A program made the position numbers and the translations under genes. Positions 1-64,000 of a DNA stretch of 64,000 nucleotides are shown in pieces (position 1 is the stretch's first letter; each line of letters opens with the position of its first letter). The stretch is from the NCBI RefSeq assembly GCF_900199205.1, contig NZ_OBMJ01000001.1, positions 930,001-994,000 of the forward strand. Direction: 5' to 3'. Origin of the DNA: Streptomyces sp. 1331.2. GTDB taxonomy: Bacteria > Actinomycetota > Actinomycetes > Streptomycetales > Streptomycetaceae. The notes under the pieces were generated by a model that saw only the letters and a program-made list of their open reading frames with translations, did not search any database and was not told where the DNA came from.

Positions 1-3000
1 GGCGGAGCGGGCCTCGATGGTGGCGACCAGTTCCTCGGCGCGGGCGGCGGCGGCCTGGCGGGCCGGGCCGTCTGCGCCGTCGGGGCTGCCGAGGAGTTCC
101 TCGGCGCGGGTGCGCACCTTGTTGGTGAGGCGGTCGAGTTCGGCCGCGGCGGCGGCCTCGTCGCCCTCGGCGCGGGCCTGTTCGGCGCGCAGGTCGGCGC
201 CGACGCCGACCTTCTCGTACAGCTGGGAAGCGGCGCGGTAGGCCTCGCGCAGGGCGGGCAGTGCGGCGGGGGCGGTGTCGGCGGGCTCGTCGGTCTGTTC
301 GGCGGCAGGGATCTCGGCGCGTTCGGCGCGCAGGGCGCGGGCCGTACGGCGGGCGTCGTCGGCGGCGCGCTGGGCGGCGCGGCGGTCCTCGTCGCAGGTG
401 CGGGCGCGTTCGGCGCACAGGGCCTGGCGGCGGTCGCACTCGGCGGCGTCCTCGGCGAGTTCGCGTTGGCGGCGGGCCCAGTTGGCGCGCTCGCGCAGGC
501 GGAAGGCGAGGCCGGAGAGGGCGTCGGCGCGGCGGCGGGCGCGCTGGGCGGCCTCGCGGTGCTCTTCGTGGACAGCGGCGGCGGTGGCGTGGTCGGTCTC
601 GGCCTCGTCGTGGTCGGCGCGCAGGGTGGCCAGGGTGGCGGCGGCCTGTTCGGCGTGCTCGCGGGCGGCTTCGGCGGCGGCGGCGAGTTCGGCGAGCGTG
701 CCGGGCGGGCAGCTGGCGTGCCAGGAGGCGAGGCGGGCGGCGAGGGCGCGGTCGGCGCCGAGGCGGCCGGCGAGTTCGCGGATGTGCTCCTCGCGGGCGC
801 TCGCCCGGGCGCGCAGGTCGCGGCGCTCGCCGTCGGCGGCGGACTCGTCGTGCATGGCCGGGTTCGGCGGCACGAGGAAGAAGGCGGGCTCGTCGGTGAT
901 CGGGGCGATCAGGGAGGCGGCGGCGCCGACGGCGACGGTGGAGCGCGGCAGCAGCGCGGCGGCCTGCAGCGCCTCGCGGGCGCGTTCCAGCGAGGACGGG
1001 TCGGTCACGACCACGCCGTCGACGAGTTCGGGGCGGGCGGCGAGGATCGCCTCGTGGTCGGCCGGGTCGACGGACTGGGCGAGGTAGCGCCAGCCGGGCA
1101 GGGCCGGGATGCCGTGCTCGGCGAGGTACTCGACGGTGGCCAGCACGTCGGGGCCGGGCGGCAGCAGGCCGCCGTCGCCGAGGGCGGCGAGGATGCGGGC
1201 GTCGTCGGCGGCGGCCGTACGGAGGTCGAACAGGGTGCGTTCGGCGGTGGCGATGGCCTCGTCGAGGAGTTCGCGCAGGTACTCGGCGTTGCGGTCGAGG
1301 ACGGCGGGGGTGAGGAAGCCGGCGTCCTCGTCGGCGCCTGACCCGTCTTCGCTCCAATCAGTGGGTGCCGGGGTGAGGGAGAGCAGGTCGGCGAGGCGCT
1401 GTTCGGTGGCGAGCAGGGCGGCGGTGCGCTGTTCGGCGGCCAGGGCGCGGGCGGCGTCCTTGCGGGCGTCGCCGGCGCGTTCGGCGGCGAGTTCGGCGCG
1501 GGCGGTGGCGGCGGCGGTCTCGCGCAGCCGGGTGGCGCAGGCCTCGGCGGCCGTACGGGCCTGGGCGAGTGCGGCGGTGGCGGCCTTCTCGACGTCGGCG
1601 GCGTGCAGCGCGGCGCGGGCCGGGTCCACGTCGCCGTCGGCGTCGATGAAGCCGGCCGTGACGGCGGCCTCGGTCTCCTGCTCGACCTCGGCGAGGCGCT
1701 GGCGCAGGTGCTCGGCCTCGCTGCGGGCCTTCTGGGCGGCGGTGGCGGCCTCGGTGGCGTCGGACTGGGCCTTGCCGCCGTCCTCCTGGAGTTCGCCGGC
1801 GCGCTGTTCCTCGGTGTCGGCGCGGGACTCGGCGGCCGCGGCGGCGGCTTCCAGGGCGCGGGCGAGGGCGGTGGCGGCGCGGGCGCGGGCGGCGAGCGCG
1901 GGGGCGGCGTCCAGTTCGGCCTCGCGGATGGCGGCGGCGACCCGGGCGACCCGGTCGGCGGCGGCGCGCTGGCGCAGGACCGCCTCGGCGGCCTGCCAGG
2001 CGGCGTGCAGGGTGCGGGCGTCGATGAGTTCGCGGCGCAGCGCGGCGGCCTCGGCGGTGGCCGCGGTGAGGCTCAACGTGGCGTGCCGGTAGGTGAGTTC
2101 GTCGGCGATGAGGGTGTGCCGGGTGCGGTCGGCCTCGGCGGCAGTGACGGCGCTCGCCGCGGCGGCGACCTCGATGGCGAGGTCCTGGGCGCGGTCGCGT
2201 TCGGCGCCGGCGCGGGAGGCGAGGGCGTGGGCGAGGCGGCGGGTGCGGCGTTCGGCGGTGCGGTGGGCCTCGCGGACGGTCTCGCGGGCGGTGGTGGCCT
2301 CGGCGATGCGCTCCAGGAGGTCCAGGGAGCCGGCAGTGAAGTCGCGTTCGGCGGTGAGTTCGGCGCGGCGTCCGAGCTTGGCGGCGAAGCCGTGGACGAG
2401 GTCGGCGAGGCCGTCGGTGTCCCGGGTGTCGGTGACGGCGCGCAGCAGCAGGTCGGTGAAGTCGCTGTCGTGCTTGACCGCGAAGAGGCCGGCCGCCTCG
2501 CCCTCGTCGGCGTTCATCTCGCGCTGGTAGCGGAAGAGTTCGGGGTCGAGGCCGAGTTCGCCGAGGTGTTCCGTCCAGCGGTCGTGGCCGTCCTCGAAGA
2601 CCAGGTCGAGGTACGGGTGGGCCTTGCCGGCCTCGGTGAGGGCGTCGCGGAAGCCCTTCATGGTGCGGCGGCGGCCGCGGGCCTTCTGGTCTCCGGCCAG
2701 GCTGACCCGCTCGGCGACCGGCAGGGAGTCGAGGGTGAGGCCGGGGCCGGGGCGGAAGGAGTACCAGGTCTCGGCGAACTTGCGCGGGTCGGAGGAGACC
2801 TGGCGGCCGCGCCACTCGCTGACCTTGCCGACCACGATCAGTTCGCCGGTGACGGTGTGCTGCCACTCCAGGGCGACGTGGCCGCAGTCGTCGGCGAGCA
2901 GGAACTTGCGCAGCACGCCGGAGCTGGCGCCGCCGAGGGTGTTGCGGTGGCCGGGGAGCATGACCGAGAAGATCAGCTTGAGCAGGACGGACTTGCCGCC

Positions 3001-3198
3001 GCCGTTCTCCAGGAAGAGCACGCCGGCCGGGGCGGGTCGGCGGACCGGGCCGTCCGGGTCCTCGCCGAACAGGCCGATCTGCTGCGGGGCCGGGTCGGCG
3101 ACGGGCTCGCCGACGCCGCGCAGGTCGAGCACCGTGTCGGCGTAGCGGGCGCCGGCCGGTCCGATCGAGTAGAGGCGGACCCGGTTGAGCTCGTACAT
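1..3198 (-). CDS. mksB: MksB/JetC SMC-like ATPase (3' end off window)
   Basis: ATPase subunit of an MksBEF/Wadjet-type SMC complex, which in known systems recognises and helps remove circular plasmid DNA. 1066 codons are present and the C-terminus, with the Walker B and signature motifs, lies beyond base 1. The start ATG has a GGAGAA box about 11 nt upstream. A Walker A-like motif L-E-N-G-G-G-K-S is at about residues 63-70, and the triple-Gly form is typical of MksB proteins. From about residue 270 the protein is very rich in Ala, Glu and Arg, as expected of long coiled coils, with a less charged stretch near residues 650-800 that could be the hinge. It follows mksF and mksE in the usual order. 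The family call rests on gene order and motifs; Wadjet versus a housekeeping Mks condensin cannot be settled without the missing neighbour. Confidence 0.8.
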   Translation of the reverse strand, partial: MYELNRVRLYSIGPAGARYADTVLDLRGVGEPVADPAPQQIGLFGEDPDGPVRRPAPAGVLFLENGGGKSVLLKLIFSVMLPGHRNTLGGASSGVLRKFLLADDCGHVALEWQHTVTGELIVVGKVSEWRGRQVSSDPRKFAETWYSFRPGPGLTLDSLPVAERVSLAGDQKARGRRRTMKGFRDALTEAGKAHPYLDLVFEDGHDRWTEHLGELGLDPELFRYQREMNADEGEAAGLFAVKHDSDFTDLLLRAVTDTRDTDGLADLVHGFAAKLGRRAELTAERDFTAGSLDLLERIAEATTARETVREAHRTAERRTRRLAHALASRAGAERDRAQDLAIEVAAAASAVTAAEADRTRHTLIADELTYRHATLSLTAATAEAAALRRELIDARTLHAAWQAAEAVLRQRAAADRVARVAAAIREAELDAAPALAARARAATALARALEAAAAAAESRADTEEQRAGELQEDGGKAQSDATEAATAAQKARSEAEHLRQRLAEVEQETEAAVTAGFIDADGDVDPARAALHAADVEKAATAALAQARTAAEACATRLRETAAATARAELAAERAGDARKDAARALAAEQRTAALLATEQRLADLLSLTPAPTDWSEDGSGADEDAGFLTPAVLDRNAEYLRELLDEAIATAERTLFDLRTAAADDARILAALGDGGLLPPGPDVLATVEYLAEHGIPALPGWRYLAQSVDPADHEAILAARPELVDGVVVTDPSSLERAREALQAAALLPRSTVAVGAAASLIAPITDEPAFFLVPPNPAMHDESAADGERRDLRARASAREEHIRELAGRLGADRALAARLASWHASCPPGTLAELAAAAEAAREHAEQAAATLATLRADHDEAETDHATAAAVHEEHREAAQRARRRADALSGLAFRLRERANWARRQRELAEDAAECDRRQALCAERARTCDEDRRAAQRAADDARRTARALRAERAEIPAAEQTDEPADTAPAALPALREAYRAASQLYEKVGVGADLRAEQARAEGDEAAAAAELDRLTNKVRTRAEELLGSPDGADGPARQAAAARAEELVATIEARSA

Positions 3199-3231
3199 GT
3201 GCGGCGGTTCTCCGTGGCTTCCGTGGCTGGG

Positions 3232-3325
3232 GGTTGTCAGAACTCGGGGGCTGGGGGTCAGGACTCGGGGGTTGGGGTTGTCAGGACTCGGGTGTCAGGA
3301 CTCGGACGTCGGAGCTCGGGCGTCA
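3232..3325. repeat. imperfect direct repeats GTCAGGACTCGGG between mksE and mksB
   Basis: The gap between mksE and mksB is filled by four near-identical copies of GTCAG(G/A)ACTCGG, starting near 3236, 3257, 3280 and 3294 and separated by G/T-rich spacers. The last copy runs up to the mksE stop codon. The spacing is irregular (21, 23 and 14 bp), so this is not a CRISPR or a simple VNTR. The function is unknown. Confidence 0.7.
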
Positions 3326-4198
3326 GAGCGAGTGGAACGGCAGGCCGGCGTCGGCGACCAGTTCGTCGGAGGTGTCCGGCGGCAGCAGGCTGGCGGTGCC
3401 GTCGGAGACCGGGACGACGCCCAGGTCGAGCAGTTCGGCCATGGCCGCGCTACCGGCCAGGTCGCGGACCTGGAGCTGGTAGCGGGCGGTGGTGCGGTAG
3501 GTGCCGCCGGAGTCGTCGGAGACCTTCTGCAGGAAGCCGGAGTCGACCAGGAACATCACGGCCTTGGCGACGATGCCGATGGTGGAGCCGGAGAGCCGGC
3601 GGGCGTCCTTGGTGGCGCCGGTGGCGGTGCGCCGGGCCCAGACCCGCCAGGCGGCCTCCAGGCCGGGGGCGTCGGACTGCGGGTCGGTGTTGGCGCCGGC
3701 GGCGTCGGCCTGCTCCTCCAGGCGGCGGCAGGCCTGGCGGACGAAGGAGTCGACGCCGTTGACGGTGATCCGGCCGAGGTAGGTGTCGTCGGCGAGGTCC
3801 TCGGGGCGGGGGAAGGCCATCGCGGCGACGGCCAGGTGGGCCAGGCCGTGCAGGAAGCGGTCGGTGGACTCGGAGGCGGCGCGGCGCGAGTAGTCGCCCA
3901 TCCGGACGGCGAACAGCGAGTCCTCGGCGGCGGCCACGGCCATGCCGGCGCGCGGCGAGACCTCCAGGACGACCAGGCCCATGCCGGTGGCGATGGCGTC
4001 GGCGAGCCGGGCGAACGGCGGGTCCTCGCGGTGGCGGCGCACCAGCTCGGCGTACTCGGCGTCCCGGGCGGGCAGCAGCTTGGCCTGGAGGCCGAAGGAG
4101 ACCAGCCGGGCGGCGTCGGCGACGTCGGCCGGGGTGATCGGCGCCGGGGCCGCGGGTTCGGTCTCGGCCGCCCAGGACGTGTCGTGGTGGGTCGTCAC
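3323..4198 (-). CDS. mksE: MksE/JetB winged-helix subunit
   Basis: 291-residue protein placed between the kleisin-like and SMC-like genes, the position and size of MksE/JetB (MukE-like KITE subunits that bind the kleisin). No catalytic motif is visible. The middle of the protein has helix-rich text (YSRRAASESTDRFLHGLAHLA), and a later segment (TIGIVAKAVMFLVDSGFL) resembles a winged helix. A GTG start is preferred because GAGGAG lies 8-9 nt upstream; no earlier in-frame start has a ribosome site. It lies 59 bp after mksF on the same strand, so the three genes look like one transcript, although the repeat block before mksB may separate expression. Assignment is by context and gross features. 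Confidence 0.72.
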   Translation of the reverse strand: MTTHHDTSWAAETEPAAPAPITPADVADAARLVSFGLQAKLLPARDAEYAELVRRHREDPPFARLADAIATGMGLVVLEVSPRAGMAVAAAEDSLFAVRMGDYSRRAASESTDRFLHGLAHLAVAAMAFPRPEDLADDTYLGRITVNGVDSFVRQACRRLEEQADAAGANTDPQSDAPGLEAAWRVWARRTATGATKDARRLSGSTIGIVAKAVMFLVDSGFLQKVSDDSGGTYRTTARYQLQVRDLAGSAAMAELLDLGVVPVSDGTASLLPPDTSDELVADAGLPFHSL

Positions 4199-4257
4199 GG
4201 GCGGGGCTCCTCGGGGGTGGCGGTGGTACGGGTGTTCCGGTGGTGCGTCATGGCCGG

Positions 4258-5793
4258 TCAGCCGGCGTCCTTGCGGTCGGCGGCCATGCCGACCGCGTCG
4301 AGCAGGGCGCTGCCGACGATCAGGTCGGCGCCGCCGAACTCCGGGTCGCGCAGCGGGGTGCCGTCGTCCACGGCGAACAGCAGCCGCTCCTCGCCCTGGC
4401 GGTAGGCGGTGCCGACCGGCGGGCTGGCCGCGTGCACGGCGAGCAGGGCGACCAGGTACGGCAGGTCCGGGTCCTGCTTGCGGGCGTCGGCGAGCAGGCC
4501 GGAGAGCCGACGGGGGGCGTCCGGGGGCAGGTCGAGCAGGACCAGGGCGGACTCCAGCTGGGCCTCGGAGAAGCGGCTGTCGTCCGGGGTGGCGACGAGG
4601 TCCGGGTCGGGCAGCTCGGCGCCGAGGTGCTCGCGTTCGACCGGCGGGGTGAGCAGCAGGTCGACCAGGTCGGCGACCCGGACGGAGACCGGGGTGCGCA
4701 GCCCGACGCCGCGGGCGAAGAAGGCGCCGGTGGGGCGGACGGCCTGCTCCACCGGCAGCCGCAGAACGGGGGCGAGCAGCTGCCCGTACAGGTCGATGCC
4801 GCTGCGGGCGCCGGGGGTGGCGAAGGCCTGCCGGTCCTGCTCGGCGCGGAACAGCGGGCCGGCCTCCAGGAGGCGGGTCTGCAGCTGGGTGTGGCGGCGG
4901 ATGCAGTCCTTGACGATGTCGACGAGTTCGGCGGCGCGGCGCTTGTGTTCTGGGTCCTCGGCCTCGTCGCGGGCCTTGCGGATGTTGGTGAGAATCGCGT
5001 TCTCGTGCCGGTAGCGGTCCGCGATGTGGTCCAGCGCCTCCTCGATGAGGTCCGGGACGGCTCGCATCCAGTCGACGGCCCGGACGTTGCGGCGGGTGGC
5101 GTCGAGGGCGCGGCGCAGCGTCTCGGCGTACTGGACGGTGCGGTAGCGGGCCTGCTCGGCGGCGAGCTGGGCGTCGGCCAGGCGGCCCCGGCGGATCAGC
5201 ACCTCCAGCTTGACCTCGGCGGCGATCTGGGCGGAGGTGACGTCGGTGTCGAGCGCGCCGACCAGGACGTTGACCGCCTCGTCCGTGGTGCGCAGGTAGA
5301 CCCCGCCGTCGGGCCCGGGGACCTCCTCGATGAGCTTGAAGTCGTAGTCGCGGCGCACGTACTCGCCGTCGGCGCCGAAGGTGCCGTAGACGGCGCGGAA
5401 GCCGCGGTCCACGCTGCCGACGTTGATCAGCGACTCCAGCACCCAGCGGGCCACCCGCTCGTGCTCGACGGCGGGGCGGCCGGCGGCCTGGGCGGCGACC
5501 CTGGGCAGCAGGCGGGCCAGGACCAGCTCGCGGTCTGCCCCGGTGTCGAAGTCCATGTTCAGGGTGACCAGGTCGATCGCGGCGAGGCCGACCTCGGCCA
5601 TCGCGTAGCCGCCGTACTCGCCGGCCAGGTTGACCTTGCGGTTGTCCAGGTCGTGCAGCGGGGCGGTACAGGCCAGCGCCTTGAGCCGGCGGGCCAGGCC
5701 CTCGTCGGCGGCGGGGCCGGGCGCGGGGCGCACGGCGGCCGGGCCGGCGGGCCGGAGGCCGGGCTCGATGGGCGGGTCTGCGATGGCGGTCAC
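4258..5793 (-). CDS. mksF: MksF/JetA kleisin-like subunit
   Basis: 511-residue protein, first gene of the Mks/Wadjet operon. Its length matches JetA/MksF kleisins (about 500 residues). A highly conserved-looking block D-N-R-K-V-N-L-A-G-E-Y-G-G-Y-A lies near residues 49-63, followed by helix-rich segments of alternating charged and hydrophobic residues, as in the MukF/MksF middle domain. No enzymatic motif is seen. The GTG start has no Shine-Dalgarno, but TAATCT sits 8 nt upstream, consistent with a leaderless mRNA; an in-frame TTG 9 nt further up is the alternative. It is divergent from the IPT-domain gene. The role as the bridge between SMC heads is inferred from family knowledge. Confidence 0.72.
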   Translation of the reverse strand: MTAIADPPIEPGLRPAGPAAVRPAPGPAADEGLARRLKALACTAPLHDLDNRKVNLAGEYGGYAMAEVGLAAIDLVTLNMDFDTGADRELVLARLLPRVAAQAAGRPAVEHERVARWVLESLINVGSVDRGFRAVYGTFGADGEYVRRDYDFKLIEEVPGPDGGVYLRTTDEAVNVLVGALDTDVTSAQIAAEVKLEVLIRRGRLADAQLAAEQARYRTVQYAETLRRALDATRRNVRAVDWMRAVPDLIEEALDHIADRYRHENAILTNIRKARDEAEDPEHKRRAAELVDIVKDCIRRHTQLQTRLLEAGPLFRAEQDRQAFATPGARSGIDLYGQLLAPVLRLPVEQAVRPTGAFFARGVGLRTPVSVRVADLVDLLLTPPVEREHLGAELPDPDLVATPDDSRFSEAQLESALVLLDLPPDAPRRLSGLLADARKQDPDLPYLVALLAVHAASPPVGTAYRQGEERLLFAVDDGTPLRDPEFGGADLIVGSALLDAVGMAADRKDAG

Positions 5794-5978
5794 GGGGGAC
5801 AAGATTAGAGGTTCGCACCGACATCGACCGAAACGGACCTTGCGGGCGGACGGAGCGGCAGGTGGGCCGCCCTCCGGGGGGCGATTTCAGAACGCGGTTT
5901 CGACGGGATTCCGCCATTCTCGAACCGACCTTCGAGAAACCGGTGAGGACGGCGCAATGGTTCGGTGATGATCGACCT

Positions 5979-6740
5979 ATGATCACCCGACTGGCCAAAG
6001 TGGGCCTCGCTGCCGCGCTGTCCGTGACCACCCTCACCGCCGGCGCCGTGGCCTCCGCCGCCGCGGTGTCGACCTCCGCGCAGCACGTGACCGTGTCGCA
6101 GAACGGCAACTACCCCGGCGGGTTCTTCACCTCCGGCAACATGTCGGTGAGCTGGGTGTCGGCCGGCACCGCCGCCCTCACCGGCTCGACGCACTTCACC
6201 GTCGACCTGCCGCCGGGCGTCACCACCGACGGCGCGATGTTCTACTCCACGCCGTACGACTACACCTTCACCGAGACGCTCTCCCCCGACGGCCGCCACC
6301 TGGAGGCCGTGCTCACCGGCACCCGGCCGGTCGGGAAGAGCGAGTTCATGAAGCTCAACCTGCGCACCACGCCCGGAGTGCCGATCACCGGCGTGATCAC
6401 GGTGACCGCCGGCAACCCCAACGACACCGACCCGACCGGCCACATCTCCCGCTACGACCTCGGCACCGGCAGCTACCTGCCGGCGACCGTCCAGGCCGCC
6501 CCGGCCGTCACCGGGCTGGACACCACCACCGGCCCCGGTGCGGGCGGCACCGCGGTGACCGTCAGCGGCAGCAACCTCGCCCACGGCATGGTGCTGGTCG
6601 GCGGCGTCCCGGCGGCGGGCAGCTGCACCGACACCGCCTGCACGGTGACCACGCCGGCCGGCTCGGGCAGCGTCCCCGTCTCCGTGGTGACGCCCGGCGG
6701 CACCGCCACCGCGCCGGCGACGTACACCTACACGGTCTGA
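5979..6740 (+). CDS. secreted IPT/TIG-domain protein
   Basis: 253-residue exported protein of unknown role. The N-terminus is a clear Sec signal peptide: positive R4/K7, a hydrophobic stretch of Ala/Leu/Val/Thr, then A-S-A-A-A near residues 25-29. The middle part is Thr/Gly-rich beta-type sequence. Residues about 170-253 form an IPT/TIG immunoglobulin-like domain (P-A-V-T-G-L-D-T-T-T-G-P-G-A-G-G-T-A-V-T then V-T-V-S-G-S-N-L) ending at T-Y-T-Y-T-V, the usual domain end. No cell-wall sorting motif or enzyme signature is present. It stands alone, divergent from mksF, with a strong terminator 20 bp after its stop. A surface or extracellular binding protein is the likely description. Confidence 0.75.
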   Translation: MITRLAKVGLAAALSVTTLTAGAVASAAAVSTSAQHVTVSQNGNYPGGFFTSGNMSVSWVSAGTAALTGSTHFTVDLPPGVTTDGAMFYSTPYDYTFTETLSPDGRHLEAVLTGTRPVGKSEFMKLNLRTTPGVPITGVITVTAGNPNDTDPTGHISRYDLGTGSYLPATVQAAPAVTGLDTTTGPGAGGTAVTVSGSNLAHGMVLVGGVPAAGSCTDTACTVTTPAGSGSVPVSVVTPGGTATAPATYTYTV

Positions 6741-6760
6741 CGCGCTCTCGACCGAAACCC

Positions 6761-6790
6761 GGTGCCCGGGCGCTTCGGCGCCCGGGCACC
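6761..6790 (+). terminator. hairpin terminator after IPT gene
   Basis: Perfect 13-bp stem (GGTGCCCGGGCGC and its complement) closed by a TTCG tetraloop, 20 bp after the IPT-gene stop. As usual in streptomycetes there is no strong T-run. Confidence 0.85.
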
Positions 6791-6888
6791 GCTGCGTTTC
6801 CGGGCCCGGCACCGCTGCGTTTCCGCACCCCAACACCCCTGCTCTTCCGCACCCCGGCGCCCCTGCGCTTCCGCACTCCCAACCCTAG

Positions 6889-6918
6889 TTGAACATGTTC
6901 AAAAGAGGGGTCTAGAGT
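6889..6918 (+). promoter_or_regulatory. promoter with palindromic operator over the -35
   Basis: -35 TTGAAC (6889-6894) and -10 TAGAGT (6913-6918) are 18 bp apart, a good housekeeping-type promoter for the membrane protein that starts at 6961. The -35 is one end of a perfect 14-bp palindrome TTGAACATGTTCAA (6889-6902), so a dimeric repressor bound here should block transcription. The regulator is not identifiable in the window. Confidence 0.75.
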
Positions 6919-6960
6919 CGCTTCCGCGCAGGCGGGGCAAGGATCCGCCCGCAGTTCGGC

Positions 6961-7548
6961 ATGCCCGGCCAGCCCGGTGTGCCGCCCGGCACGGAGGTGT
7001 ACGAGGTGGACGAGGTCTACGAGACGGACGGCGAACCGGCGGTCGTCCTCCGCAGGGTCCGGCGCTGGTTGTGGTTCTTCCTGGTCTGCCTGGTGCTGAG
7101 CGGCCTCACCGCCTTCCCGCTGGAGACCGAGACCCGCTGGCTGGTCGACCTCGCGACCGGTCCGGCCGCCCCGCTGACCGACCACTTCCCCGCGGCGACG
7201 GCCTGGTTCCTGAAGGTCCACGAGGGCATCGTCGAGACCAACCGGCACTACCCCTTCCTGGCCTACGGCACCGACTGGCTGGCCTTCGCCCATCTGGTGA
7301 TCGGCGCCGCCCTCTGGGGGCCGCTCAGGGACCCGGTCCGCAACATCTGGGTGATCCGCTGGGCGGTGCTCGCCTGCGGGGCCGTCATCCCGCTGGCACT
7401 GATCTGCGGGCCGCTGCGGGGGATCCCGCTGGTGTGGCGATTCATCGACATGTCGTTCGGAGTCTTCGGCGTCATTCCGCTGCTGATCGTGTTGCGGGCG
7501 CTGCGTCCGCTGGAACGTTCCTTCGCGGAACCAGCGCCCGCGAGCTGA
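6961..7548 (+). CDS. four-helix integral membrane protein, function unknown
   Basis: 195-residue protein with an acidic N-terminus (E-V-Y-E-V-D-E-V-Y-E-T-D) and about four membrane spans, near residues 36-53, 100-118, 132-150 and 160-180. The loop between spans 1 and 2 carries aromatic and His residues (H-E-G-I-V-E-T-N-R-H-Y-P-F). I do not recognise the family. It is a single-gene unit under the operator-overlapped promoter just upstream, so tight ligand- or stress-dependent regulation is likely. The Shine-Dalgarno is poor (AAGGAT is about 17 nt from the ATG), but no better start exists. A long hairpin follows the stop. Confidence 0.7.
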   Translation: MPGQPGVPPGTEVYEVDEVYETDGEPAVVLRRVRRWLWFFLVCLVLSGLTAFPLETETRWLVDLATGPAAPLTDHFPAATAWFLKVHEGIVETNRHYPFLAYGTDWLAFAHLVIGAALWGPLRDPVRNIWVIRWAVLACGAVIPLALICGPLRGIPLVWRFIDMSFGVFGVIPLLIVLRALRPLERSFAEPAPAS

Positions 7549-7558
7549 GCCAGGACGG

Positions 7559-7598
7559 CCCGTACGCCCCGGGACAGCGCCGCCCCGGGGCGTACGGG
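7559..7598 (+). terminator. hairpin terminator
   Basis: 15-bp perfect stem (CCCGTACGCCCCGGG with its complement, loop of 10 nt) right after the membrane-protein gene and before the pxpA promoter region. Confidence 0.8.
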
Positions 7599-7713
7599 GC
7601 GAGGTCGCGCGCCGTGGCGCCCTGTGGCGCCCGCCGCCGCCCGGGTCACGGACAACGGGCTTCATCCGCAGGCCCTACCATCTGGCTCAACAGCTGCTGG
7701 GAGGCGGACGGGC

Positions 7714-8490
7714 GTGGCCGATGCGGTGATCGATCTCAATGCGGACCTCGGCGAGGGATTCGGACGCTGGACGCTGACCGACGACGAGGCGCTGCTGTCC
7801 GTGGTGACCAGCGCCAACGTCGCCTGCGGCTTCCACGCCGGAGACCCCTCGACGATGCGCAGGGTCTGCGCCCTGGCCGCCGAACGCGGTGTCCGGATCG
7901 GCGCCCAGGTCTCCTACCGCGACCTGGCCGGCTTCGGCCGCCGCGCGATGGACGTCCCCCCGGACGAGCTCTCCGACGAGATCGCGTACCAGATCGGCGC
8001 CCTGCAGGTCTTCGCCCGCGCCGCCGGCTCCAAGGTCTCCTACGTCAAGCCGCACGGCGCCCTCTACAACCGCGTGGTCGCCGACTCCGAGCAGGCCGAG
8101 GCCGTGGTGGCCGGTGTGCTGCGGGCCGGCGCGGTCTGCGACGGGCCGCTGCCCGTCCTCGGGCTGCCCGGCTCCCGGCTGCTGGAGGTCGCCGAGGGGG
8201 TCGGACTGCCGGTGGTCGCCGAGGCGTTCGCCGACCGCGCGTACACCCGGGCCGGAACGCTCGTCCCGCGCCGCGAGGTCGGTGCGGTGGTGCACGACCC
8301 GGAGGCGGTGATCACCCGCGCCGTCGCGATCGCCCGCGACGGCGGGCTGGAGGCCGTCGGCGGCGAGCGGATCCCGGTCGCGGCCCGCTCGCTCTGCGTC
8401 CACGGCGACACCCCCGGCGCCGCCCAGCTCGCCTGGCGGGTGCGCGGCGCGCTGGCCTCCGCGGGCGTGCGGGTGGAGGCGTTCACGTGA
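7714..8490 (+). CDS. pxpA: 5-oxoprolinase subunit PxpA
   Basis: LamB/YcsF-family subunit of ATP-dependent 5-oxoprolinase, which opens 5-oxoproline (pyroglutamate) to glutamate together with PxpB and PxpC in the cytoplasm. At 258 residues it is full length for the family. Diagnostic blocks are D-L-N-A-D-L-G-E-G-F-G near residue 6, A-N-V-A-C-G-F-H-A-G-D-P near 33, Y-V-K-P-H-G-A-L-Y-N near 108 and a C-terminal L-C-V-H-G-D. The GTG start is chosen because GGGAGG lies 9 nt upstream. The stop overlaps the pxpB GTG by 4 bp (GTGA), so translation is probably coupled. First gene of a compact three-gene operon. Confidence 0.92.
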   Translation: MADAVIDLNADLGEGFGRWTLTDDEALLSVVTSANVACGFHAGDPSTMRRVCALAAERGVRIGAQVSYRDLAGFGRRAMDVPPDELSDEIAYQIGALQVFARAAGSKVSYVKPHGALYNRVVADSEQAEAVVAGVLRAGAVCDGPLPVLGLPGSRLLEVAEGVGLPVVAEAFADRAYTRAGTLVPRREVGAVVHDPEAVITRAVAIARDGGLEAVGGERIPVAARSLCVHGDTPGAAQLAWRVRGALASAGVRVEAFT

Positions 8491-9149
8491 CGGCCGACGG
8501 GGTGCCGGCGGCGGGCGCCGACGAACCGGCGGTCGCCGTACGGCGGGCCGGCGAGCGGGCGCTGCTGGTCGAACTGGCCGGGACGGCCGAGGTCGCGGCG
8601 CTGTACGGGTGGCTGCGCGAGCAGCGGGAGGCGGGCGTGCTCGGCGAGGTCGAGGAGCTGGTCCCGGCCGCCCGCACAGTGCTGCTGGACGGCGTCGCGG
8701 ACGTCGACGCGGTGGCGCGGCTGCTGCGCACCGCCCGTCCGACGGCGGCCCGCACGGCGCGCGGGGAACTGCTGGAGGTGCCGACGGTGTACGACGGCGC
8801 GGACCTGGCCGAGGTCGCCGCGCTGTGGGGGGTGTCCGAGGAGGCAGCCGTCAGGATCCACACCGAACCGGAGTACACCGTCGCCTTCTGCGGCTTCTCC
8901 CCGGGCTTCGGCTACCTGACCGGCCTGCCCGCCCGCTACGAGGTGCCGCGCCGGGCCACCCCGCGCAGCTCCGTCCCGGCCGGCTCGGTCGCCCTGGCCG
9001 GCTCGTACACCGGTGTCTACCCGCACCCCTCCCCCGGCGGCTGGCAGCTCGTCGGCCGTACGGCGCTCCCCCTCTGGGACACCGACCGCGATCCCCCGGC
9101 CCTGCTGGCGCCGGGCGGGCGGGTCCGCTTCACCGCGGCCCGGGCCTGA
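8487..9149 (+). CDS. pxpB: 5-oxoprolinase subunit PxpB (KipI family)
   Basis: 220-residue allophanate-hydrolase-subunit-1/KipI family protein. Key blocks are F-C-G-F-S-P-G-F-G-Y-L-T-G-L near residues 136-150 and the run R-R-A-T-P-R-S-S-V-P-A-G-S-V-A followed by Y-P-H-P-S-P-G-G-W-Q, which are family hallmarks. In Bacillus the homologue inhibits the KinA kinase; in most bacteria it is a 5-oxoprolinase component, and the intact pxpABC order favours the enzymatic role here. The start overlaps the pxpA stop by 4 nt. Confidence 0.92.
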   Translation: MTADGVPAAGADEPAVAVRRAGERALLVELAGTAEVAALYGWLREQREAGVLGEVEELVPAARTVLLDGVADVDAVARLLRTARPTAARTARGELLEVPTVYDGADLAEVAALWGVSEEAAVRIHTEPEYTVAFCGFSPGFGYLTGLPARYEVPRRATPRSSVPAGSVALAGSYTGVYPHPSPGGWQLVGRTALPLWDTDRDPPALLAPGGRVRFTAARA

Positions 9150-9207
9150 GCACGCGGCGATGCTGGTGGGGACGGAACCGGGAAGGGAAGCGGGGACGGA
9201 GGCGGGG

Positions 9208-10071
9208 ATGAGCGAGCTGGTGGTGGTGTGGCCGGGGCCGCTGACCACGGTCCAGGACCTGGGGCGGCGCGGCGTCGCGCACCTCGGGGTGCCCAGGGCC
9301 GGGGCGCTGGACGAGCCGGCCCTGCGGGCGGCCAACCGGCTGGTGGGCAACGAGCCCGGGACCGCCGGGCTGGAGACCACGCTCGGCGGGGTCGCGCTGC
9401 GGGCCGTCGGACGGGTGCTGGTCTCCGTCACCGGCGCGCCCGCGCCCGTCCGGGTGGACGGACGGCCGGCCGCCTGGGGCGCGCCGATCGTGGTCCAGGA
9501 CGGGGCGGTGGTCGAGGTGGGCCCGGCGACGGACGGGGTGCGCGGCTACCTCGCGGTGGCGGGCGGGATCGCCGTCCCGCCGGTGCTGGGCAGTCGCTCG
9601 GCCGACCTGCTCGCCGGCCTCGGACCGGCCCCGCTGACCGCCGGGGACCGCCTGCCGGTCGGCACTCCCCCGCCCTACCGGGCCCGGCCCGAGCTGGTGC
9701 CGCTGCCCGCACCCCCGACCGAACTGGTGCTGCGCCTACGGCTCGGCCCGCGCGCGGACTGGTTCACCCCGGAGGCGGTGGCCCGGCTGGGCCGCGACGG
9801 TTACCGGGTCTCCGCCACCGGCAACCGGGTCGGGCTGCGCACCGAGGGCCCGCCGGTCGCGCGCGCCCGGGAGGGCGAACTGCCCAGCGAGGGCATGGTG
9901 CTGGGTGCGGTGCAGATCCCGCCGGACGGGCAGCCGGTGGTCTTCCTGGCCGACCACCCGACCACCGGCGGGTACCCGGTGGTCGGCGTCGTCCCGGCCG
10001 CCGACCTCGCGGCCGCCGCGCAGGCCCGGCCGGGCACGCCGGTCCGGTTCGTGCCGCTGCGGGGACGCTGA
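9208..10071 (+). CDS. pxpC: 5-oxoprolinase subunit PxpC (KipA family)
   Basis: 287-residue biotin-dependent-carboxylase-like (allophanate hydrolase subunit 2/KipA) protein. Family marks are P-G-P-L-T-T-V-Q-D-L-G-R-R-G near residue 8, G-V-P-R-A-G-A-L-D near 25, A-N-R-L-V-G-N near 40, and the C-terminal L-P-S-E-G-M-V-L-G-A-V-Q-I-P-P-D-G-Q-P block followed by D-H-P-T-T-G-G-Y-P-V. The ATG has GGAGG six nt upstream; an in-frame ATG at 9161 lacks a ribosome site and gives a family-foreign extension. It lies 58 bp after pxpB and completes the oxoprolinase. Confidence 0.92.
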   Translation: MSELVVVWPGPLTTVQDLGRRGVAHLGVPRAGALDEPALRAANRLVGNEPGTAGLETTLGGVALRAVGRVLVSVTGAPAPVRVDGRPAAWGAPIVVQDGAVVEVGPATDGVRGYLAVAGGIAVPPVLGSRSADLLAGLGPAPLTAGDRLPVGTPPPYRARPELVPLPAPPTELVLRLRLGPRADWFTPEAVARLGRDGYRVSATGNRVGLRTEGPPVARAREGELPSEGMVLGAVQIPPDGQPVVFLADHPTTGGYPVVGVVPAADLAAAAQARPGTPVRFVPLRGR

Positions 10072-10154
10072 AGCCATCCGCTGGGCTTGGCCCTGCTGGG
10101 TCTCGCCGCTCGGCGGCCCAACGGCGCTTCCGCGTCGGCGCGTTGAGGTCCCAC

Positions 10155-10970
10155 TCAGCCCAGGCCGAGCGCGTCCGCCGCGGCTGCGGCGAAGCCGTCC
10201 GGGTTGTCGAGCATGATGTTGTGCCCGCAGTCCGGCACGGCGACCACCCGGACGCCCGCCGCGCGCAGCCCGTCCGCGTCCGCCGGCCCGCCGTCGGTCG
10301 GATCGCCGTCGGTCGGATCGCCGTCGGTCGGATCGCCGTCCGCCGCCGGATACAGGAAGGTGCGCGGGAGGTCGAGGCCGAGCAGCATCTCCCGCATGGT
10401 CGGCTCGGTCGCGCGGGCCAGGTGGCGGGCGCTTCGGTGGAGCGCCCGAGGGTCGGCCAGCCGCATCGTGGACCACCAGAACGGCCCGACCCGCTCGGCG
10501 ACTTCGTCCCGGCCGCCGGCCAGGAACTCCGCCTCGGTGTAGCTCGCGATGCCGCTGCTGCCGGGCCGCTGCCGGGCGGGGTCGATCCGGTCCAGGTTGG
10601 CGTCCACCAGGAGCAGCCGCGAGACCAGCGCGGGGTGCCGGTGCGCGAGGACGATCGCGACCGCGCCGCCCATGCTGTGGCCGACCACCTCGACCCGGCT
10701 CAGCCCGGCCGCCCGCACCGCCGCCGCCACCGCGTCGGCGTGCTCCTCCAGCGTGTACCCGAAGTCCGTCGGCCGGTCGCTGATGCCGAAGCCGAGCAGG
10801 TCCAGCAGCAGCGAGCGGCGCCCGGCGAGCAGCGGGTGGGCGGCGGCGGCCGCGAAGTACACCGGCGAGCTGGCGCCCAGGCCGTGCAGGTAGAGCCGGG
10901 CGGGCTCGGCGCCGGGCAGCTCGACCCAGCGGATCAGATCGCCGTTCGGGGTGACGGGGGCGTGGCGCAT
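10155..10970 (-). CDS. alpha/beta hydrolase, PadR-linked
   Basis: 271-residue alpha/beta-fold hydrolase. Oxyanion region Y-L-H-G-L-G-A-S, nucleophile elbow V-G-H-S-M-G-G (Ser near residue 105), acid likely in the C-terminal third, catalytic His in D-C-G-H-N near residue 245. Substrate unknown. The ATG at 10970 is chosen over upstream starts because AGGAAGAGGAG lies just before it. Between residues about 210 and 227 the lid or loop contains the pentapeptide G-D-P-T-D repeated three times, encoded by a 15-bp DNA repeat. Divergent from a PadR regulator with a shared palindrome, so probably controlled by it. Confidence 0.8.
   Translation of the reverse strand: MRHAPVTPNGDLIRWVELPGAEPARLYLHGLGASSPVYFAAAAAHPLLAGRRSLLLDLLGFGISDRPTDFGYTLEEHADAVAAAVRAAGLSRVEVVGHSMGGAVAIVLAHRHPALVSRLLLVDANLDRIDPARQRPGSSGIASYTEAEFLAGGRDEVAERVGPFWWSTMRLADPRALHRSARHLARATEPTMREMLLGLDLPRTFLYPAADGDPTDGDPTDGDPTDGGPADADGLRAAGVRVVAVPDCGHNIMLDNPDGFAAAAADALGLG
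10291..10340. repeat. in-frame 15-bp tandem repeat
   Basis: Unit CCGTCGGTCGGATCG, three exact copies plus a 5-bp partial. It encodes (G-D-P-T-D)n in the hydrolase on the minus strand; copy-number changes would keep the reading frame. Confidence 0.85.
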
Positions 10971-11003
10971 GGCAGGACTCCTCTTCCTGGGAACGCCGGA
11001 ACC

Positions 11004-11041
11004 ATACCTCGATCGCGAGGTATCTGGCACTCGATATACCT
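11004..11041. promoter_or_regulatory. PadR-type operator between divergent genes
   Basis: 8-bp inverted arms ATACCTCG (11004-11011) and CGAGGTAT (11016-11023) around ATCG, with a further half-like ATATACCT at 11034-11041. It lies between the hydrolase start (10970) and the PadR start (11076). This is the expected place and form for autoregulation and control of the hydrolase; binding is inferred. Confidence 0.65.
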
Positions 11042-11075
11042 AGAGGCCGATGGATGAGTGTGAGAGAGTGGCGCC

Positions 11076-11609
11076 ATGTTCAAGCTGGCGATCCTCGGGT
11101 TCCTGTACGACCGGCCGCTGCACGGCTACGAGCTGCGCCGCCACCTCGCCGCGCTCACCGGGCACGTCCAGCCGATCAGCGACGGCACGCTCTACCCCGC
11201 GATCAAGCGCCTGGAGGCCGCCGGCCTGCTGGTCCGCAAGCCCGAGCCCGGCAGCGCCGCCGCCCCCCGGCACACCCTGCACCTCACTGAGGCCGGCCGC
11301 GCCGAACTCCTCGACCGGCTGCGCGAACCCGAGCCGCTCGACATCAGCGACGAGAACCGCTGGTTCGCCCTGCTCGCCTTCCTGCGCCACCTCGACGACC
11401 CCACCGCCCAGGCCGCCGTGCTCCGCCGCCGCCTCGCCTTCCTCTCCGAACCGGCGAGCTTCTACTACGACGGCGACCGCCCGCGTGCCGCCGAGGAGTT
11501 CGACGACCCCTTCCGGCGCGGCCAGCTGCTGATCGCCCGCGCCACCACCGAGGCCGAACTCGCCTGGCTGCACGCGACCTTGGCCGAGCTGGAGGACGGG
11601 GAGCGGTAG
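11076..11609 (+). CDS. PadR-family transcriptional regulator
   Basis: 177-residue PadR regulator. The N-terminal winged helix is F-K-L-A-I-L-G-F-L-Y-D-R-P-L-H-G-Y-E-L then I-S-D-G-T-L-Y-P-A-I-K-R-L-E-A-A-G-L-L (residues 2-55), the signature of the family. The C-terminal half is a helical Vir_act_alpha_C-like dimerisation region ending in W-L-H-A-T-L-A-E-L-E. A GAGAGAG box precedes the ATG. Divergent from the hydrolase with a palindromic operator between them. Confidence 0.88.
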   Translation: MFKLAILGFLYDRPLHGYELRRHLAALTGHVQPISDGTLYPAIKRLEAAGLLVRKPEPGSAAAPRHTLHLTEAGRAELLDRLREPEPLDISDENRWFALLAFLRHLDDPTAQAAVLRRRLAFLSEPASFYYDGDRPRAAEEFDDPFRRGQLLIARATTEAELAWLHATLAELEDGER

Positions 11610-11733
11610 CGGCCGACCGCGCCGGAACGCGCCGACGGCCCGCACCGACCGTACGAGGGTCGATGCGGGCCGTCGGCGCCGTCGGCGAGGCCGCGCGCTG
11701 CGCCATCCGCGGCGCGCTCTGCGCGACGCGCGG

Positions 11734-12279
11734 TCAGTGCCGGTGGTGGGCGTGGACCACGGCGTGGCCGCGCCCCCGGCCGATCATCCACTTGTTGACC
11801 GGGACGGTCAGCGCGAAGGCCAGGGCCAGCGAACCCGCCAGCGACACCCAGAACAGCAGGTCACCGAGGCCGGCGTCCATCGCCCCCGGGACGGTGACCA
11901 TCACGGTGTTGTCGATCAGCTCCATCACCAGGATCGACACCGTGTCGGCAGCCAGCGCGACCTTCACCGCGGCGCCCACGTCCAGACCGGCGTTCAGCAC
12001 GCCGCGCATGGTCAGCGCGTAGCCGAAGACGAAGGCCAGGAGGATCGACAGCACCACGGTCGCGCCGTTGTGCAGACCGAAAGCGGTGCCGAGCACCATG
12101 CCGAGGATCTCGCCGATGGCGCAGCCGGTGAGGCAGTGCAGGGTCGCCTGCGCGGCCGTCCGCCACCCGGCTCCACCGGCGGCGGCCTGGTGGTGCCCGC
12201 CATGAGCGCCGTGGCTTTGGTGCTCGTGGCCGTGGTGCTCGTGGTGACCGTGATGCTCGTGCTGTGCGGGGTGTGCCAT
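11734..12279 (-). CDS. His-rich DUF4396 membrane protein
   Basis: 181-residue DUF4396 family protein. The first 40 residues carry about 17 His in H-H-G-H/H-E-H type clusters, a likely metal-binding tail. Four or so membrane spans follow (about residues 50-75, 85-105, 115-135, 145-170) with a conserved T-L-H-C-L-T-G-C-A-I-G-E block at the first span, and the C-terminus is again His-rich (H-A-V-V-H-A-H-H-R-H). The ATG has GGAGGAC upstream. The promoter contains a copper-repressor-like palindrome, so a role in copper handling is likely. Function in the family is not experimentally known to me. Confidence 0.78.
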   Translation of the reverse strand: MAHPAQHEHHGHHEHHGHEHQSHGAHGGHHQAAAGGAGWRTAAQATLHCLTGCAIGEILGMVLGTAFGLHNGATVVLSILLAFVFGYALTMRGVLNAGLDVGAAVKVALAADTVSILVMELIDNTVMVTVPGAMDAGLGDLLFWVSLAGSLALAFALTVPVNKWMIGRGRGHAVVHAHHRH

Positions 12280-12339
12280 GTCGTCCTCCGCGTGCTCCGG
12301 CGCCCGTTCGGCGCCGCTTCCCTCACTCCGTCGATGATC

Positions 12340-12370
12340 GAAGTTATACCCCCCTAGGGTATCTGGCAAG
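12340..12370 (-). promoter_or_regulatory. promoter with CsoR-like operator
   Basis: Reading on the minus strand: -35 TTGCCA (12365-12370), 17 bp, -10 TAACTT (12342-12347). The spacer holds the inverted repeat ATACCC-CCCTA-GGGTAT (12346-12362). A/T-rich ends with C-run/G-run arms resemble actinobacterial CsoR operators. It would control the His-rich DUF4396 gene. Confidence 0.7.
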
Positions 12371-12414
12371 CCCCGGCGACGCCCTCTTCCGCCCGGGCAC
12401 TCCTCCGTGTTCGG

Positions 12415-13152
12415 ATGACGGACATGGCGGACACGACGGACGACCGACGCAAGGGCTACGACGGCACGGGCGAGGGCGCGATCACCCCGGACGGATGCGC
12501 CGTCGAGGTGTGGAGCCGCCTCCCCGTCGGCGACGCCCCGGAGGTGATCGAGGCCGCGGTGCCGCCCGGCGCGAGCATCCTCGAACTGGGCTGCGGCGTG
12601 GGCCGGATGACGCACCCGCTGACCGACCGCGGCTTCACCGTGACAGCCGTGGACGAGTCCGCCGAGATGCTGGCCCGGGTCCGCCCGGACGTCCGTACGG
12701 TGCGCAGCCCCATCGAGGCGCTGGACCTCGGCGAGCGCTTCGACGTCGTGCTGCTCGCCTCCTTCCTGGTGCACGCCGGCGACGTGGCGGTCCGCCAGGG
12801 CCTGCTGGAGACCTGCCGCCGGCACGTCGCCGAGGACGGCTGCGTGCTGGTGCAGCGCGAGGGCGAGGACTGGCACCTGAACGTGCCGCGCGAGACGGCG
12901 ATCGGGCCCGATGCGTGGTCCCGGCTGGTCTCCGTCACACCGGTCGGCGACGGCGTGAACTCCGTCCGCTGCGAGTACACCTTCCCGGACGGCACCTGGA
13001 CGCAGACCTTCCTCTCCCGCCCGCTCGACACCGAAGCGTTCGAACAGGCACTGGCGGACGCCGGCCTGACGGCCGAGCGGTACCTGACCGAGGACCGCAC
13101 CTGGGTCCGGGCACGGCCGGCGCACCGGCCGCAGGAGCCACATCGGCCGTGA
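12415..13152 (+). CDS. class I SAM-dependent methyltransferase
   Basis: 245-residue Rossmann methyltransferase. SAM motif I is I-L-E-L-G-C-G-V-G-R-M-T (about residues 54-65); the acidic residue of motif II is in T-A-V-D-E-S. The C-terminal half has W-H-L-N-V-P-R and a beta-hairpin-like Y-T-F-P-D-G-T-W-T-Q-T. Substrate unknown. Two ATG codons, at 12415 and 12424, are possible and neither has a good ribosome site. Monocistronic, divergent from the DUF4396 gene. Confidence 0.82.
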   Translation: MTDMADTTDDRRKGYDGTGEGAITPDGCAVEVWSRLPVGDAPEVIEAAVPPGASILELGCGVGRMTHPLTDRGFTVTAVDESAEMLARVRPDVRTVRSPIEALDLGERFDVVLLASFLVHAGDVAVRQGLLETCRRHVAEDGCVLVQREGEDWHLNVPRETAIGPDAWSRLVSVTPVGDGVNSVRCEYTFPDGTWTQTFLSRPLDTEAFEQALADAGLTAERYLTEDRTWVRARPAHRPQEPHRP

Positions 13153-13359
13153 CACCCCGAAAGGGCCCCGAACGCAAAGCCCGTACCAAGGGTGAACAAA
13201 GAACCGTCACTTTCACCCCGTACCATCGGCCGCGCGCCGGGCCCGTGCGCGGCCTCCGGGCCGGGCGGGTCGCGGTCGTCCGCATGCCCTTCCGACCCGC
13301 GAGGACCCGCACATGCCGCCCCTGTCCCACCCCCGACGGATACCCCCGGCGGGTGTCCG

Positions 13360-14205
13360 GTGATCGCCTGGTTCCACGCGGCCGTACTCGGCCTGATCCA
13401 GGGGCTCACCGAGTTCCTGCCGATCTCCTCCAGCGCCCATCTGCGGGTCTTCTCCGCACTGTTGGGCTGGGACGACCCCGGCGCCGCCTTCACGGCCGTG
13501 ACCCAGCTCGGCACCGAGGCGGCGGTGCTGATCTACTTCCGCCGGGACATCGCCTCGATCGTGCGGACCTGGGCGCGGTCCCTGTTCCGCCCGGCGCTGC
13601 GCTCCGCCCCGGACGCCCGGATGGGCTGGTTCGTGATCATCGGCACGCTGCCGATCGGCATCCTCGGCAAGCTGTTCCAGGACACCATCGAGACCCACCT
13701 GCGGGACCTGCGGATCATCGGCATCACGCTGATCGTCTTCGGCCTGGTCCTGGCCTTCGCCGACCGCACCCGGGCGATCCGGCACGCCCGTCCGATCACC
13801 GACCTCACCCTGCCGCACGCGGGCGTCTACGGCTTCGCCCAGGCGCTGGCGCTGATCCCGGGCGTCTCCCGCTCCGGCGGCACGATCAGCGCGGGTCTGC
13901 TGCTCGGCTACAGCCGGGAGGCGGCGGCCCGGTACTCCTTCCTGCTGGCGATCCCGGCGGTGCTCGCCTCCGGGACGCTGGAGCTGTTCAAGATCGGCGA
14001 GGGCCCGGCCCCGGCCTGGGGACCGACCGTCCTGGCGACCCTGATCGCCTTCGTGGTCGGCTACGCGGCGATCGCCTGGTTCCTCAGGTACATCTCCAGC
14101 CACAGCTTCCTGCCGTTCGTGGTCTACCGGGTGCTACTCGGTGTCCTGATCATCGGACTGGCGGCCGGCGGCGTCCTCACCCCGGACGCGGGCGCGGTGA
14201 AGTAG
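13360..14205 (+). CDS. uppP: undecaprenyl-diphosphate phosphatase UppP
   Basis: 281-residue BacA/UppP family membrane phosphatase that recycles the undecaprenyl-PP lipid carrier for peptidoglycan synthesis and confers bacitracin tolerance. Active-site motifs are [15 protein letters not shown] (residues 14-28) and [11 protein letters not shown] (about 166-176). The remaining sequence gives about eight membrane spans. The GTG is chosen because family members begin just there (M-x-W-F-x-A-x-x-L-G). Streptomycetes usually have more than one copy. A perfect 16-bp terminator follows. Confidence 0.93.
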
Positions 14206-14266
14206 AACCCGGTTCCAGAAAGGCCGGGCCCGGAAGGGGAAGAGCCACGTCCCGGACGGGGAAAGC

Positions 14267-14302
14267 AGTGGGCCGGGACACCCGACGGTGTCCCGGCCCA
14301 CT
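14267..14302. terminator. bidirectional terminator between uppP and HEAT gene
   Basis: Perfect 16-bp stem (left arm AGTGGGCCGGGACACC) with a CGAC loop, placed between the convergent uppP and HEAT-repeat genes. Confidence 0.88.
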
Positions 14303-14320
14303 CGGCGCGATGTCGCGGAC

Positions 14321-15831
14321 CTAACGCCCGAACTCCCGGGCGGCGGTCAGTCGCCCGCGTACAGCGGCGTGGACCTCGGCCTCCTCGGCCGGGTCGGCGG
14401 CGAGCCTGCGCAGCCGCTCCAGCACACGCGCGTCGCCCGTGGTGGCGACATGGCGCGCGGCGAGCTCACGCGTGGACTCCTCGCAGTCCCAGAGGCACTC
14501 GACGGCCGGCCCCTCGGGAAAGTGCACGTCGGTCGCGGCGAGCGCCCTGGCGGCGCGACCGCGCAGCTCGGAGGAGGCGGCCTCGCCGTAGATGTGGCGC
14601 AGGACCGGTACGGCGTCGGCGGCGGCCAGCCGCCCCGCACCGTCCACCAGCGACCCGAGCCCGGTACCGGTCACCCCGCGTACGGAGACCCAGCGGCGCA
14701 GCCCGGCCACCACCAGCGGGGCGTCCTGCGGCTCCCCGGCGTCGGCGAGCAGCTGGACGGCGGCCTCGCCGAGTGCGCTGTCCGCGCCGCCGCTGGCCGG
14801 GTCCGCCCAGCGGCGGGCCTGCGCCAGCACCTCGGGGCCGCGCATCCGGCCGAGCAGTTCCAGGGCGGCCCGCACGATGCGGTCGTCCACGTCGGTGGCG
14901 GCGACCTCGATCAGCTCGACGGCGGCCGGGTCCCGTTGCTCGACCAGGTAGCGCAGGGCCGCGCGGCGGGCGCCGGGCAGGCCGCAGCGGGCCGCCTCCA
15001 GCAGTGCCGGGCGGTCCTCGGGCCGGACCACGGCGGTCAGGCAGCGGGCGGCCGCGGCGGCGCGGCGGTCCACCGCGTCGGGGCCGGCCGGGGAGTCGGT
15101 GCCGCGCGCAGGCTCCGGGCGGACGTCGGGCCGGTCGAGGAAGGCACCGACGCCGACGCCGCCGAGTTCGCCCTGGTCGGCCCAGGCCAGCACGTCGGCG
15201 GTGGACCAACCGGGCGTGACGCCGCTGCGGTTGACCTGGCGCTGCCAGAGGTCGAAGGGCGACTGCTCGCCGGCCGCGGCCACTCTCGGGTGGTAGGCCG
15301 CCCAGAGGCGCCACGGCCGGGGCTCGTAGGCGTTGCGGATGAACTCGCGCAGCTCGGCGTCGCCCTCGGGGCCGGGCGGGAAGTGGTCCAGCACGGCGGT
15401 GCCGAGCAGCAGCAGGCCTCGGTCGTCGTCGCGCAGGGCGAGCTCGTCGAGGGCCCAGGCCCAGTTGGCGCCGGTGGCGGCGTACTCGCGCAGCATCAGC
15501 AGCGCGTCGCGCCGGCCGTACGCGGCGAGGTGGCCCAGGACGGAGAGGGCGAGACCGGTGCGGCTCTCGTCGTCGGTGACCAGGTCCTCGGCGGAGTGGA
15601 GGTGGTCCTCGATGCCGTCGAGGGGGCCTCCAGCTCCATGTAGAGGCGGGCGTAGTAGAGGGAGCGGCTTTCGACCTGCCAGTCGGCTCGCGGGTCCCTG
15701 GTGACACACTCCTCCAGCGCGGCGATGGCCTCGGCACGGTCGGCGGCCAGCGCGTGGAGCTGCCCGTCACCACGGCCTCGCTGCAGGAGGCCTAGGAGGC
15801 TGGCACTGGGTGCTATCACTGGCTCGAACAT
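14321..15831 (-). pseudogene. HEAT-repeat protein, single-base frameshift
   Basis: Streptomycete HEAT/PBS-lyase-repeat protein of about 500 residues, split by one frameshift. The N-terminal part (from the ATG at 15831: M-F-E-P-V-I-A-P-S-A-S-L-L-G-L-L-Q-R-G-R-G-D-G) runs to Y-M-E-L-E-A. The rest continues in another frame from P-L-D-G-I-E-D-H-L to the stop at 14321. The junction is a run of five G on the plus strand (15622-15626, C on the coding strand); one extra base there restores one continuous protein. Downstream there are Ala/Leu/Arg-rich helical repeats such as A-R-R-A-A-L-R-Y-L-V. Either a recent inactivation or a homopolymer sequencing error. I infer the continuity from the uninterrupted family-like text on both sides. 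Confidence 0.75.
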
Positions 15832-16120
15832 GAGGTCAGCATCCGTTGCGGCGGTCGTAGTGGCAACGGGATTTCCGTCGCCGGGGTCTCTGGTCGGTAC
15901 TGCGGTGGGCGCCCGGGCGCCGGAATCACCGAAGGTTACCGCCTCGCGCACCCTTCCGCACACAGGGCGACGAAGCCCGCTGCCACAGTGGCATATGCCA
16001 GGGGAATTTTGCCTGCGATCTGTCCAAATCGCCCACAGAGGTGAAGACGCTGTGCGACAGTCTTCTCACTACCCGAAACGGCTCGCTCACTGCGGGCCAC
16101 ACCCGAGCGATGGACCCGCC

Positions 16121-16678
16121 ATGAACATGCCCTCAGGAGCCGCCTGCCCGCCGGGCACCGCCACGGTGGACGGCGCCCCGGCGGGCGCGCACGGCTCCGA
16201 CGTCCACGCCCCGGCCCCGAGGGGCGACGACGGCAGCGGTGGCAGCGGCGAGGCCGGCGGCGGAGACGCCGACCGCGGAACGGACGGCAGAGTGGACGGC
16301 ACGGCGCAGGAGCCGTCCGGCCCCTACCTCGGCGGCGGCAGCGACGACGGTGCGGTCCTCGGCTCCGCCGAATGGGACCTGCTGACCGACGGCATCCGCT
16401 GGAACGCGGAGACCTACCTCCTCCTCGGGTGCGACCCCTCCCACGGCCCGCTCAGCCTCGACCGGCTGCCCGACCGCCTCCCCGAGGCGGACCGGCCGCT
16501 GCTGCGCAGGATGATGACCGACGCCCTGGTGCACGGCCGCGTCGCCGCCGGCACCCTGCGGATCCGCCGGGCCTGCGGTCGGCACGACAGCGTCGAGTGC
16601 GCGGGCGAGCCCGTCCTCGGCGCGGACGGCACCGTCACCGCGCTGCGCATGCTGCTCCGCCCGGCACCGCCGCACTGA
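16121..16678 (+). CDS. PAS-like domain protein
   Basis: 185-residue protein. Residues 1-80 are Gly/Ala/Asp-rich and disordered-looking. Residues about 82-183 look like a PAS (PAS_3) fold: W-N-A-E-T-Y-L-L-L-G, D-R-L-P-D-R-L-P-E-A-D-R, L-V-H-G-R-V-A-A-G-T-L-R-I-R-R, and G-E-P-V-L-G-A-D-G-T-V-T. No output domain (kinase, GGDEF, SpoIIE) is attached, so this is a stand-alone sensor or partner protein. Starts at 16121 or 16127; neither has a strong ribosome site. A palindrome TGGCATATGCCA lies 120 bp upstream. Confidence 0.7.
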   Translation: MNMPSGAACPPGTATVDGAPAGAHGSDVHAPAPRGDDGSGGSGEAGGGDADRGTDGRVDGTAQEPSGPYLGGGSDDGAVLGSAEWDLLTDGIRWNAETYLLLGCDPSHGPLSLDRLPDRLPEADRPLLRRMMTDALVHGRVAAGTLRIRRACGRHDSVECAGEPVLGADGTVTALRMLLRPAPPH

Positions 16679-16728
16679 GCCGCGGCAGCCCCGGCCTGAG
16701 CCACGGCACCGCCTGACGGAACTGCGCT

Positions 16729-16752
16729 CCCGCGCGCCCACAGGTGCGCGGG
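16729..16752. terminator. terminator between convergent PAS gene and nsdB
   Basis: 10-bp stem CCCGCGCGCC / GGTGCGCGGG (one G-T pair), loop CACA. Confidence 0.7.
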
Positions 16753-16757
16753 CCCAC

Positions 16758-18239
16758 TCACGTCAGCCGTGGCCGGTTCTTGGCGTACGCCGCCCGCAAC
16801 TCCCGCCCCAGCTCCTCGCGCAGCTCGTCCACCACCGGCAGCCCCCGGTACGCCGCGGTCAGCCGGTACATCTCGCGCAGCCGGTCCCAGGTCCGGTGCG
16901 AGGAGTTCTGGCCGATCAGGTTCATCACCATCTTGGCCTGCAGCTCCGCCGCGTCCGGCTCACCCGTGATCAGGTGCACCGAGGCCAGGGTGATCCGGTC
17001 GAACAGCGCCGACCGCAGCTGCCCGGTGCCCTCCCGCAGGGCGATCACCCGCTCCGCGTGCCTGCGGGCCACCGGCGCCGCGGACCGGTCGTGCTCGGCC
17101 AGCGTGCGCAGCACCAGGGCCTGCATGCCGCGCAGTTCGGCCTCGTCGAAGACCTGCATCCAGGACGGCGGCGGCTCGGGCGACTCCTCGGCGAACAGGT
17201 CCTCGGCCTGGCCGAGCAGCCGGTAGGTGTCCTGGGAGTGCCCGATCGAGGCGTGCGCCCAGGCCTCGACCGTGTTCAGCATGGCGCGCGTTCTGGGCAT
17301 CAGCTCGCCACCGGCCGCCTTGGCCGCCGACATCAGGTCGAGCGCGTCGTCGGCCCGGCCGAGGTGGACCATCTGCCGCGCGGCCCGGGAGATCGCCTCG
17401 CCGGCCCGCGGCCGGTCCCCGGCCTCCTTGGCCGACTCCGCCGCGATCATGAAGTACCGCTGGGCGGTGGGCTCCAGGCCCACGTCGTGCGACATCCAGC
17501 CCGCCAGCACCGCGAGGTTGGCCGCGACCAGCCACAACCGCTGCTCCACGGCGGGAGGATGCCGATGCGTCAACAGGCCGCCGACCTCGTTGAGTTGACC
17601 GACCACCGCCTTGCGCTGCAGTCCGCCGCCGCGGGCCGCGTCCCAGGCCCGGAAGACCTGCACCGAGCGCTCCAGCGACTCCACCTCGTCGAGCCCCACC
17701 GGGCCCGCGTCGTACACGTCCAGCACCGGGCGCGCACCGCTCCCGGCGACCACCTGTCGCGGCCCCGGGACGGAGGCCGCGTAGGCGACCGCGTCCCCGC
17801 CCAACCAGCCCTTCAGCGAGTCGGCGACGACCGCCCCGGCCGTGAGCGCGGCTCCGGCGCCCACCAATCCACGTCGGTTCAGCATGAGGTCCATTCCCGT
17901 GAACTCGGTGAGGACCGCGGCTGTTCGATCCGGCGACCATGGCACTGCTGCGGACGGCTCCGCTCCGGACCTGGTGGGCCGGTGTCGTTCCAGACCGAGG
18001 TCCTCAGTGGTGACGACACGTCCGAGCCGCTCCGTGAACACGGCCGCCAGCACCCTCGGCACCGGATCGCGCGGGATCTCCCCCTGCTCGATCCAACGCC
18101 GTACCCTCGACGTGTCGGTGGACAGGTGCATCTGCCCGATCGCGGCACCCCGACGGTTGACCAGCCGCGCGAGTTCGCCCTTCGACCATCCGGTCAGGAC
18201 GAACAGATCGGCGAGTCGGGTGTTGGGTCCCCTGCTCAA
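16758..18239 (-). CDS. nsdB: NsdB/NsdA-type developmental regulator
   Basis: 493-residue protein like the Streptomyces Nsd regulators, which negatively affect sporulation and antibiotic production. The N-terminus is HTH-like (L-A-D-L-F-V-L-T-G-W-S-K-G-E-L-A-R-L-V-N-R-R then S-T-D-T-S-R-V-R-R-W-I). Then come G-M-D-L-M-L-N-R-R-G-L-V-G-A-G-A-A-L, a twin-Arg-like hydrophobic stretch, and TPR-type helices over residues 240-490 (R-K-A-V-V-G-Q-L-N-E-V-G-G, W-M-S-H-D-V-G-L-E-P-T-A-Q). A TTG start is chosen because it gives M-S-R-G-P-N-T-R-L, where relatives begin, and GGGGGC lies just before it. I favour NsdB over NsdA from recalled sequence text; only alignment would settle it. Confidence 0.82.
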   Translation of the reverse strand: MSRGPNTRLADLFVLTGWSKGELARLVNRRGAAIGQMHLSTDTSRVRRWIEQGEIPRDPVPRVLAAVFTERLGRVVTTEDLGLERHRPTRSGAEPSAAVPWSPDRTAAVLTEFTGMDLMLNRRGLVGAGAALTAGAVVADSLKGWLGGDAVAYAASVPGPRQVVAGSGARPVLDVYDAGPVGLDEVESLERSVQVFRAWDAARGGGLQRKAVVGQLNEVGGLLTHRHPPAVEQRLWLVAANLAVLAGWMSHDVGLEPTAQRYFMIAAESAKEAGDRPRAGEAISRAARQMVHLGRADDALDLMSAAKAAGGELMPRTRAMLNTVEAWAHASIGHSQDTYRLLGQAEDLFAEESPEPPPSWMQVFDEAELRGMQALVLRTLAEHDRSAAPVARRHAERVIALREGTGQLRSALFDRITLASVHLITGEPDAAELQAKMVMNLIGQNSSHRTWDRLREMYRLTAAYRGLPVVDELREELGRELRAAYAKNRPRLT

Positions 18240-18869
18240 TGAAGCCCCCAGGTTCCTCGGCTCCTTCGAGGCTAGAGGCTCCGGCAAGTGCCAGGCGAGC
18301 ATTCGCCACCGTTCGCCAGGGCCCGCCAGACTACTAAGCCAGTGCCCGACGGGTGTGTTGTAGGGGTGCGCCACCTCGCCCCCGGGTCGGGCGGCGTCCC
18401 ACCGGCGTCGGGGCAGTCCCCCGACGGTGTCACGGGACGCTCCCGGTTCTCACCCGAGGGGGTGGCGCGGCCGGGTGGCGCGGGGGCGCCGGGCACGGCC
18501 ACGGCAGTCCGGCCGACCGCATTCCCCAGGGTGCGGACGGCCGGAGCACCGCCGAACAGGGGTTCCTGACCCCGCGTCCGTGCCCGGCGCCCGCGCACCA
18601 CCCGCCGCACCCTCGTACGGCAGTACTGCCGTACGCACCGCAGCACCGCACCACCCGCAGGGCCGCCGTCACCCCAGGAAGCACCCGGCACCGGCCCTCC
18701 CCCGCCCCCGCGGGGGCCACACCCGCCGACGGACCGGAAGGGACCACCCTCAGCCCATGTACTCCTCAGCGACGACCCCCACGCCGACCGCGACCCGCCC
18801 CGCGCTGCGCCCCCCACCGCAGCCGCCGGCCGCCCCGGCCCCAAGCAGGCGCCCCCGGCGAGCCGGCCG
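18240..18869. other. intergenic region with 22-bp perfect palindrome
   Basis: About 630 bp between nsdB and the phosphotransferase without a convincing complete gene. It contains a perfect 22-bp palindrome at 18614-18635 (half CGTACGGCAGT followed by its complement), large for chance and suitable as a dimeric operator. An ATG at 18756 with GGAAGGGA upstream opens a Pro-rich reading frame that could be the displaced N-terminus of the following gene. Confidence 0.6.
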
Positions 18870-19970
18870 GTGGCTCCGCGCGGGGTCGAGGGCCGGGCCA
18901 CGGACGCCCGGGTCGTCCCGGCCGGCCGCACCGCGCTGGGGCTGCGCGGACCCGAGACCGCCCCGCCGGTCGGCGGCCGGCTCCCGCTCGCCCGCCAGGC
19001 CGACGGCCAGGTGCTGCGGGCCCGGCGGCCCGGACAGCCCGTCGGCCCCGAGCGGATCGATCCGGCCGCGCTGCAGACCCCGTCGGTCCGGGCCGCGCTG
19101 GCGAGCGTCGCGCGGATATGTCCCGCGTTCACCCCGCGCCAGGTCCTGCGCGAGGGCAGCCGCCACATCCTGGTGGCGGGCACCATCGGGCGGGCGCCGG
19201 TGGTCGCCAAGTGCCTGGCGCCGCAGGCGGTGCGGAGTGAGTACTTCGAGCAGCTGGTGGCCGACTTCCACCACGAGGTCGCGGTCTACCGGGCGTTCGT
19301 CCGGCACCGGCCGCCGGTGCGGCTGCCCCGGCTGGTCGCGGCCGACCACGACCGCTGCGTGCTGGTCATGGAGCGCGTCCCCGGCCGCCCGGCCGCCCGG
19401 GAGCGCCACCCGGTCAACGCGCCCACCCCGGGCGAGGTGCGGGCGCTGCTCAACACCGTCCGGACGCTCAACCTGTGGCGGCCGCCGACGGACGTCTTCC
19501 AGCCGCGCATGGACTATCAGTTGGAGATCGCCCGCTACCACTCGGTGGGCCAGCTCACCGACCGGGATGCCGGCGACCTGCGCGCCCTGCTGCACGGCCT
19601 GGGCCACACCCCGATGCAGCTCTGCCACGGCGACGCCCTGCTCAGCAACATGCTGCTGGCGCCGTCCGGCCCGGTCCTCGTCGACTGGGAGCAGGCCGGC
19701 TGGTACCTGCCCGGGTACGACCTGGCGGTGCTCTGGAGCGTGCTCTCCGGGGACACCGCGGCGCGCCGTCAGATCAGCCAACTCGCCCAGAGCGGCGGCA
19801 CGCTGGCCCGGGACGCGTTCCTGGTGAACCTGGTGCTGGTGCTCATGCGGGAGATCCGGCTGTACGACGTGCCGGGCGCCGGCGAGGAGCAGCGGATCAT
19901 GATCCGCCGGCTCTACGACGACGCCGCGCTGGCCCGCCGCGCCGTCCGGGCCGCGGTCGGGACGCGCTGA
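18870..19970 (+). CDS. APH-family phosphotransferase
   Basis: 366-residue aminoglycoside-phosphotransferase-like protein kinase fold. The nucleotide Lys is probably in V-V-A-K-C-L-A. The Brenner-type catalytic loop is [13 protein letters not shown] (about residues 251-263) and the metal site is L-V-D-W-E-Q-A-G-W. The C-terminus ([12 protein letters not shown]) is well preserved. Substrate unknown; it need not be an antibiotic-resistance enzyme. The GTG start has no good ribosome site. The Pro-rich frame from ATG 18756 looks like a better N-terminus but lies one base out of frame, so a frameshift near 18842 (a CCCC run) is possible. Confidence 0.72.
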
Positions 19971-19992
19971 ACCCCCGGTCCGCACAAGCGGA

Positions 19993-21447
19993 TCACGGCC
20001 GGGCGCCCCGCTCCAGGGCGGCCCGGCCGGCGGCCTCCAGGACCGTCTCCTCCGAGGCCAGGTGGACCCGGCTGCTCAGCACGTCCCGCAAGTAGCGCTC
20101 CAGCGGGTGGCGCCGGCTCAGACCGGGGTTGCCGGTGAGGGCGACGGCCTGCTGGACGGCCGCCGTCGCGGCCCGGGTCGCCAGCAGGTGGGCCGGCCCG
20201 GTCCGGGCGACGGCGTCCGGCTCGCCCCGGTCCACCCGGGGTGCCAGCCCCTCGACCAGTTCCTCGGCGCCGATCAGCTGGGCCTCGATCTCGCCGAGGG
20301 CGCAGCGGTAGCGGGGCAGGGTGCCCAGCGGCTCGGTCAGATTGGCCGGAGTGCGCTGGCTGAGGAAGCGGACCAGCCAGGCCTCGGCGGCCCGGGCGAC
20401 CCCGATCGCCACCGCGGAGAGCGCCAGATCGTGCCAGGCGCGGGAGAGTTCGGCCTCCGACTCGGCCCCGATCCCGTTCCCGGCCCCGTTGCCCGGCTGG
20501 CGGCCGCCGAGGCCGAGCGCGAGCTCGGCGGGCACCCGGACCCGGTCCAGCACCACGTCGTGGCTGGCGCTGGCCCGCAGGCCGAGCTGGTCCCAGGTCG
20601 GGTCGATCTCCAGGCCCTCGCTCTCGCCGCGGACCAGGAAGGTGCCGATCCTCGGCTCCGGCTCGTCGGTCCGCGCGGTCACCGCCATCCAGGCCAGCGC
20701 CTCGGCGCCGGTGCAGTACGTCTTCCGGCCGGTCAGCAGCCAGCCGTCGCCGTCCCGGCGGGCGACCGTCTGCGGCAGCTCGCCCGGCTGCGAACCGGGC
20801 TCCGCTCGCAGCGTGTTGACCAGCGCGGGGCCGCGCCGGGACTCGGTGAGCAGCCGCCGGTACCCGGCCGTCGGCCAGTCGGCGCGGCGGGCCTGCTCGG
20901 CGTGCCGGAGCAGGGTGAAGGCGGTCACCACCGCCACCGAGGCGTCCCCGCGGCCGAGTTGGGACAGCACCCGGACGGTGTCGGCGAGCGTTCCGCCCGG
21001 CCCGCCGTACTTGCGGGAGACGGTGAGGGTGAGCAGGCCGGCCTCGTGGACCGCCTCGATGCCCTGGTACGGGAAGGTCGCGTCGCGGTCGTGCTCCTCG
21101 GCGCGGGCCGCGAGCAGGTCGACCACCCGGGGCAACCCGGCCAGGGCGGTCCCGACGGCCTCGCGCTCGGAGCGGTCGGCGGCATCGTCGGCTGGGACTG
21201 CGGGGACGACTGCGGCCGCGGGATGGTCCGGACCGGGTCGGCTCGAATCGAGTCGGCCTGAATCGGGCCGGGCGGAATCCGGGCGGTCTGCCGCGCTCCG
21301 GCCCGCGTCGGACTGGCCGGAAGTGGACGGCGGCGGTGCGGTCCGGGTCCGGCGGGAGGACGGGCGCCCGCCGGCCGTGCGGTCGCCGACCGCACGGTCC
21401 TCGGGTGAACGGTCGGCGGAGGAGCGGTTGGCGGCGCGGGTCGTCAT
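19993..21447 (-). CDS. acyl-CoA dehydrogenase-like flavoprotein (SfnB/DszC type)
   Basis: 484-residue acyl-CoA-dehydrogenase-fold protein. The catalytic domain spans about residues 95-484: Y-G-G-P-G-G-T-L-A-D-T, F-T-L-L-R-H-A-E, W-L-L-T-G-R-K-T-Y-C-T-G-A, W-D-Q-L-G-L-R-A-S-A-S-H-D-V-V-L, and a C-terminal S-R-R-H-P-L-E-R-Y-L-R-D-V. The helical C-terminus with R-H-P is typical of DszC/SfnB flavin-dependent monooxygenases rather than fatty-acid oxidation enzymes. The first 95 residues are a low-complexity Arg/Asp/Pro/Ser tail with R-P-D-S-x-R repeats. GGAGGC precedes the ATG. A Cys-containing leader peptide upstream points to organosulfur metabolism and sulfur-dependent control. Confidence 0.8.
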   Translation of the reverse strand: MTTRAANRSSADRSPEDRAVGDRTAGGRPSSRRTRTAPPPSTSGQSDAGRSAADRPDSARPDSGRLDSSRPGPDHPAAAVVPAVPADDAADRSEREAVGTALAGLPRVVDLLAARAEEHDRDATFPYQGIEAVHEAGLLTLTVSRKYGGPGGTLADTVRVLSQLGRGDASVAVVTAFTLLRHAEQARRADWPTAGYRRLLTESRRGPALVNTLRAEPGSQPGELPQTVARRDGDGWLLTGRKTYCTGAEALAWMAVTARTDEPEPRIGTFLVRGESEGLEIDPTWDQLGLRASASHDVVLDRVRVPAELALGLGGRQPGNGAGNGIGAESEAELSRAWHDLALSAVAIGVARAAEAWLVRFLSQRTPANLTEPLGTLPRYRCALGEIEAQLIGAEELVEGLAPRVDRGEPDAVARTGPAHLLATRAATAAVQQAVALTGNPGLSRRHPLERYLRDVLSSRVHLASEETVLEAAGRAALERGARP

Positions 21448-21613
21448 GATGCGGTGCCTCCGGGCGGCAGCGTGGGCTCGACGGATGCGGGCGGCACGCC
21501 GTACGGGCGCGCGGTACCGGCTGGCGGCCCCGGAGGTCAGTTCACGGCCCGCCCCCGGGATTCGGCGCCGACCGCAGGAGGTCGGCCGCCCGCCGCCGGG
21601 GGACGGATCCCCC

Positions 21614-21697
21614 TCAGCAGCCCGGACACGCCGCGCTGGCGGTGCGCCGCAGATCGAGGTGTCTACGACGGGTCAGCAGCGGGAGACGGCTCGGCAT
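21614..21697 (-). CDS. putative sulfur/cysteine leader peptide, 27 aa
   Basis: Very small ORF: M-P-S-R-L-P-L-L-T-R-R-R-H-L-D-L-R-R-T-A-S-A-A-C-P-G-C. The block R-R-H-L-D-L-x-R-x-A-S-A-x-C is the hallmark of streptomycete 'putative leader peptides' that I know upstream of sulfur-assimilation and sulfonate genes. The ATG lies 7 nt after a TACAGT -10 box, so the mRNA is probably leaderless. 166 bp of GC-rich, hairpin-prone RNA separate it from the flavoprotein gene. Cys codons just before the stop suggest translation-dependent sensing of cysteine; that mechanism is inferred. Confidence 0.8.
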   Translation of the reverse strand: MPSRLPLLTRRRHLDLRRTASAACPGC

Positions 21698-21704
21698 GTT
21701 CGCG

Positions 21705-21734
21705 ACTGTACGAACCGTTGATCGATACCGTCAA
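21705..21734 (-). promoter_or_regulatory. promoter of the leader-peptide transcript
   Basis: On the minus strand -35 TTGACG (21729-21734), 18-bp spacer, -10 TACAGT (21705-21710). The predicted +1 coincides with the ATG of the leader peptide. Confidence 0.8.
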
Positions 21735-21774
21735 GCAGCGTCCGGCCCCCGGGAGGGCCCCGCGAGGGCGCCGG

Positions 21775-22269
21775 TCAGCCCTGCTGGAACATGTCCGCCG
21801 GGAGCGGCTTCAGCAGCTGATACAGGTCGTCCGAAATCGGTCGGTCCCAGGACGCGATGGTGACCAGGACGCCGTCGCTGCGGCCGAACTGGGCGCAGAA
21901 CACGCGCTCCTCGCTGACCTTGACCTTCTTCACGATCAGCAGGTCGTCCCCGAGCATGACCGGGAAGTCCTCGGCCGAGACGAAGTCGACCGGCTCGTCG
22001 TTCTCCAGCGCCGCGAGCAGCTGCCGCACCTCGAAGGGCACGTCGTCGCCGGTCTCCCGGGCGGGCGAACCCTCGGGGAGGTTGCCGATGAACATCGCCG
22101 GGCCTCTGCCGCCGAACAGGTCGTAGCGCAGGAAAATCCCCTGGCAGGAGCCGTCCGGGCCGGTCATCATGGCCGCACCGAAGTCGCCGGGCCAGTCGCC
22201 CGGGTCCATCGCGAGCACGTCGAAGTCCGGGCCGGCGGGCTGTCCGGAGCGACGGCGGAGAAAAGACAT
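21775..22269 (-). CDS. conserved actinobacterial hypothetical protein
   Basis: 164-residue soluble protein, M-S-F-L-R-R-R-S-G at the start and D-L-Y-Q-L-L-K-P-L-P-A-D-M-F-Q-Q-G at the end. It looks like a conserved streptomycete hypothetical family; I do not know a function. Acidic, mixed alpha/beta, no signal peptide, no membrane span, no catalytic motif. A TACGAT -10-like box lies 6 nt before the ATG and no Shine-Dalgarno is present, so it is likely leaderless. It lies immediately upstream of the leader-peptide promoter but is a separate unit. Confidence 0.75.
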   Translation of the reverse strand: MSFLRRRSGQPAGPDFDVLAMDPGDWPGDFGAAMMTGPDGSCQGIFLRYDLFGGRGPAMFIGNLPEGSPARETGDDVPFEVRQLLAALENDEPVDFVSAEDFPVMLGDDLLIVKKVKVSEERVFCAQFGRSDGVLVTIASWDRPISDDLYQLLKPLPADMFQQG

Positions 22270-22361
22270 GGGAACATCGTACGTGCCCGGCACACCGCGC
22301 TCGCGAGGTGGGTGGGGCGCCGTCGGAGGGCGGCCGGGAGATCGACGCTCAGAGACCAATG

Positions 22362-22391
22362 TTGACTCTGAGCAACCGTCCGGGCTACGTT
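22362..22391 (+). promoter_or_regulatory. strong promoter without a downstream gene
   Basis: -35 TTGACT (22362-22367), 18 bp, -10 TACGTT (22386-22391). Downstream there is no ORF with normal codon bias for at least 500 bp on this strand. Confidence 0.7.
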
Positions 22392-22931
22392 CGGTTCTGC
22401 ACGACAGCCGTTCTGGGTTTCACCCTCCGGGGGGACGGCATGTCGCAACGCGGCCCTACACGCGTATCCCTCACTGTGCACTTTTCGTGCCGAACAGCCG
22501 AGCACCCAGCTTCGTCGTCGCACACAGCACAACACAGAAGCCAACAGTTCCACCCAAAAGCCAGATCCGCGGGGCCCCGGCCCGTCGCTCCCGTGGATCT
22601 GCTCGGGACGCCGCCGCGTGGGGGCGTGCGGGTCCCGAGCGTCGGTGCCGTCTCCGAGTCGCTCTCGGGTTCGGCGCCAGCCTCCCGGCGACTGCCGGCC
22701 CCTCGCGGGGCCGGGACCGGCCGACGCACCCCGGTGCGCAGGGGATGACTGGGAGGATGGCCTGGCAGCGCTGCCGGGCCGCAACAGCAGGCGCCGTGTC
22801 TGGCCGCGTGGGGGCGGTGGGCACGGCGTCTGCCTGTGCTCATACTCTGAGCTGCGTTTGTCTAACAGTCAACAGAAATTCTGACGGGGCACGCTCAATA
22901 GATCATCAGTTGTGATGTTCGGGACCGAAAA
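22392..22931. other. non-coding, lower-GC intergenic stretch
   Basis: About 540 bp without a convincing gene. An ATG at 22440 with GGGGGGAC before it opens a roughly 100-codon frame, but its third positions are near 55% GC and rich in A, unlike genes here. The region is flanked by two promoters pointing into it and closed on the right by a 19-bp terminator. It could encode a small RNA or an antisense pair. Confidence 0.5.
22844..22872 (-). promoter_or_regulatory. minus-strand promoter facing 22362 promoter
   Basis: On the minus strand -35 TTGACT (22867-22872), 17 bp, -10 CAGAGT (22844-22849). The initiation point would be near 22837, inside the non-coding stretch. Confidence 0.55.
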
Positions 22932-22980
22932 TCGCCTGCGGAGCGGCCCCGTGTACCTCCGGGGGCCGCTCCGCAGGCGA
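22932..22980. terminator. 19-bp perfect hairpin terminator
   Basis: Arms of 19 bp beginning TCGCCTGCGGAGC, loop of 11 nt, followed on the minus strand by TTTTCGG. It closes the DUF397 transcript and any plus-strand RNA from 22392. Confidence 0.88.
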
Positions 22981-23021
22981 CTCGGTCGAGCGTGTGGCGG
23001 TGGCTCAGGTGAGCGTCCCGC

Positions 23022-23285
23022 TCAGGTGAGGTCGAACTCGCCGTCCCGGGCGCCGAGCACGAAGGCCCGCCACTCCGCCGGCGTGAAGACCAGGACCGGC
23101 CCGTCCTCCTGGCGGCCGTCCCGCATCCCGATGTAGCCGTCCACGAAGGCGATCTGGACGTCCCCGACCCCCTGGCTGCTGCACAGCCACTCCGCCCCGG
23201 TGAAGTCCACCCTGGGCTTCCCGCTCGGCGCCAGCTCCCGCTGTGCGACGCCGGTCTCCGTACCCGTCCCGCTGTTGGCTGCCAC
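23022..23285 (-). CDS. DUF397 protein
   Basis: 87-residue DUF397 protein. The domain shows V-D-F-T-G-A-E-W-L-C-S-S then V-Q-I-A-F-V-D-G-Y-I-G-M-R-D and V-L-V-F-T-P-A-E-W-R-A-F-V-L-G-A-R-D-G-E-F-D, the family ending. GTG start with GGGAGGAG 8 nt upstream. DUF397 proteins usually follow an XRE-type regulator and act with it in developmental control (BldB-like circuits in Streptomyces). Here no HTH gene is adjacent, so it is an orphan copy. A TAGGCT -10 box lies at 23319-23324. Confidence 0.88.
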   Translation of the reverse strand: MAANSGTGTETGVAQRELAPSGKPRVDFTGAEWLCSSQGVGDVQIAFVDGYIGMRDGRQEDGPVLVFTPAEWRAFVLGARDGEFDLT

Positions 23286-23621
23286 TGACCGATCTCCTCC
23301 CGACGGTGTTCCCGGGCCAGCCTAGTCACACCTCCCGGCCCCGGTCAGCGGGTTGACGAGGACTCCCCCGGCCGGGAACGAGCGCCGCCGGAGGGACGGT
23401 CGAGGCGTGTCCCGACGGCGGGGGCGGCGGGCAGCTGCCAGAGTGCTCGCAGGGCGCCGCCCCGGCCCGGGAGCGTGCCGAGGCCCCGCCCCCGGTCCGT
23501 ACGGAGCCCTTCGCGGCCCCGGACGACCGGGCCGCACCGCCGAGCGCCCCACCCGCCCGACCGGACCTCACCGCACAGACACCACACGGACCCATGACCG
23601 ACCCGCCCAAGGGAGCAGCCG
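23286..23621. other. divergent intergenic region DUF397/dhaM
   Basis: About 335 bp holding the DUF397 promoter (TAGGCT) and the ribosome site of dhaM (AAGGGAGC). I see no extra ORF with a supporting start, and no long palindrome. Confidence 0.5.
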
Positions 23622-24161
23622 ATGAGCCGCCGGGACGGCACCCGCGCCGACGTCATCCCCATCTCCGACGCCCCCTCGGCCCACCCCCCGGCGCCCCGCA
23701 CGCCCACCTCGCCCACCCCGCTGCCCCGGCCGACCCCCGGCCGGCCCGCGGCGCACGGCCGGGTCGGGATCGTCCTGGTCTCGCACAGCCAGGAACTGGC
23801 CACCGCCGTACGGTCCCTGGCGCTCGCATTGACCGGATCCGACGCCCCCTCCCCGGTCGCCGCGACCGGCGGGGACCCGTCGAACGGGCCCGGCATCAGC
23901 GCCGTGCTGGTGGCCGCCGCGACCCGCCGGGTGGACGAGGGCCACGGCGTGGTGGTGCTGGCCGACCTCGGCGGCGCCGTCACCACCGTCCGCGCCCTGC
24001 TCTCCGACGCGGACGAGCACGGCCTGCCGTTCCCGGTCCGGTTCGCCAACGCCCCCTTCGTCGAGGGCGCGGTGGCGGCCGCCGCGACCGCGACGGCGGG
24101 CGGCGACCTGGCCGCCGTGCTGGACGCGGCGGAGGAGGCCTACCGGCAGCACAAGGGCTGA
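23622..24161 (+). CDS. dhaM: DhaM-like PTS EIIA-mannose domain protein
   Basis: 179-residue phosphocarrier of the PTS-dependent dihydroxyacetone kinase. The EIIA-Man fold begins at about residue 47: V-G-I-V-L-V-S-H-S-Q-E-L-A, with phospho-acceptor His55, followed by G-V-V-V-L-A-D-L-G-G-A-V-T-T and F-V-E-G-A-V-A-A-A. GGGAGC lies upstream of the ATG. It has a 45-residue Pro/Thr-rich N-terminal tail. dhaM normally sits with dhaK and dhaL, but here both neighbours are unrelated minus-strand genes, so the kinase subunits must be elsewhere or this copy has another partner. Confidence 0.82.
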   Translation: MSRRDGTRADVIPISDAPSAHPPAPRTPTSPTPLPRPTPGRPAAHGRVGIVLVSHSQELATAVRSLALALTGSDAPSPVAATGGDPSNGPGISAVLVAAATRRVDEGHGVVVLADLGGAVTTVRALLSDADEHGLPFPVRFANAPFVEGAVAAAATATAGGDLAAVLDAAEEAYRQHKG

Positions 24162-24234
24162 CGAGGGCCGGGAGCGGAGTCCGGACGGCGAGGTCCGGGA
24201 ACGGAGTCCGCGCGCGGGGGCCGGCGCGGGCCGG

Positions 24235-24723
24235 TCAGGGGCGCTCCTTGCCCTCCCAGGTGAAGACCGCCGGGCCCTCGCACTCCATCGCGTGCCGCAG
24301 CCGCTCGTGCTCGGTCCCGATCATCGGCGGCAGTTCGTCCAGCGCGAACCAGCCGACCTCCAGCGACTCGTCGTCGTTCACGCGCGCCTCGCCGCCGACC
24401 GCGCGGCAGCGGAAGGTCAGCACCAGGTACTGCGTCACATCGCCGTTCGGGTAGGTCACCTGCGGCGAGACGGTCACCGAGGCGAGCAGCTCGGGCACGA
24501 CCACCACGCCGGTCTCCTCCAGGCACTCGCGCACCACCCCGTCGGCGGGCTGCTCGCCGGGGTCGAGGATGCCGCCGACCGGTGCCCACCGGCCGTCGTC
24601 GACCCGACGGGCGAGCAGCACCCGGTCGTGGTCGTCCAGCACGACGGCGACGACGGCGCTCAGCCAGAGCGGGCGATTGCCCACGAGGGAGCGGAGTTCG
24701 GCGAGGAAGGGGGGAATGGCCAT
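24235..24723 (-). CDS. NUDIX hydrolase
   Basis: 162-residue NUDIX protein. The Nudix box spans about residues 50-73, G-G-I-L-D-P-G-E-Q-P then R-E-C-L-E-E-T-G-V, fully matching GX5EX7REUXEEXGU. N-terminal A-V-V-L-D-D-H-D-R-V-L-L-A-R-R and W-A-P-V-G-G are typical of mutT-like or ADP-ribose-type enzymes; the substrate cannot be read from this. The ATG has no Shine-Dalgarno, but TAGGCT lies 7 nt before it, implying a leaderless transcript. Confidence 0.9.
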   Translation of the reverse strand: MAIPPFLAELRSLVGNRPLWLSAVVAVVLDDHDRVLLARRVDDGRWAPVGGILDPGEQPADGVVRECLEETGVVVVPELLASVTVSPQVTYPNGDVTQYLVLTFRCRAVGGEARVNDDESLEVGWFALDELPPMIGTEHERLRHAMECEGPAVFTWEGKERP

Positions 24724-24757
24724 GTCGCGCAGCCTAGCCGGGTGTCCACGGGCCGGC

Positions 24758-25324
24758 TCAGCTCGGCTGCTCTCCGGCGGGGCGTAGCCGGAGGGCCTCC
24801 GGGCGCAGCAGGGCGAGGACGGTGAGGCCGAGGATGCGCAGGTCGAGCCGGAGCGAGCGGTGCTCGACGTACCAGAGGTCGAGTTCGGCCGAGCCGCGGG
24901 GGCGGGGGCGGCCGCGGGAGTGGGGGCGGCCGTCGGAGTGGGGGTGCGGGTGGGCGTGGAGCTGGGCCCAGCCGGTCAGCCCGGGTCGTACGGTGAGGCG
25001 GGCGCGCTCCCGGCAGGAGTAGCGGAGCACCCGGTCGGGGTGGTCGGGCCGGGGGCCGATGACCCCCATCTCGCCGCGGACGACGTTCCAGAGCCTCGGC
25101 AGCTCGTCCAGGCCGGTGCGCCGTAGGAGGGCGCCGAGTCGGCCGTCCGGGCCGGTCCGGAAGCGTAGGAGCTGGAACTCGCGGCCGTGCCGCCCGGTCC
25201 GGGTCTGCCGCTCCAGTATTGGGCCGCCGGTGGTGCAGCGCAGCAGGGCCGCGATCAGCAGGGCCAGCGGCAGCGCGACGATCGCGGCCAGGGCGGCGAC
25301 GGAGAGGTCGCCACCGCGTTTCAT
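24758..25324 (-). CDS. bacterial sugar transferase (monotopic phosphoglycosyl transferase)
   Basis: 188-residue PF02397-type enzyme, which transfers a sugar-1-phosphate to undecaprenyl phosphate to begin exopolysaccharide or glycan assembly. The N-terminal membrane helix is A-A-L-A-A-I-V-A-L-P-L-A-L-L-I-A-A-L-L (residues 10-28). Then come G-P-I-L-E-R-Q-T-R-T-G, F-R-T, L-D-E-L-P-R-L-W-N-V-V-R-G-E-M-G-V-I-G-P-R-P and R-P-G-L-T-G-W-A-Q, all catalytic-domain hallmarks. A His/Arg/Gly/Pro-rich insert (about residues 123-146) interrupts the usual text before L-D-L-W-Y-V-E-H-R-S. The substrate sugar is unknown. No polysaccharide operon follows. Confidence 0.88.
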   Translation of the reverse strand: MKRGGDLSVAALAAIVALPLALLIAALLRCTTGGPILERQTRTGRHGREFQLLRFRTGPDGRLGALLRRTGLDELPRLWNVVRGEMGVIGPRPDHPDRVLRYSCRERARLTVRPGLTGWAQLHAHPHPHSDGRPHSRGRPRPRGSAELDLWYVEHRSLRLDLRILGLTVLALLRPEALRLRPAGEQPS

Positions 25325-25400
25325 GAGGCGGACACGGCAAATTCCGGTCTACTGCCCATCACTCCCCCTCCACGGCGCTTCGAGTCGGAAGAACGCATTC

Positions 25401-25430
25401 ACAGTATGGGTCGCGATGAAGCCGCCGTAA
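25401..25430 (-). promoter_or_regulatory. promoter of the sugar transferase gene
   Basis: On the minus strand -35 TTACGG (25425-25430), 18 bp, -10 TACTGT (25401-25406), giving about a 70-nt leader. The surrounding 200 bp are distinctly AT-richer than the genes, as expected of a regulatory region. Confidence 0.6.
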
Positions 25431-25601
25431 CGGAATGGCGAAAGAAGGACGGCCGAGATTGTCCGACAGGACGATATTCGGTCGGTCTGACCAATTTCGC
25501 TCGATCTGCCGTTTTGAAATGCCGAGCGTGATCGACATAAGGGGCCTGCCCGCGGCCTCCGGTCCCCACCCGACCGCGCGCTGCCCGCCGCCCACTCGCC
25601 G

Positions 25602-25874
25602 CTAGAGCGCGGCGCGGCGCCGATCGCGGAAGAGGCCGACGGCGATCCGGCCGAGCAGCAGGACGCCCGCCGCCAGGCAGCCGGCCACCGCCATCGCCCA
25701 CGCCGGACCGTCATTGTCGGGGACGATCACGGCGACGACGATGCCCGCAGCCAGGCAGGCCACGCCCACCACGGCGAGCGGAAGCTGGTGGGTCACCAGG
25801 GCTCCGCCACTGCACGCGCGCGCCATCCGGGAGGCGCCGTGCACGTGAAAGGGGTCACGGTCCGCATCTGCCAT
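25602..25874 (-). CDS. small two-span membrane protein
   Basis: 90-residue hypothetical protein with two hydrophobic segments (about residues 30-50 and 58-78) and a basic C-terminus (F-R-D-R-R-R-A-A-L). The N-terminal 25 residues are polar with H-V-H. No family recognised. The ATG lies 6 nt after TACCTT, without Shine-Dalgarno, suggesting a leaderless mRNA. Confidence 0.6.
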   Translation of the reverse strand: MADADRDPFHVHGASRMARACSGGALVTHQLPLAVVGVACLAAGIVVAVIVPDNDGPAWAMAVAGCLAAGVLLLGRIAVGLFRDRRRAAL

Positions 25875-26225
25875 GAGCCCAAGGTACCCCGGGCCGACCC
25901 GGGGGGCAGCCCGCAGGGAGTGAGGGATCCGCCACCCTCTGCAATCGGCGGATCAAGGCCGACCAGGAGGCACCCGAGGACCTCCGGATGCGCATTCCGG
26001 CTCCACAATCAGTCCACGAAAAATCCTCGTCCCCCCGGTACAACCATCGCCGCGGTGCAGCGGTCTCAATGGCATTGAGTGATCCAGGAGCCGTTCGAGG
26101 GACGGGTGCGAATCCCCCACCGAGAACAGGAAAATCCAGGGACGGAGCCGCCGCTCCCTGGAGTCGGAGGCCGGGCTCCGTCCTCCGGCGGTACCGCCAC
26201 GCCGCTCGGCGAACGAGGGGGAACC
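25875..26225 (+). other. 5' region of the deacetylase gene with inverted repeats
   Basis: About 350 bp. It contains the inverted repeat CTCAATG-G-CATTGAG (26065-26079), a possible operator, and a 9-bp hairpin GGACGGAGC (26140-26148) / GCTCCGTCC (26175-26183) in the presumed leader. The long in-frame extension upstream of the deacetylase start is judged untranslated. Confidence 0.5.
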
Positions 26226-27383
26226 GTGCCGCAGTCCCAGTCCGCACCATCGATCTCCACGGCCCGCGCCAGGCCCGTTCCCGGCGTGCGCGCGCTGCCA
26301 TCGCCCGCCGGGTGGGCGGCGGACCGTCAGAACGGGAACCGACGCGACGGCCGGCACGACGCCGGCCGACACGACTCCGGTCGGCACGATGCCGGCCGAC
26401 ACGAGCCTGGTCGGCACGACGGGAGTCGGTACGGCGGGGGCCGTCACCGTCTGCCCTGCGAGGCGGAGCAGCAGGACGCTCGGGGCGAATGGCTGCGGTT
26501 CGCCCCCGTCCAGCCGCTGTTCCGGGCCCGGGCCGCCCAGCGCCTCGCCGTGCTCGCGTACCACGGGGTGACCGACCACCGGTCGTTCGGCGCCCAGCTC
26601 GACCGGCTCCAGCGGCTGGCCACCCCGGTCTCGCTCACCGCCGTCCTCCAGGCCGTGACCGAGCAACGGCCGCTGCCGCCCAGGAGCGTCCTGGTCACCT
26701 TCGACGACGCCGACCGGAGCGTCCTCACCCACGCCCTGCCCGCCCTCGACGCCCGTGGCATTCCGGCCACCGCCTTCGTCATCTCGGAGCTCATCGGCAC
26801 CGAGCGGCCGTTCTGGTGGCACGAGGCCGACTTCCTCGCCCGGCACGGGGGCCGGGCCCGGTCGCTCGACTGCGGGCACCCGTCCCAGCTGCTCCGCCGG
26901 CTCAAGGCGATGCCCGACCCGGACCGCCGGCGCAGCCTGCACGAACTGCGGGTCAGCGCCGACCGCCGGCCACCCAGCCAGGAGCAGCTCACCCCCGCCG
27001 ACCTCCTGTCCCTGCGGGACGGAGGCGTCGCCGTCGGCAACCACACCCAGGGGCACCCGTGTCTCGGGCGCTGCGACGACGAAACCGTCCGCACCGAGAT
27101 CACCGGCGCCCACGAGGCCCTCACCCGCTGGCTGGGCGAACCCCCGATCGCCTTCGCCTACCCGGACGGCGGCCACGACGCCCGCGCCGAAGCCGTCCTG
27201 CAGGAACTCGGCTACCGCCTCGGGTTCCTCTCCGACCACCGCCTCGGCCCCCGCCTGCCCTCCCATCCCCTCCAGATCAGCCGCCTCCAGGTCGACTCCA
27301 CGACCACCACCCGCCGCTTCGACACCATCCTGTCCGGCCTCGAACCCGCCTACCGCCGCTGGCGGCGCCAAGCAGTCGCATGA
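26226..27383 (+). CDS. polysaccharide deacetylase (NodB) family protein
   Basis: 385-residue carbohydrate-esterase-4-like protein. Motif 1 is L-V-T-F-D-D-A-D (the usual T-F-D-D-G with Gly changed to Ala); motif 2, the metal-binding H-(S/T)-x-x-H, is N-H-T-Q-G-H; the later A-Y-P-D-G-G corresponds to the R/Y-P-x-G region. An F-R-A-R-A-A-Q-R-L-A-V-L-A-Y-H-G-V start to the catalytic domain is typical. The N-terminal 95 residues hold five G-R-H-(D/E)-x repeats from a 15-bp DNA repeat (about 26348-26425). The GTG is chosen for GAGGGGGAACC directly before it. No signal peptide is visible, so a cytoplasmic or glycan-precursor role is possible. Confidence 0.82.
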   Translation: MPQSQSAPSISTARARPVPGVRALPSPAGWAADRQNGNRRDGRHDAGRHDSGRHDAGRHEPGRHDGSRYGGGRHRLPCEAEQQDARGEWLRFAPVQPLFRARAAQRLAVLAYHGVTDHRSFGAQLDRLQRLATPVSLTAVLQAVTEQRPLPPRSVLVTFDDADRSVLTHALPALDARGIPATAFVISELIGTERPFWWHEADFLARHGGRARSLDCGHPSQLLRRLKAMPDPDRRRSLHELRVSADRRPPSQEQLTPADLLSLRDGGVAVGNHTQGHPCLGRCDDETVRTEITGAHEALTRWLGEPPIAFAYPDGGHDARAEAVLQELGYRLGFLSDHRLGPRLPSHPLQISRLQVDSTTTTRRFDTILSGLEPAYRRWRRQAVA

Positions 27384-27390
27384 CCGCCCG

Positions 27391-27425
27391 CGCGTGGGAA
27401 GTCGGCCCGCCCGACTTCCCACGCG
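27391..27425 (+). terminator. hairpin terminator, member of GGAAGTCGG family
   Basis: Perfect 15-bp stem (CGCGTGGGAAGTCGG and complement) with a 5-nt loop, 8 bp after the deacetylase stop. Confidence 0.85.
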
Positions 27426-27897
27426 TGCCTTGCAGACACTCGCCGTGCCTCCACGGCACGGGAGCGGGGATCGGCAACGGACAAAGGCGGGAAAGCGGTT
27501 TCCCCTCGGTCAGAGGTATCTACGCGAATGGCTCAGGCGAGTTGCCGCTCTCGTGCACCGGAACGTGCACAGGAAGTCGACCCAGCCGGCTTCCTGTGCA
27601 CGCCCGGCGGGCAGGCCAGGGGCATCTACGCGGGTAGACGGCCCTGCTCCTGGTACTCAGCACAGGAAGTCGGATGGGCCGACTTCTCCGTCGCAGGGGC
27701 AGCCGGGGCGGGCCGTCGGCGCCGTCCTTGAATCCACGGAATGATTCCACGGAAAATCGCGCTGTTCGATCCCGCGGTTTATTTGCCGCGCCGCGCCGAG
27801 CCGGCACCCACACGCGGATCGGAATGGGCTTCGGGCCCGGAAATCCGGACGGTGACGTCCGAATCCGATGCGGTGCGGTCGGCCGGACTGCCCGGGC
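27426..27897. repeat. intergenic DNA with two more GGAAGTCGG hairpins
   Basis: About 470 bp without a convincing gene. One hairpin has 12-bp perfect arms GTGCACAGGAAG (27565-27576) and its complement (27590-27601); a second is GGAAGTCGG (27665-27673) with CCGACTTCT (27679-27687). Both resemble the terminator at 27391. A near-repeat GG(T/C)ATCTACGCG lies before each (about 27525 and 27620). The part from 27720 to 27897 is AT-richer and featureless. Confidence 0.65.
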
Positions 27898-28668
27898 TCA
27901 GCCGATGAGGGTGGCCAGCGCGTTGCCCTGCGGGTAGAGGGCGGCGGCCGGGGGGAGTACGGCGGGGGCGCCGGCGTGGAGCACGGTGAGCGTGCCGGTC
28001 CCGGTGCGGGTGGGGTCGCCGATGCGGCGCAGGGCCTGGGCGGCGACGGCGTCGGCGGAGCCGTACAGGGTGAGCGCCGGGGAGGCGGTGGGGGCGACGG
28101 CGGCGCGGATGAGGTCGGCGACCAGTTCGTAGTGGGTGCAGCCGAGCACGATGGCGTCGGTGCCGGCCGGCGTACGGGCCGCCGCGTCGGCGATCGCGGC
28201 CGCGATGCCGTCCTCGTCGCCGTGATCCACGGCGTCCGCGAGGCCCGGGCAGGCGACCTCGGTGATGTCCGCCGTCCCACCGAAGTCGCGGATCAGCCCG
28301 CGCTGATAGGCGCTTCCGGTGGTGGCCGGGGTCGCCCAGATGGCGACCCGGCCGCCCTGTGCGGCGGCGGGCTTGATGGCCGGGACGGTGCCGATGACCG
28401 GCAGCCCGGGCTCCAGCTCGGCGCGGAGGGCCGCGAGCGCGTGGACGGAGGCCGTGTTGCAGGCGACCACCAGCACGTCGGGTTCGAGCGCGGCGGCGGC
28501 TCGGCAGCAACCGAGGGCCAGCTCGGTGACCTCTTCGGGCGTCCGCGGGCCCCACGGCATCGAAGCGGGGTTGGAGGACAGCACCAGGTCGGCGTCCGGG
28601 CGCAGCTTCCGAACGGCGGCGGCGGCGGCCAACAGGCCGATTCCGGAGTCCATCAGTGCGATCTTCAC
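27898..28668 (-). CDS. aspartate/glutamate racemase family protein
   Basis: 256-residue MurI-like cofactor-independent racemase. Both catalytic Cys regions are present: V-A-C-N-T-A-S near residue 68 and L-G-C-T-H-Y-E-L near residue 175; the N-terminal M-D-S-G-I-G-L-L corresponds to the F-D-S-G-x-G-G-L loop of glutamate racemases. It is divergent enough from MurI text (no second Gly in the loop) that I do not call it murI. GTG start, with TAAAGT 8 nt upstream and no Shine-Dalgarno, suggesting a leaderless mRNA. Divergent from the HpnB-like gene, 57 bp apart. Confidence 0.82.
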   Translation of the reverse strand: MKIALMDSGIGLLAAAAAVRKLRPDADLVLSSNPASMPWGPRTPEEVTELALGCCRAAAALEPDVLVVACNTASVHALAALRAELEPGLPVIGTVPAIKPAAAQGGRVAIWATPATTGSAYQRGLIRDFGGTADITEVACPGLADAVDHGDEDGIAAAIADAAARTPAGTDAIVLGCTHYELVADLIRAAVAPTASPALTLYGSADAVAAQALRRIGDPTRTGTGTLTVLHAGAPAVLPPAAALYPQGNALATLIG

Positions 28669-28725
28669 GGCTCAAGACTTTAGTCGATCCGCCCGTGCGG
28701 CCCCGTTCTGCGGCAGACTGCCGGG

Positions 28726-29874
28726 GTGACCGTCCTGCTCTGGATCGCCGCGTTCTCCCTGCTGGTGTGGCTCTGGCTGGCGTGCTGCCACGGTCTGTTC
28801 TGGCGCACCGACGTCCGGCTGCCGCCACGCCGCCCGCCGGTGCGCTGGCCGCAGGCGGCGATCGTGGTGCCGGCCCGGGACGAGGCGGCGGTGCTGCCGG
28901 TGAGCCTGCCGACGCTGCTGGCGCAGAAGTACCCGGGCCGGGCGCGGGTGATCCTGGTGGACGACCACAGCTCGGACGGCACCGGTGCGCTGGCGGCCGA
29001 GCTGCGGACGATGGACGGGCTGGAGCTGACGGTGACCAGCCCTCCCCCCCTGCCGCCCGGTTGGACCGGCAAGCTGTGGGCGCTGCGGCACGGGGTGGAG
29101 CTGGCCGGCCCGGACGTCGAGTACCTGCTGCTGACGGACGCGGACATCGCGCACGGCCCGGACTCGCTCGCCGATCTGGTGGCCGCGGCCGAGGGCAACG
29201 GCCTGGACCTGGTGTCGCAGATGGCCCGGCTGCGGGTGGCGACCGGCTGGGAGCGGCTGATCGTGCCGGCCTTCGTGTACTTCTTCGCCCAGCTGTACCC
29301 CTTCCGGTGGAGCAACCGCCCCGGCACCCGGACGGCGGCGGCGGCGGGCGGCTGCTCGCTGGTGCGGCGCGAGGCGCTGGAGCGGGCGGGCGGGGTGGCG
29401 GCGATCCGGGGTGCGGTGATCGACGACGTGTCGCTGGCCAGGGCGGTGAAGTCCACCGGGGGGCGGACCTGGCTGGGTCTGGCCGAGGAGGTGGACAGCG
29501 TCCGGCCGTACGCACGCTTGGGTCAGTTGTGGCGAATGGTGTCGCGTAGCGCGTACGCCCAGCTCAGGCACTCGCCGCTGCTGCTGCTCGGGACGGTGCT
29601 GGGGCTGGCGCTGGTGTACCTGGTGCCGCCGGTGGCGTCGGTGGCCGGGCTGGTGGCGGGGGCACCCTGGGTGGCGGCGGCGGGCGGGGCGGCGTGGGCG
29701 CTGATGGCGGGCACGTACCTGCCGATGGTCCGGTACTACGGGCAGCCGGCTCCGGCCGTGCTGCTGCTGCCGTTCACGGCGGGGATGTACCTGCTGATGA
29801 CGGTCGACTCGGCGGTGCAGCACTGGCGCGGCCGGGGCGCGGCGTGGAAGGGCCGGACCTACTCGCGGGCGTGA
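28726..29874 (+). CDS. hpnB: HpnB-type glycosyltransferase family 2
   Basis: 382-residue membrane glycosyltransferase of the hopene-associated HpnB family. An N-terminal anchor (residues 3-22) precedes the GT2 core: I-V-V-P-A-R-D-E-A-A-V-L-P, V-D-D-H-S-S-D-G-T-G, L-L-L-T-D-A-D-I-A-H (DxD), G-W-T-G-K-L-W-A-L and D-D-V-S-L-A-R-A-V-K. Two or three C-terminal spans follow A-Q-L-R-H-S-P-L-L-L. No squalene-hopene cyclase or other hpn gene is nearby, so a hopanoid role is only a family inference. GTG start; translation signals are weak. Confidence 0.82.
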   Translation: MTVLLWIAAFSLLVWLWLACCHGLFWRTDVRLPPRRPPVRWPQAAIVVPARDEAAVLPVSLPTLLAQKYPGRARVILVDDHSSDGTGALAAELRTMDGLELTVTSPPPLPPGWTGKLWALRHGVELAGPDVEYLLLTDADIAHGPDSLADLVAAAEGNGLDLVSQMARLRVATGWERLIVPAFVYFFAQLYPFRWSNRPGTRTAAAAGGCSLVRREALERAGGVAAIRGAVIDDVSLARAVKSTGGRTWLGLAEEVDSVRPYARLGQLWRMVSRSAYAQLRHSPLLLLGTVLGLALVYLVPPVASVAGLVAGAPWVAAAGGAAWALMAGTYLPMVRYYGQPAPAVLLLPFTAGMYLLMTVDSAVQHWRGRGAAWKGRTYSRA

Positions 29875-29974
29875 CCCCGGCACGTGCGCGGGGCGTGACG
29901 CCCGCACCCGCCCGGCGTCCCCGCGATCCGGGAATTCCCCGGCGCGGCGGGCCGGCCCGATCCATACTGCTCGG

Positions 29975-30775
29975 ATGGACCGTCAGCAGATCTCCCGTCT
30001 CGCCCATGCCCACCGTCCGGTCGCGGCGCCGCTGGCGGACGACTCGGTGGCCCGCCTGCTGGACCGCGCGACGGCCCGGGCTTCGGGCCCGGCGACGCAG
30101 GGAGGGGCGGCGGCTCCGGCGGCGCAGGGACGGACTGCACCGGGACGGGTGCTGGACCTCGGCTGCGGCGAGGGGGCCTGGCTGCTCCGGACGCTGGCCG
30201 CGAACCCGCGCTGGCAGGCGGTCGGGGTGGACCTGGACGCCGCGGCGCTGACCCGGGCCCGGGAGAGCGCGACGGCGCTCGGGGTCGAGCGCCGAATCGG
30301 CCTGCACCACCTGGACGTACGGGAGTTCACCACGAAGGAGCCGTTCGACCTGGTGCTGTGCGTCGGTTCCACCCACGCCTTCGGCGGGCTGCTGCCGACG
30401 CTCGCCGCGGCCCGCGAACTCCTCGCCCCGGGTGGCCGGTTGCTGGTCGGTGAGGGCTTCTGGCAGCGCGAGCCGTCCCGGGCGGCGCTGGAGGGGCTGG
30501 GCGCCACCCGGGACGAGCTGGCGGACCTGGCGGAGACCACCGACCGGGTCCGAACGGACGGCTGGACACCGGTCTACGGGCACGTCAGCACGGAACAGGA
30601 GTGGGACGACTACGAGTTCTCCTGGACGGGCGCGCTGGCCGAGTGGGCGCTGGACCACCCCGACCACCCCGACGCGGCGACCGCCCGGGAGGCCGCGGAC
30701 CGGCACCGCACGGAGTGGCTGCACGGCTACCGGGGGACGCTCGGCTTCGTCACGTATCTGTTGCGACGCGACTGA
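29975..30775 (+). CDS. class I SAM-dependent methyltransferase
   Basis: 266-residue methyltransferase. Motif I V-L-D-L-G-C-G-E-G-A-W-L-L (about residues 59-71), motif II acidic G-V-D-L-D-A, and F-D-L-V-L-C-V-G-S-T-H-A-F-G as motif IV. An F-W-Q-R-E-P block and a conserved W-x-x-Y-E-F-S-W segment suggest a defined small-molecule methyltransferase subgroup, substrate unknown. The ATG lies 6 nt after CATACT, so it may be leaderless. Confidence 0.85.
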   Translation: MDRQQISRLAHAHRPVAAPLADDSVARLLDRATARASGPATQGGAAAPAAQGRTAPGRVLDLGCGEGAWLLRTLAANPRWQAVGVDLDAAALTRARESATALGVERRIGLHHLDVREFTTKEPFDLVLCVGSTHAFGGLLPTLAAARELLAPGGRLLVGEGFWQREPSRAALEGLGATRDELADLAETTDRVRTDGWTPVYGHVSTEQEWDDYEFSWTGALAEWALDHPDHPDAATAREAADRHRTEWLHGYRGTLGFVTYLLRRD

Positions 30776-30793
30776 ACTCCCGCCTGGAGCAGG

Positions 30794-31669
30794 TCACTTC
30801 TGCGTGCGCGCGAGGAAGTCGTCGATCAGCGGCGCGATTTCGGGGAGCTTCTCCTCCAGCGCGAAGTGTCCGGTGTCGAACACGTGCAGCTCGGCCTCGG
30901 GCAGGTCGCGCAGGTAGGCGCGGGCGGCGGCCTCGGTGAAGAAGGGGTCGTTCCGCCCCCAGACGACCAGCGTGGGCGGCTGCTCGGCGCGCAGCCAGGC
31001 CTGCCAGGCGGGGTAGAGCTCGACGTTGGAGAAGTAGTCGAGGGCGAGCTCGACCTGGATGTCCTTGCGGCCGGGCAGATCGAGGACGTGCTGGTCGAGC
31101 GTCCAGCCGTCGGGGGCGACCAGGCTCGGGTCGCCGGTGCCGCCCTCGTACTGGCTGCGGGTGACGTCCAGGGTGAGGATCGAGCGGGCGACCTCCTCCG
31201 CGCCCGGGACACCGCGCCGGTTGGCGATGAACTCCCTTGCCTGGTCGGAGAGTCCCTCCTGGTAGGCGTTGCCGTTCTGGACCACGAGGCCGGTGATCCA
31301 CTCCGGGTGGCGGGTGGCGAGCCGCAGGCCGACGGGGGCGCCGAAGTCGAAGACGTAGAGGGCGAAGCGGTCGAGGCCGAGGGCGAGGCAGAAGCCCTCG
31401 ATGACGTCGGCGAGGGTGTCGAAGCGGTACGTGAAGGCGTCGGGCGCGGGGCTGTCGCTGTGGCCGAAGCCCGGATAGTCGGGGGCTATCAGGCGGTAGC
31501 GGGTGCCGAGCGCGTCGAGCAGCCGGGCGTACTGGTGCGAGGCCGAGGGGAAGCCGTGCAGCAGCAGGAGAACGGGGGCGTCGGCCGGGCCGCTCTCGCG
31601 GTAGAAGATGCGCAGACCGTCGACGTCGACGTGGCGGTGGTGGACGTGCGGGATCGTCAGCTCGCTCAT
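30794..31669 (-). CDS. alpha/beta hydrolase with Asp nucleophile (haloalkane dehalogenase/epoxide hydrolase-like)
   Basis: 291-residue hydrolase. L-L-L-H-G-F-P-S-A-S-H-Q-Y supplies the oxyanion site; the nucleophile elbow reads Y-V-F-D-F-G-A-P-V-G, with Asp instead of Ser, as in dehalogenases and epoxide hydrolases; W-G-R-N-D-P-F-F carries the acid; D-T-G-H-F-A-L-E-E the catalytic His. The start at 31669 is preferred over the ATG at 31678 because the latter would overlap the -10 region. The promoter carries an AACCGGTT palindrome, suggesting control by a small-molecule-responsive repressor. Real substrate unknown. Confidence 0.85.
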   Translation of the reverse strand: MSELTIPHVHHRHVDVDGLRIFYRESGPADAPVLLLLHGFPSASHQYARLLDALGTRYRLIAPDYPGFGHSDSPAPDAFTYRFDTLADVIEGFCLALGLDRFALYVFDFGAPVGLRLATRHPEWITGLVVQNGNAYQEGLSDQAREFIANRRGVPGAEEVARSILTLDVTRSQYEGGTGDPSLVAPDGWTLDQHVLDLPGRKDIQVELALDYFSNVELYPAWQAWLRAEQPPTLVVWGRNDPFFTEAAARAYLRDLPEAELHVFDTGHFALEEKLPEIAPLIDDFLARTQK

Positions 31670-31670
31670 G

Positions 31671-31704
31671 CTAACCATTAAACAGCATTGAACCGGTTAG
31701 GCAA
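31671..31704 (-). promoter_or_regulatory. promoter with palindromic element
   Basis: On the minus strand -35 TTGCCT (31699-31704), 18 bp, -10 TAATGG (31675-31680), five nt before the ATG. An 8-bp palindrome AACCGGTT (31691-31698) sits in the spacer, and CTAACC (31671-31676) mirrors GGTTAG (31695-31700). Confidence 0.6.
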
Positions 31705-31793
31705 GGGCACCTGCCCTGCGCGGCCGGGTAGGCCGGGCAGGGCGGGCACGAGCGAGCTGACTCGTCGCCATGAAGGCCACAGGGGCGGATGGT

Positions 31794-32468
31794 TCAGTCC
31801 TTCTTCAGCTGCTCCTGCTGCACCAGGTGGTCGAGCACCTCGGGCATCGCCTCGACACCGCCCGCCTTGGTCGGCGAAGTCCGGTACTCGCCCTGGACGA
31901 TGACCGTCGGCAGCTCGTCGATGCCGTAGCGGACGAACGCGGCGGCGGCGTCGTCGACCGACTGGCGCACCTCGGCGGAACGGTAGGCCTGGCGGAAGAG
32001 TTGGGCGTCGACGCCGTGGCGGGCCGCCCAATCGGTGGAGGCGGCCTCGGTGGTGAGGTCCACCCGGTCGTTGTGGATGGCGCGGAAGACGCCGGTCTGC
32101 AGGCGGTCGACCAGGCCCAGGTGCTCCAGCGTGAAGTACATCCGTGCGTGGCCGCGCTGCACCGTCTCCTCCGGGCTGCCCGGCCAGATCGCCGGGATGC
32201 GGCGCAGCTCGACGTCGGCGCGGTGCTTCTCGGCCCAGGCCTGCAGGGGCTGTTCGAACGCCTGGGAGTGGCCGCAGTCGTACCAGAAGAACTCGATCGC
32301 CTCGGTCCGGACGCTCTCGCGCACCGGTTGCGGATGGTCGAGCCTGACGAACTGGGCGCCCTCGGGAGGCGGTTGGTGGGACAGTGCGCCGGCCTGGACG
32401 GGGGACGCGGCGATCCCGGCGGCGACGGCGAGCAGGACGGTGGACCGCAGCAGCGACTTCGAGTTCAC
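31794..32468 (-). CDS. exported DsbA-like protein with C-G-H-S site
   Basis: 224-residue thioredoxin-fold protein. A signal peptide (residues 1-26, hydrophobic core L-L-A-V-A-A-G-I-A-A) directs export. The DsbA active-site region reads E-F-F-W-Y-D-C65-G-H-S68, where DsbA enzymes have C-P-H-C; the second Cys is replaced by Ser. The cis-Pro loop (E-L-P-T-V-I-V) is intact, and R-I-P-A-I-W-P-G-S plus the helical insertion match DsbA layout. Loss of the resolving Cys favours an isomerase, a mixed-disulfide trap or a chaperone role over oxidase activity. GTG start, weak translation signals. Confidence 0.8.
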   Translation of the reverse strand: MNSKSLLRSTVLLAVAAGIAASPVQAGALSHQPPPEGAQFVRLDHPQPVRESVRTEAIEFFWYDCGHSQAFEQPLQAWAEKHRADVELRRIPAIWPGSPEETVQRGHARMYFTLEHLGLVDRLQTGVFRAIHNDRVDLTTEAASTDWAARHGVDAQLFRQAYRSAEVRQSVDDAAAAFVRYGIDELPTVIVQGEYRTSPTKAGGVEAMPEVLDHLVQQEQLKKD

Positions 32469-32589
32469 ACCGGGAAGTGTGCTGGTGGCGGTCGGTTACC
32501 GGCGAGTCGGTCGGCGTCTGCGGGCCCGGATTCGCCCGAACGGTGTAGCAGGGCCTCCGCGTTGCCGGTCGGCATCGTGCCGTCCGGTG

Positions 32590-33843
32590 TCAGCTCGTCG
32601 AGGCTCCGGGGCCGGGCGGACCCGCCGGACCAGCCGGTCCCGCCGTCCACACCTGGGCCACCAGGCGCTGCCAGTCGTCCACCACGGCGCCCAGTTCGAA
32701 GTGCTCCAGCGCGTGCGCCCGGGCGGCGGCGCCGAGGCCTGCGCGGTTGATCGCCAGCACCCTGCCCAGGGCCTCGGCGAGGGCCAACGGGTCGCCCGGG
32801 GCGACGAGCGCGCCGGTGGCGCCGTCCCGGACCACCTCGCGCACCCAGCCGACGTCGGTGGCGACGGCCGGCACCCCGGCCAGCGCCGCTTCGATCAGCG
32901 CCCCGGGCACGCCCTCGCTGTCGCTGGTGAGCAGCAGCGCGTCGGCGGCGCGGTAGAGCGGGGCCGGGTCCGGCAGGGGGCCGAGGAAGTGGGCGCGGGC
33001 GGCCGCCGGGTGGCGGGCCAGCGTCTCGCGCAGCGGGCCGTCCCCGGCGACGGCGAGCCGGACGTCGGGCAGGCGGTCGAGTACGTCCAGGGCGAGGTCG
33101 AGTCGCTTCTCGGGCGCTATCGCACCGATCCAGGCGACCAACAGGACGTCCGCCGGCAGGCCCAGCGCGTACCGGGCCGCGCGCCGGTCGTCCCGGCCGC
33201 CGGCGGGCGGATAGCTTTCCGCCGCACGGGAGTTGGGGATCACGTGCACCTTGCCCTCAGGCAGCCCGAACTGCTCCTCCAGGACGGCCCGCGCCTCGTC
33301 GGTGAGCGTGGTGACGGCGGCGGCGCGGTGCATCAGCGCACCGCCGCGCACCCTGCGCAGCCGGGTGGCGGTCCAGTAGCGGGGGTGGCCGACGGAGACG
33401 TAGACGAAGGGGGTGCGGGTGCCGGCCAGGGCGAGCGCGCAGGCGGCCAGGGTGTCGGAGCCGTGGGCGAGCACCACGTCGGCGGAGCGCGCGGCGGAGC
33501 GCAGCGACAGCAGGGTGCGCGGGCGCAGGCGGCCGGGGCCGAGGACGGCGGCGGTGCGCAGCAGGGCGGGGGCGTCGGCGCAGTCGCCGGGTTCGGCCTC
33601 GGCGGCTCCGGCGGCTCCTGCGGTCTCGGGGGCTACGGCGGCCCCGGTGGCCCCGGCGACTCGGGGGTGGTGGACGGCCGGGTGCGGGGCGAGGGCGCAC
33701 AGCGCGGAGGACTGGCCCCGCCGGCCCAGTTCCCGGTGGAGGTCACGGGCGAAGTTCTGGGCGCCCCCACGGCGTGCATCACTGATCAGGTGCAGGACTC
33801 GCGGTCGGGTTCCGGCCGAATCGGCCGACATATGGTCGGGCAT
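32590..33843 (-). CDS. glycosyltransferase family 4 (GT-B)
   Basis: 417-residue GT4/GT1-type glycosyltransferase. N-terminal R-V-L-H-L-I-S-D-A-R-R-G-G-A-Q-N-F is the acceptor-side Gly loop; the donor half shows V-H-V-I-P-N-S, A-W-I-G-A-I-A-P-E-K-R-L-D-L-A-L, V-A-G-D-G-P-L-R and the E-x7-E region S-D-S-E-G-V-P-G-A-L-I-E-A-A-L-A-G-V-P. Residues about 80-105 are Ala/Gly/Glu-rich. Substrates unknown. Start ATG 33843 has AAGG nine nt upstream; ATG 33831 is an alternative. Confidence 0.88.
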   Translation of the reverse strand: MPDHMSADSAGTRPRVLHLISDARRGGAQNFARDLHRELGRRGQSSALCALAPHPAVHHPRVAGATGAAVAPETAGAAGAAEAEPGDCADAPALLRTAAVLGPGRLRPRTLLSLRSAARSADVVLAHGSDTLAACALALAGTRTPFVYVSVGHPRYWTATRLRRVRGGALMHRAAAVTTLTDEARAVLEEQFGLPEGKVHVIPNSRAAESYPPAGGRDDRRAARYALGLPADVLLVAWIGAIAPEKRLDLALDVLDRLPDVRLAVAGDGPLRETLARHPAAARAHFLGPLPDPAPLYRAADALLLTSDSEGVPGALIEAALAGVPAVATDVGWVREVVRDGATGALVAPGDPLALAEALGRVLAINRAGLGAAARAHALEHFELGAVVDDWQRLVAQVWTAGPAGPAGPPGPGASTS

Positions 33844-34345
33844 GGACCGACCTTGGCACAGCGCCCCGCCCGGTACAGCCCCTTCGCGCAACCTGGTGGT
33901 GGCCCTTCCGCCCGCGCCCGTACATCCGATGTGCGCCAGAGACCCGCCGTCGTGCGCCGGTTGCGACCGCCGTGCGCCCCGTCTCACCCCCCGCCGCACT
34001 CCGGCTCGCCCCCGTTGCGCCGGACCACCTCCGCGCCGCCTTCGTTTCTGCTCCGGCGCCGGCTCCTCGACCGGGCCCGGCGCCGGCTCCGGTGCCGGGG
34101 GGCGCCGAATGCCGGGTCAAGTCCGGTGAGTCCTAGGCCAGTTAGGGCGGGACAATGGCCACCGATAGGCCCGTACGCGGAGCGCCCGGGCGCCGCCCGG
34201 CCCGGCACCGGGAGGCGCCGAGGCGGTTACGCGGATCGGGTGAACGCGGTTGGACCTCGGCGCGGACCGCTCGGCAGGATGTCCGGTCGGGGCACCGCAG
34301 GGTCGCCCCATCTCCCCCTTTCCCGTACGGATTTGGAGTCGCCCG
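33844..34345. other. divergent intergenic region glycosyltransferase/mscL
   Basis: About 500 bp. I find no ORF with a believable start and no long perfect palindrome. The segment 34120-34170 is the least GC-rich and is the most likely place for the mscL promoter. Confidence 0.4.
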
Positions 34346-34792
34346 GTGTTCAAGGGATTCCGCAGCTTCCTGCTGCGCGGCAACGTGGTGGACCTCGCGG
34401 TCGGCATCGTGATCGGCGCGGCCTTCACCGCCGTCGTCACCGGATTCGTCAGCGCCTTCCTCACCCCGCTGGTCGGGGTCGCGTCCGGCGCCGTCGGCGA
34501 CTTCACCCAGAAGACCTTCGAGGTGGCCGGCACCCGGTTCCCGTACGGCCTGTTCGTCAACGCGGTGATCGGCTTCGTCCTCACCGCGGCGGTCATCTAC
34601 TTCGCCGTGGTGCTGCCGGTCGGCAAGCTGCAGACGCGCTTCGAATCAGCCAAGCCCGCGCCGGTGGCGAAGGTGGACTGCCCGGAGTGCCTGAGCTCGA
34701 TCCCGGCCGCCGCGACCCGCTGCTCCTTCTGCACCTCGGAGGTCGCCAAGCCGGGCCTGCCCGCCCAGACCCAGGCGCTGCAGTCACACTGA
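34346..34792 (+). CDS. mscL: large-conductance mechanosensitive channel MscL with zinc-ribbon tail
   Basis: 148-residue MscL, a homopentameric channel that opens on hypo-osmotic shock. F-K-G-F-R-S-F-L-L-R-G-N-V-V-D-L-A-V-G-I-V-I-G-A-A-F forms the N-terminal helix and TM1 pore; TM2 is near residues 71-93. Instead of ending after the cytoplasmic helix, the C-terminus carries C-P-E-C and C-S-F-C pairs 17 residues apart, a small zinc ribbon. GTG start with GGAG 9 nt upstream. Monocistronic with a hairpin 134 bp after the stop. Confidence 0.93.
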   Translation: MFKGFRSFLLRGNVVDLAVGIVIGAAFTAVVTGFVSAFLTPLVGVASGAVGDFTQKTFEVAGTRFPYGLFVNAVIGFVLTAAVIYFAVVLPVGKLQTRFESAKPAPVAKVDCPECLSSIPAAATRCSFCTSEVAKPGLPAQTQALQSH

Positions 34793-34925
34793 CCGGCCCG
34801 CGCCGGCACCGCCGACCAGCGTCGGCCCAGGTCGGCCCAGGTCGGCCCGCACCTGCGCGCCCGCGTCGCGTGCTCACATCACGTGGTCGGCGAGCCGACG
34901 GGACATTTATTCCCGAAACATTCAC

Positions 34926-34954
34926 GAGCCTCCGCCGCCCCTCGGCGGGGGCTC
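34926..34954 (+). terminator. hairpin terminator after mscL
   Basis: 12-bp stem GAGCCTCCGCCG / CGGCGGGGGCTC with one T-G pair and a CCCCT loop. Confidence 0.7.
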
Positions 34955-35106
34955 GAATGCGCCGGCGCACGCCCTGTCCGCAAAAGTTTCTCCACCGGCC
35001 CCGCAACCGGCCACCGGCCGGTCACCGCAAGGCCATCCGGCCGCGCCGTCCGGCCGCTGTTCGATCACTGACGGGGCGCCAAGGTTGTCCGGAAGAGGAC
35101 GTCGGT

Positions 35107-35157
35107 ATGTCCGTTCTTCCTACTTTCGAAACCTTTGTGCGAGCGAAGACTGTGTAA
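35107..35157 (+). CDS. possible 16-codon ORF in the DUF6643 upstream region
   Basis: ATG preceded by AGAGGA 9 nt upstream, encoding M-S-V-L-P-T-F-E-T-F-V-R-A-K-T-V. It sits in a locally AT-rich stretch 65 bp before the DUF6643 gene. The good ribosome site is the only support. The rest of the 34793-35221 gap holds the mscL terminator and no other ORF. Confidence 0.25.
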   Translation: MSVLPTFETFVRAKTV

Positions 35158-35221
35158 ACACTCGAACTGCTCCCCCTCCCGCTCTCCTCAGCAGCCGCAT
35201 TGTGGGCTTACCGTATGCCCC

Positions 35222-36004
35222 ATGACCTCGCCCCGCTCCTACGACGGAGTCGGCTACCCCTCTCCGTCCTTCTCCTCCGGCACGCCGATTTACGACAGCC
35301 TCGTGGCTGAGCGCGGCGTCCCCCAGATCGCGCCCATCAACGTGCCGGCCGCCCTGCCGCCGGCGCTGTCGTCCGGCTACGGATCAAATCTCGGCCCCTC
35401 CTACGAGAACCGGTACGGCAACGGGTACGAAAGCGCCGGCAGCAACCTCCCCGCGCTGCCGCCCGCCCGCCTCGCTCTGGGCCCCGGCCCGAGCAGCGGC
35501 CCCTCCGCCGGCCCCGCCACGGCGTACATCCCGGCGCAGCCCGCTCCGGCGTACGCCACCCCCCAGCCGGCGGTCCCCGGCTACGGCGCCCCCCAGCCGT
35601 ACCAGCGACCGCAGGCCGGCGCCCCGGCCTTCACCCAGACCGCCAGCGGCGGCTACCAGCCGAGCGGCGGCCAGAGCTTCGGCGGCCAGAACACCTTCAT
35701 CGGCGGCCAGGCCGGCCCGCAGAACTTCGGCGCGCAGCCGGTCGGCCACCCGGCCGGATTCGGCCAGAGCCAGCCCGGCGGGCCGCAGGGCTTCGGCGGA
35801 CCGCAGTCCTTCGGCGGCCAGAACGGCGTCGGCCCCGGTTTCCAGGGCCAGGGCGGCGACCAGTCCTTCGGCGGCGCCCAGCTGCGCCCGGCCATGGCGC
35901 CGGTCGCGCCGGTCCGCCCGATGCAGCCGCAGCGTCCGGGGCCGTACGGCGAGCCCGGACAGTTCCAGAACGGCGGCTACCAGCCGCAGGGCCAGGGTTA
36001 CTGA
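35222..36004 (+). CDS. DUF6643-like Gly/Gln/Pro-rich protein
   Basis: 260-residue low-complexity protein. The first 45 residues are conserved-looking (M-T-S-P-R-S-Y-D-G-V-G-Y, then T-P-I-Y-D-S-L-V-A-E-R-G-V-P-Q-I-A-P-I), which I associate with streptomycete DUF6643. The remainder is repeats of Q-S-F-G-G-Q, Q-P-G-G-P-Q-G-F-G-G and P-A-P-A-Y. No signal peptide or membrane span. It could phase-separate or act as a flexible scaffold; function unknown. TACCGT lies 7 nt before the ATG and no Shine-Dalgarno is evident, so it is probably leaderless. Confidence 0.75.
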   Translation: MTSPRSYDGVGYPSPSFSSGTPIYDSLVAERGVPQIAPINVPAALPPALSSGYGSNLGPSYENRYGNGYESAGSNLPALPPARLALGPGPSSGPSAGPATAYIPAQPAPAYATPQPAVPGYGAPQPYQRPQAGAPAFTQTASGGYQPSGGQSFGGQNTFIGGQAGPQNFGAQPVGHPAGFGQSQPGGPQGFGGPQSFGGQNGVGPGFQGQGGDQSFGGAQLRPAMAPVAPVRPMQPQRPGPYGEPGQFQNGGYQPQGQGY

Positions 36005-36108
36005 ACCACCGGCTCCCCGAGGCCGCCCCCCACGCGGCCCGCACCCGCACCACCTGAGCGCCACCCGGCGACCCCTGAACGCCGGGCGAATGGAGAACAC
36101 GGGTCATC

Positions 36109-36154
36109 CACGGACCGCCCGGAACGCCCCCCACGGCGTCCCGGGCGGTCCGTG
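36109..36154 (+). terminator. 20-bp hairpin terminator after DUF6643 gene
   Basis: Arms of 20 bp (left begins CACGGACCGCCCGG) with one mismatch and a 6-nt loop. Confidence 0.85.
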
Positions 36155-36252
36155 CGCCTATCCGGGCATGGTCGGGGCGCAGGTCCGTGCGCAGGTCCGT
36201 GCGTATACGGGGGCGGTGCGAGCTGCCGGAACCCTGCTGGCAGGATGGGGGG

Positions 36253-37128
36253 ATGCAGCTCACCGGACTCCACGTCTACCCCGTCAAGTCCATGTACCGC
36301 CTGAGCCCGGAGACCGCCGAGGTCCACCCCTGGGGCCTGGTCGGAGACCGCCGCTGGATGCTCGCCGACCCGACCGGACGCTTCGTCAGCCAGCGCGAGA
36401 ACACCGCCCTCGGACAGATCCGGCCCGGGCTCCTGCCCGACGGCTCGCTGACGCTGACCGCCCCCGACGGCTCGCGGATCGAGGTGCCCGCCCCTGCCAT
36501 CGCCGCCGGCGACCCGCTCGCCGACGTCGAGGTCTGGGGCGACCGCTTCCACGCCGTCGAAGCCGCCAAGGAAGCGCACGCGTGGATAGCCGAACACCTC
36601 GGCGACTACCGCCTGGTGCACCTGGACGACCCGCTCGCCCGGCCCGTCGACCCCGAGTACGGCCGGCCCGGCGACACCGTCTCGATGGCCGACGGCTTCC
36701 CGCTGCTGCTCACGACCAGCGCCTCGCTCGACCGGCTCAACGAGCTGATCGCCGCCGAGCACCCGGAGGACCACGAGACCCTGCCCATGGAGCGCTTCCG
36801 CCCCAACGTGGTGGTTGCCGGTACCGCGCCCTGGGCCGAGGACGGCTGGCGCCGGATCCGGATCGGCGGGCTCACCTTCAAGGTGGTCAAGCCCTGCGGC
36901 CGCTGCGTCGTCACCACCACCGATCAGGAGACCGGCGAACGGCGCGGCAAGGAGCCGCTGCGCACCCTGGCCCGGCACCACCGGCTGTTGCGCAAGGCCG
37001 CGTTCGGGCAGAACCTGATCCCCGAGCGGCCGGTCGGCGTCGAGGGGGACGTGCTCGGCACGCTGCGCGTGGGCGACGAGGTCGAGGTGCTGGAGGACGG
37101 GGCGCACTGGCCGGCCGACGGGCACTGA
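36253..37128 (+). CDS. MOSC-domain molybdenum cofactor protein (YcbX/mARC-like)
   Basis: 291-residue MOSC protein. The N-terminal beta-barrel domain has L-T-G-L-H-V-Y-P-V-K-S-M and W-G-L-V-G-D-R-R-W-M-L. The C-terminal MOSC domain has M-E-R-F-R-P-N-V-V-V-A-G, V-K-P-C-G-R-C-V-V-T-T-T-D (the Cys expected to ligate Mo) and F-G-Q-N. Relatives reduce N-hydroxylated compounds or S-oxides with electrons from a ferredoxin; no such domain is fused here. ATG with GGATGGGGGG close upstream. Monocistronic. Confidence 0.9.
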   Translation: MQLTGLHVYPVKSMYRLSPETAEVHPWGLVGDRRWMLADPTGRFVSQRENTALGQIRPGLLPDGSLTLTAPDGSRIEVPAPAIAAGDPLADVEVWGDRFHAVEAAKEAHAWIAEHLGDYRLVHLDDPLARPVDPEYGRPGDTVSMADGFPLLLTTSASLDRLNELIAAEHPEDHETLPMERFRPNVVVAGTAPWAEDGWRRIRIGGLTFKVVKPCGRCVVTTTDQETGERRGKEPLRTLARHHRLLRKAAFGQNLIPERPVGVEGDVLGTLRVGDEVEVLEDGAHWPADGH

Positions 37129-37149
37129 GCGCGCGGCGCGGCGCGCAGG

Positions 37150-37184
37150 ACCGGCGGGCAGAACCGGCGGGCAGAACCGGCGGT
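37150..37184. repeat. 13-bp direct repeat after MOSC gene
   Basis: Unit ACCGGCGGGCAGA in nearly three tandem copies, 22 bp after the MOSC stop. No known role. Confidence 0.7.
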
Positions 37185-37390
37185 CGTCCCCGGGCGGAAC
37201 CACTGCTGTGCGTGCTCGTTGAAACAAGTGGTCGGAACCTGTGGCCGCAGTGAGCACTACCGGTGCCCGCGCGACGGAGCGCGGCCGGACCACCCACGTG
37301 GGCGCGCTACGGTGGGCGGACGGCCCGCGCACCCCCGCGCGTTCGGCCCGTTGATCGCCGGCTCGACGAAGGTGGGGACGACAGACCGTC

Positions 37391-39922
37391 ATGGCTGAGC
37401 ACAGGGTCCGGGTCACCCAGGACAGCGCATCCCGCTGGCGTCGCCGGGCGGGCGACTACGACACGCTCGCGGAGGCCCTGGCGGCCGCCGAACCGGGCGA
37501 CACCGTGACCGTCCGGCCCGGCACCTTCCGGGAGAACCTGCTGCTGGACAAGCCGGTGACGATCGTCCCGGCCCAGGGCCCGGGCACCGTGCGGATCGAG
37601 CCGCCGTCCGGGGTGGCGATCACCGTCACCGCCGCGGCGACCGTCCGCGACCTGGTCGTGGAGGGCGGCGACACGTCCTCCCCGGCCGTCCTGGTCACCG
37701 GCGAGCAGGCCACGCCCGCGCTCAGCGGCTGCCGGATCGAGACCCGCTCGGCCACCGGGATCGAGGTCGCGGCCGGCGCCCGGCCTACCCTGCGCGGCTG
37801 CGTGGTCGCCAACCCGGGCGGGCTCGGACTGCGACTGCGCGGCGAGGGCACCGCCGCCGCCTTCGAGGACTGCGAGGTCGCCGCCGCCGGACAGGCCGGG
37901 CTCGCCGTCCTCGGCGGCGCCACCGCCGCACTGGACCGCTGCCGCATCCACCACGCCTCCGGCGCGGGCGTGCTGCTCTCCGACCCCGGCAGCGCGGCCG
38001 AACTGACCGACTGTGAGATCTACGAGATCCGCGGCAGCGGCGTGCAGGCCGAGTCACAGTCGGGCGGGCGGCTCGTCGACTGCGAGATCCACCGGGTCAC
38101 CGGCAACGGCCTGACCCTGGACGGCGCGGCCGAACTCGTGCTCACCGGCTGCCGGGTGCACGACCTGCCGGAGAACGGCGCCGACCTGCGCGGGCGCGCC
38201 CGGCTCAGCCTCGCGCACACCACCGTCCGGGACTTCGGGCGCGGGGCGCTGTCGGTCTGGGACCAGGGCACCGAGGCCGTCGCGGAAGCCTGCCAGATCC
38301 ACGGCTCCACCGGCGAGTACCCGGCGCTGTGGGTCAGCGACGGCGCCCGGCTCACCCTCACCGACTGCTCGCTGCACGACCTGCCGGACGCCCTGTTCGT
38401 CCTCGACCGGGACTCCGCCGCCACCGCCGAGGGCTGCTCGTTCAGCCGGATCCGCAGCTCGGCGGTCTCGGTCAGCGGCGGGGCCACCGTCTCGCTGGCC
38501 TCCTGCCGGGTGCAGGAGGCCGGGACGGGACTCTGGTTCCGCGACCACGGCAGCGGCGGGCAGCTCACCGACTGCGAGATCTCCGACGTCGCGACCGGGG
38601 TGATCGTCACGAAGGGCGCCGATCCGGTACTGCGCGACTGCACCGTCCGGGCCAGCACGGACGCCGGGGTGTACGTGTCGGCGCAGGGGCGGGGCACCTT
38701 CGAGAACTGCCGGGTCTCGCACGGCAAGGGCTTCGGCTTCCACATCATCGACGGCTGCCGGACGCAGCTCACCCGGTGCCGGGCGGAGCAGAACGAGCGG
38801 GCCGGGTTCGAATTCTCCGAGCCGGGGCCGATCGCGGAGGGGTGCACCGCGGATGACGTGGGGGCGCCTCCGCTGTCCGCCGTTCCGGCGGGTGGCGGCG
38901 TCGGGGGCGGCGGTGGGGTCGGTGGCGGCGGTGGGGCAGCCCTGGGTCCGGGGGTGGGTCGCGAGTCGGCGGTAGGCCCGGGGCCGGGGGCTTCGTACGG
39001 CGGTACGGACGTTCCGGCACCGCGGTCGTCCCAACTGACCGCCGCCGCACAGGCGTTGGCTCCGTCCGCGGCAGCCTCGGCGGTGATCGGACCGATCCCG
39101 GACTGCCGGCCCGCCGAGGAGGCGCTCGCCGAGCTGGACTCGCTGGTCGGGCTGGCCACGGTGAAGCAGGAGGTGCGCACCCTGATCGACCTGATCTCGG
39201 TCGGGCGGCGCCGCCGCCAGGCGGGGCTCAAGGCGCCCTCGCTCCGCCGCCACCTGGTCTTCACCGGCGCCCCCGGCACCGGCAAGACCACCGTCGCCCG
39301 GCTCTACGGCGAGATCCTCGCGTCGCTCGGGGTGCTCCAGCGCGGCCACCTGGTCGAGGTGGCCCGGGTCGACCTGGTCGGCGAGCACATCGGCTCCACC
39401 GCGATCCGCACCGCGGCCGCCTTCGACCGGGCGCGCGGCGGGGTGCTCTTCATCGACGAGGCGTACGCGCTCGCCCCGGAGGACGGCGCTCGGGACTTCG
39501 GGCGCGAGGCGATCGACACCCTGGTCAAACTGATGGAGGACCACCGGGACGAGGTGGTCGTCATCGTGGCTGGCTACACCGCCGAGATGGAGCGCTTCCT
39601 CTCCGCCAACCCCGGTGTCTCCTCCCGTTTCTCACGCACCATCAGCTTCCCCGACTACACGGCGGACGAGCTGCTGGAGATCGCCCGGGCGCAGTGCGCG
39701 GAGCACGAGTACGCGCTCTCGGAGGGAACCGAGCAGGCGCTGCTCGCACACTTCGGAGGACTGGAGCGCGGCCCCAACTTCGGCAACGGGCGCACCGCTC
39801 GGCAGGTCTTCGAGAGCATGGTCGAGCGGCACGCGGTACGGGTCGCCCACCTCGCCGACCCGTCCACCGAGGAACTCCAGCTGCTCGTTCCGGCCGACCT
39901 GCCGACGGTGCCGCTGCCGTAG
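37391..39922 (+). CDS. right-handed beta-helix / CbxX-type AAA+ ATPase fusion
   Basis: 843-residue two-part protein. Residues about 25-490 are a right-handed parallel beta-helix (NosD/pectate-lyase-like) of some 18-20 coils with repeated G-C-R-I, D-C-E-I, G-x-G-V and S-G motifs. A Gly-rich linker (about 500-545) leads to an AAA+ domain of the CbxX/CfxQ and EccA type: G-A-P-G-T-G-K-T at 626-633, Walker B L-F-I-D-E-A at 686-691, G-Y-T-A-E-M-E-R-F-L, S-R-F-S-R-T-I-S-F-P and a sensor-2 region G-N-G-R-T-A-R. No signal peptide, so it is cytoplasmic. The ATPase family remodels partners (Rubisco activase CbxX, ESX chaperone EccA); here the beta-helix probably binds the substrate. No ESX or Rubisco gene is near. 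Confidence 0.88.
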   Translation: MAEHRVRVTQDSASRWRRRAGDYDTLAEALAAAEPGDTVTVRPGTFRENLLLDKPVTIVPAQGPGTVRIEPPSGVAITVTAAATVRDLVVEGGDTSSPAVLVTGEQATPALSGCRIETRSATGIEVAAGARPTLRGCVVANPGGLGLRLRGEGTAAAFEDCEVAAAGQAGLAVLGGATAALDRCRIHHASGAGVLLSDPGSAAELTDCEIYEIRGSGVQAESQSGGRLVDCEIHRVTGNGLTLDGAAELVLTGCRVHDLPENGADLRGRARLSLAHTTVRDFGRGALSVWDQGTEAVAEACQIHGSTGEYPALWVSDGARLTLTDCSLHDLPDALFVLDRDSAATAEGCSFSRIRSSAVSVSGGATVSLASCRVQEAGTGLWFRDHGSGGQLTDCEISDVATGVIVTKGADPVLRDCTVRASTDAGVYVSAQGRGTFENCRVSHGKGFGFHIIDGCRTQLTRCRAEQNERAGFEFSEPGPIAEGCTADDVGAPPLSAVPAGGGVGGGGGVGGGGGAALGPGVGRESAVGPGPGASYGGTDVPAPRSSQLTAAAQALAPSAAASAVIGPIPDCRPAEEALAELDSLVGLATVKQEVRTLIDLISVGRRRRQAGLKAPSLRRHLVFTGAPGTGKTTVARLYGEILASLGVLQRGHLVEVARVDLVGEHIGSTAIRTAAAFDRARGGVLFIDEAYALAPEDGARDFGREAIDTLVKLMEDHRDEVVVIVAGYTAEMERFLSANPGVSSRFSRTISFPDYTADELLEIARAQCAEHEYALSEGTEQALLAHFGGLERGPNFGNGRTARQVFESMVERHAVRVAHLADPSTEELQLLVPADLPTVPLP

Positions 39923-39924
39923 CG

Positions 39925-40025
39925 CCGACAGATGACAGCCGACAGATAACAGATAGCAGATAACAGAATCTGAAATCTGTCGGCTGTTAGTTGTCATCTG
40001 TCGGCTGTCGGCTGTCGGTTGTCAG
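39925..40025. repeat. GACAG-family repeat element, copy A
   Basis: Direct copies of GACAGATGACAG/GACAGATAACAG-type units on the left and their complements (CTGTC-rich) on the right form a long imperfect hairpin between the convergent AAA+ and cds1 genes. Related arrays lie at 43951-44050 and 53250-53335. It probably also terminates transcription. Confidence 0.75.
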
Positions 40026-40041
40026 CCGCGCGTTCCTGGTG

Positions 40042-41184
40042 TCAGCCCGTCCAGGGGCCGCCGGCGAGGAAGGACTCCAGCGCGGCCCGGTAGGGCGCGA
40101 TGTCGATCCGCTCACCGGCCAGCCAGTCATCCGAGTAGTACTTGTCGAGGTAGCGGTCCCCCGGGTCGCAGATGAGCCCGACCACGCTGCCCGTCCGCCC
40201 GGCCGCCCGCATCTCGGCGACGATCTGCAGCGCACTCCAGAGGCCGGTGCCGGTGGAGGCCCCTGCCTTCTTGCCGAGCACCTGCTCCAGCAGTCGTACG
40301 GCCGCGATCGAGGCGGCGTCCGGCACCTTCATCATCCGGTCGATCGCGCCGGGGACGAAGCTCGGCTCCATCCGGGGCCGCCCGATGCCCTCGATCCGCG
40401 ACCCGCTCTCGCAGACGGCGTCCGGGTCGTGGCGCACCCAGCCGTCGAAGAAGCAGGAGTTCTCCGGGTCCGCGACGCAGATCCGGGTGTCGAACTGCAT
40501 GTAGCGCACGTACCGGGCGATGGTGGCCGAGGTGCCGCCGGTCCCGGCGGTGGCGACGATCCAGGCCGGCTCGGGGTGCGGCTCCAGGCGCAGCTGGGCG
40601 AAGACCGACTCCGCGATGTTGTTGTTGCCGCGCCAGTCGGTGGCCCGCTCGGCGTAGGTGAACTGGTCCATGTAGTGGCCGCCGGTCTCCTCCGCGAGCC
40701 GGGCGGAGGCCTCGTACACCTCGTCCGAGCGCTCGACCAGGTGGCATTCGCCGCCGTGGAACTCGATCAGGTCGATCTTGGCCTGGCTGGTGCTCTTGGC
40801 CATGACGGCGATGAACGGCACGCCGATGAGCTGGGCGAAGTACGCCTCCGAGACGGCGGTGGAGCCGCTGGAGGCCTCGATCACCGGCTTGCCGGGGCGG
40901 ATCCAGCCGTTGCAGAGCCCGTAGAGGAAGAGCGAGCGGGCGAGGCGGTGCTTGAGCGAGCCGGTCGGATGGGTGGATTCGTCCTTGAGGTACAGGTCGA
41001 TCCCCCACTCGGCCGGCAGCGGGAAGCGCAGCAGGTGGGTGTCGGCGGAGCGATTGGCGTCGGCCTGGACCTTGCGCACCGCCTCCTTGAGCCAGGTGCG
41101 GTACTCCGCGTCGGAGCGGTCGACGTCGACGGTCGGCTCGATGCCGGGCCGGGGGCCGCGCTCGATGCCGGACTGGGTGCTCAT
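40042..41184 (-). CDS. cds1: L-cysteine desulfhydrase Cds1-like PLP enzyme
   Basis: 380-residue fold-type II PLP enzyme related to cysteine synthase. Residue order and text match actinobacterial Cds1, which releases H2S from cysteine: [13 protein letters not shown]78-H-R-L-A-R-S-L-F (PLP Lys), [13 protein letters not shown] (substrate loop), [11 protein letters not shown] (phosphate site) and S-T-G-T-G-L-W. Ordinary cysteine synthases have S-V-K-D-R instead. The ATG has GAGGAGA 10 nt upstream. The promoter lies before 41215, with an inverted repeat GTCAC-GATAA-GTGAC nearby. Confidence 0.87.
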
Positions 41185-41236
41185 GGTCGCTGTCTCCTCG
41201 TAGTAACCCCCCACTGCTCACTACGAGTGTATGACG

Positions 41237-41251
41237 GTCACGATAAGTGAC
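41237..41251. promoter_or_regulatory. inverted repeat upstream of cds1
   Basis: GTCAC (41237-41241), GATAA, GTGAC (41247-41251). On the minus strand a TACACT -10 box lies a few bases downstream, so this repeat covers the -35 region of cds1. Confidence 0.5.
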
Positions 41252-41376
41252 ATTTTCCGGAGATCCAGGTTCCGCTTATCGGGCCCAGACCGGTCATTGG
41301 CTCCGGCCCTGTTGGCTCCGGCTGGTCACCGGCCCGACCCTGGCCACAGGAGCAGCTTTTGCCCGAACGGGCGTTC

Positions 41377-42651
41377 CTAGACGGGCACCGACTGCGGGTC
41401 CGCCAGGTACGGTCCCCAGCCCAGTTCGGCCGCACCCGCGAGCGCCCCGTGCGCCAGCTCCGCGCCGACGATCGGCACCCGGCCGCTGCGCCCCCACAGG
41501 CTGCGTTCGGCGACCACCGCGCGCAGCCGCTCGGGAGCAGCCTCCAGCAGGTCGAGGTGCAGGCCGCTGAGGACCACCCGGTCGGGGTTGAGGATGTTGG
41601 CGACGCCGGCCAGCCCGAGCCCGAGCCGGTCGATGACGTGCTCCACCGCCGCCCGCGCGCGGTCGTCCGTGGCGGCGGCCCGGCAGAGGTCGCGCGCCTG
41701 GTCGAGCAGCGGGCGCCCCGGCTCCGGGGTGAGCCCTGCGGCCGCGAACAGCGCGTCAGGATCGGTCTCGGAGTTGAGGCAGCCGCGGTTGCCGCACATG
41801 CAGGGGCGGCCCTGCGGGTCGACGGTGAGGTGGCCGACCTCCAGGGCGAGGCCCGCGCTGCCGGTGTGCAGGTGGCCGTCGATGACCAGCGCGCCACCGA
41901 CGCCGCGGTGGCCGGAGGTGACGAAGAGCAGGTGGCGGGCGCCGCGCCCGGCGCCGTGCCGGTACTCGGCGAGCGCGGCGAGGTTGGCGTCGTTGGCGAT
42001 CGCGGTGGGCAGCGGGCGCAGCGCGTTCGGGCCGTGGTCGGCGCGGCCGACCTCGACGTCGTACAGGTCGGCGACCGGGGTGCCGCTGGGCCAGGCGAAG
42101 TGCAGGGCGGCGAGCGCGGCGCCGTCCGGCTCGGTGACCGGGTTGGGCAGGGCGAGCGCGGCGCCCAGGCAGCGGCGGTCGGTCGCCCGGGCGAGCGCGG
42201 CGCCCGCCTCAGCGACGGCGCGCAGCATCCGGACCGGATCGGTGGCGGCAGGCAGCGGCAGGTGGACGGGCGGGTCGAGCAGCCCGCCGAGGCCGGCCAG
42301 GGTGACGCTCAGTCCGTCGGCGTGGATCTGCCCGGCGACCACGACCGGACCCTGCGGGTCGATCGCGAGCCGGTGCGAGGGGCGGCCGCGGCCGCCACCG
42401 GCCGGGCGCGAGTCGACGGTGATCAGGCCGAGCGCCTCCAGCTCGGCGGTGACCGCACCGGCGGTGGCCCTGGTCACGTCCAGCGCGCGGGTGAGTGCCG
42501 AACGGGTCGGCGCCTGACCGGTGTGGATCAGCGAGAGTGCGGGGCCGAGCAGCGTCCGACCGCGGTCGGGGGCCGCGCGACGGTGGCCGTCGCGCTGCGC
42601 GTCGGCGTCGTTCCCGGTGCCGGGCCTCGGGCTTGATGGTGAGAGCTGCAC
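41377..42651 (-). CDS. ROK-family transcriptional repressor
   Basis: 424-residue ROK (NagC/XylR-type) protein. The N-terminal winged HTH is R-S-A-L-T-R-A-L-D-V-T-R-A-T-A-G-A-V-T-A-E-L-E-A-L-G-L. The sugar-kinase-like core has G-H-R-G-V-G-G-A-L-V-I-D-G, L-A-L-E-V-G-H-L-T-V and the ROK zinc site C-M-C-G-N-R-G-C. GTG start in a short divergent intergenic gap with the MFS gene, so it very likely controls itself and that transporter in response to a sugar or sugar-like ligand. Confidence 0.88.
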   Translation of the reverse strand: MQLSPSSPRPGTGNDADAQRDGHRRAAPDRGRTLLGPALSLIHTGQAPTRSALTRALDVTRATAGAVTAELEALGLITVDSRPAGGGRGRPSHRLAIDPQGPVVVAGQIHADGLSVTLAGLGGLLDPPVHLPLPAATDPVRMLRAVAEAGAALARATDRRCLGAALALPNPVTEPDGAALAALHFAWPSGTPVADLYDVEVGRADHGPNALRPLPTAIANDANLAALAEYRHGAGRGARHLLFVTSGHRGVGGALVIDGHLHTGSAGLALEVGHLTVDPQGRPCMCGNRGCLNSETDPDALFAAAGLTPEPGRPLLDQARDLCRAAATDDRARAAVEHVIDRLGLGLAGVANILNPDRVVLSGLHLDLLEAAPERLRAVVAERSLWGRSGRVPIVGAELAHGALAGAAELGWGPYLADPQSVPV

Positions 42652-42662
42652 GCCCCTATTGT
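42633..42662 (+). promoter_or_regulatory. leaderless promoter of the MFS gene
   Basis: TTGATG (42633-42638), 18 bp, TATTGT (42657-42662), with the GTG start 6 nt further on. A GACTTTGTGTC inverted repeat (42663-42673) overlaps the start and is a candidate ROK operator. Confidence 0.65.
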
Positions 42663-42668
42663 GACTTT

Positions 42669-43958
42669 GTGTCGCTTCGAAACAAAATCCGTTCCCATCC
42701 CAGCCCGGACCGCCCGTCCCCCCAGTCTCGCAGCACACCCCCACTGGCCGACAGCCCCTGGGGCCCCGCACGTCTCGCGCTCACCGCGTTCTTCGCCGTC
42801 GACGGCTTCCTCTTCGCGGCCTGGGTCGTCCGCATCCCGGACGTCCGCAGCCAGGTCAGCGCCTCGCACAGCGCGCTCGGACTCGCCCTGCTCTGCTTGT
42901 CCATCGGCGCCGTCATCACCATGCCCATGGTCGGCCGACTCTGCCTGCGCTTCGGCTCGCGGCCGGTGACGGTCGGCTCGCTCGCCCTGCTCAGCCTCGC
43001 CGTCCTGCTGCCGGCACACGCCCACTCGATCGCCGCGCTCGGCGGCGTGCTGCTGCTCTTCGGCGCCGGGTACGGCGGGGCCAACGTCGCCATGAACAGT
43101 GCCGCCGTCGACCTGGTGGCGCAGCTGCGACGGCCCGTCATGCCCAGCTTCCACGCCGGGTACAGCTTCGGCGGACTGCTCGGCACGGGCGTCAGCGGTC
43201 TGCTCGCCGGGCCCTTGAGCACCGCGTGGGCGCTCGCGCTCAGCGGGCTGCTGGGCATGGCCGTCACCGTCGGCGCGGGCATCGTGCTGCTCCGCAGCCC
43301 CGCGGCGCCGCTGGTCGCGCCCGACCGGGCGGCGGCGGGCACGGCGGGTACGGCGGTTGCGGAAGGTGCGAGGGACGGCGGTGCGGCGTCCGCAGCGGCG
43401 GCTGCGGGCCGCCCCCAGACCCGCTTCCTGGTGCTGCTGCTCGGCGTCACCGCGCTGTGCACCGCGTACGGAGAGGGCGCGATCGCCGACTGGACCACCC
43501 TCCACCTCACCGACGACGTCCACGCGAGCGCCGCGGTGGCCGCCACCGGCTACGGCGCGTACGCGTTCGCGATGGCCGGCGGACGGGTGGGCGGCACCTG
43601 GCTGTCCATCCGGCTCGGACAGAACCGGCTCATGCTGTTCGGCGGGCTGACGGCCGCGGCGGGCATGCTGGTCGCCGCGCTCGCACCGGCGGTGCCGCTG
43701 TCGATCTGCGGGTTCGTCCTGGTGGGCCTCGGGTTGGCCAACCTCTTCCCGCTCGCCATCGCCCGGGCCGGAGCGGCGGGCGGCCCGCAGGGCGTGGCCC
43801 TGGCCTCGTCGCTCGGGTACGGCGGGATGCTGATCGGCCCCGTGGTGATCGGCTTCCTCGCCGACGCGGCCGGCCTGCCGATGGCGCTGACCACGGTAGC
43901 GGTCGCCGCCACTGCGGCGGCGCTCCTGCCGCTGACGGTCGGGCGGCGTAACAGGTGA
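42669..43958 (+). CDS. MFS transporter
   Basis: 429-residue major-facilitator protein with 12 predicted spans. It resembles the YbjJ/fucose-permease-like branch: V-V-R-I-P-D-V-R near the first loop, G-R-L-C-L-R-F-G-S-R as the A-like motif, N-V-A-M-N-S-A-A-V-D, and S-F-H-A-G-Y-S-F-G-G-L-L-G. A Gly/Ala-rich loop lies between spans 6 and 7. Divergent from the ROK regulator, so sugar export or uptake is likely. The stop codon TGA is the TGA inside the first unit of the following GACAG-type repeat. Confidence 0.87.
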   Translation: MSLRNKIRSHPSPDRPSPQSRSTPPLADSPWGPARLALTAFFAVDGFLFAAWVVRIPDVRSQVSASHSALGLALLCLSIGAVITMPMVGRLCLRFGSRPVTVGSLALLSLAVLLPAHAHSIAALGGVLLLFGAGYGGANVAMNSAAVDLVAQLRRPVMPSFHAGYSFGGLLGTGVSGLLAGPLSTAWALALSGLLGMAVTVGAGIVLLRSPAAPLVAPDRAAAGTAGTAVAEGARDGGAASAAAAAGRPQTRFLVLLLGVTALCTAYGEGAIADWTTLHLTDDVHASAAVAATGYGAYAFAMAGGRVGGTWLSIRLGQNRLMLFGGLTAAAGMLVAALAPAVPLSICGFVLVGLGLANLFPLAIARAGAAGGPQGVALASSLGYGGMLIGPVVIGFLADAAGLPMALTTVAVAATAAALLPLTVGRRNR

Positions 43959-44050
43959 CAGGTGACAGGTGACAGGTGACAGCTGACGGATTTCAGCGAA
44001 CAGATAACAGATTTCAACTTCTGTCATCCGTCATCTGTTCGCTGAAATCC
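43951..44050. repeat. GACAG-family repeat element, copy B
   Basis: Four to five tandem ACAGGTG units, then a perfect 18-bp inverted repeat: GGATTTCAGCGAACAGAT (43988-44005) and its complement (44033-44050). The array begins inside the MFS gene and supplies its stop codon. Confidence 0.8.
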
Positions 44051-44105
44051 GCTCCCCCGCCCTCCCCGTGACGGGGGTGCACCGGCAGTGGCAGGATGCG
44101 GGGCC

Positions 44106-44714
44106 ATGACGACCAGCGAACGCTTCCAGGTACTGCGGGCGAGCGAGCGCCCTGCGACGGCGTGGCTCAACGGGGGCGGGGTGACCAGAGAGGTCGCCGG
44201 GTTCCCGGCCGGAGCCGGGCTGGAGAAGTTCGACTGGCGGGTCAGCCTGGCCGACGTGGCCTCGGCCGGGCCGTTCTCCCCGTTCCCCGGCATCGACCGG
44301 GTGATCACCCTGGTAGCGGGCGCCGGCATGGCGCTCACCGTCGACGGCGTCGAGCAGCTGGTCGATGCCCCTTACCGGCCGTTCGCCTTCTCCGGCGACG
44401 CCACGACGGACTGCCGCCTGCTGGGCGGCCCGGTGGTGGACTTCAACGTGATGACGCGTCGCGGGCGGGTCGAAGCCACCGTGGACCTGCTCTCCGCGCC
44501 CGCCGACGTCGAGGTCCCGGCCGAGGGCACCGTGCTCCTCGTCTGCCTCGCCGGTTCGGCACTCATCGGAGACAGCGACGGCACCGATGGCACCGGCAGC
44601 ACCGAGGGCGTCGAACTCTCCCGCTACGACGCCGCCCTGCTCGACGAACCGGGCACGCACCGGCTGCGCCCGGACGGCGTCACCGCCGCCATCACCTTCC
44701 GCCCGACCCGCTGA
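44106..44714 (+). CDS. HutD/Ves family protein
   Basis: 202-residue cupin-like HutD/Ves protein. W-L-N-G-G-G-V-T-R-E-V, F-D-W-R-V-S-L-A-D-V, F-S-P-F-P-G-I-D-R-V-I-T-L-V and F-S-G-D-A-T-T-D-C-R-L-L-G-G-P-V-V-D-F-N-V-M are the family blocks. HutD is linked to histidine utilisation in proteobacteria, but no hut gene is nearby, so the role here is open. The ATG at 44106 is favoured over a farther upstream one because the family starts close before the W-L-N-G-G-G block. Confidence 0.85.
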   Translation: MTTSERFQVLRASERPATAWLNGGGVTREVAGFPAGAGLEKFDWRVSLADVASAGPFSPFPGIDRVITLVAGAGMALTVDGVEQLVDAPYRPFAFSGDATTDCRLLGGPVVDFNVMTRRGRVEATVDLLSAPADVEVPAEGTVLLVCLAGSALIGDSDGTDGTGSTEGVELSRYDAALLDEPGTHRLRPDGVTAAITFRPTR

Positions 44715-44790
44715 GGCCCCGCCCGACGAGGCCGCGCCCGAGCTGCGCCGCCCCGAACTGCCCCGCCCCGAACTGCTGCACCCCGACGAA

Positions 44791-44835
44791 CGACGGCGCT
44801 CCCACCCCCGAACCGCGGGAGCGGGAGCGCCGTCG
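44791..44835. terminator. terminator between hutD-like and lipase genes
   Basis: 13-bp perfect stem CGACGGCGCTCCC / GGGAGCGCCGTCG with a 19-nt loop, between convergent genes. Confidence 0.75.
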
Positions 44836-44840
44836 TCACC

Positions 44841-45833
44841 TCAGCCGCAGAACACCGGCGTGGCGTGCGCCGGGTCCAGCGCGTTGGTCACCAGGTGCAG
44901 CGCCGTCGGCGAGAACGCGATCGTCACGTGCTCGACGAGCGAGACCGGGCAGTGGTCCTGCAGCACCACGTTGTCGACGTCCGGGCCGTTCAGGAACTGG
45001 GTCCGCCAGGGGGTGACGACCTCGTCGTACACGGTCGAGATCACCGTGTAGCTCACCCCCGGCACGGTGTCCGGCCGGGAGGCCATCGTCCGGTTGAAGT
45101 CCGAGCCCACCGCCTGGTCCCGGCAGGCCTGGCAGACGGTGTAGATCAGGTCGGCGACGCCCGGGAAGTAGGGTGCGAGGTTGACGATCCCGTCGAGCGT
45201 CGTGCCGTGGTCGGACGGTGCGAGCCCGACCAGTTTGCCGACCTTGGAGGCGCCGCCGAGGAACTTCAGGTAGTAGTTCGGCAGCATGCCGCCCTGGGAG
45301 TGCCCGACGATGTCGACCTTGGCCGCGCCGGTCGCGTTGCGCACCAGGTCGACGAAGCGGGCGAGTTGGGCCGCCGAGTCCGCCACCGGGCCGAGGCCCC
45401 CGATCGGTAGCAGCAGGCCGCTGCCGGTGGAGGTGATGCCGGGGATGGTCCCGTAGTCGAGGGCGAAGACGCAGTACCCGAGGCCCTTCAGCAGCGGGGA
45501 GAGCGCCAGCCAGTTCTCGTAGCGGTTGGCGAAGGTGCCGTACACCAGGACGACCGGGTCGGGGTGCGCGGCGGTGGGCCGGCAGTTCCAGTCGTTGGCG
45601 CCGGGCGGTGAGGCCACCGTGTCGCCGTCCGGCGGCAGTTCGGCGGCAGGGGCCGGGGCCGCCGAAGCCGCCGAAGCCGCCGAAGCCGCGTACGCGGGCG
45701 CCGCCGTCGCACCGGCCAGCAGCGCGCCCGCGAGCACGGCCGCGCCGAGCGCCCTGCCGATCACACTGCCGAACGCGCCGCCGAGCCCGCGGCGCAGGGG
45801 ACTTGCGGAGAAGCGGAGAAGTGGGGTTCTCAA
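44841..45833 (-). CDS. secreted lipase/esterase (lipase class 2 type)
   Basis: 330-residue secreted alpha/beta lipase. A TTG start is chosen because GGAGG lies exactly 6 nt upstream and gives a normal signal peptide (R-T-P-L-L-R-F..., hydrophobic A-A-V-L-A-G-A-L-L-A-G, A-Y-A near residue 48). Upstream ATGs would translate the operator palindrome. V-V-L-V-Y-G-T-F begins the fold; nucleophile V-G-H-S-Q-G-G; D-H-G-T-T and a C-terminal H-V-T-I-A-F carry the acid and His regions. Paired Cys in C-Q-A-C-R fit an extracellular protein. Confidence 0.85.
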   Translation of the reverse strand: MRTPLLRFSASPLRRGLGGAFGSVIGRALGAAVLAGALLAGATAAPAYAASAASAASAAPAPAAELPPDGDTVASPPGANDWNCRPTAAHPDPVVLVYGTFANRYENWLALSPLLKGLGYCVFALDYGTIPGITSTGSGLLLPIGGLGPVADSAAQLARFVDLVRNATGAAKVDIVGHSQGGMLPNYYLKFLGGASKVGKLVGLAPSDHGTTLDGIVNLAPYFPGVADLIYTVCQACRDQAVGSDFNRTMASRPDTVPGVSYTVISTVYDEVVTPWRTQFLNGPDVDNVVLQDHCPVSLVEHVTIAFSPTALHLVTNALDPAHATPVFCG

Positions 45834-45857
45834 CTGTTGCCTCCACAGCGGAAGTTT

Positions 45858-45873
45858 GTTACCAACAGGTAAC
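45858..45873 (-). promoter_or_regulatory. 16-bp palindrome in the lipase promoter
   Basis: GTTACC-AACA-GGTAAC, 25 bp upstream of the chosen lipase start. Size and symmetry fit a dimeric (TetR-type) repressor site. Confidence 0.6.
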
Positions 45874-45946
45874 CCGAGTGCCTCCATCATGCGGTCGCCC
45901 CTCCGGCCCGGCCCTTGGGCGTTCCCCAGACCTGGACGGTGTTCTC

Positions 45947-45960
45947 TGTGACCGGTCACA
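45947..45960. promoter_or_regulatory. 14-bp palindrome at the regulator start
   Basis: Perfect TGTGACCGGTCACA whose second to fourth bases are the proposed GTG start of the PucR-type gene. Possible autoregulatory site. Confidence 0.5.
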
Positions 45961-47315
45961 ACGCACCCCACTGCACGCCCGCGAACTCACCGGCCCAGGC
46001 GCCGGGTTGGCGCATCCCGGTGATCGGCGGACGGCCGGCCGACCAACGCCTCCTCGGCGGCGTCCGCGAGCTGGCCGAGGCCGTCGTCACCGCCCTGCTG
46101 GACCGCGTGCCGGTCTACCGCAGCCTGCCCCGAGAACAGCTCACCGGCGAGCTCACCCGGGACACCGAGCGCCGGATCCGCGCCCTCGCCCACACCGTCC
46201 GCACCGGACTCCCCGCCCCCGCCGGTGAGTTCACCGCCGTCCGGGAGGCCGCCGCCCGCCGCGCCGAGGAGGGCCTGCCGCTGGACGCCGTCCTGCTCGC
46301 CCACCACCTCGGGCTGGAGGTCTGCTGGGAGTTCGTCACCCGGCACGCCCAGGACGGCGACGCCGCCGAACTGCTGGTGCTCAACCGGCTGCTGCTCGAC
46401 CAACTCGGGCAGGCCACCACCGCCGCCGGCGCGGGCTACCTGGACGGGCGCCGACCGGCCGCCGACCGCCGCTGCGCGGCCCGGCAGTCCCTGCTGACCG
46501 CACTGCTCGCCGGCACTCCCGCCGACGAGGCCGCCGCCCGGGCCGGACTCCGACTGCCCGCCGGCTACGCCGTGCTCTGCCTGTCCGTCGCCGACCACCC
46601 CGACGAACACTCCCCCGAGGTCGACCCGGTCGTCGCCGCCCGCCGCAAGCTCCGCCGACTCGGCGCCGAACTCGACCACCGCACCCGGCAGTCGGCGCTC
46701 ACCGCACTGACGTCCTCGGGCGGGCTGGTGCTCGTCCCGTTCGGCCCGTCCCCGAGCTCGTGCTCATCCCCAGACCCAACCCCAACCCCAACCCCAGCCT
46801 CAGCCTCAGCCTCAGCCGAGGACCCCACTGCCGCGGCCCCCTGGCCGCAGCTCGCCGCCACCCTCGCCGCAGCGGGCCGCGCGGCCGGTACGCCCGTACT
46901 CGCCGGAGCCGCCGCGGCCGTACCCACCGAGGTGCCCGACGCGGCCGCCCTCGCCTACGAAGTCCTGGACGTAGCCCGGGCGTTCGGGCGCCCACCCGGA
47001 CTGCACCGGCTGGAGGACGTCCTGCTGGAGTACCAGCTCACCCGCCCCAGCCGGGCCCGCTCCCGGCTCGCCGCCCTGCTCGAACCCCTGGCCGGCGCCG
47101 GGGAGTTGCTCACCACCCTGCGCACCCACCTGGCCGGCGGCCTCAACCGCCGGCACACCGCGGACGCCCTGCACCTGCACCCCAACACCGTCGACTACCG
47201 GCTGCGCCGCATCGCCGTGCTGACCGGCCTGGACCCGACGCACCCCGCCGACGTCCTGCGGATCACCGCCGCCCTCGCGGCGCGGACGGCCGAACAGGCT
47301 TCGCCCGTACGGTAG
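45948..47315 (+). CDS. PucR/CdaR-type helix-turn-helix regulator
   Basis: 455-residue regulator. The C-terminal PucR HTH is unmistakable: H-L-A-G-G-L-N-R-R-H-T-A-D-A-L-H-L-H-P-N-T-V-D-Y-R-L-R-R-I (about residues 402-430). The N-terminal region is helical (R-E-L-A-E-A-V-V-T-A-L-L-D-R-V-P-V-Y). A GGDEF-like central domain is degenerate. A (P-T)n-(A-S)n tract near residue 280 comes from a hexanucleotide repeat at 46775-46818. GTG 45948 is preferred; a TTG at 45915 is possible. Divergent from the lipase gene, which it may control. Confidence 0.83.
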   Translation: MTGHNAPHCTPANSPAQAPGWRIPVIGGRPADQRLLGGVRELAEAVVTALLDRVPVYRSLPREQLTGELTRDTERRIRALAHTVRTGLPAPAGEFTAVREAAARRAEEGLPLDAVLLAHHLGLEVCWEFVTRHAQDGDAAELLVLNRLLLDQLGQATTAAGAGYLDGRRPAADRRCAARQSLLTALLAGTPADEAAARAGLRLPAGYAVLCLSVADHPDEHSPEVDPVVAARRKLRRLGAELDHRTRQSALTALTSSGGLVLVPFGPSPSSCSSPDPTPTPTPASASASAEDPTAAAPWPQLAATLAAAGRAAGTPVLAGAAAAVPTEVPDAAALAYEVLDVARAFGRPPGLHRLEDVLLEYQLTRPSRARSRLAALLEPLAGAGELLTTLRTHLAGGLNRRHTADALHLHPNTVDYRLRRIAVLTGLDPTHPADVLRITAALAARTAEQASPVR

Positions 47316-47343
47316 TTCCGCTCAGAAAACGGCTCGTCGGCGA

Positions 47344-47375
47344 TCCCGGAGGTCCCGGAGGTCCCGGAGGTCCCG
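47344..47375. repeat. 9-bp tandem repeat GGTCCCGGA
   Basis: About 3.5 copies between the convergent PucR-type gene and the acyltransferase gene. No coding role. Confidence 0.75.
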
Positions 47376-47399
47376 CCCGAAGGACCGACGAAACGCTCG

Positions 47400-48155
47400 T
47401 CAGCCCTGCTCCCCCGGCAGCCGCAGGTCCCACCCGACCAGGGCGCGCAGCTGCTCCGCCGTCACACCGTCCGGCACCGGCTGGGGTGCGTCGTGGCGCA
47501 GCGGCGGCTGCCACCCCTCCTCCTCGGTCCAGCGGCGGACCACCTTGGCGGGCGCCCCGGCGACCACGCTGTGGTCGGGCACCTCGCCACGCACCACCGC
47601 GCCCGCCGCGACCACCACGTTGCGGCCGATCCGCGCCCCCGGCAGGATCACCGCTCCGGTGCCGATCCAGCTGCCCGCGCCGATCTCCACCGGCTCGTTG
47701 CGCGGCCACTGCTTGCCGATCGGCAGGTCGGTGGAGCGGTACTCGTGCGCCTGGTCGGAGATGTAGACGCCGGGCCCGGTCCAGACGTCGTCGCCGAGCA
47801 CGATCGACTGGTGGCCGACGATGTGGCTGTCCCGGCCGATCACGCAGCCGCCGCCGATCCGCACGATCGGCTCCGGCCCGAGGTCCAGCCCGGGCAGGAA
47901 GCCCGCGCTGATGGTGACCCGCTCGCCGATGATCGAGAACGGCCCGATGGTGATCCACTGCTCGTTGAAGACCGCCCCGAGCGGGAAGGCGAGGGTCGTG
48001 CCGTCCCCCAGCTCGCCGAACCGGTAGGGGCCGGGGCTCTGGTTGGTGACCGCGCCGGTCCGCTGCACCCAGCGCCAACCCCGGTGGACGAGGCGTCCGG
48101 CGGCGCGGCGACCACCGGCCCGAACGGCGGAGAGGAGGGAGCGGGTTATCGGCAT
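47400..48155 (-). CDS. hexapeptide-repeat acyltransferase (LbH)
   Basis: 251-residue left-handed beta-helix acyltransferase of the maltose/galactoside/xenobiotic O-acetyltransferase kind. Hexapeptide turns: I-T-I-G-P-F-S-I-I-G-E, V-R-I-G-G-G-C-V-I-G-R, I-V-L-G-D-D-V-W-T-G-P and V-E-I-G-A-G-S-W-I-G-T-G-A-V-I-L-P-G-A-R-I-G-R. The catalytic His is likely in D-Q-A-H-E-Y. The C-terminal P-A-K-V-V-R-R-W is typical. Substrate unknown. ATG 6 nt after TAACGT suggests leaderless translation. Confidence 0.88.
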   Translation of the reverse strand: MPITRSLLSAVRAGGRRAAGRLVHRGWRWVQRTGAVTNQSPGPYRFGELGDGTTLAFPLGAVFNEQWITIGPFSIIGERVTISAGFLPGLDLGPEPIVRIGGGCVIGRDSHIVGHQSIVLGDDVWTGPGVYISDQAHEYRSTDLPIGKQWPRNEPVEIGAGSWIGTGAVILPGARIGRNVVVAAGAVVRGEVPDHSVVAGAPAKVVRRWTEEEGWQPPLRHDAPQPVPDGVTAEQLRALVGWDLRLPGEQG

Positions 48156-48344
48156 GCGCTCACGTTACCGGCCCGTAGCAACCGCCCGGCCGCCGGGCGG
48201 CCAAGATCACACGATCCCACATCACACGGCTCAAGATCACACCGGCCTCGTCCGCTCCCCCCGTCCAGCCGCCGGACGACGCCGACGCGGCCACCGGGCA
48301 CCCGGGAGCCGCCGACCGTCACCACCGACGAGAGGACCCGGCCG

Positions 48345-49118
48345 TCAACGCACCCAGCGTGCGGGCCGCTTCTCCAGGAACGCCCGCATCCCCTCCTGCG
48401 CCTCCTCCGAGCCGAACAGCCGCGCCGACAGCTCCACCAGCTCGTCCGCGTCGCGCTCGAAGGAACGCACCACCTCGGCGTTGGCCAGCCGCTTCGACTC
48501 CGCCAGCCCCTGCGGGGAGCCCTGGCGCAGCGCGTCCAGCAGGCCCTTGAGCACGACGCCGGTGTCCTCGGCGGACGCGGTGGCGCTGGTGATCAGGCCG
48601 ATCCGGGCGGCCTCGGCGGCGTCGAAGACCTCGCCGGTGAGGTAGTAGCGGGAGGCCGCACGCGGCTCCAGCTTGGGGCGCAGCGGCAGCGAGATGACGG
48701 CGGGCGCGAGGCCGAGCCGAACCTCGGTGAAGGCGAAGGTCGAGGCCGGTCCGGCGACGGCGAGGTCCGCCGCGCCGACCAGGCCGAGGCCGCCCGCCCG
48801 GACGTGCCCGTCGATGACGGCGATCACCGGCTTGGCGCAGTCCACGATCGCCCGCTGCAGCGCGACCAGGCCGCGCGGACCGACCGTCGGGTCCGCGCCG
48901 GTCGCCTCCGAGAGGTCCGCGCCCGCGCAGAACACCTTGCCGGTGTGGCCGAGCACCACGGCGCGGACCTCCGGGTCGGCCGCGGCCGCCGCCAGCCCGG
49001 CGTGCAGCTCGGCCATCAGGCGGGTGGAGAGCGCGTTGCGGTTGTGCGGCGAGTCGAGGGTGAGCGTGGTGACGGCGTCGGCGGTGCTGACGCGGACGAA
49101 GGGCTCTGCGCTGGTCAT
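48345..49118 (-). CDS. enoyl-CoA hydratase/isomerase family protein
   Basis: 257-residue crotonase-fold enzyme. Oxyanion loops V-F-C-A-G-A-D-L-S-E (about residue 63) and D-G-H-V-R-A-G-G-L-G-L-V (about 103), then F-T-E-V-R-L-G-L-A-P-A-V-I-S, where the Glu could be one of the two hydratase acids. C-terminal E-A-Q-E-G-M-R-A-F-L-E-K-R-P-A-R-W is usual. It resembles the enoyl-CoA hydratases of the streptomycete leucine/isovalerate and fatty-acid pathways, but no partner gene is adjacent. Confidence 0.88.
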   Translation of the reverse strand: MTSAEPFVRVSTADAVTTLTLDSPHNRNALSTRLMAELHAGLAAAAADPEVRAVVLGHTGKVFCAGADLSEATGADPTVGPRGLVALQRAIVDCAKPVIAVIDGHVRAGGLGLVGAADLAVAGPASTFAFTEVRLGLAPAVISLPLRPKLEPRAASRYYLTGEVFDAAEAARIGLITSATASAEDTGVVLKGLLDALRQGSPQGLAESKRLANAEVVRSFERDADELVELSARLFGSEEAQEGMRAFLEKRPARWVR

Positions 49119-49338
49119 CGGCGGGTCTGCCTTCCGGCTGAGGGTGGGTCGGACTGCGGGCGCGACCGGGGGTGCCCGGACCGCGCCCGGACGACTCTGG
49201 CACGCCTACCCTCCCCTCGGCCAGAGCCAACCGGCCCCCCGCCGCCGGAACCACGCAGCGCACCAGCGGAGCCGGCAGACCCGCCCGTGGCCGGAAACCG
49301 GTGGTCAGACCCACCACGCGCACGGCAGCATCAACGCC

Positions 49339-50184
49339 ATGACCACGACCGACGTCCCCGTCCTGCTCCTCGCACCGCGCATCAACGAGACGGGCCTGCA
49401 GCTGCGCACCGCCGCCGGGCTCCGGGGCCTGCGGGCGTGCGTCGCGACGTCCTGGCAGGCCCCGCGCGAACTGCTCGGCGCGCCGGTGCACGTGTACGGA
49501 GGGCCGCTGTTCGGCGACGCCGTCGGGCGGGAGCTCGGCCTCGGCCTGCTGGAGCCCGCCGCCGACTGGCTGACCCGACTGCCGCTTCCCCTGACCGGAC
49601 GGCGGGTCACTTGCACCACCCTCGCCGAGGCACGGCGGCTGCGACGCCCGGCCTTCGTCAAGCCGCCGGCGGACAAGCTGTTCGCCGCCCGCGTCTACCC
49701 CGACGGCAGCGCGCTGCCGGGGCCCGAGGTGCTGGAGGGCGACACGGCGGTGCTGGTGAGCGAGGTGGCGCGGTTCGCCGTCGAGTACCGGTTGTTCGTC
49801 CTGGACGGCACGGTGCGGACCGGTTCGCGCTACGCGGTGAACGGCGAGCTGTCCGTCGCACCGCTGGAAACCATCGGGGCACCAGAAGGGGAGACCGCCA
49901 GGGCAGCCGACGGGGAGACCGCCGAGGTGCTCGCGTTCGGCCGTGAGGTCCTGGCCGCCTCCGCGTCGGACGCCCCGCTGCCCAGCGCCGCCGTGGTGGA
50001 CGTCGGGCGTACGGAGAACGGCCGTTGGGCCGTGGTGGAGGCCAACGCCGCCTGGGCCAGCGGGGGTTACGCTGCCGCCCCGGAGGCCGTGCTCGAAGCG
50101 GTGCTCCGCTCGTCCGGCCCGGACGCCCAACTCACCACCACCGACCGGCCGTTCCTGCGCGACCTGCCCGAGGTGGTGCGCTGA
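49339..50184 (+). CDS. ATP-grasp domain protein (DUF4343-like)
   Basis: 281-residue ATP-grasp-like protein. A-F-V-K-P-P-A-D-K-L-F-A-A-R-V-Y gives the ATP-binding Lys region; V-S-E-V-A-R-F-A-V-E-Y-R-L-F-V-L-D-G-T-V and the C-terminal W-A-V-V-E-A-N-A-A-W-A-S-G-G-Y (metal-binding E/N) complete the grasp core. Such proteins often join small acids to amines or peptides; no peptide precursor ORF was seen next to it. The ATG lies 7 nt after CAGCAT; no Shine-Dalgarno. Confidence 0.78.
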   Translation: MTTTDVPVLLLAPRINETGLQLRTAAGLRGLRACVATSWQAPRELLGAPVHVYGGPLFGDAVGRELGLGLLEPAADWLTRLPLPLTGRRVTCTTLAEARRLRRPAFVKPPADKLFAARVYPDGSALPGPEVLEGDTAVLVSEVARFAVEYRLFVLDGTVRTGSRYAVNGELSVAPLETIGAPEGETARAADGETAEVLAFGREVLAASASDAPLPSAAVVDVGRTENGRWAVVEANAAWASGGYAAAPEAVLEAVLRSSGPDAQLTTTDRPFLRDLPEVVR

Positions 50185-50248
50185 GACCACGCGACTCCGG
50201 ACCGTCGGGGCTTGCGGCTTCGGTGGATCATGGCGCAGGATCCGCGCC

Positions 50249-50653
50249 ATGACCACCTCTCACCTCATCCACATTACCGAGCCGCCCGGCGTCGCGCCCG
50301 GCACCGGCTACACCCAGGTCGTCACCGGCAGCGGCCGGCTGGTCCAGGTCTCCGGCCAGGTCGCCTTCGACGAGCAGCGGAACCTGATCGGCGCGGGTGA
50401 CCCGAAGGCCCAGGCGCGGCAGGTCTTCGAGAACCTGCGCCGCTGCCTGGCCGCCGCCGGGGCCGGGTTCGAGCACGTCGTGAAGTTCACCTTCTTCATG
50501 ACCGACATCGCCTACCTCCAGGCCATCCGCGAGGCCCGCGACGAGCACCTGGGCACCCTGCCCCTGCCGGCCGCCTCCGCGATGCAGGTGGCGGCGCTGT
50601 TCAGGCCCGACGTACTGATCGAGATCGAGGCGCTGGCGATCCTCCCGGAGTAA
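50249..50653 (+). CDS. RidA/YjgF-family enamine/imine deaminase
   Basis: 134-residue RidA-family protein. R-L-V-Q-V-S-G-Q-V-A-F-D, G-D-P-K-A-Q-A-R-Q-V-F-E-N-L-R-R-C-L-A-A-A-G-A and the C-terminal A-S-A-M-Q-V-A-A-L-F-R-P-D-V-L-I-E-I-E-A-L-A are the family signature. The catalytic Arg of the R-x-x-V-E-V block is changed in context (R-P-D-V-L-I-E-I), still with Arg present. Trimeric cytosolic enzyme that removes reactive enamines from PLP enzymes. Single gene, 64 bp after the ATP-grasp gene. Confidence 0.88.
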   Translation: MTTSHLIHITEPPGVAPGTGYTQVVTGSGRLVQVSGQVAFDEQRNLIGAGDPKAQARQVFENLRRCLAAAGAGFEHVVKFTFFMTDIAYLQAIREARDEHLGTLPLPAASAMQVAALFRPDVLIEIEALAILPE

Positions 50654-50700
50654 CCGAGGCCCTGAGCAGCCGAGGCCCTGAGCACCCTGGGCCCGGGGCG

Positions 50701-52113
50701 TCAGACGGCCGCGAGCCCCGCGTCCCGCCGTCCGGCCCAGCGGACGACGGGGCGCATCGCCAGGCCGGCCGCCGCAAGCACCGCGCCCAGGACGACCCAG
50801 CCGATCGTCCCGTACCCGATCACCAGCGTGCTGACCAGCGCCGGACCGGCCATCAGCGCCGCCGCCGTTCCCGCGTTGAACACGCCCTGGTAGGCGCCAT
50901 GGTCGCGCTCGCCCGCGAGGTCGTAGCTGAGCGCCCAGCCGCCCGCCTGCCCGACGACCTCACCGAGGGACTGCAGCACGACCCCGCCGAGCACCACTGC
51001 GGCCGCGGCGACCGCGGGCAGGCCGTGCGCCAGTGAGAGGACCAGGCAGGAGGCCGCGAGCACCATCCCCGCACGCCCACAGGCCCGGGCGGCGGCCGTC
51101 CGTTCGTCGATGCCTCGGGTGGCCCGCATCTGGAGGGTGATCACCAGCAGGGTGTTGACGACCAGGGTGCCAGCCACGGTGATCCGCGGCGCGTCGGTCT
51201 GCTGGACGATCCAGAGCGGCACACCGACCTCCAGTACGGCGAACTGCAGGCAGAGCACCGCGTTCAGCACCGTCAGGGCCAGGAACGGGCCGTCCCGCAG
51301 CGCGGGATTGCGACGCCGGCCCTGCTTGGCGCCCTTGCCCGAGGGGGCCGACGGCTTCGGGACGCCGGTCTTCGACGCCTGGTCGGCGACGGACCCGTCG
51401 ACTGCCGACCCCCCGCCCGCCGACCGCTCGACGGCCGACCGCTCGACCACCGATGAACGCCGCAGGTCGGAGAGGCGGTGGAACAGCAGCGCCGCGACCA
51501 CGAAGGAGGCGGCATCGGCCAGGATCGCCGCCACGTAGACCGGCCGGGTGTCCACCTGAAGTGCGATCGCGCCGAGAGCGGTGCCCAGGCAGATGCCCAC
51601 GTTGGTCACCACCCGCAGGTAGGCCCGGCCCGCCACCCGGCGGTCGGCGGGCAGCACCTCCGCGTAGAGCGCGTTCCGCACGGCGGCGGACCCGCGGTCG
51701 ACGGCGGAGACCAGGCACGCCAGTGCGACGAACGCCGGATAACTGTGCACCAGCGCGTACCCGGCCGTGCCGACCGCCTGCACCGAGACCAGCGTCACCA
51801 GCACCCTCCGTGCGCCCCAACGGTCGGCGGCCCGGCCGGCGGGCACACTGGCGACCACCCCGCACAGGCCGGCCGCGGTCATTCCGAGCCCCAGCTGGGC
51901 GGCGCTCAGGCCGAGCACCCGGGTGAAGAACAGCACCGCGACGGAGAGGGAGAGGCCGTTGCCCACCGTGTTGACCAGGGTGATCCCGGCCAGCCGACGG
52001 ACCGTCGGGTCGGGGTGCAGGCGTCGTCGGACGGCACCGAGGACTTCGGTGTCACCAGGGCTTTCGGGTATGGCAGGGGAAGGTGCGGAGGACTCCGCCG
52101 TCGAGGTGGTCAT
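50701..52113 (-). CDS. MFS transporter divergent from ArsR
   Basis: 470-residue MFS efflux-type transporter with about 12 spans; A-G-R-A-A-D-R-W-G-A-R-R is the loop 2-3 motif and D-R-G-S-A-A-V-R-N-A-L-Y-A-E matches drug-efflux relatives. The central loop (about residues 215-260) has S-(A/V)-V-(E/D)-(R/G)-S repeats and a Lys-rich G-K-G-A-K-Q-G-R-R-R. ATG at 52113 with GGTGGGATC upstream. Divergent from an ArsR-type repressor, with a shared inverted repeat, so expression is probably ligand-induced. Confidence 0.85.
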   Translation of the reverse strand: MTTSTAESSAPSPAIPESPGDTEVLGAVRRRLHPDPTVRRLAGITLVNTVGNGLSLSVAVLFFTRVLGLSAAQLGLGMTAAGLCGVVASVPAGRAADRWGARRVLVTLVSVQAVGTAGYALVHSYPAFVALACLVSAVDRGSAAVRNALYAEVLPADRRVAGRAYLRVVTNVGICLGTALGAIALQVDTRPVYVAAILADAASFVVAALLFHRLSDLRRSSVVERSAVERSAGGGSAVDGSVADQASKTGVPKPSAPSGKGAKQGRRRNPALRDGPFLALTVLNAVLCLQFAVLEVGVPLWIVQQTDAPRITVAGTLVVNTLLVITLQMRATRGIDERTAAARACGRAGMVLAASCLVLSLAHGLPAVAAAAVVLGGVVLQSLGEVVGQAGGWALSYDLAGERDHGAYQGVFNAGTAAALMAGPALVSTLVIGYGTIGWVVLGAVLAAAGLAMRPVVRWAGRRDAGLAAV

Positions 52114-52153
52114 ACGAAGATCCCACCGCCCAATGGGGTGGTCCAGGTAATCC

Positions 52154-52170
52154 TTTAGGCTCTGGCTAAA
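52154..52170. promoter_or_regulatory. inverted repeat between MFS and ArsR genes
   Basis: TTTAG (52154-52158) and CTAAA (52166-52170) seven bp apart, in the only AT-rich part of the divergent gap. Confidence 0.5.
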
Positions 52171-52268
52171 TCCGAAGCGGACGTCCCGCCTGCCTGCCCG
52201 CCCCACGTGCCCGCATCTGGCCGCTTCTGCCCGCCTACCTGCCCCGGATTCCAGCCGAAGGACGCCCT

Positions 52269-53255
52269 GTGCACCGGTTCACACTCCGCCTGGCCGACCT
52301 CGCCACCACCTGGTTCGCCACCTCCCCGATCCACGAGGCCGTACTCAGTCTGCGGATGTGGACCCACCCCGGCGTCTACCACCTCCAGACCCAGGCCTTC
52401 GAACAGCTGAGGCCGGCCTTCGAACAGCTGGACTCGCGCCTGCTGCTCTCGCTCGTCGCCGAGAACCGCTGGGTACCGGACTTCCTGACCCCCCGCCCGA
52501 CCTCCCCCTCCCCCGAGTTCCGCTCCGAACTGGCCGCCGTCCGCGCACTGCCACCGGAGCAGTTGCGCGCCGAACTGGAGCAGACCTTCCTCCCGCACGG
52601 CCAACCGCTGCCCGCCACCCTCGCCGCCGGACTCGCCGACCCGGAAAGGCTGTTGGCGCGGATCGCCGACGCAGTGGAGGAGTACTGGGAGAAGTGCCTC
52701 GCGCCGTCCTGGTGGCCACAGGCCCGCGCCGCCCTGGAGGCCGACCTGGTCTACCGGGCCCGACTGCTCGCCCAGCACGGCGCGACGGCCCTCTTCGCCG
52801 ACCTCGACCACCGGCTCCGCTGGGAGGACGGCGTGCTGTCCATCGACCGGCAGTGGACGGACGGGGACGTGGAGACCCCCGTGGACGGACGCGGCCTCGT
52901 CCTCTGCCCGACCTTCTTCGCCCGTGGCGCGATCACGATGATCAGCAACGACCGTGCGCCGCAGATCAGTTACCCGGCGCGCGGACAGGGAGGCATGACC
53001 GGGCGGGCCGCACCGGTGCCGCGGCAGGCCATGGAGGCGCTGGTCGGCGCACCGAAGGCCCGGCTGCTGGCGCTGCTCGCCGAGCCTGCCTCCACAACCG
53101 ACCTCGCGCACCGCCTCGGCGTCACTCCGGGCGCGGTCAGTCAGCACCTGTCCGTCCTCGCCGCCACCGGCCTGGTCACCCGGGCTCGCCACGGCCGCTC
53201 GGTGCTGTACCGGCGCAGCCCGCTCGGGGACGAGCTGACGGGCGCGAACAGATGA
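52269..53255 (+). CDS. ArsR-family regulator with DUF5937 N-domain
   Basis: 328-residue repressor. The C-terminal winged helix is P-K-A-R-L-L-A-L-L-A-E-P-A-S-T-T-D-L-A-H-R-L-G-V-T-P-G-A-V-S-Q-H-L (about residues 262-294) with R-H-G-R-S-V-L-Y-R-R wing. The large N-terminal domain (residues 1-240, S-P-I-H-E-A-V-L-S-L and Y-W-E-K-C-L-A-P) is of the DUF5937 sort and probably binds the ligand. No As-type Cys pair is present. GTG start with AAGGACG upstream. Its stop codon lies in the first unit of a GACAG repeat. Confidence 0.85.
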   Translation: MHRFTLRLADLATTWFATSPIHEAVLSLRMWTHPGVYHLQTQAFEQLRPAFEQLDSRLLLSLVAENRWVPDFLTPRPTSPSPEFRSELAAVRALPPEQLRAELEQTFLPHGQPLPATLAAGLADPERLLARIADAVEEYWEKCLAPSWWPQARAALEADLVYRARLLAQHGATALFADLDHRLRWEDGVLSIDRQWTDGDVETPVDGRGLVLCPTFFARGAITMISNDRAPQISYPARGQGGMTGRAAPVPRQAMEALVGAPKARLLALLAEPASTTDLAHRLGVTPGAVSQHLSVLAATGLVTRARHGRSVLYRRSPLGDELTGANR

Positions 53256-53335
53256 CAGCCGACAGACGACAGCCAACAGATAACAGCAGACAGATAACAG
53301 ATGTTGAAATCTGTCATCTGTCAGCTGTCGCTCGT
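53250..53335. repeat. GACAG-family repeat element, copy C
   Basis: Units ACAGATGACAGCCG, ACAGACGACAGCCA and ACAGATAACAG, then ATCTGTCATCTGTCAGCTG in the opposite sense, forming a hairpin. It provides the ArsR stop codon (CAGATGACAG) as in copy B. Confidence 0.78.
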
Positions 53336-53357
53336 CAACCGCCATCCCTCCACCCAG

Positions 53358-53399
53358 TGGTACAGACCTGTTGACGCATTGGTCCAGTCCTCCTACAGT
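53358..53399 (+). promoter_or_regulatory. chitinase promoter with 12-bp direct repeats
   Basis: -35 TTGACG (53371-53376), 17 bp, -10 TACAGT (53394-53399). Two 12-bp direct repeats TGGTACAGACCT (53358-53369) and TGGTCCAGTCCT (53380-53391) flank the -35, the arrangement known for Streptomyces chitinase genes, induced by chitin oligomers and repressed by glucose. Confidence 0.85.
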
Positions 53400-53498
53400 G
53401 CCCATGCCTTGCCTCCCCACGGCACAGGCACCGATCGCACACGGATCACCCCCGGTTCTACATCACCCTGTTCAACCCCCACAGTCACAGGGAGAACC

Positions 53499-55802
53499 AT
53501 GTCCGCTCGATCCCGGGCCGGGCGCCCGCGCGTGCGCAGCAGACTGCTGGCACTGCTCTCCGTCCTGCTCCTCCCGCTCGCCGCACTCACCGCGCTCGCC
53601 GCCCCGGCGAACGCCGCCGGCAAGCTCACCGCCACCTTCACCACCGCCGACAACGGCTCCTGGTGGCAGGGCACCTACATCGTCCACAACGACAACGCGA
53701 CCGCCGTGTCCGGCTGGAGCCTGGAGTTCGACCTCCCGGCGGGCGTCACGATCGGCAACAGCTACAACGGCACCGCCACCGTCAACGGCCGACACGTCAC
53801 CGTCGCCGCCGCGTTCTACAACTCCACCGTCAACGCCCACAGCACCACCGAGCCGTACAGCTTCTGGTTCGTCGGCACCGGCCCGGTCTCCACCTCGCTC
53901 AACTGCCGCATCAACGGCGACAAGTGCGACGGAACCCCCGACGTCCCGCCGTCCGCACCAGGCGCCCCGACGGTCACCGAATCCACTGCCCACACGCTCG
54001 CCCTGAGTTGGCCGGCCGCGACCGCCGGGGACTTCCCGGTCGCCTCGTACGACGTGCTGAGCGGCGGCACCGTGCTCGCCTCCGGCCCGTCCACCAGCGC
54101 CCTGGTCACCGGCCTCACCCCGGCCACCTCGTACACCCTGACCGCCCGGGCCAAGGACAGCCGCGGCAACCCGGGCCCGCTCAGCACACCCGTCGCGGCC
54201 GCCACCTTCGACCCGTCCACCGACCCCGTCCCACCCACCGCACCGACCAACCTCCGTACCACCGCGGTCAGTTCGACGGACCTGACGCTGGCCTGGAACG
54301 CCTCGACCGACAACGTCCGGGTCGCCGCGTACGACGTGTACCAGGGCGCCACCCTGGCAGCGACGGTCACCGGCAAGACGCTGACCGCGACCGTCGGCAG
54401 CCTCTCGCCGTCCACCACCTACACGTTCACCGTGAAGGCCCGCGACGCCGCCGACAACGCCTCGCCCGCCTCCACCCCACTCACCGCAACCACCTCCGAC
54501 CTGGTCGGCGCCGGAAAGTACGCCCGGGTCGGCTACTTCGTCCAGTGGGGCATCTACGGCCGCCAGTACTTCGTCAAGAACCTCGACACCTCGGGCAGCG
54601 CCGCCAAACTCGACGTCGTCAACTACGCCTTCGAGAACATCGATCCGGTCAACCTGACCTGCCTCGCGGGCGTCACCAAGGGCACCACCGGCAACCCGCA
54701 GGACCCGGACCAGGGCACCGGCGCCGGTGACGCCGACGCCGACTACGCCCGCCCGATGAGCGCCGACCAGTCGGTGGACGGCGTGGCCGACGACGGCTGG
54801 GGCAAACTCCGCGGCAACCTCAACCAGTTGAAGAAGCTCAAGGCCAAGTACCCGAACCTGAAGGTGGTCGTCTCGCTCGGCGGCTGGACGTACTCCAAGT
54901 ACTTCTCTGACGTCGCCGCCACCGACGACTCCCGCAAGAAGTTCGTCAAGTCCTGTGTCGACACCTGGATCAGGGGCAATCTGCCGGTCTACAACGGCGC
55001 CGGCGGCGACGGCGTGGCGGCCGGGATCTTCGACGGCATCGACCTCGACTGGGAGTGGCCCGGCTCCGGCGACGGCCACGCGGGCAACCACTGGAGCGCC
55101 AAGGACAAGGACAACCTGTCCCTGCTGCTGGCCGAATTCCGCAAGCAGCTCGACGGGTTGGGCGGCTCGCACAGGCTGCTCACGGCCTTCACCCCGGCCG
55201 ACCCGGCGAAGGTCGCCGCCGGCTGGGACCTGGGCAGGATCTTCACCTCACTGGACATCGCCAACGTCCAGGGCTACGACTTCCACGGCTCGGGCAGCGA
55301 CAACTCCTGGGAGCCCAACCGCACCGGCCACCAGGCCAACCTGTACCAGGACCCGAACGACCCCTACAACACCCACTTCAGTGTGGATGCGGCCGTCCGG
55401 ACCTACCTCGGCGCCGGGGTCAACCCGCGCAAGCTCACGATCGGTTTCCCGTTCTACGGGCGCGGCTGGCAGGGCGTGGCGGACGGTGGCGCGAAGGGTG
55501 TCTGGCAGTCCGCGGGCGGCGCCGCGCCGGGCCAGTTCGCCGAGGAGGCCGGGACGCGCGGGTACCACAACCTGATCACGAGCGTCTCCGGTCTCACCGT
55601 CTACCACGCCCCCGAGTCCGTTGCGACGTACGGCTACACGGGCGCCGGCGGCCAGTGGTGGACCTTCGACGACGCCTGGTCGATCGCCCAGAAGACGGCC
55701 TACCTCAAGTCGAAGAACCTGCTCGGCGGCATGATCTGGGAGATGTCCGGCGACACCCCGGCCGGCACCCTCATGACCGCCCTCGACACCGGGCTCACAT
55801 AG
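53499..55802 (+). CDS. secreted GH18 chitinase with CBM2 and two FnIII domains
   Basis: 767-residue endochitinase. Signal peptide 1-39 (hydrophobic L-L-A-L-L-S-V-L-L-L-P-L-A-A, cut near A-N-A-A). CBM2-like cellulose/chitin-binding domain about 41-147 (W-W-Q-G-T-Y-I-V-H-N, S-G-W-S-L-E-F-D-L-P). Fibronectin III modules about 152-236 and 246-334. The catalytic TIM barrel begins at Y-A-R-V-G-Y-F-V-Q-W-G-I-Y with S-L-G-G-W-T-Y-S-K and the DxxDxDxE motif D512-G-I-D-L-D-W-E519. Hydrolyses beta-1,4 GlcNAc chains outside the cell. ATG with GGGAGAA upstream. Confidence 0.95.
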   Translation: MSARSRAGRPRVRSRLLALLSVLLLPLAALTALAAPANAAGKLTATFTTADNGSWWQGTYIVHNDNATAVSGWSLEFDLPAGVTIGNSYNGTATVNGRHVTVAAAFYNSTVNAHSTTEPYSFWFVGTGPVSTSLNCRINGDKCDGTPDVPPSAPGAPTVTESTAHTLALSWPAATAGDFPVASYDVLSGGTVLASGPSTSALVTGLTPATSYTLTARAKDSRGNPGPLSTPVAAATFDPSTDPVPPTAPTNLRTTAVSSTDLTLAWNASTDNVRVAAYDVYQGATLAATVTGKTLTATVGSLSPSTTYTFTVKARDAADNASPASTPLTATTSDLVGAGKYARVGYFVQWGIYGRQYFVKNLDTSGSAAKLDVVNYAFENIDPVNLTCLAGVTKGTTGNPQDPDQGTGAGDADADYARPMSADQSVDGVADDGWGKLRGNLNQLKKLKAKYPNLKVVVSLGGWTYSKYFSDVAATDDSRKKFVKSCVDTWIRGNLPVYNGAGGDGVAAGIFDGIDLDWEWPGSGDGHAGNHWSAKDKDNLSLLLAEFRKQLDGLGGSHRLLTAFTPADPAKVAAGWDLGRIFTSLDIANVQGYDFHGSGSDNSWEPNRTGHQANLYQDPNDPYNTHFSVDAAVRTYLGAGVNPRKLTIGFPFYGRGWQGVADGGAKGVWQSAGGAAPGQFAEEAGTRGYHNLITSVSGLTVYHAPESVATYGYTGAGGQWWTFDDAWSIAQKTAYLKSKNLLGGMIWEMSGDTPAGTLMTALDTGLT

Positions 55803-55866
55803 CCGCCCGCGCCGGCGGATCGGCCCCTCGCGACACGAACGAGCCGGTCCGTCACCCCGAACGAGC

Positions 55867-55909
55867 GCGGGGCCGGCGTCCCTCCCCACAGGAGGAACAC
55901 CGGCCCCGC
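55867..55909 (+). terminator. terminator after chitinase gene
   Basis: Outer stem GCGGGGCCGG/CCGGCCCCGC (10 bp), internal loop, inner stem CCTCC/GGAGG. The following 60 bp hold four copies of a GAACGGCC(G/C)TCAAGC-like repeat up to the next stop codon. Confidence 0.75.
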
Positions 55910-55971
55910 ACACCATCGAACGGCCGTCAAGCGAACGGCCCTCAAGCAAACAGCCCCTCGCGCGAACAGCC

Positions 55972-57213
55972 CTACCGCGACGCCATCGCCGTCAGCTTCC
56001 GCGCCGCCCGGTACTGCCGCAGCACCTGGGAGAAGGTGGTGTGTCCCTGGGTGGTCCGGGCGAAGGCCCGCCACGCCGCCGGCACCAGGCAGACCGCCGC
56101 GTGGAAGAGGTACGGCCGCCGCTCGAAGGCGCCCAGTAGCTGCTTGCCCGCACGCATCTCCACGCCCAGCCCGGCCTTGACCGCGAACGCGTAGTTCAGC
56201 GCCTCGCGCCGCACCGCCGCCGCGTTGCCCGCCTCGGCGACCTTGACCGCCCACTCGCCGGCCAGCCGGCCCGAGCGCAGCGCGTACGAGATGCCCTCGC
56301 GGGTCCACGGCTCCAGCAGCCCGGCCGCGTCCCCGGCGACCAGCACCCGGCCGCGGGAGAGCGGCGAGTCCTCGGCCCGGCAGCGGGTCAGGTGCCCGGA
56401 CTCGATCCTGGGGGTGAACCCCGAAAGGCCCAACCGCCGGATGTAGTCGGCGAGGTACTGCTTGGTCCGCTCGCCGTCGCCGCGCGCCGAGATGACCCCG
56501 ACGGTGAGGCTGCTGGTCTCGGTCTTCGGGAACACCCAGCCGTAACTGCCGGACAGCGGGCCCCAGTCGAGGTGGATCCGGCCCGCCCAGTCGGCGGCGA
56601 CCTGCGCCGGCACCGGGATCTCCGCCTCCAGGCCGAGGTCGATCTGGTCGAAGGTGACGCCGACGTGCCGGGCGATCCGGCTCGCGCTGCCGTCCGCGCC
56701 GACCACCGCGCGGGCCTCGAAGGTGCGCCCGTCGGCCGCCGTCACCAGCGCAGTCCGGTGCTCGCCGCCGCGCTGCTCGACTCCGGTGACGGTCACGCCG
56801 GTGACCAGCACCGCCCCGGCTGCCTTGGCCGCCTGCACCAGGCGCAGGTCGAACTCGTCCCGGTTGACCAGGCCGAACAGCATCCGCTGGGAGCGCCGCG
56901 TCCGGGTGTACCGCCCGTTGTACGCGAAGGTGACGGCGTGCACCCGGTCCTGCAGCGGCAGCCGGAAGTCCGGCGGCAGACTGTCCCGGGAGGGGCCGAT
57001 GATGCCGCCGCCGCAGGTCTTGTAGCGGGGATGCTCGGCCTTGTCGAGGAGCAGCACCCGGCGGCCCTGGGCAGCGGCGGCGTGCGCGGCCGAGGAGCCC
57101 GCCGGTCCGGCGCCGACCACCACGACGTCCCAGACGCCGTCGAGCGGCGAGGCCGAGTCGTCGAGCGGGCTGTCGAGCGGGCTACGGGAATCGGAGCTTC
57201 CGGAGTCAGTCAC
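55972..57213 (-). CDS. geranylgeranyl reductase family FAD protein
   Basis: 413-residue flavoprotein. FAD site V-V-V-V-G-A-G-P-A-G-S-S-A-A-H (about residues 29-43), Y-K-T-C-G-G-G-I-I-G (GGR-specific Cys loop), and the second FAD motif V-L-V-A-G-D-A-A-G-L-L-E-P-W-T-R-E-G-I. Reduces isoprenoid double bonds, perhaps of quinone or carotenoid side chains; no terpenoid cluster is near. GTG start, TAGGAT 8 nt upstream, no Shine-Dalgarno, so leaderless. The first 27 residues are Ser/Asp-rich with repeats S-P-L-D. Confidence 0.88.
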   Translation of the reverse strand: MTDSGSSDSRSPLDSPLDDSASPLDGVWDVVVVGAGPAGSSAAHAAAAQGRRVLLLDKAEHPRYKTCGGGIIGPSRDSLPPDFRLPLQDRVHAVTFAYNGRYTRTRRSQRMLFGLVNRDEFDLRLVQAAKAAGAVLVTGVTVTGVEQRGGEHRTALVTAADGRTFEARAVVGADGSASRIARHVGVTFDQIDLGLEAEIPVPAQVAADWAGRIHLDWGPLSGSYGWVFPKTETSSLTVGVISARGDGERTKQYLADYIRRLGLSGFTPRIESGHLTRCRAEDSPLSRGRVLVAGDAAGLLEPWTREGISYALRSGRLAGEWAVKVAEAGNAAAVRREALNYAFAVKAGLGVEMRAGKQLLGAFERRPYLFHAAVCLVPAAWRAFARTTQGHTTFSQVLRQYRAARKLTAMASR

Positions 57214-57444
57214 GTCGACCAATCCTATGCGTCCGACCGCCCCACCGGGCGCCGCACCACCGGAACGGCGACGCGCCAGCCGACACCGCCCGCCCCCACC
57301 CGCACCACCCGGCCCCGCCCCCGCACCACCCGCCACCACCCGGCCCCGAACCACCCGATACCGCTCCGCCTATGATCGGCAGTACCCCAACCGAAGCCCC
57401 CGCCCGCATCACCCCACGGGCGGCCCCATCCCCTCGGAGCCCCG

Positions 57445-58809
57445 ATGTCACAGCCCCTGGCCGACGCCGTCCGGTCCCTGATGGACCGTGCCCGCACCGA
57501 CCTCGCCGAGCTGGTCGCGTTCCCGTCGGTCGCCGACCCGCGCCAGTTCCCGGTCGAGGAGTGCGAGAAGGCCGCGCGCTGGGTCGCCGACGCGTTCGCC
57601 GCCGAGGGCCTGACCAACATCCAGCTGCTCGACACCCCGGACGGCACCCAGTCCGTCTACGCCGAGCTGCCCGGCCCCGAGGGCGCGCCGACCGTCCTGC
57701 TCTACTCGCACTACGACGTCCAGCCCCCGCTCGACGAGGACGCCTGGATCAGCCCGGCCTTCGAGCTGACCGAGCGTGACGGCCGCTGGTACGGGCGCGG
57801 CGCCGCCGACTGCAAGGGCAACATCCTGATGCACCTGACCGCCCTGCGGGCGCTGCGCCAGGTCTACGGGGACGCCTACCCGGTCGGCCTGAAGATCATC
57901 GTCGAGGGCTCGGAGGAGCAGGGGACCGGCGGCCTGGAGCGCTACGCCGAGGCGCACCCCGAGCTGCTCACCGCCGACGCCATCATCATCGGCGACACCG
58001 GCAACTTCGCCGCCGGCCTGCCGACGGTGACGGCCTCGCTGCGTGGCATGACGGTGGTCGAGGCCACGGTCACCACCCTGGCCGGCAACCTGCACTCCGG
58101 CGCGTTCGGCGGCGCCGCCCCGGACGCCCTGCAGTCCCTGGTCCGGATCCTCGCCTCGCTGCACGACTCGAACGGCGACGTCGCAGTCGCCGGGTTGGCC
58201 GCCGACCAGACCTGGGACGGCGTGCAGTACCCGGAGGAGCAGTTCCGCGCCGACGCCAAGGTGCTCGACGGCGTCGCCCTGACGGGCACCGGCACCATCG
58301 CCGACCGCCTCTGGGCTCGCCCGTCCGTCACCGTCCTCGGCATCGACGCGCCGCCGGTGATCGGCGCGACCTCCTCCGTCCAGGCCGCCGCCAAGGCCCT
58401 GATCAGCCTGCGCGTCCCGCCGGGCACGGACGCCTCCGCCGCCCAGGACGCGCTGGTCGCCCACCTGGAGAAGCAGGTCCCGCTCGGTGCCCGGCTCACC
58501 GTCGAGCGGCGCGGCAGCGGCTCCCCGTTCCGCGCCGACACCACCGGCCCGGCCTACGAGGCGATGGGCGAGGCGATGGCCGAGGCCTTCGGCACCGACA
58601 TGGTCGCCTCCGGCGAGGGCGGCTCGATCCCGCTCTGCAACACCCTGCGCTCGCTCTACCCGCAGGCCGAGATCGTGCTGATCGGCGTCGAGGAGCCGGC
58701 GACCCAGATCCACGCGGTCAACGAGAGCGTCGACCCGCAGGAGCTGGAGCGGATGGCCCTCGCCGAGGCCCTGTTCCTCCGTCGCTACGCCGAACTGCGC
58801 TCCGTCTGA
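57445..58809 (+). CDS. M20 family dipeptidase/carboxypeptidase
   Basis: 454-residue zinc metallopeptidase. Metal ligands: L-Y-S-H-Y-D-V-Q-P-P (His), Y-G-R-G-A-A-D-C-K-G (bridging Asp), V-E-G-S-E-E-Q-G-T-G-G (general base Glu pair), I-I-I-G-D-T-G-N (Asp) and the C-terminal Q-I-H-A-V-N-E-S-V (His). The dimerisation lid lies between residues 195 and 315. Similar to carnosinase-like CNDP peptidases. CGGAG lies before the ATG. The last 25 bp overlap the 3' end of the convergent DUF4184 gene. Confidence 0.92.
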   Translation: MSQPLADAVRSLMDRARTDLAELVAFPSVADPRQFPVEECEKAARWVADAFAAEGLTNIQLLDTPDGTQSVYAELPGPEGAPTVLLYSHYDVQPPLDEDAWISPAFELTERDGRWYGRGAADCKGNILMHLTALRALRQVYGDAYPVGLKIIVEGSEEQGTGGLERYAEAHPELLTADAIIIGDTGNFAAGLPTVTASLRGMTVVEATVTTLAGNLHSGAFGGAAPDALQSLVRILASLHDSNGDVAVAGLAADQTWDGVQYPEEQFRADAKVLDGVALTGTGTIADRLWARPSVTVLGIDAPPVIGATSSVQAAAKALISLRVPPGTDASAAQDALVAHLEKQVPLGARLTVERRGSGSPFRADTTGPAYEAMGEAMAEAFGTDMVASGEGGSIPLCNTLRSLYPQAEIVLIGVEEPATQIHAVNESVDPQELERMALAEALFLRRYAELRSV

Positions 58810-59684
58810 CGGACGTTCGAAGCCCGACCGACACCCGAGTCCTGACCGACCTTCGGAGCCCGACCGCCACTCGGGCCGGGACCGGCGTTTCGGTTTCGGC
58901 CGGCCCCCGGCCGCCCGCCGCGCAACCGGCGGGCGGCCGCCACCACCGCCGCGTACCCGACCGCCCCCACCGCGAGCCCGGCCCCGGCGCCGAAGCAGAC
59001 CTCCGGCACCAGGTTCCGCTTCAGCGGGCTGAGCCGGTGCAGCACCCCGGCCGCCGTCGCCGCCCCCAGCACCGCGACGGCGGCCCGCCGCGTCCGGGGC
59101 GCGAGCCGGACGGTCGGGCGCACCGGCTCGACGGCCCCCACCGCACGCGCTGCCCAGCCGCCCATCGCCGCCAGCGCGAGCGCCGAACTCCCGTACTGCA
59201 ACGACTCGTACAGCGGTACCCCGGCCACCTCCCGGTCCAGTACGGGCAGTAGCCGCACACCCAGCCGACCGCCGTGCGTGAACGCGTCCCACCCGACGTG
59301 GGTGGCCGCGCCGATGGCCGCCGACGCCGCGAACCACGCCACGGACGCCCCCGTTCCGCCCCCGCTCCCGGCCCGCCGCACCGTCAGCGCCTCGGCCCCG
59401 CCCGACCACCGCTCGGGCAGCAGCGCCACCAGCGGCCCCCGCAGCAGGCCGTGCCAGCCCGCCACCAGGGCGCCGGCAATCACCACGTCCAGCGTCGGCA
59501 CCGCCCACCAGCGGTGCGTCAGCCCGCCGTGACCGTAGACCCCGGGCAACAGGGACTCGGCGAAGAACGGCACGTCGGGCGCCATCGACCCGGCGACCAG
59601 CGCCGACGCCACCAGCGGCCCGCGCTCCCCGGCACGGCGCAGCAGGGGCAGGACGGCGGCGGGATGGCTCAGCGTGAACGGCAT
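58785..59684 (-). CDS. DUF4184 membrane protein
   Basis: 299-residue DUF4184 protein: M-P-F-T-L-S-H-P-A-A-V-L-P-L-L-R, G-S-M-A-P-D-V-P-F-F, G-L-T-H-R-W-W and T-H-V-G-W-D-A-F-T-H-G, a His/Asp pattern that recalls membrane-bound metal-dependent hydrolases (YdjM/LexA-binding type). About six spans are predicted. The C-terminal 50 residues are Arg/Gly/Asn-rich and polar. GGAGGATGG precedes the ATG. Its stop lies within the end of the M20 gene. Confidence 0.85.
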   Translation of the reverse strand: MPFTLSHPAAVLPLLRRAGERGPLVASALVAGSMAPDVPFFAESLLPGVYGHGGLTHRWWAVPTLDVVIAGALVAGWHGLLRGPLVALLPERWSGGAEALTVRRAGSGGGTGASVAWFAASAAIGAATHVGWDAFTHGGRLGVRLLPVLDREVAGVPLYESLQYGSSALALAAMGGWAARAVGAVEPVRPTVRLAPRTRRAAVAVLGAATAAGVLHRLSPLKRNLVPEVCFGAGAGLAVGAVGYAAVVAAARRLRGGRPGAGRNRNAGPGPSGGRAPKVGQDSGVGRASNVRQTERSSA

Positions 59685-59702
59685 GCCCCCATCCTCCCGC
59701 CC

Positions 59703-59799
59703 GCACCGGCAACCCGACCAGCCCGGCCGGCCCGCCCGGCCCTCGCACCGGCAACCCGACCAGCCCGGCCGACCCTGGCCCTCGCACCGGCGACCCGCC
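59703..59799. repeat. about 40-bp direct repeats near DUF4184 start
   Basis: A 26-bp block beginning GCACCGGCAACCCGACCAGC occurs at 59703 and 59745, with a third diverged copy near 59784. Confidence 0.7.
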
Positions 59800-59828
59800 T
59801 GGCCGTGGGCCGGAGCCCACGGCCAGGC
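59797..59828 (-). terminator. terminator of the P-loop/NUDIX gene
   Basis: Perfect 14-bp stem GCCTGGCCGTGGGC and complement, CGGA loop, 34 bp beyond the stop codon at 59862. Confidence 0.88.
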
Positions 59829-59861
59829 CGCACCGACGGGACGTCCGGGCCGGCCCCCGCC

Positions 59862-60929
59862 CTACGCCGCGTCCGCCGTGCTCGCCAACCCGACCGCCAC
59901 CCGGCACCCCGCCTCCAGGTACCGCAGCTCGCCACTGCGCCGGGCGTCCAGCGCCGCGGCCAGGCGCCGGTACCGGCTCGGCGGCAGCAGTTCGGCGGCC
60001 TCGTCCAGGGTGACGAAGCGCCAGCTGCGCAGTTCCTCCGGCTGCAGCAGCAGGTTCTGCCGGCCCTCGGCGTCCAGCAGGCCGCCGTCGTACATCAGCC
60101 GCAGGCCGCCGCGGCGCGGGCCGGTGCGCGGCTCCCAGTCCACGGCGAGCAGGCGCAGCCCGGTGGGGTCGAGGCGCAGGCCCAGTTCCTCGGCGGTCTC
60201 CCGCAGGGCGGCGTCGGTGGGGGCCTCGCCGCGCTCGACCACTCCGCCCGGGAAGTCCCAGTCGGGCTTGTAGACCGGGTCGACGAGCAGGACGCGGTCC
60301 TGTTCGTCGAAGAACAGGACGCCGGAGGCCACGGTGTCCCCGGTCGGGTCCGGGGTCTGGACGATCGGGCAGCGCGCGGCGCCGACCCGGACGAGCTCGG
60401 CGATCCGCAGGGCGGTCTCCCGAGGGGTGAGCTCGCTGGTGTCGACCATCCTGGCGTCCCCGACCAGCCAGCGACGGGCGGCGCGGTAGCGGGGCAGGTG
60501 TTCGAGGCACCAGGCGCGGACCCGCTCGCTCGCCTCCGGGTCGCCGGGGCACTCCTCGCGACGGGCGATGCGGTCTCGCAGGATCGTTTCTTCGGGATCC
60601 AGCACGAAGTGGTGCACGGTGATCCCGTGGGAGGCGAGGTCGCCGAAGATCTCGTCCCGGTAGTCCTCTCTGAGCAGGGCCATCGGGACCACCAGAGGGC
60701 CCCCGACCTCGGTGAGCAACGCGGCCGCCGTCTCGGGGACGAGCCGGCGCCAGGCCGCCAGGTCCTGGAAGTCCGACACCGTCGCCAGCCGGTCGGCCGG
60801 AAGCATCCGGCGCAGGCCGAAGCCCACCAGCTCGGGATCGAAGAGCACGCTCCCGGGCAGCAGTTCCACCAGCTCGCGGCAGGCACTGGTCTTGCCCGCC
60901 CCGAATGTGCCATTGACCCAGACGATCAC
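59862..60929 (-). CDS. P-loop kinase-like / NUDIX fusion protein
   Basis: 355-residue two-domain protein. Residues 1-190 are an AAA_33/adenylylsulfate-kinase-like P-loop domain: [14 protein letters not shown] (P-loop 7-15), L-F-D-P-E, and [15 protein letters not shown] as lid. Residues about 205-355 are [15 protein letters not shown] then R-E-T-A-E-E-L-G-L (about 224-247). The P-loop partner could phosphorylate a small molecule or a nucleic-acid end while NUDIX removes a nucleotide product; substrates unknown. GTG start behind AGGGGCAGGGGA. A near-palindrome lies about 200 bp upstream. Confidence 0.85.
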
Positions 60930-61392
60930 AACGTCCCCTGCCCCTCGACTTCCCCCGATGCCGTTCGCACCGGGCAGCGCCCCCGTCGGCCGAACCAGCG
61001 CCACCCGTGGTGGTACCCGCCCCACGCCGCTCCCCATGCCTGCCCGCCGCGCCCGTCCGCGCGCTCCGCCTTGCCCCGTGACAGCGGCATGTGCCCAGGC
61101 CAGGCGCCCGCACCCGGAAATATGCAGACCGGTCTACATCAGAATTGCACCCCTTCACCACTGCTCACGCACAGGACGTCCCATGGGCCGACTTCCCGTG
61201 CGCGCCCCGCTCGCACGCCTCACCGGCGCGCCGCCCGCGCCCCCGACACCACCCCACCCCGCCCGCGCACTCCCGCCCGCGCCGCGCCGCGCCGCGCAAC
61301 CGCCGCACACGACGGCTACGCCGGCCGGCGGCACCACGCCTCGGGGGCACCCGCCGGAGCGGATGCCCCCGACCCGCGAACCGGCGGCAGCG
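60930..61392. other. intergenic region with palindrome and dispersed hairpin
   Basis: About 460 bp without a believable ORF. TGCAGACCGGTCTACA (61123-61138) is a 16-bp palindrome with one mismatched pair. At 61169-61201 is a copy of the GGAAGTCGG-type hairpin; its CACAGGACGTCCCATGGGCC matches 27661-27680 at most positions. The right part is C-rich and featureless. Confidence 0.6.
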
Positions 61393-62256
61393 CTACGGCC
61401 GCCCCATGTACGCCGGGTAGTAGCCGCTGCTGATCCCCGAGATCCGGATGTTGGTCCCCGGCCGCGCGGCCTCGACGTACTGGTTGTTGCCCAGGTAGAT
61501 CGCCACGTGCTGGATGCCCCGCTCGGTCCCGTCCGGGGACCAGAACAGCAGGTCTCCGCGGCGCAGCTGACTCGCCGTGATCGGCGTGGTCGCCTCGTAC
61601 TGGTCGTTGGCGACCCGCGGCAGGTCGATGCCGCCGCGTCTGAACGCCTGCTGGACCAACCCCGAGCAGTCGTACCCGTCCGGCCCGTTGCCCGCCGTCA
61701 TGAAGGGCTTGCCCAGCTGGGCGAGCGCGTACTGCACGGCGGTCTCGACGTCGCGGTCCTCGGCGACCGAGTCGTGGGACGAGCCGGAGGAGGCCGAGGA
61801 GCCCGCGGAGGAGCCTCCGGTCCGTGCCAGGTAGATCTCGTAGTGCGAGGTCCAGCGCCACTCCCCCTTGCTGTTGCGGAACCAGTAGCGCGACCCGTCC
61901 CACCCCTGCTTGATGCCGCCGCTCGACTTCACGCTGCTCGACGCCTTGGTCCCGCTCCCGGTCCGCGCCAGGTAGACGCTGTAGTGGGAGGTCCAGCGCC
62001 ACTGCCCCTGGCTGTTCTTGAACCAGTACCGCGAGCCGTCCCACCCGGCGTGCGCCGGCGCGGCCTCGGCGGCCGCGGGGCTCACGCCGATACCGAGGCC
62101 GAACACGCCAGCTCCGGTCGCGATCACGGCCACCATGCCTATCCCCCGGCGGAGCCGCGCGGCCCGGGAGGGACGGGGGGAAGAGGCGGTGGCAGCACCC
62201 TGCTGCCCGGTCGGTTCGTCGGCGGCATCCGGCGCGCCGGTATTGACGGTGGTCAT
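61393..62256 (-). CDS. NlpC/P60 peptidoglycan hydrolase with duplicated aromatic repeat
   Basis: 287-residue cell-wall endopeptidase. A membrane/signal segment lies at residues 36-62. Two 29-residue copies of an aromatic-rich module (starting G-W-D-G-S-R-Y-W-F) lie at 71-99 and 118-146, probably wall- or glycan-binding. A Ser-rich linker leads to the C40 domain with catalytic Cys197 (D-G-Y-D-C-S-G-L-V-Q) and His250 (Q-H-V-A-I-Y-L-G). Cleaves peptide bonds in peptidoglycan stems. GGAAG 9-10 nt before the ATG. A structured 5' leader precedes it. Confidence 0.9.
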   Translation of the reverse strand: MTTVNTGAPDAADEPTGQQGAATASSPRPSRAARLRRGIGMVAVIATGAGVFGLGIGVSPAAAEAAPAHAGWDGSRYWFKNSQGQWRWTSHYSVYLARTGSGTKASSSVKSSGGIKQGWDGSRYWFRNSKGEWRWTSHYEIYLARTGGSSAGSSASSGSSHDSVAEDRDVETAVQYALAQLGKPFMTAGNGPDGYDCSGLVQQAFRRGGIDLPRVANDQYEATTPITASQLRRGDLLFWSPDGTERGIQHVAIYLGNNQYVEAARPGTNIRISGISSGYYPAYMGRP

Positions 62257-62296
62257 CCTGCTGACTTCCTTCACTGCTGCGTATCGCATGCGGACG

Positions 62297-62450
62297 GCCG
62301 CCGGAGCGGCGGCTGCGGACCTGCTTCGAGCCCGCCGTACGCCCGGCACCGCCGGTTCGTACGGCTCGGCAGACCCCTGTCCGACGCGCCGCGGCCTCCG
62401 GCCCTTGCGACCGGAAACCGCGGCGCCTCGCCCAGGGATTCAGTTCTGCC
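62297..62450 (-). promoter_or_regulatory. structured 5' leader RNA of the NlpC/P60 gene
   Basis: On the minus strand GGCAGA (62445-62450) pairs with TCTGCC (62368-62373), enclosing an 8-bp stem CGCCGCGG/CCGCGGCG extended by TCCGG pairs (62387-62425). Two further hairpins follow: GAGCC...GCCGTACG (62328-62367) and GCCGCC-GGAGC-GGCGGC (62297-62313). Such leaders before wall hydrolases in actinomycetes are often c-di-AMP (ydaO) riboswitches, but I cannot match the conserved ydaO core. Confidence 0.5.
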
Positions 62451-62584
62451 TGCGTGTCACGTTAAGCACGCGTCCGCACACGGCGCGCAGTGGAGTGCGC
62501 CAAATGGAAGGGTCACGGGCGGTGAGCACCGACGCCGCATCAGGGTGAGAACCCGTCACCGGGGCGCGACCCGACGCCCCCTCA

Positions 62585-64000
62585 TCACCGGCCGCCGGCC
62601 TCCGCGAGCAGCTGCTTCTTCAGCACCTTTCCCAGGGCGTTCCTGGGCAGTTCGGGTACCAGGACGACCCGGCGCGGCCGCTTGTGCACCGAGAGCCGCT
62701 CCGCCACAAAGGCCGTCAGCTGGTCCCCCGTCACGGCGCCGTCCGGGATGACGTAGGCGACGATCGCCTGGCCGAGGTCCTCGTCCGGCACGCCGACCAC
62801 CGCCGCGTCGGCGACCGCCGGGTGGTCCCGCAGCGCGGCCTCCACCTCGCCCGCGCCGATCCGGTAGCCGCCGCTCTTGATCAGGTCCACCGAGGCGCGG
62901 CCGACGATCCGGTGGAAGCCGTCCGCCCCGATCACCGCGACGTCCCCGGTGCGGAACCAGCCGTCCGCCGTCCACGCCTCGGCGTCCGCGTCCGGCCGGT
63001 TGAGGTACCCGCTGAACAGCGTCGGGCCGGAAACCTGCAGCTCACCGACGGTCTCCCCGTCGTGCGGCACCGGCTCGCCATCCTCGCCGACCAGCCGGGT
63101 GCGCACCCCGTCCACCGGCAGCCCGACGCTTCCGGGGCGCCGCTCGCCGTCCGCCCGGGTGCTGACGGTGATCAGCGACTCGGTCATCCCGTACCGCTCG
63201 ATCGGGGCGTGCCCGGTGAGCGCCGCCAGTTTCTCGAACACCGGCACGGGCAGGGGCGCGCTGCCGGAGACCAGCAGTCGGGCCGAGGCCAGCCGGCCGG
63301 CCGCCTCCGGGTCGGCGGCCAGCCGGGACCAGACGGTGGGCACCCCGAAGTAGAGGCTGCCGCCGGCCGCCGCGTACGCCTCCGGGGTGGGCCGTCCGGT
63401 GTGCACCAGCCGGCTCCCGGTGCGCAGGGCCCCGAGCACGCCGAGCAGCAGTCCGTGCACGTGGAACAGCGGCAAGCCGTGGACGAGGGTGTCCTCGGCG
63501 GTCCACTGCCAGGCCGTGGCCAGCGCGTCCAGGTCGGCGGCGATCGCCTCGCGTCGGATCACCGCCCCCTTGGGGGCGCCGGTGGTGCCCGAGGTGTAGA
63601 GCACGAAGCCGGTCGACTCTGCGGCCGGCTCGGCGTACGTGGCAGCGGAGCGCTGCCCGGGATCGACCGGCAGCCCCTCCACCGCGGTACCCTCCGGCAG
63701 CGTTTCCCCGACGGCGTGCGCGAGCAGCGCCGCGCCCGAGTCGCCCAGGATGTGCGCGCGCTCCTTGGGCCCCGAGTCGGGCGGCAGCGGCACCACCGGA
63801 ACGCCCGCCAGCAGGCCGCCCACCACGGCGGTCACCGTCTCCACGGTCGGCCGCGCGAGCACCGCCAGCGCGGGGGCACCGGCCACCCGGTCGGCGACGA
63901 CGGTCGCCGCACCGAGCAGCTCCTCCCGGGAGAGCATCCGGCCGTCGATCCGCAATGCGTCCGCCGCGTCGCCGAAACCGCCCTGAAGTGCCGTCAGCAG
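62585..64000 (-). CDS. matB: malonyl-CoA synthetase MatB-like (start off window)
   Basis: 472 codons including the stop are inside the window; only a few N-terminal residues are missing at the right edge. Adenylate-forming enzyme: L-Y-T-S-G-T-T-G-A-P-K-G-A-V-I-R-R (P-loop), L-P-L-F-H-V-H-G-L-L-L-G, E-R-Y-G-M-T-E-S, W-F-R-T-G-D-V-A and the C-terminal hinge and catalytic Lys regions S-G-G-Y-R-I-G-A-G-E-V-E and N-A-L-G-K-V-L-K-K. The text closely follows Streptomyces MatB, which makes malonyl- and methylmalonyl-CoA from the free diacids for polyketide and fatty-acid synthesis. Other short-chain acyl-CoA ligases cannot be excluded. Confidence 0.82.
   Translation of the reverse strand: MLTALQGGFGDAADALRIDGRMLSREELLGAATVVADRVAGAPALAVLARPTVETVTAVVGGLLAGVPVVPLPPDSGPKERAHILGDSGAALLAHAVGETLPEGTAVEGLPVDPGQRSAATYAEPAAESTGFVLYTSGTTGAPKGAVIRREAIAADLDALATAWQWTAEDTLVHGLPLFHVHGLLLGVLGALRTGSRLVHTGRPTPEAYAAAGGSLYFGVPTVWSRLAADPEAAGRLASARLLVSGSAPLPVPVFEKLAALTGHAPIERYGMTESLITVSTRADGERRPGSVGLPVDGVRTRLVGEDGEPVPHDGETVGELQVSGPTLFSGYLNRPDADAEAWTADGWFRTGDVAVIGADGFHRIVGRASVDLIKSGGYRIGAGEVEAALRDHPAVADAAVVGVPDEDLGQAIVAYVIPDGAVTGDQLTAFVAERLSVHKRPRRVVLVPELPRNALGKVLKKQLLAEAGGR

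Follow-up and report, generated by a model that had tools for sequence, protein, structure and literature searches.

Cysteine-responsive leaderless short ORFs of mycobacteria are said to have been set out by Canestrari et al. in 2020. In M. smegmatis, translation attenuation is reported for Cys-containing leaderless ORFs (in the secondary sources PMC9031893 and PMC13236596), and these mycobacterial relatives of the leader described here respond to cysteine via the speed of elongation (PMC9031893). Cys leader peptides have also been described for the cys operons of Mycobacterium and P. acnes and for B. longum cbs (Seliverstov et al. 2005, PMC1262725), and sensing via a Cys codon of a uORF is found in the cysS leader uORFC-8-2 (PMC8632094). 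At the level of protein families, the NCBIfam model NF042934 ("putative leader peptide", type cis_reg_atten, Actinobacteria) gathers leaders with an R-x-H-x-D-L-x-R-x-x-S-x-x-C layout and sulfur genes downstream.

The locus of interest lies on the minus strand of the window, i.e. the whole stretch of 64,000 nucleotides that was analysed, and adds one leader to this already known actinobacterial leader-peptide family. Its parts, in the order in which they would be read, are:

21705..21734, minus strand: promoter TTGACG-N18-TACAGT, the only sigma-70-like site found in 21300-21900
21614..21697, minus strand: leader ORF MPSRLPLLTRRRHLDLRRTASAACPGC followed by its stop, 27 codons (NF042934 match, conservation, coding signature)
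21626..21628, minus strand: TGT codon of the signature Cys24, the proposed sensor codon, invariant in orthologous leaders
21617..21619, minus strand: TGC codon of Cys27, non-conserved, kept in 4 of 24 orthologues
21448..21613, minus strand: untranslated region of 166 nt between leader and flavoprotein gene, without intrinsic terminator or Rfam match
21494..21512, minus strand: hairpin GCGCGCC-CGTAC-GGCGTGC, 32 nt upstream of the Shine-Dalgarno (SD) sequence, conserved, with weak covariation
21456..21471, minus strand: GCTGCCGCCCGGAGGC, with the SD within an invariant local hairpin (conservation, folding)
21457..21461, minus strand: SD GGAGG of the flavoprotein gene (sequence, alignment)
19993..21447, minus strand: flavoprotein of the acyl-CoA dehydrogenase fold, monooxygenase-like, a single-gene unit (Pfam, structure match, genomic contexts)

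The promoter that an earlier note on this DNA had placed at the ATG of a 27-codon ORF is present as claimed: its hexamers are TTGACG (21734-21729) and TACAGT (21710-21705), separated by 18 nt, and one such site occurs in 21300-21900 versus a mean of 0.0 in shuffles. The stretch TTGACGGTNTCGATCANNNNTTCGTAMAGTC, which comprises the promoter and its spacer, is kept nearly in full in an alignment of 26 loci. The leader ATG at 21697 follows the -10 hexamer by 7 nt, so that a leaderless start is predicted, and transcription from the ATG itself or from an adjacent base is plausible from this spacing. Within the same region, the spacer between -35 and -10, TTGACGGTNTCGATCA (21719-21734, minus strand, and the same place in L059-L084), is near-invariant beyond what a promoter needs and may be an operator.

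The leader peptide scores 32.3 bits with NF042934, above the curated cut-off of 27, in agreement with the streptomycete-type class proposed for it; its scores with the mycobacterial models NF042936 (Ms4527A, 20.2 bits) and NF042933 (Ms5788A, 13 bits) are below the cut-offs of 45. It shares the layout and the sulfur association of NF042934, from which it differs by its flavoprotein target gene, its CPGC tail and the lack of conservation of the second Cys. With the mycobacterial leaderless ORFs it has in common an ATG at the predicted start of transcription, Cys near the stop, sulfur genes downstream and the absence of a terminator; however, the polycysteine tract of those attenuators is replaced by two separated Cys codons, one of them conserved. 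Likewise, Cys codons near the stop and no terminator are also features of the cys leaders of Seliverstov et al. (PMC1262725), which, unlike this one, contain runs of Cys codons, whereas uORFC-8-2 differs in being alphaproteobacterial, in using a transcriptional terminator and in having UGC as the dominant codon (PMC8632094). Two cysteines, Cys24 and Cys27, are present in the C-terminal ...CPGC; among 24 aligned orthologues the first is invariant, while the second is not conserved, position 27 being Arg or His in most relatives, many of which carry Cys at position 3 instead.

Relatives of the locus are found in Kitasatospora and its neighbours. In 37 named homologue loci (L059-L095), the leader is intact in 27, broken in one (L080) and absent from nine. 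Where leader and promoter co-occur, both are nearly invariant, as is the SD context CCGGAGGC, and the rest of the spacer between leader and flavoprotein gene drifts in sequence and in length (156-319 nt across loci). The pattern of substitution is that of a protein: for 24 aligned orthologues pN/pS is 0.32 in the reading frame of the leader and rises to 1.47 and 2.08 when the frame is shifted, and variable columns at codon positions 1, 2 and 3 number 11, 6 and 20 (26 columns each). Judged by these alignments, the leader evolves as a coding sequence under purifying selection. Furthermore, in another Kitasatospora clade, represented by seven genomes (L120-L126), the TTGACG promoter is missing and the leader sits a few nt past the end of the gene before it; the Streptacidiphilus leader (L088) overlaps the stop codon of its upstream neighbour. 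Retention of the leader in these loci indicates that the peptide outlives the leaderless arrangement.

Some individual loci deserve separate mention. Translation of the leader in L120-L126 may depend on reinitiation. In L080 the promoter is kept and the leader frame is disrupted by an insertion, which makes this locus a natural mutant on which loss of control could be tested. In L084, about 70 nt bounded by the inverted repeats GTCGTCAAACCC and GGGTTTGACGAC lie directly behind the leader and resemble a small mobile-element insertion.

The host genome (Kitasatospora) contains five NF042934 matches over the cut-off, this locus included, plus weaker ones, and altogether at least eight further such leaders, most of them ahead of sulfur genes. 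When eight of these loci were read and the downstream proteins scanned for families, the genes behind the leaders were found to encode a nitrite/sulfite reductase, a protein of the rhodanese/mercaptopyruvate-sulfurtransferase type, a ThiS-family carrier followed by an apparent cysteine synthase, a cysteine-dioxygenase-domain protein, a 2OG-Fe(II) oxygenase, a cystine-type ABC binding protein, an SsuE-type FMN reductase (above cut-off) and an SsuD-like luciferase-family monooxygenase. A peptide search brought up the leader of the SsuD-like gene, for which the Ms4527A model alone gives a score, one below its cut-off. By inspection, a -10-like element precedes the start codon by a few nt in most of the other host leaders. 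The tie of this leader class to sulfur genes is thus borne out by the genes behind the host leaders, and looking for it ahead of sulfur genes elsewhere in the genome, as the earlier note suggested, gives a positive answer.

A further regularity of the class concerns the codon of the signature cysteine. Cys24 is always TGT in the aligned orthologues, and TGT is also used at the signature Cys of all eight paralogous host leaders. In a first class-wide sample TGT is present in 50 of 50 readable leaders, besides one contig-edge locus which is also TGT, and in a second in 38 of 39; for pooled distinct leaders across the class the count is 142 of 143, to be read with the caution that shared ancestry inflates such numbers. 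The leaders were searched for with a protein profile, which is blind to codon choice. The sole leader with TGC rather than TGT at this position is L223 (genome G300). Other cysteines of the pooled leaders are encoded by TGC and TGT in the ratio 155:50, and that at the DLC position in the ratio 51:3; as a background, TGT accounts for 16-18% in long ORFs of the same loci, and UGC for about 83% of cysteines in surrounding genes. Of the core positions, the signature Cys has a third-base G/C fraction of 0.01 and the remaining 13 have fractions of 0.67-0.99; the synonymous change of T to C, favoured by genomic GC pressure, is yet almost absent. Since the bases flanking this codon vary, the rule looks codon-level.

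Two tRNA-Cys genes were found in the host by a pattern search, which may miss some tRNAs, and both have the anticodon GCA, so that UGU would be decoded by wobble. Theory and data on attenuators indicate that the choice of the regulatory codon affects sensitivity, although the theory is based on different isoacceptors (PMC1183508). We infer that the speed of wobble decoding is the reason for UGU. That the sensor of the regulon is the codon and not only the amino acid, with slow or hypersensitive wobble decoding setting the switch and UGU held for this reason throughout the class (Actinomycetes), has in our judgement about an even chance of being correct. The UGU rule may be new, no earlier report having been found in a literature search with partial coverage of subscription papers.

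The flavoprotein gene starts with the ATG at 21447, and the first approximately 100 residues of the product are variable. The Pfam families Acyl-CoA_dh_N, M, 1 and 2 are recognized, with the N, M and C domains above the gathering score, and the AlphaFold model has a pLDDT of 87. In acyl-CoA dehydrogenases the catalytic Glu would be expected within an EGT motif, and the aligned C-terminus of the flavoprotein has no such motif. Among solved structures 5gj7 comes closest, together with 5z8t, titled flavin-containing monooxygenase, at 32% identity. The DszC/SfnB-like identity given to the protein in the earlier note is too specific, both scores being far below the curated equivalog cut-offs (SfnB, TIGR04022, 106.1 versus 430.9 bits; DszC, NF043015, 31.6 versus 850 bits). 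SfnB and DszC share with the flavoprotein the acyl-CoA-dehydrogenase fold of an oxidoreductase and the link to sulfur acquisition, whereas in the PDB it is most closely related to 5gj7 and 5z8t. The score with the 3-sulfinopropanoyl-CoA desulfinase family is also below cut-off.

The sulfur-scavenging role regarded as likely in the same note fares better. The Microbacteriaceae and Frankia homologues lie directly downstream of an alkanesulfonate-monooxygenase-like gene, that of Streptomyces sp. NBC_01446 is flanked on both sides by such a gene, a bisC-family S/N-oxide reductase also being present, and two others are downstream of a bisC-family reductase gene (L132) and of an aliphatic-sulfonate ABC ATPase (genome G052). 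These sulfur neighbours of distant homologues point to a role in organosulfur use, and the function of the flavoprotein in sulfur scavenging, with an organosulfur compound as the presumptive substrate, is well supported by these gene contexts.

The region behind the leader has the length of 166 nt that had been claimed and is foldable. A transcription attenuator with an intrinsic terminator is not supported, no terminator hairpin with a U-run being found in the region, and a riboswitch finds no match in Rfam. In the fold of minimum free energy, GCCCGGA at the SD can alternatively pair with TCCGGGC of leader codons 24-26, and in the fold predicted for the window a ribosome on Cys24 lowers the cost of opening the SD from 11.0 to 7.5 kcal/mol. 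However, when folding with a masking ribosome is extended to 26 orthologues, the mean gain is 1.0 kcal/mol versus 0.6 in block-shuffled spacers, which is not above the null, so that folding gives sequestration of the SD no support beyond the GC-rich background. Covariation in the orthologue alignment is consistent with both hairpins and is not above shuffles.

Cysteine-dependent translation attenuation is a plausible model, and the best one, by analogy with the mycobacterial family rather than from evidence of structure. The transcript would begin with the leader ATG or right beside it, and the short ORF would be translated by a 70S ribosome. A shortage of charged tRNA-Cys would make this ribosome pause at the UGU of Cys24, possibly aided by the conserved RRxHLDLRR nascent chain, and while it stands there the leader tail UCCGGGC could not pair with its partner GCCCGGA at the SD; with the SD open, the flavoprotein would be translated and organic sulfur scavenged. 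With plentiful cysteine, the ribosome would finish and leave, and the SD would be masked. That the locus belongs to a cysteine-responsive leader-peptide regulon, in which a pause at UGU24 unmasks the SD of the flavoprotein gene, is in our opinion probable, with the presence of one conserved Cys and no polycysteine tract, and the lack of the leader peptide at the flavoprotein gene in nine of 37 loci, standing against it.

Part of the same evidence can be read in other ways. The segment R-x-x-D-L-x-R is conserved class-wide at the amino acid level about 10 residues before the Cys, and it would be superfluous if the Cys codon did all the sensing; an arrest peptide may thus be considered, in which the basic RRxHLDLRR in the tunnel senses cysteine or another sulfur metabolite and the Cys codon merely sets the site of arrest. 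The near-invariant UGU instead suggests that the decoding of this codon is what matters, and the mycobacterial relatives answer cysteine through elongation speed (PMC9031893). We consider arrest sensing unlikely, though not far-fetched; it could be combined with the UGU24 pause, and the confidences given to the two overlap. Control of transcription by leader translation, with Rho terminating in the untranslated, C-rich 166 nt unless the ribosome pauses, would agree with the absence of an intrinsic terminator and has been proposed for the Mycobacterium cys leaders (PMC1262725), but the invariance of the SD and of its upstream arm fits control at initiation and the mode reported in M. smegmatis is translation attenuation (PMC13236596), so that we consider it rather improbable.

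The promoter could also be the point of control, with a sulfur-responsive transcription factor binding the spacer TTGACGGTNTCGATCA, almost invariant in 26 loci, and the leader being of little weight. This is difficult to reconcile with the clade L120-L126, which keeps the leader without the TTGACG-N18-TACAGT promoter, and with the purifying selection on the peptide (pN/pS); moreover, a search of the genome for the exact promoter spacer returns one copy only, i.e. a second that would denote a shared operator is absent, and we hold such an explanation to be quite improbable. As for a chance short ORF without function, its small size alone would speak for it, and it is contradicted by conservation, coding signature, family score and the UGU rule to the point of being negligible.

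With the UGU24 pause as the favoured reading, the cysteine leader regulon of Kitasatospora gains a flavoprotein of probable organosulfur use, and the enzyme group to which this flavoprotein belongs gains a sulfur-scavenging context. The UGU rule, in turn, singles out the sensing codon, so that a single synonymous change can probe the readout of tRNA-Cys charging: if codon sensing is true, replacement of UGU by UGC would blunt the cysteine response while leaving the peptide unchanged.
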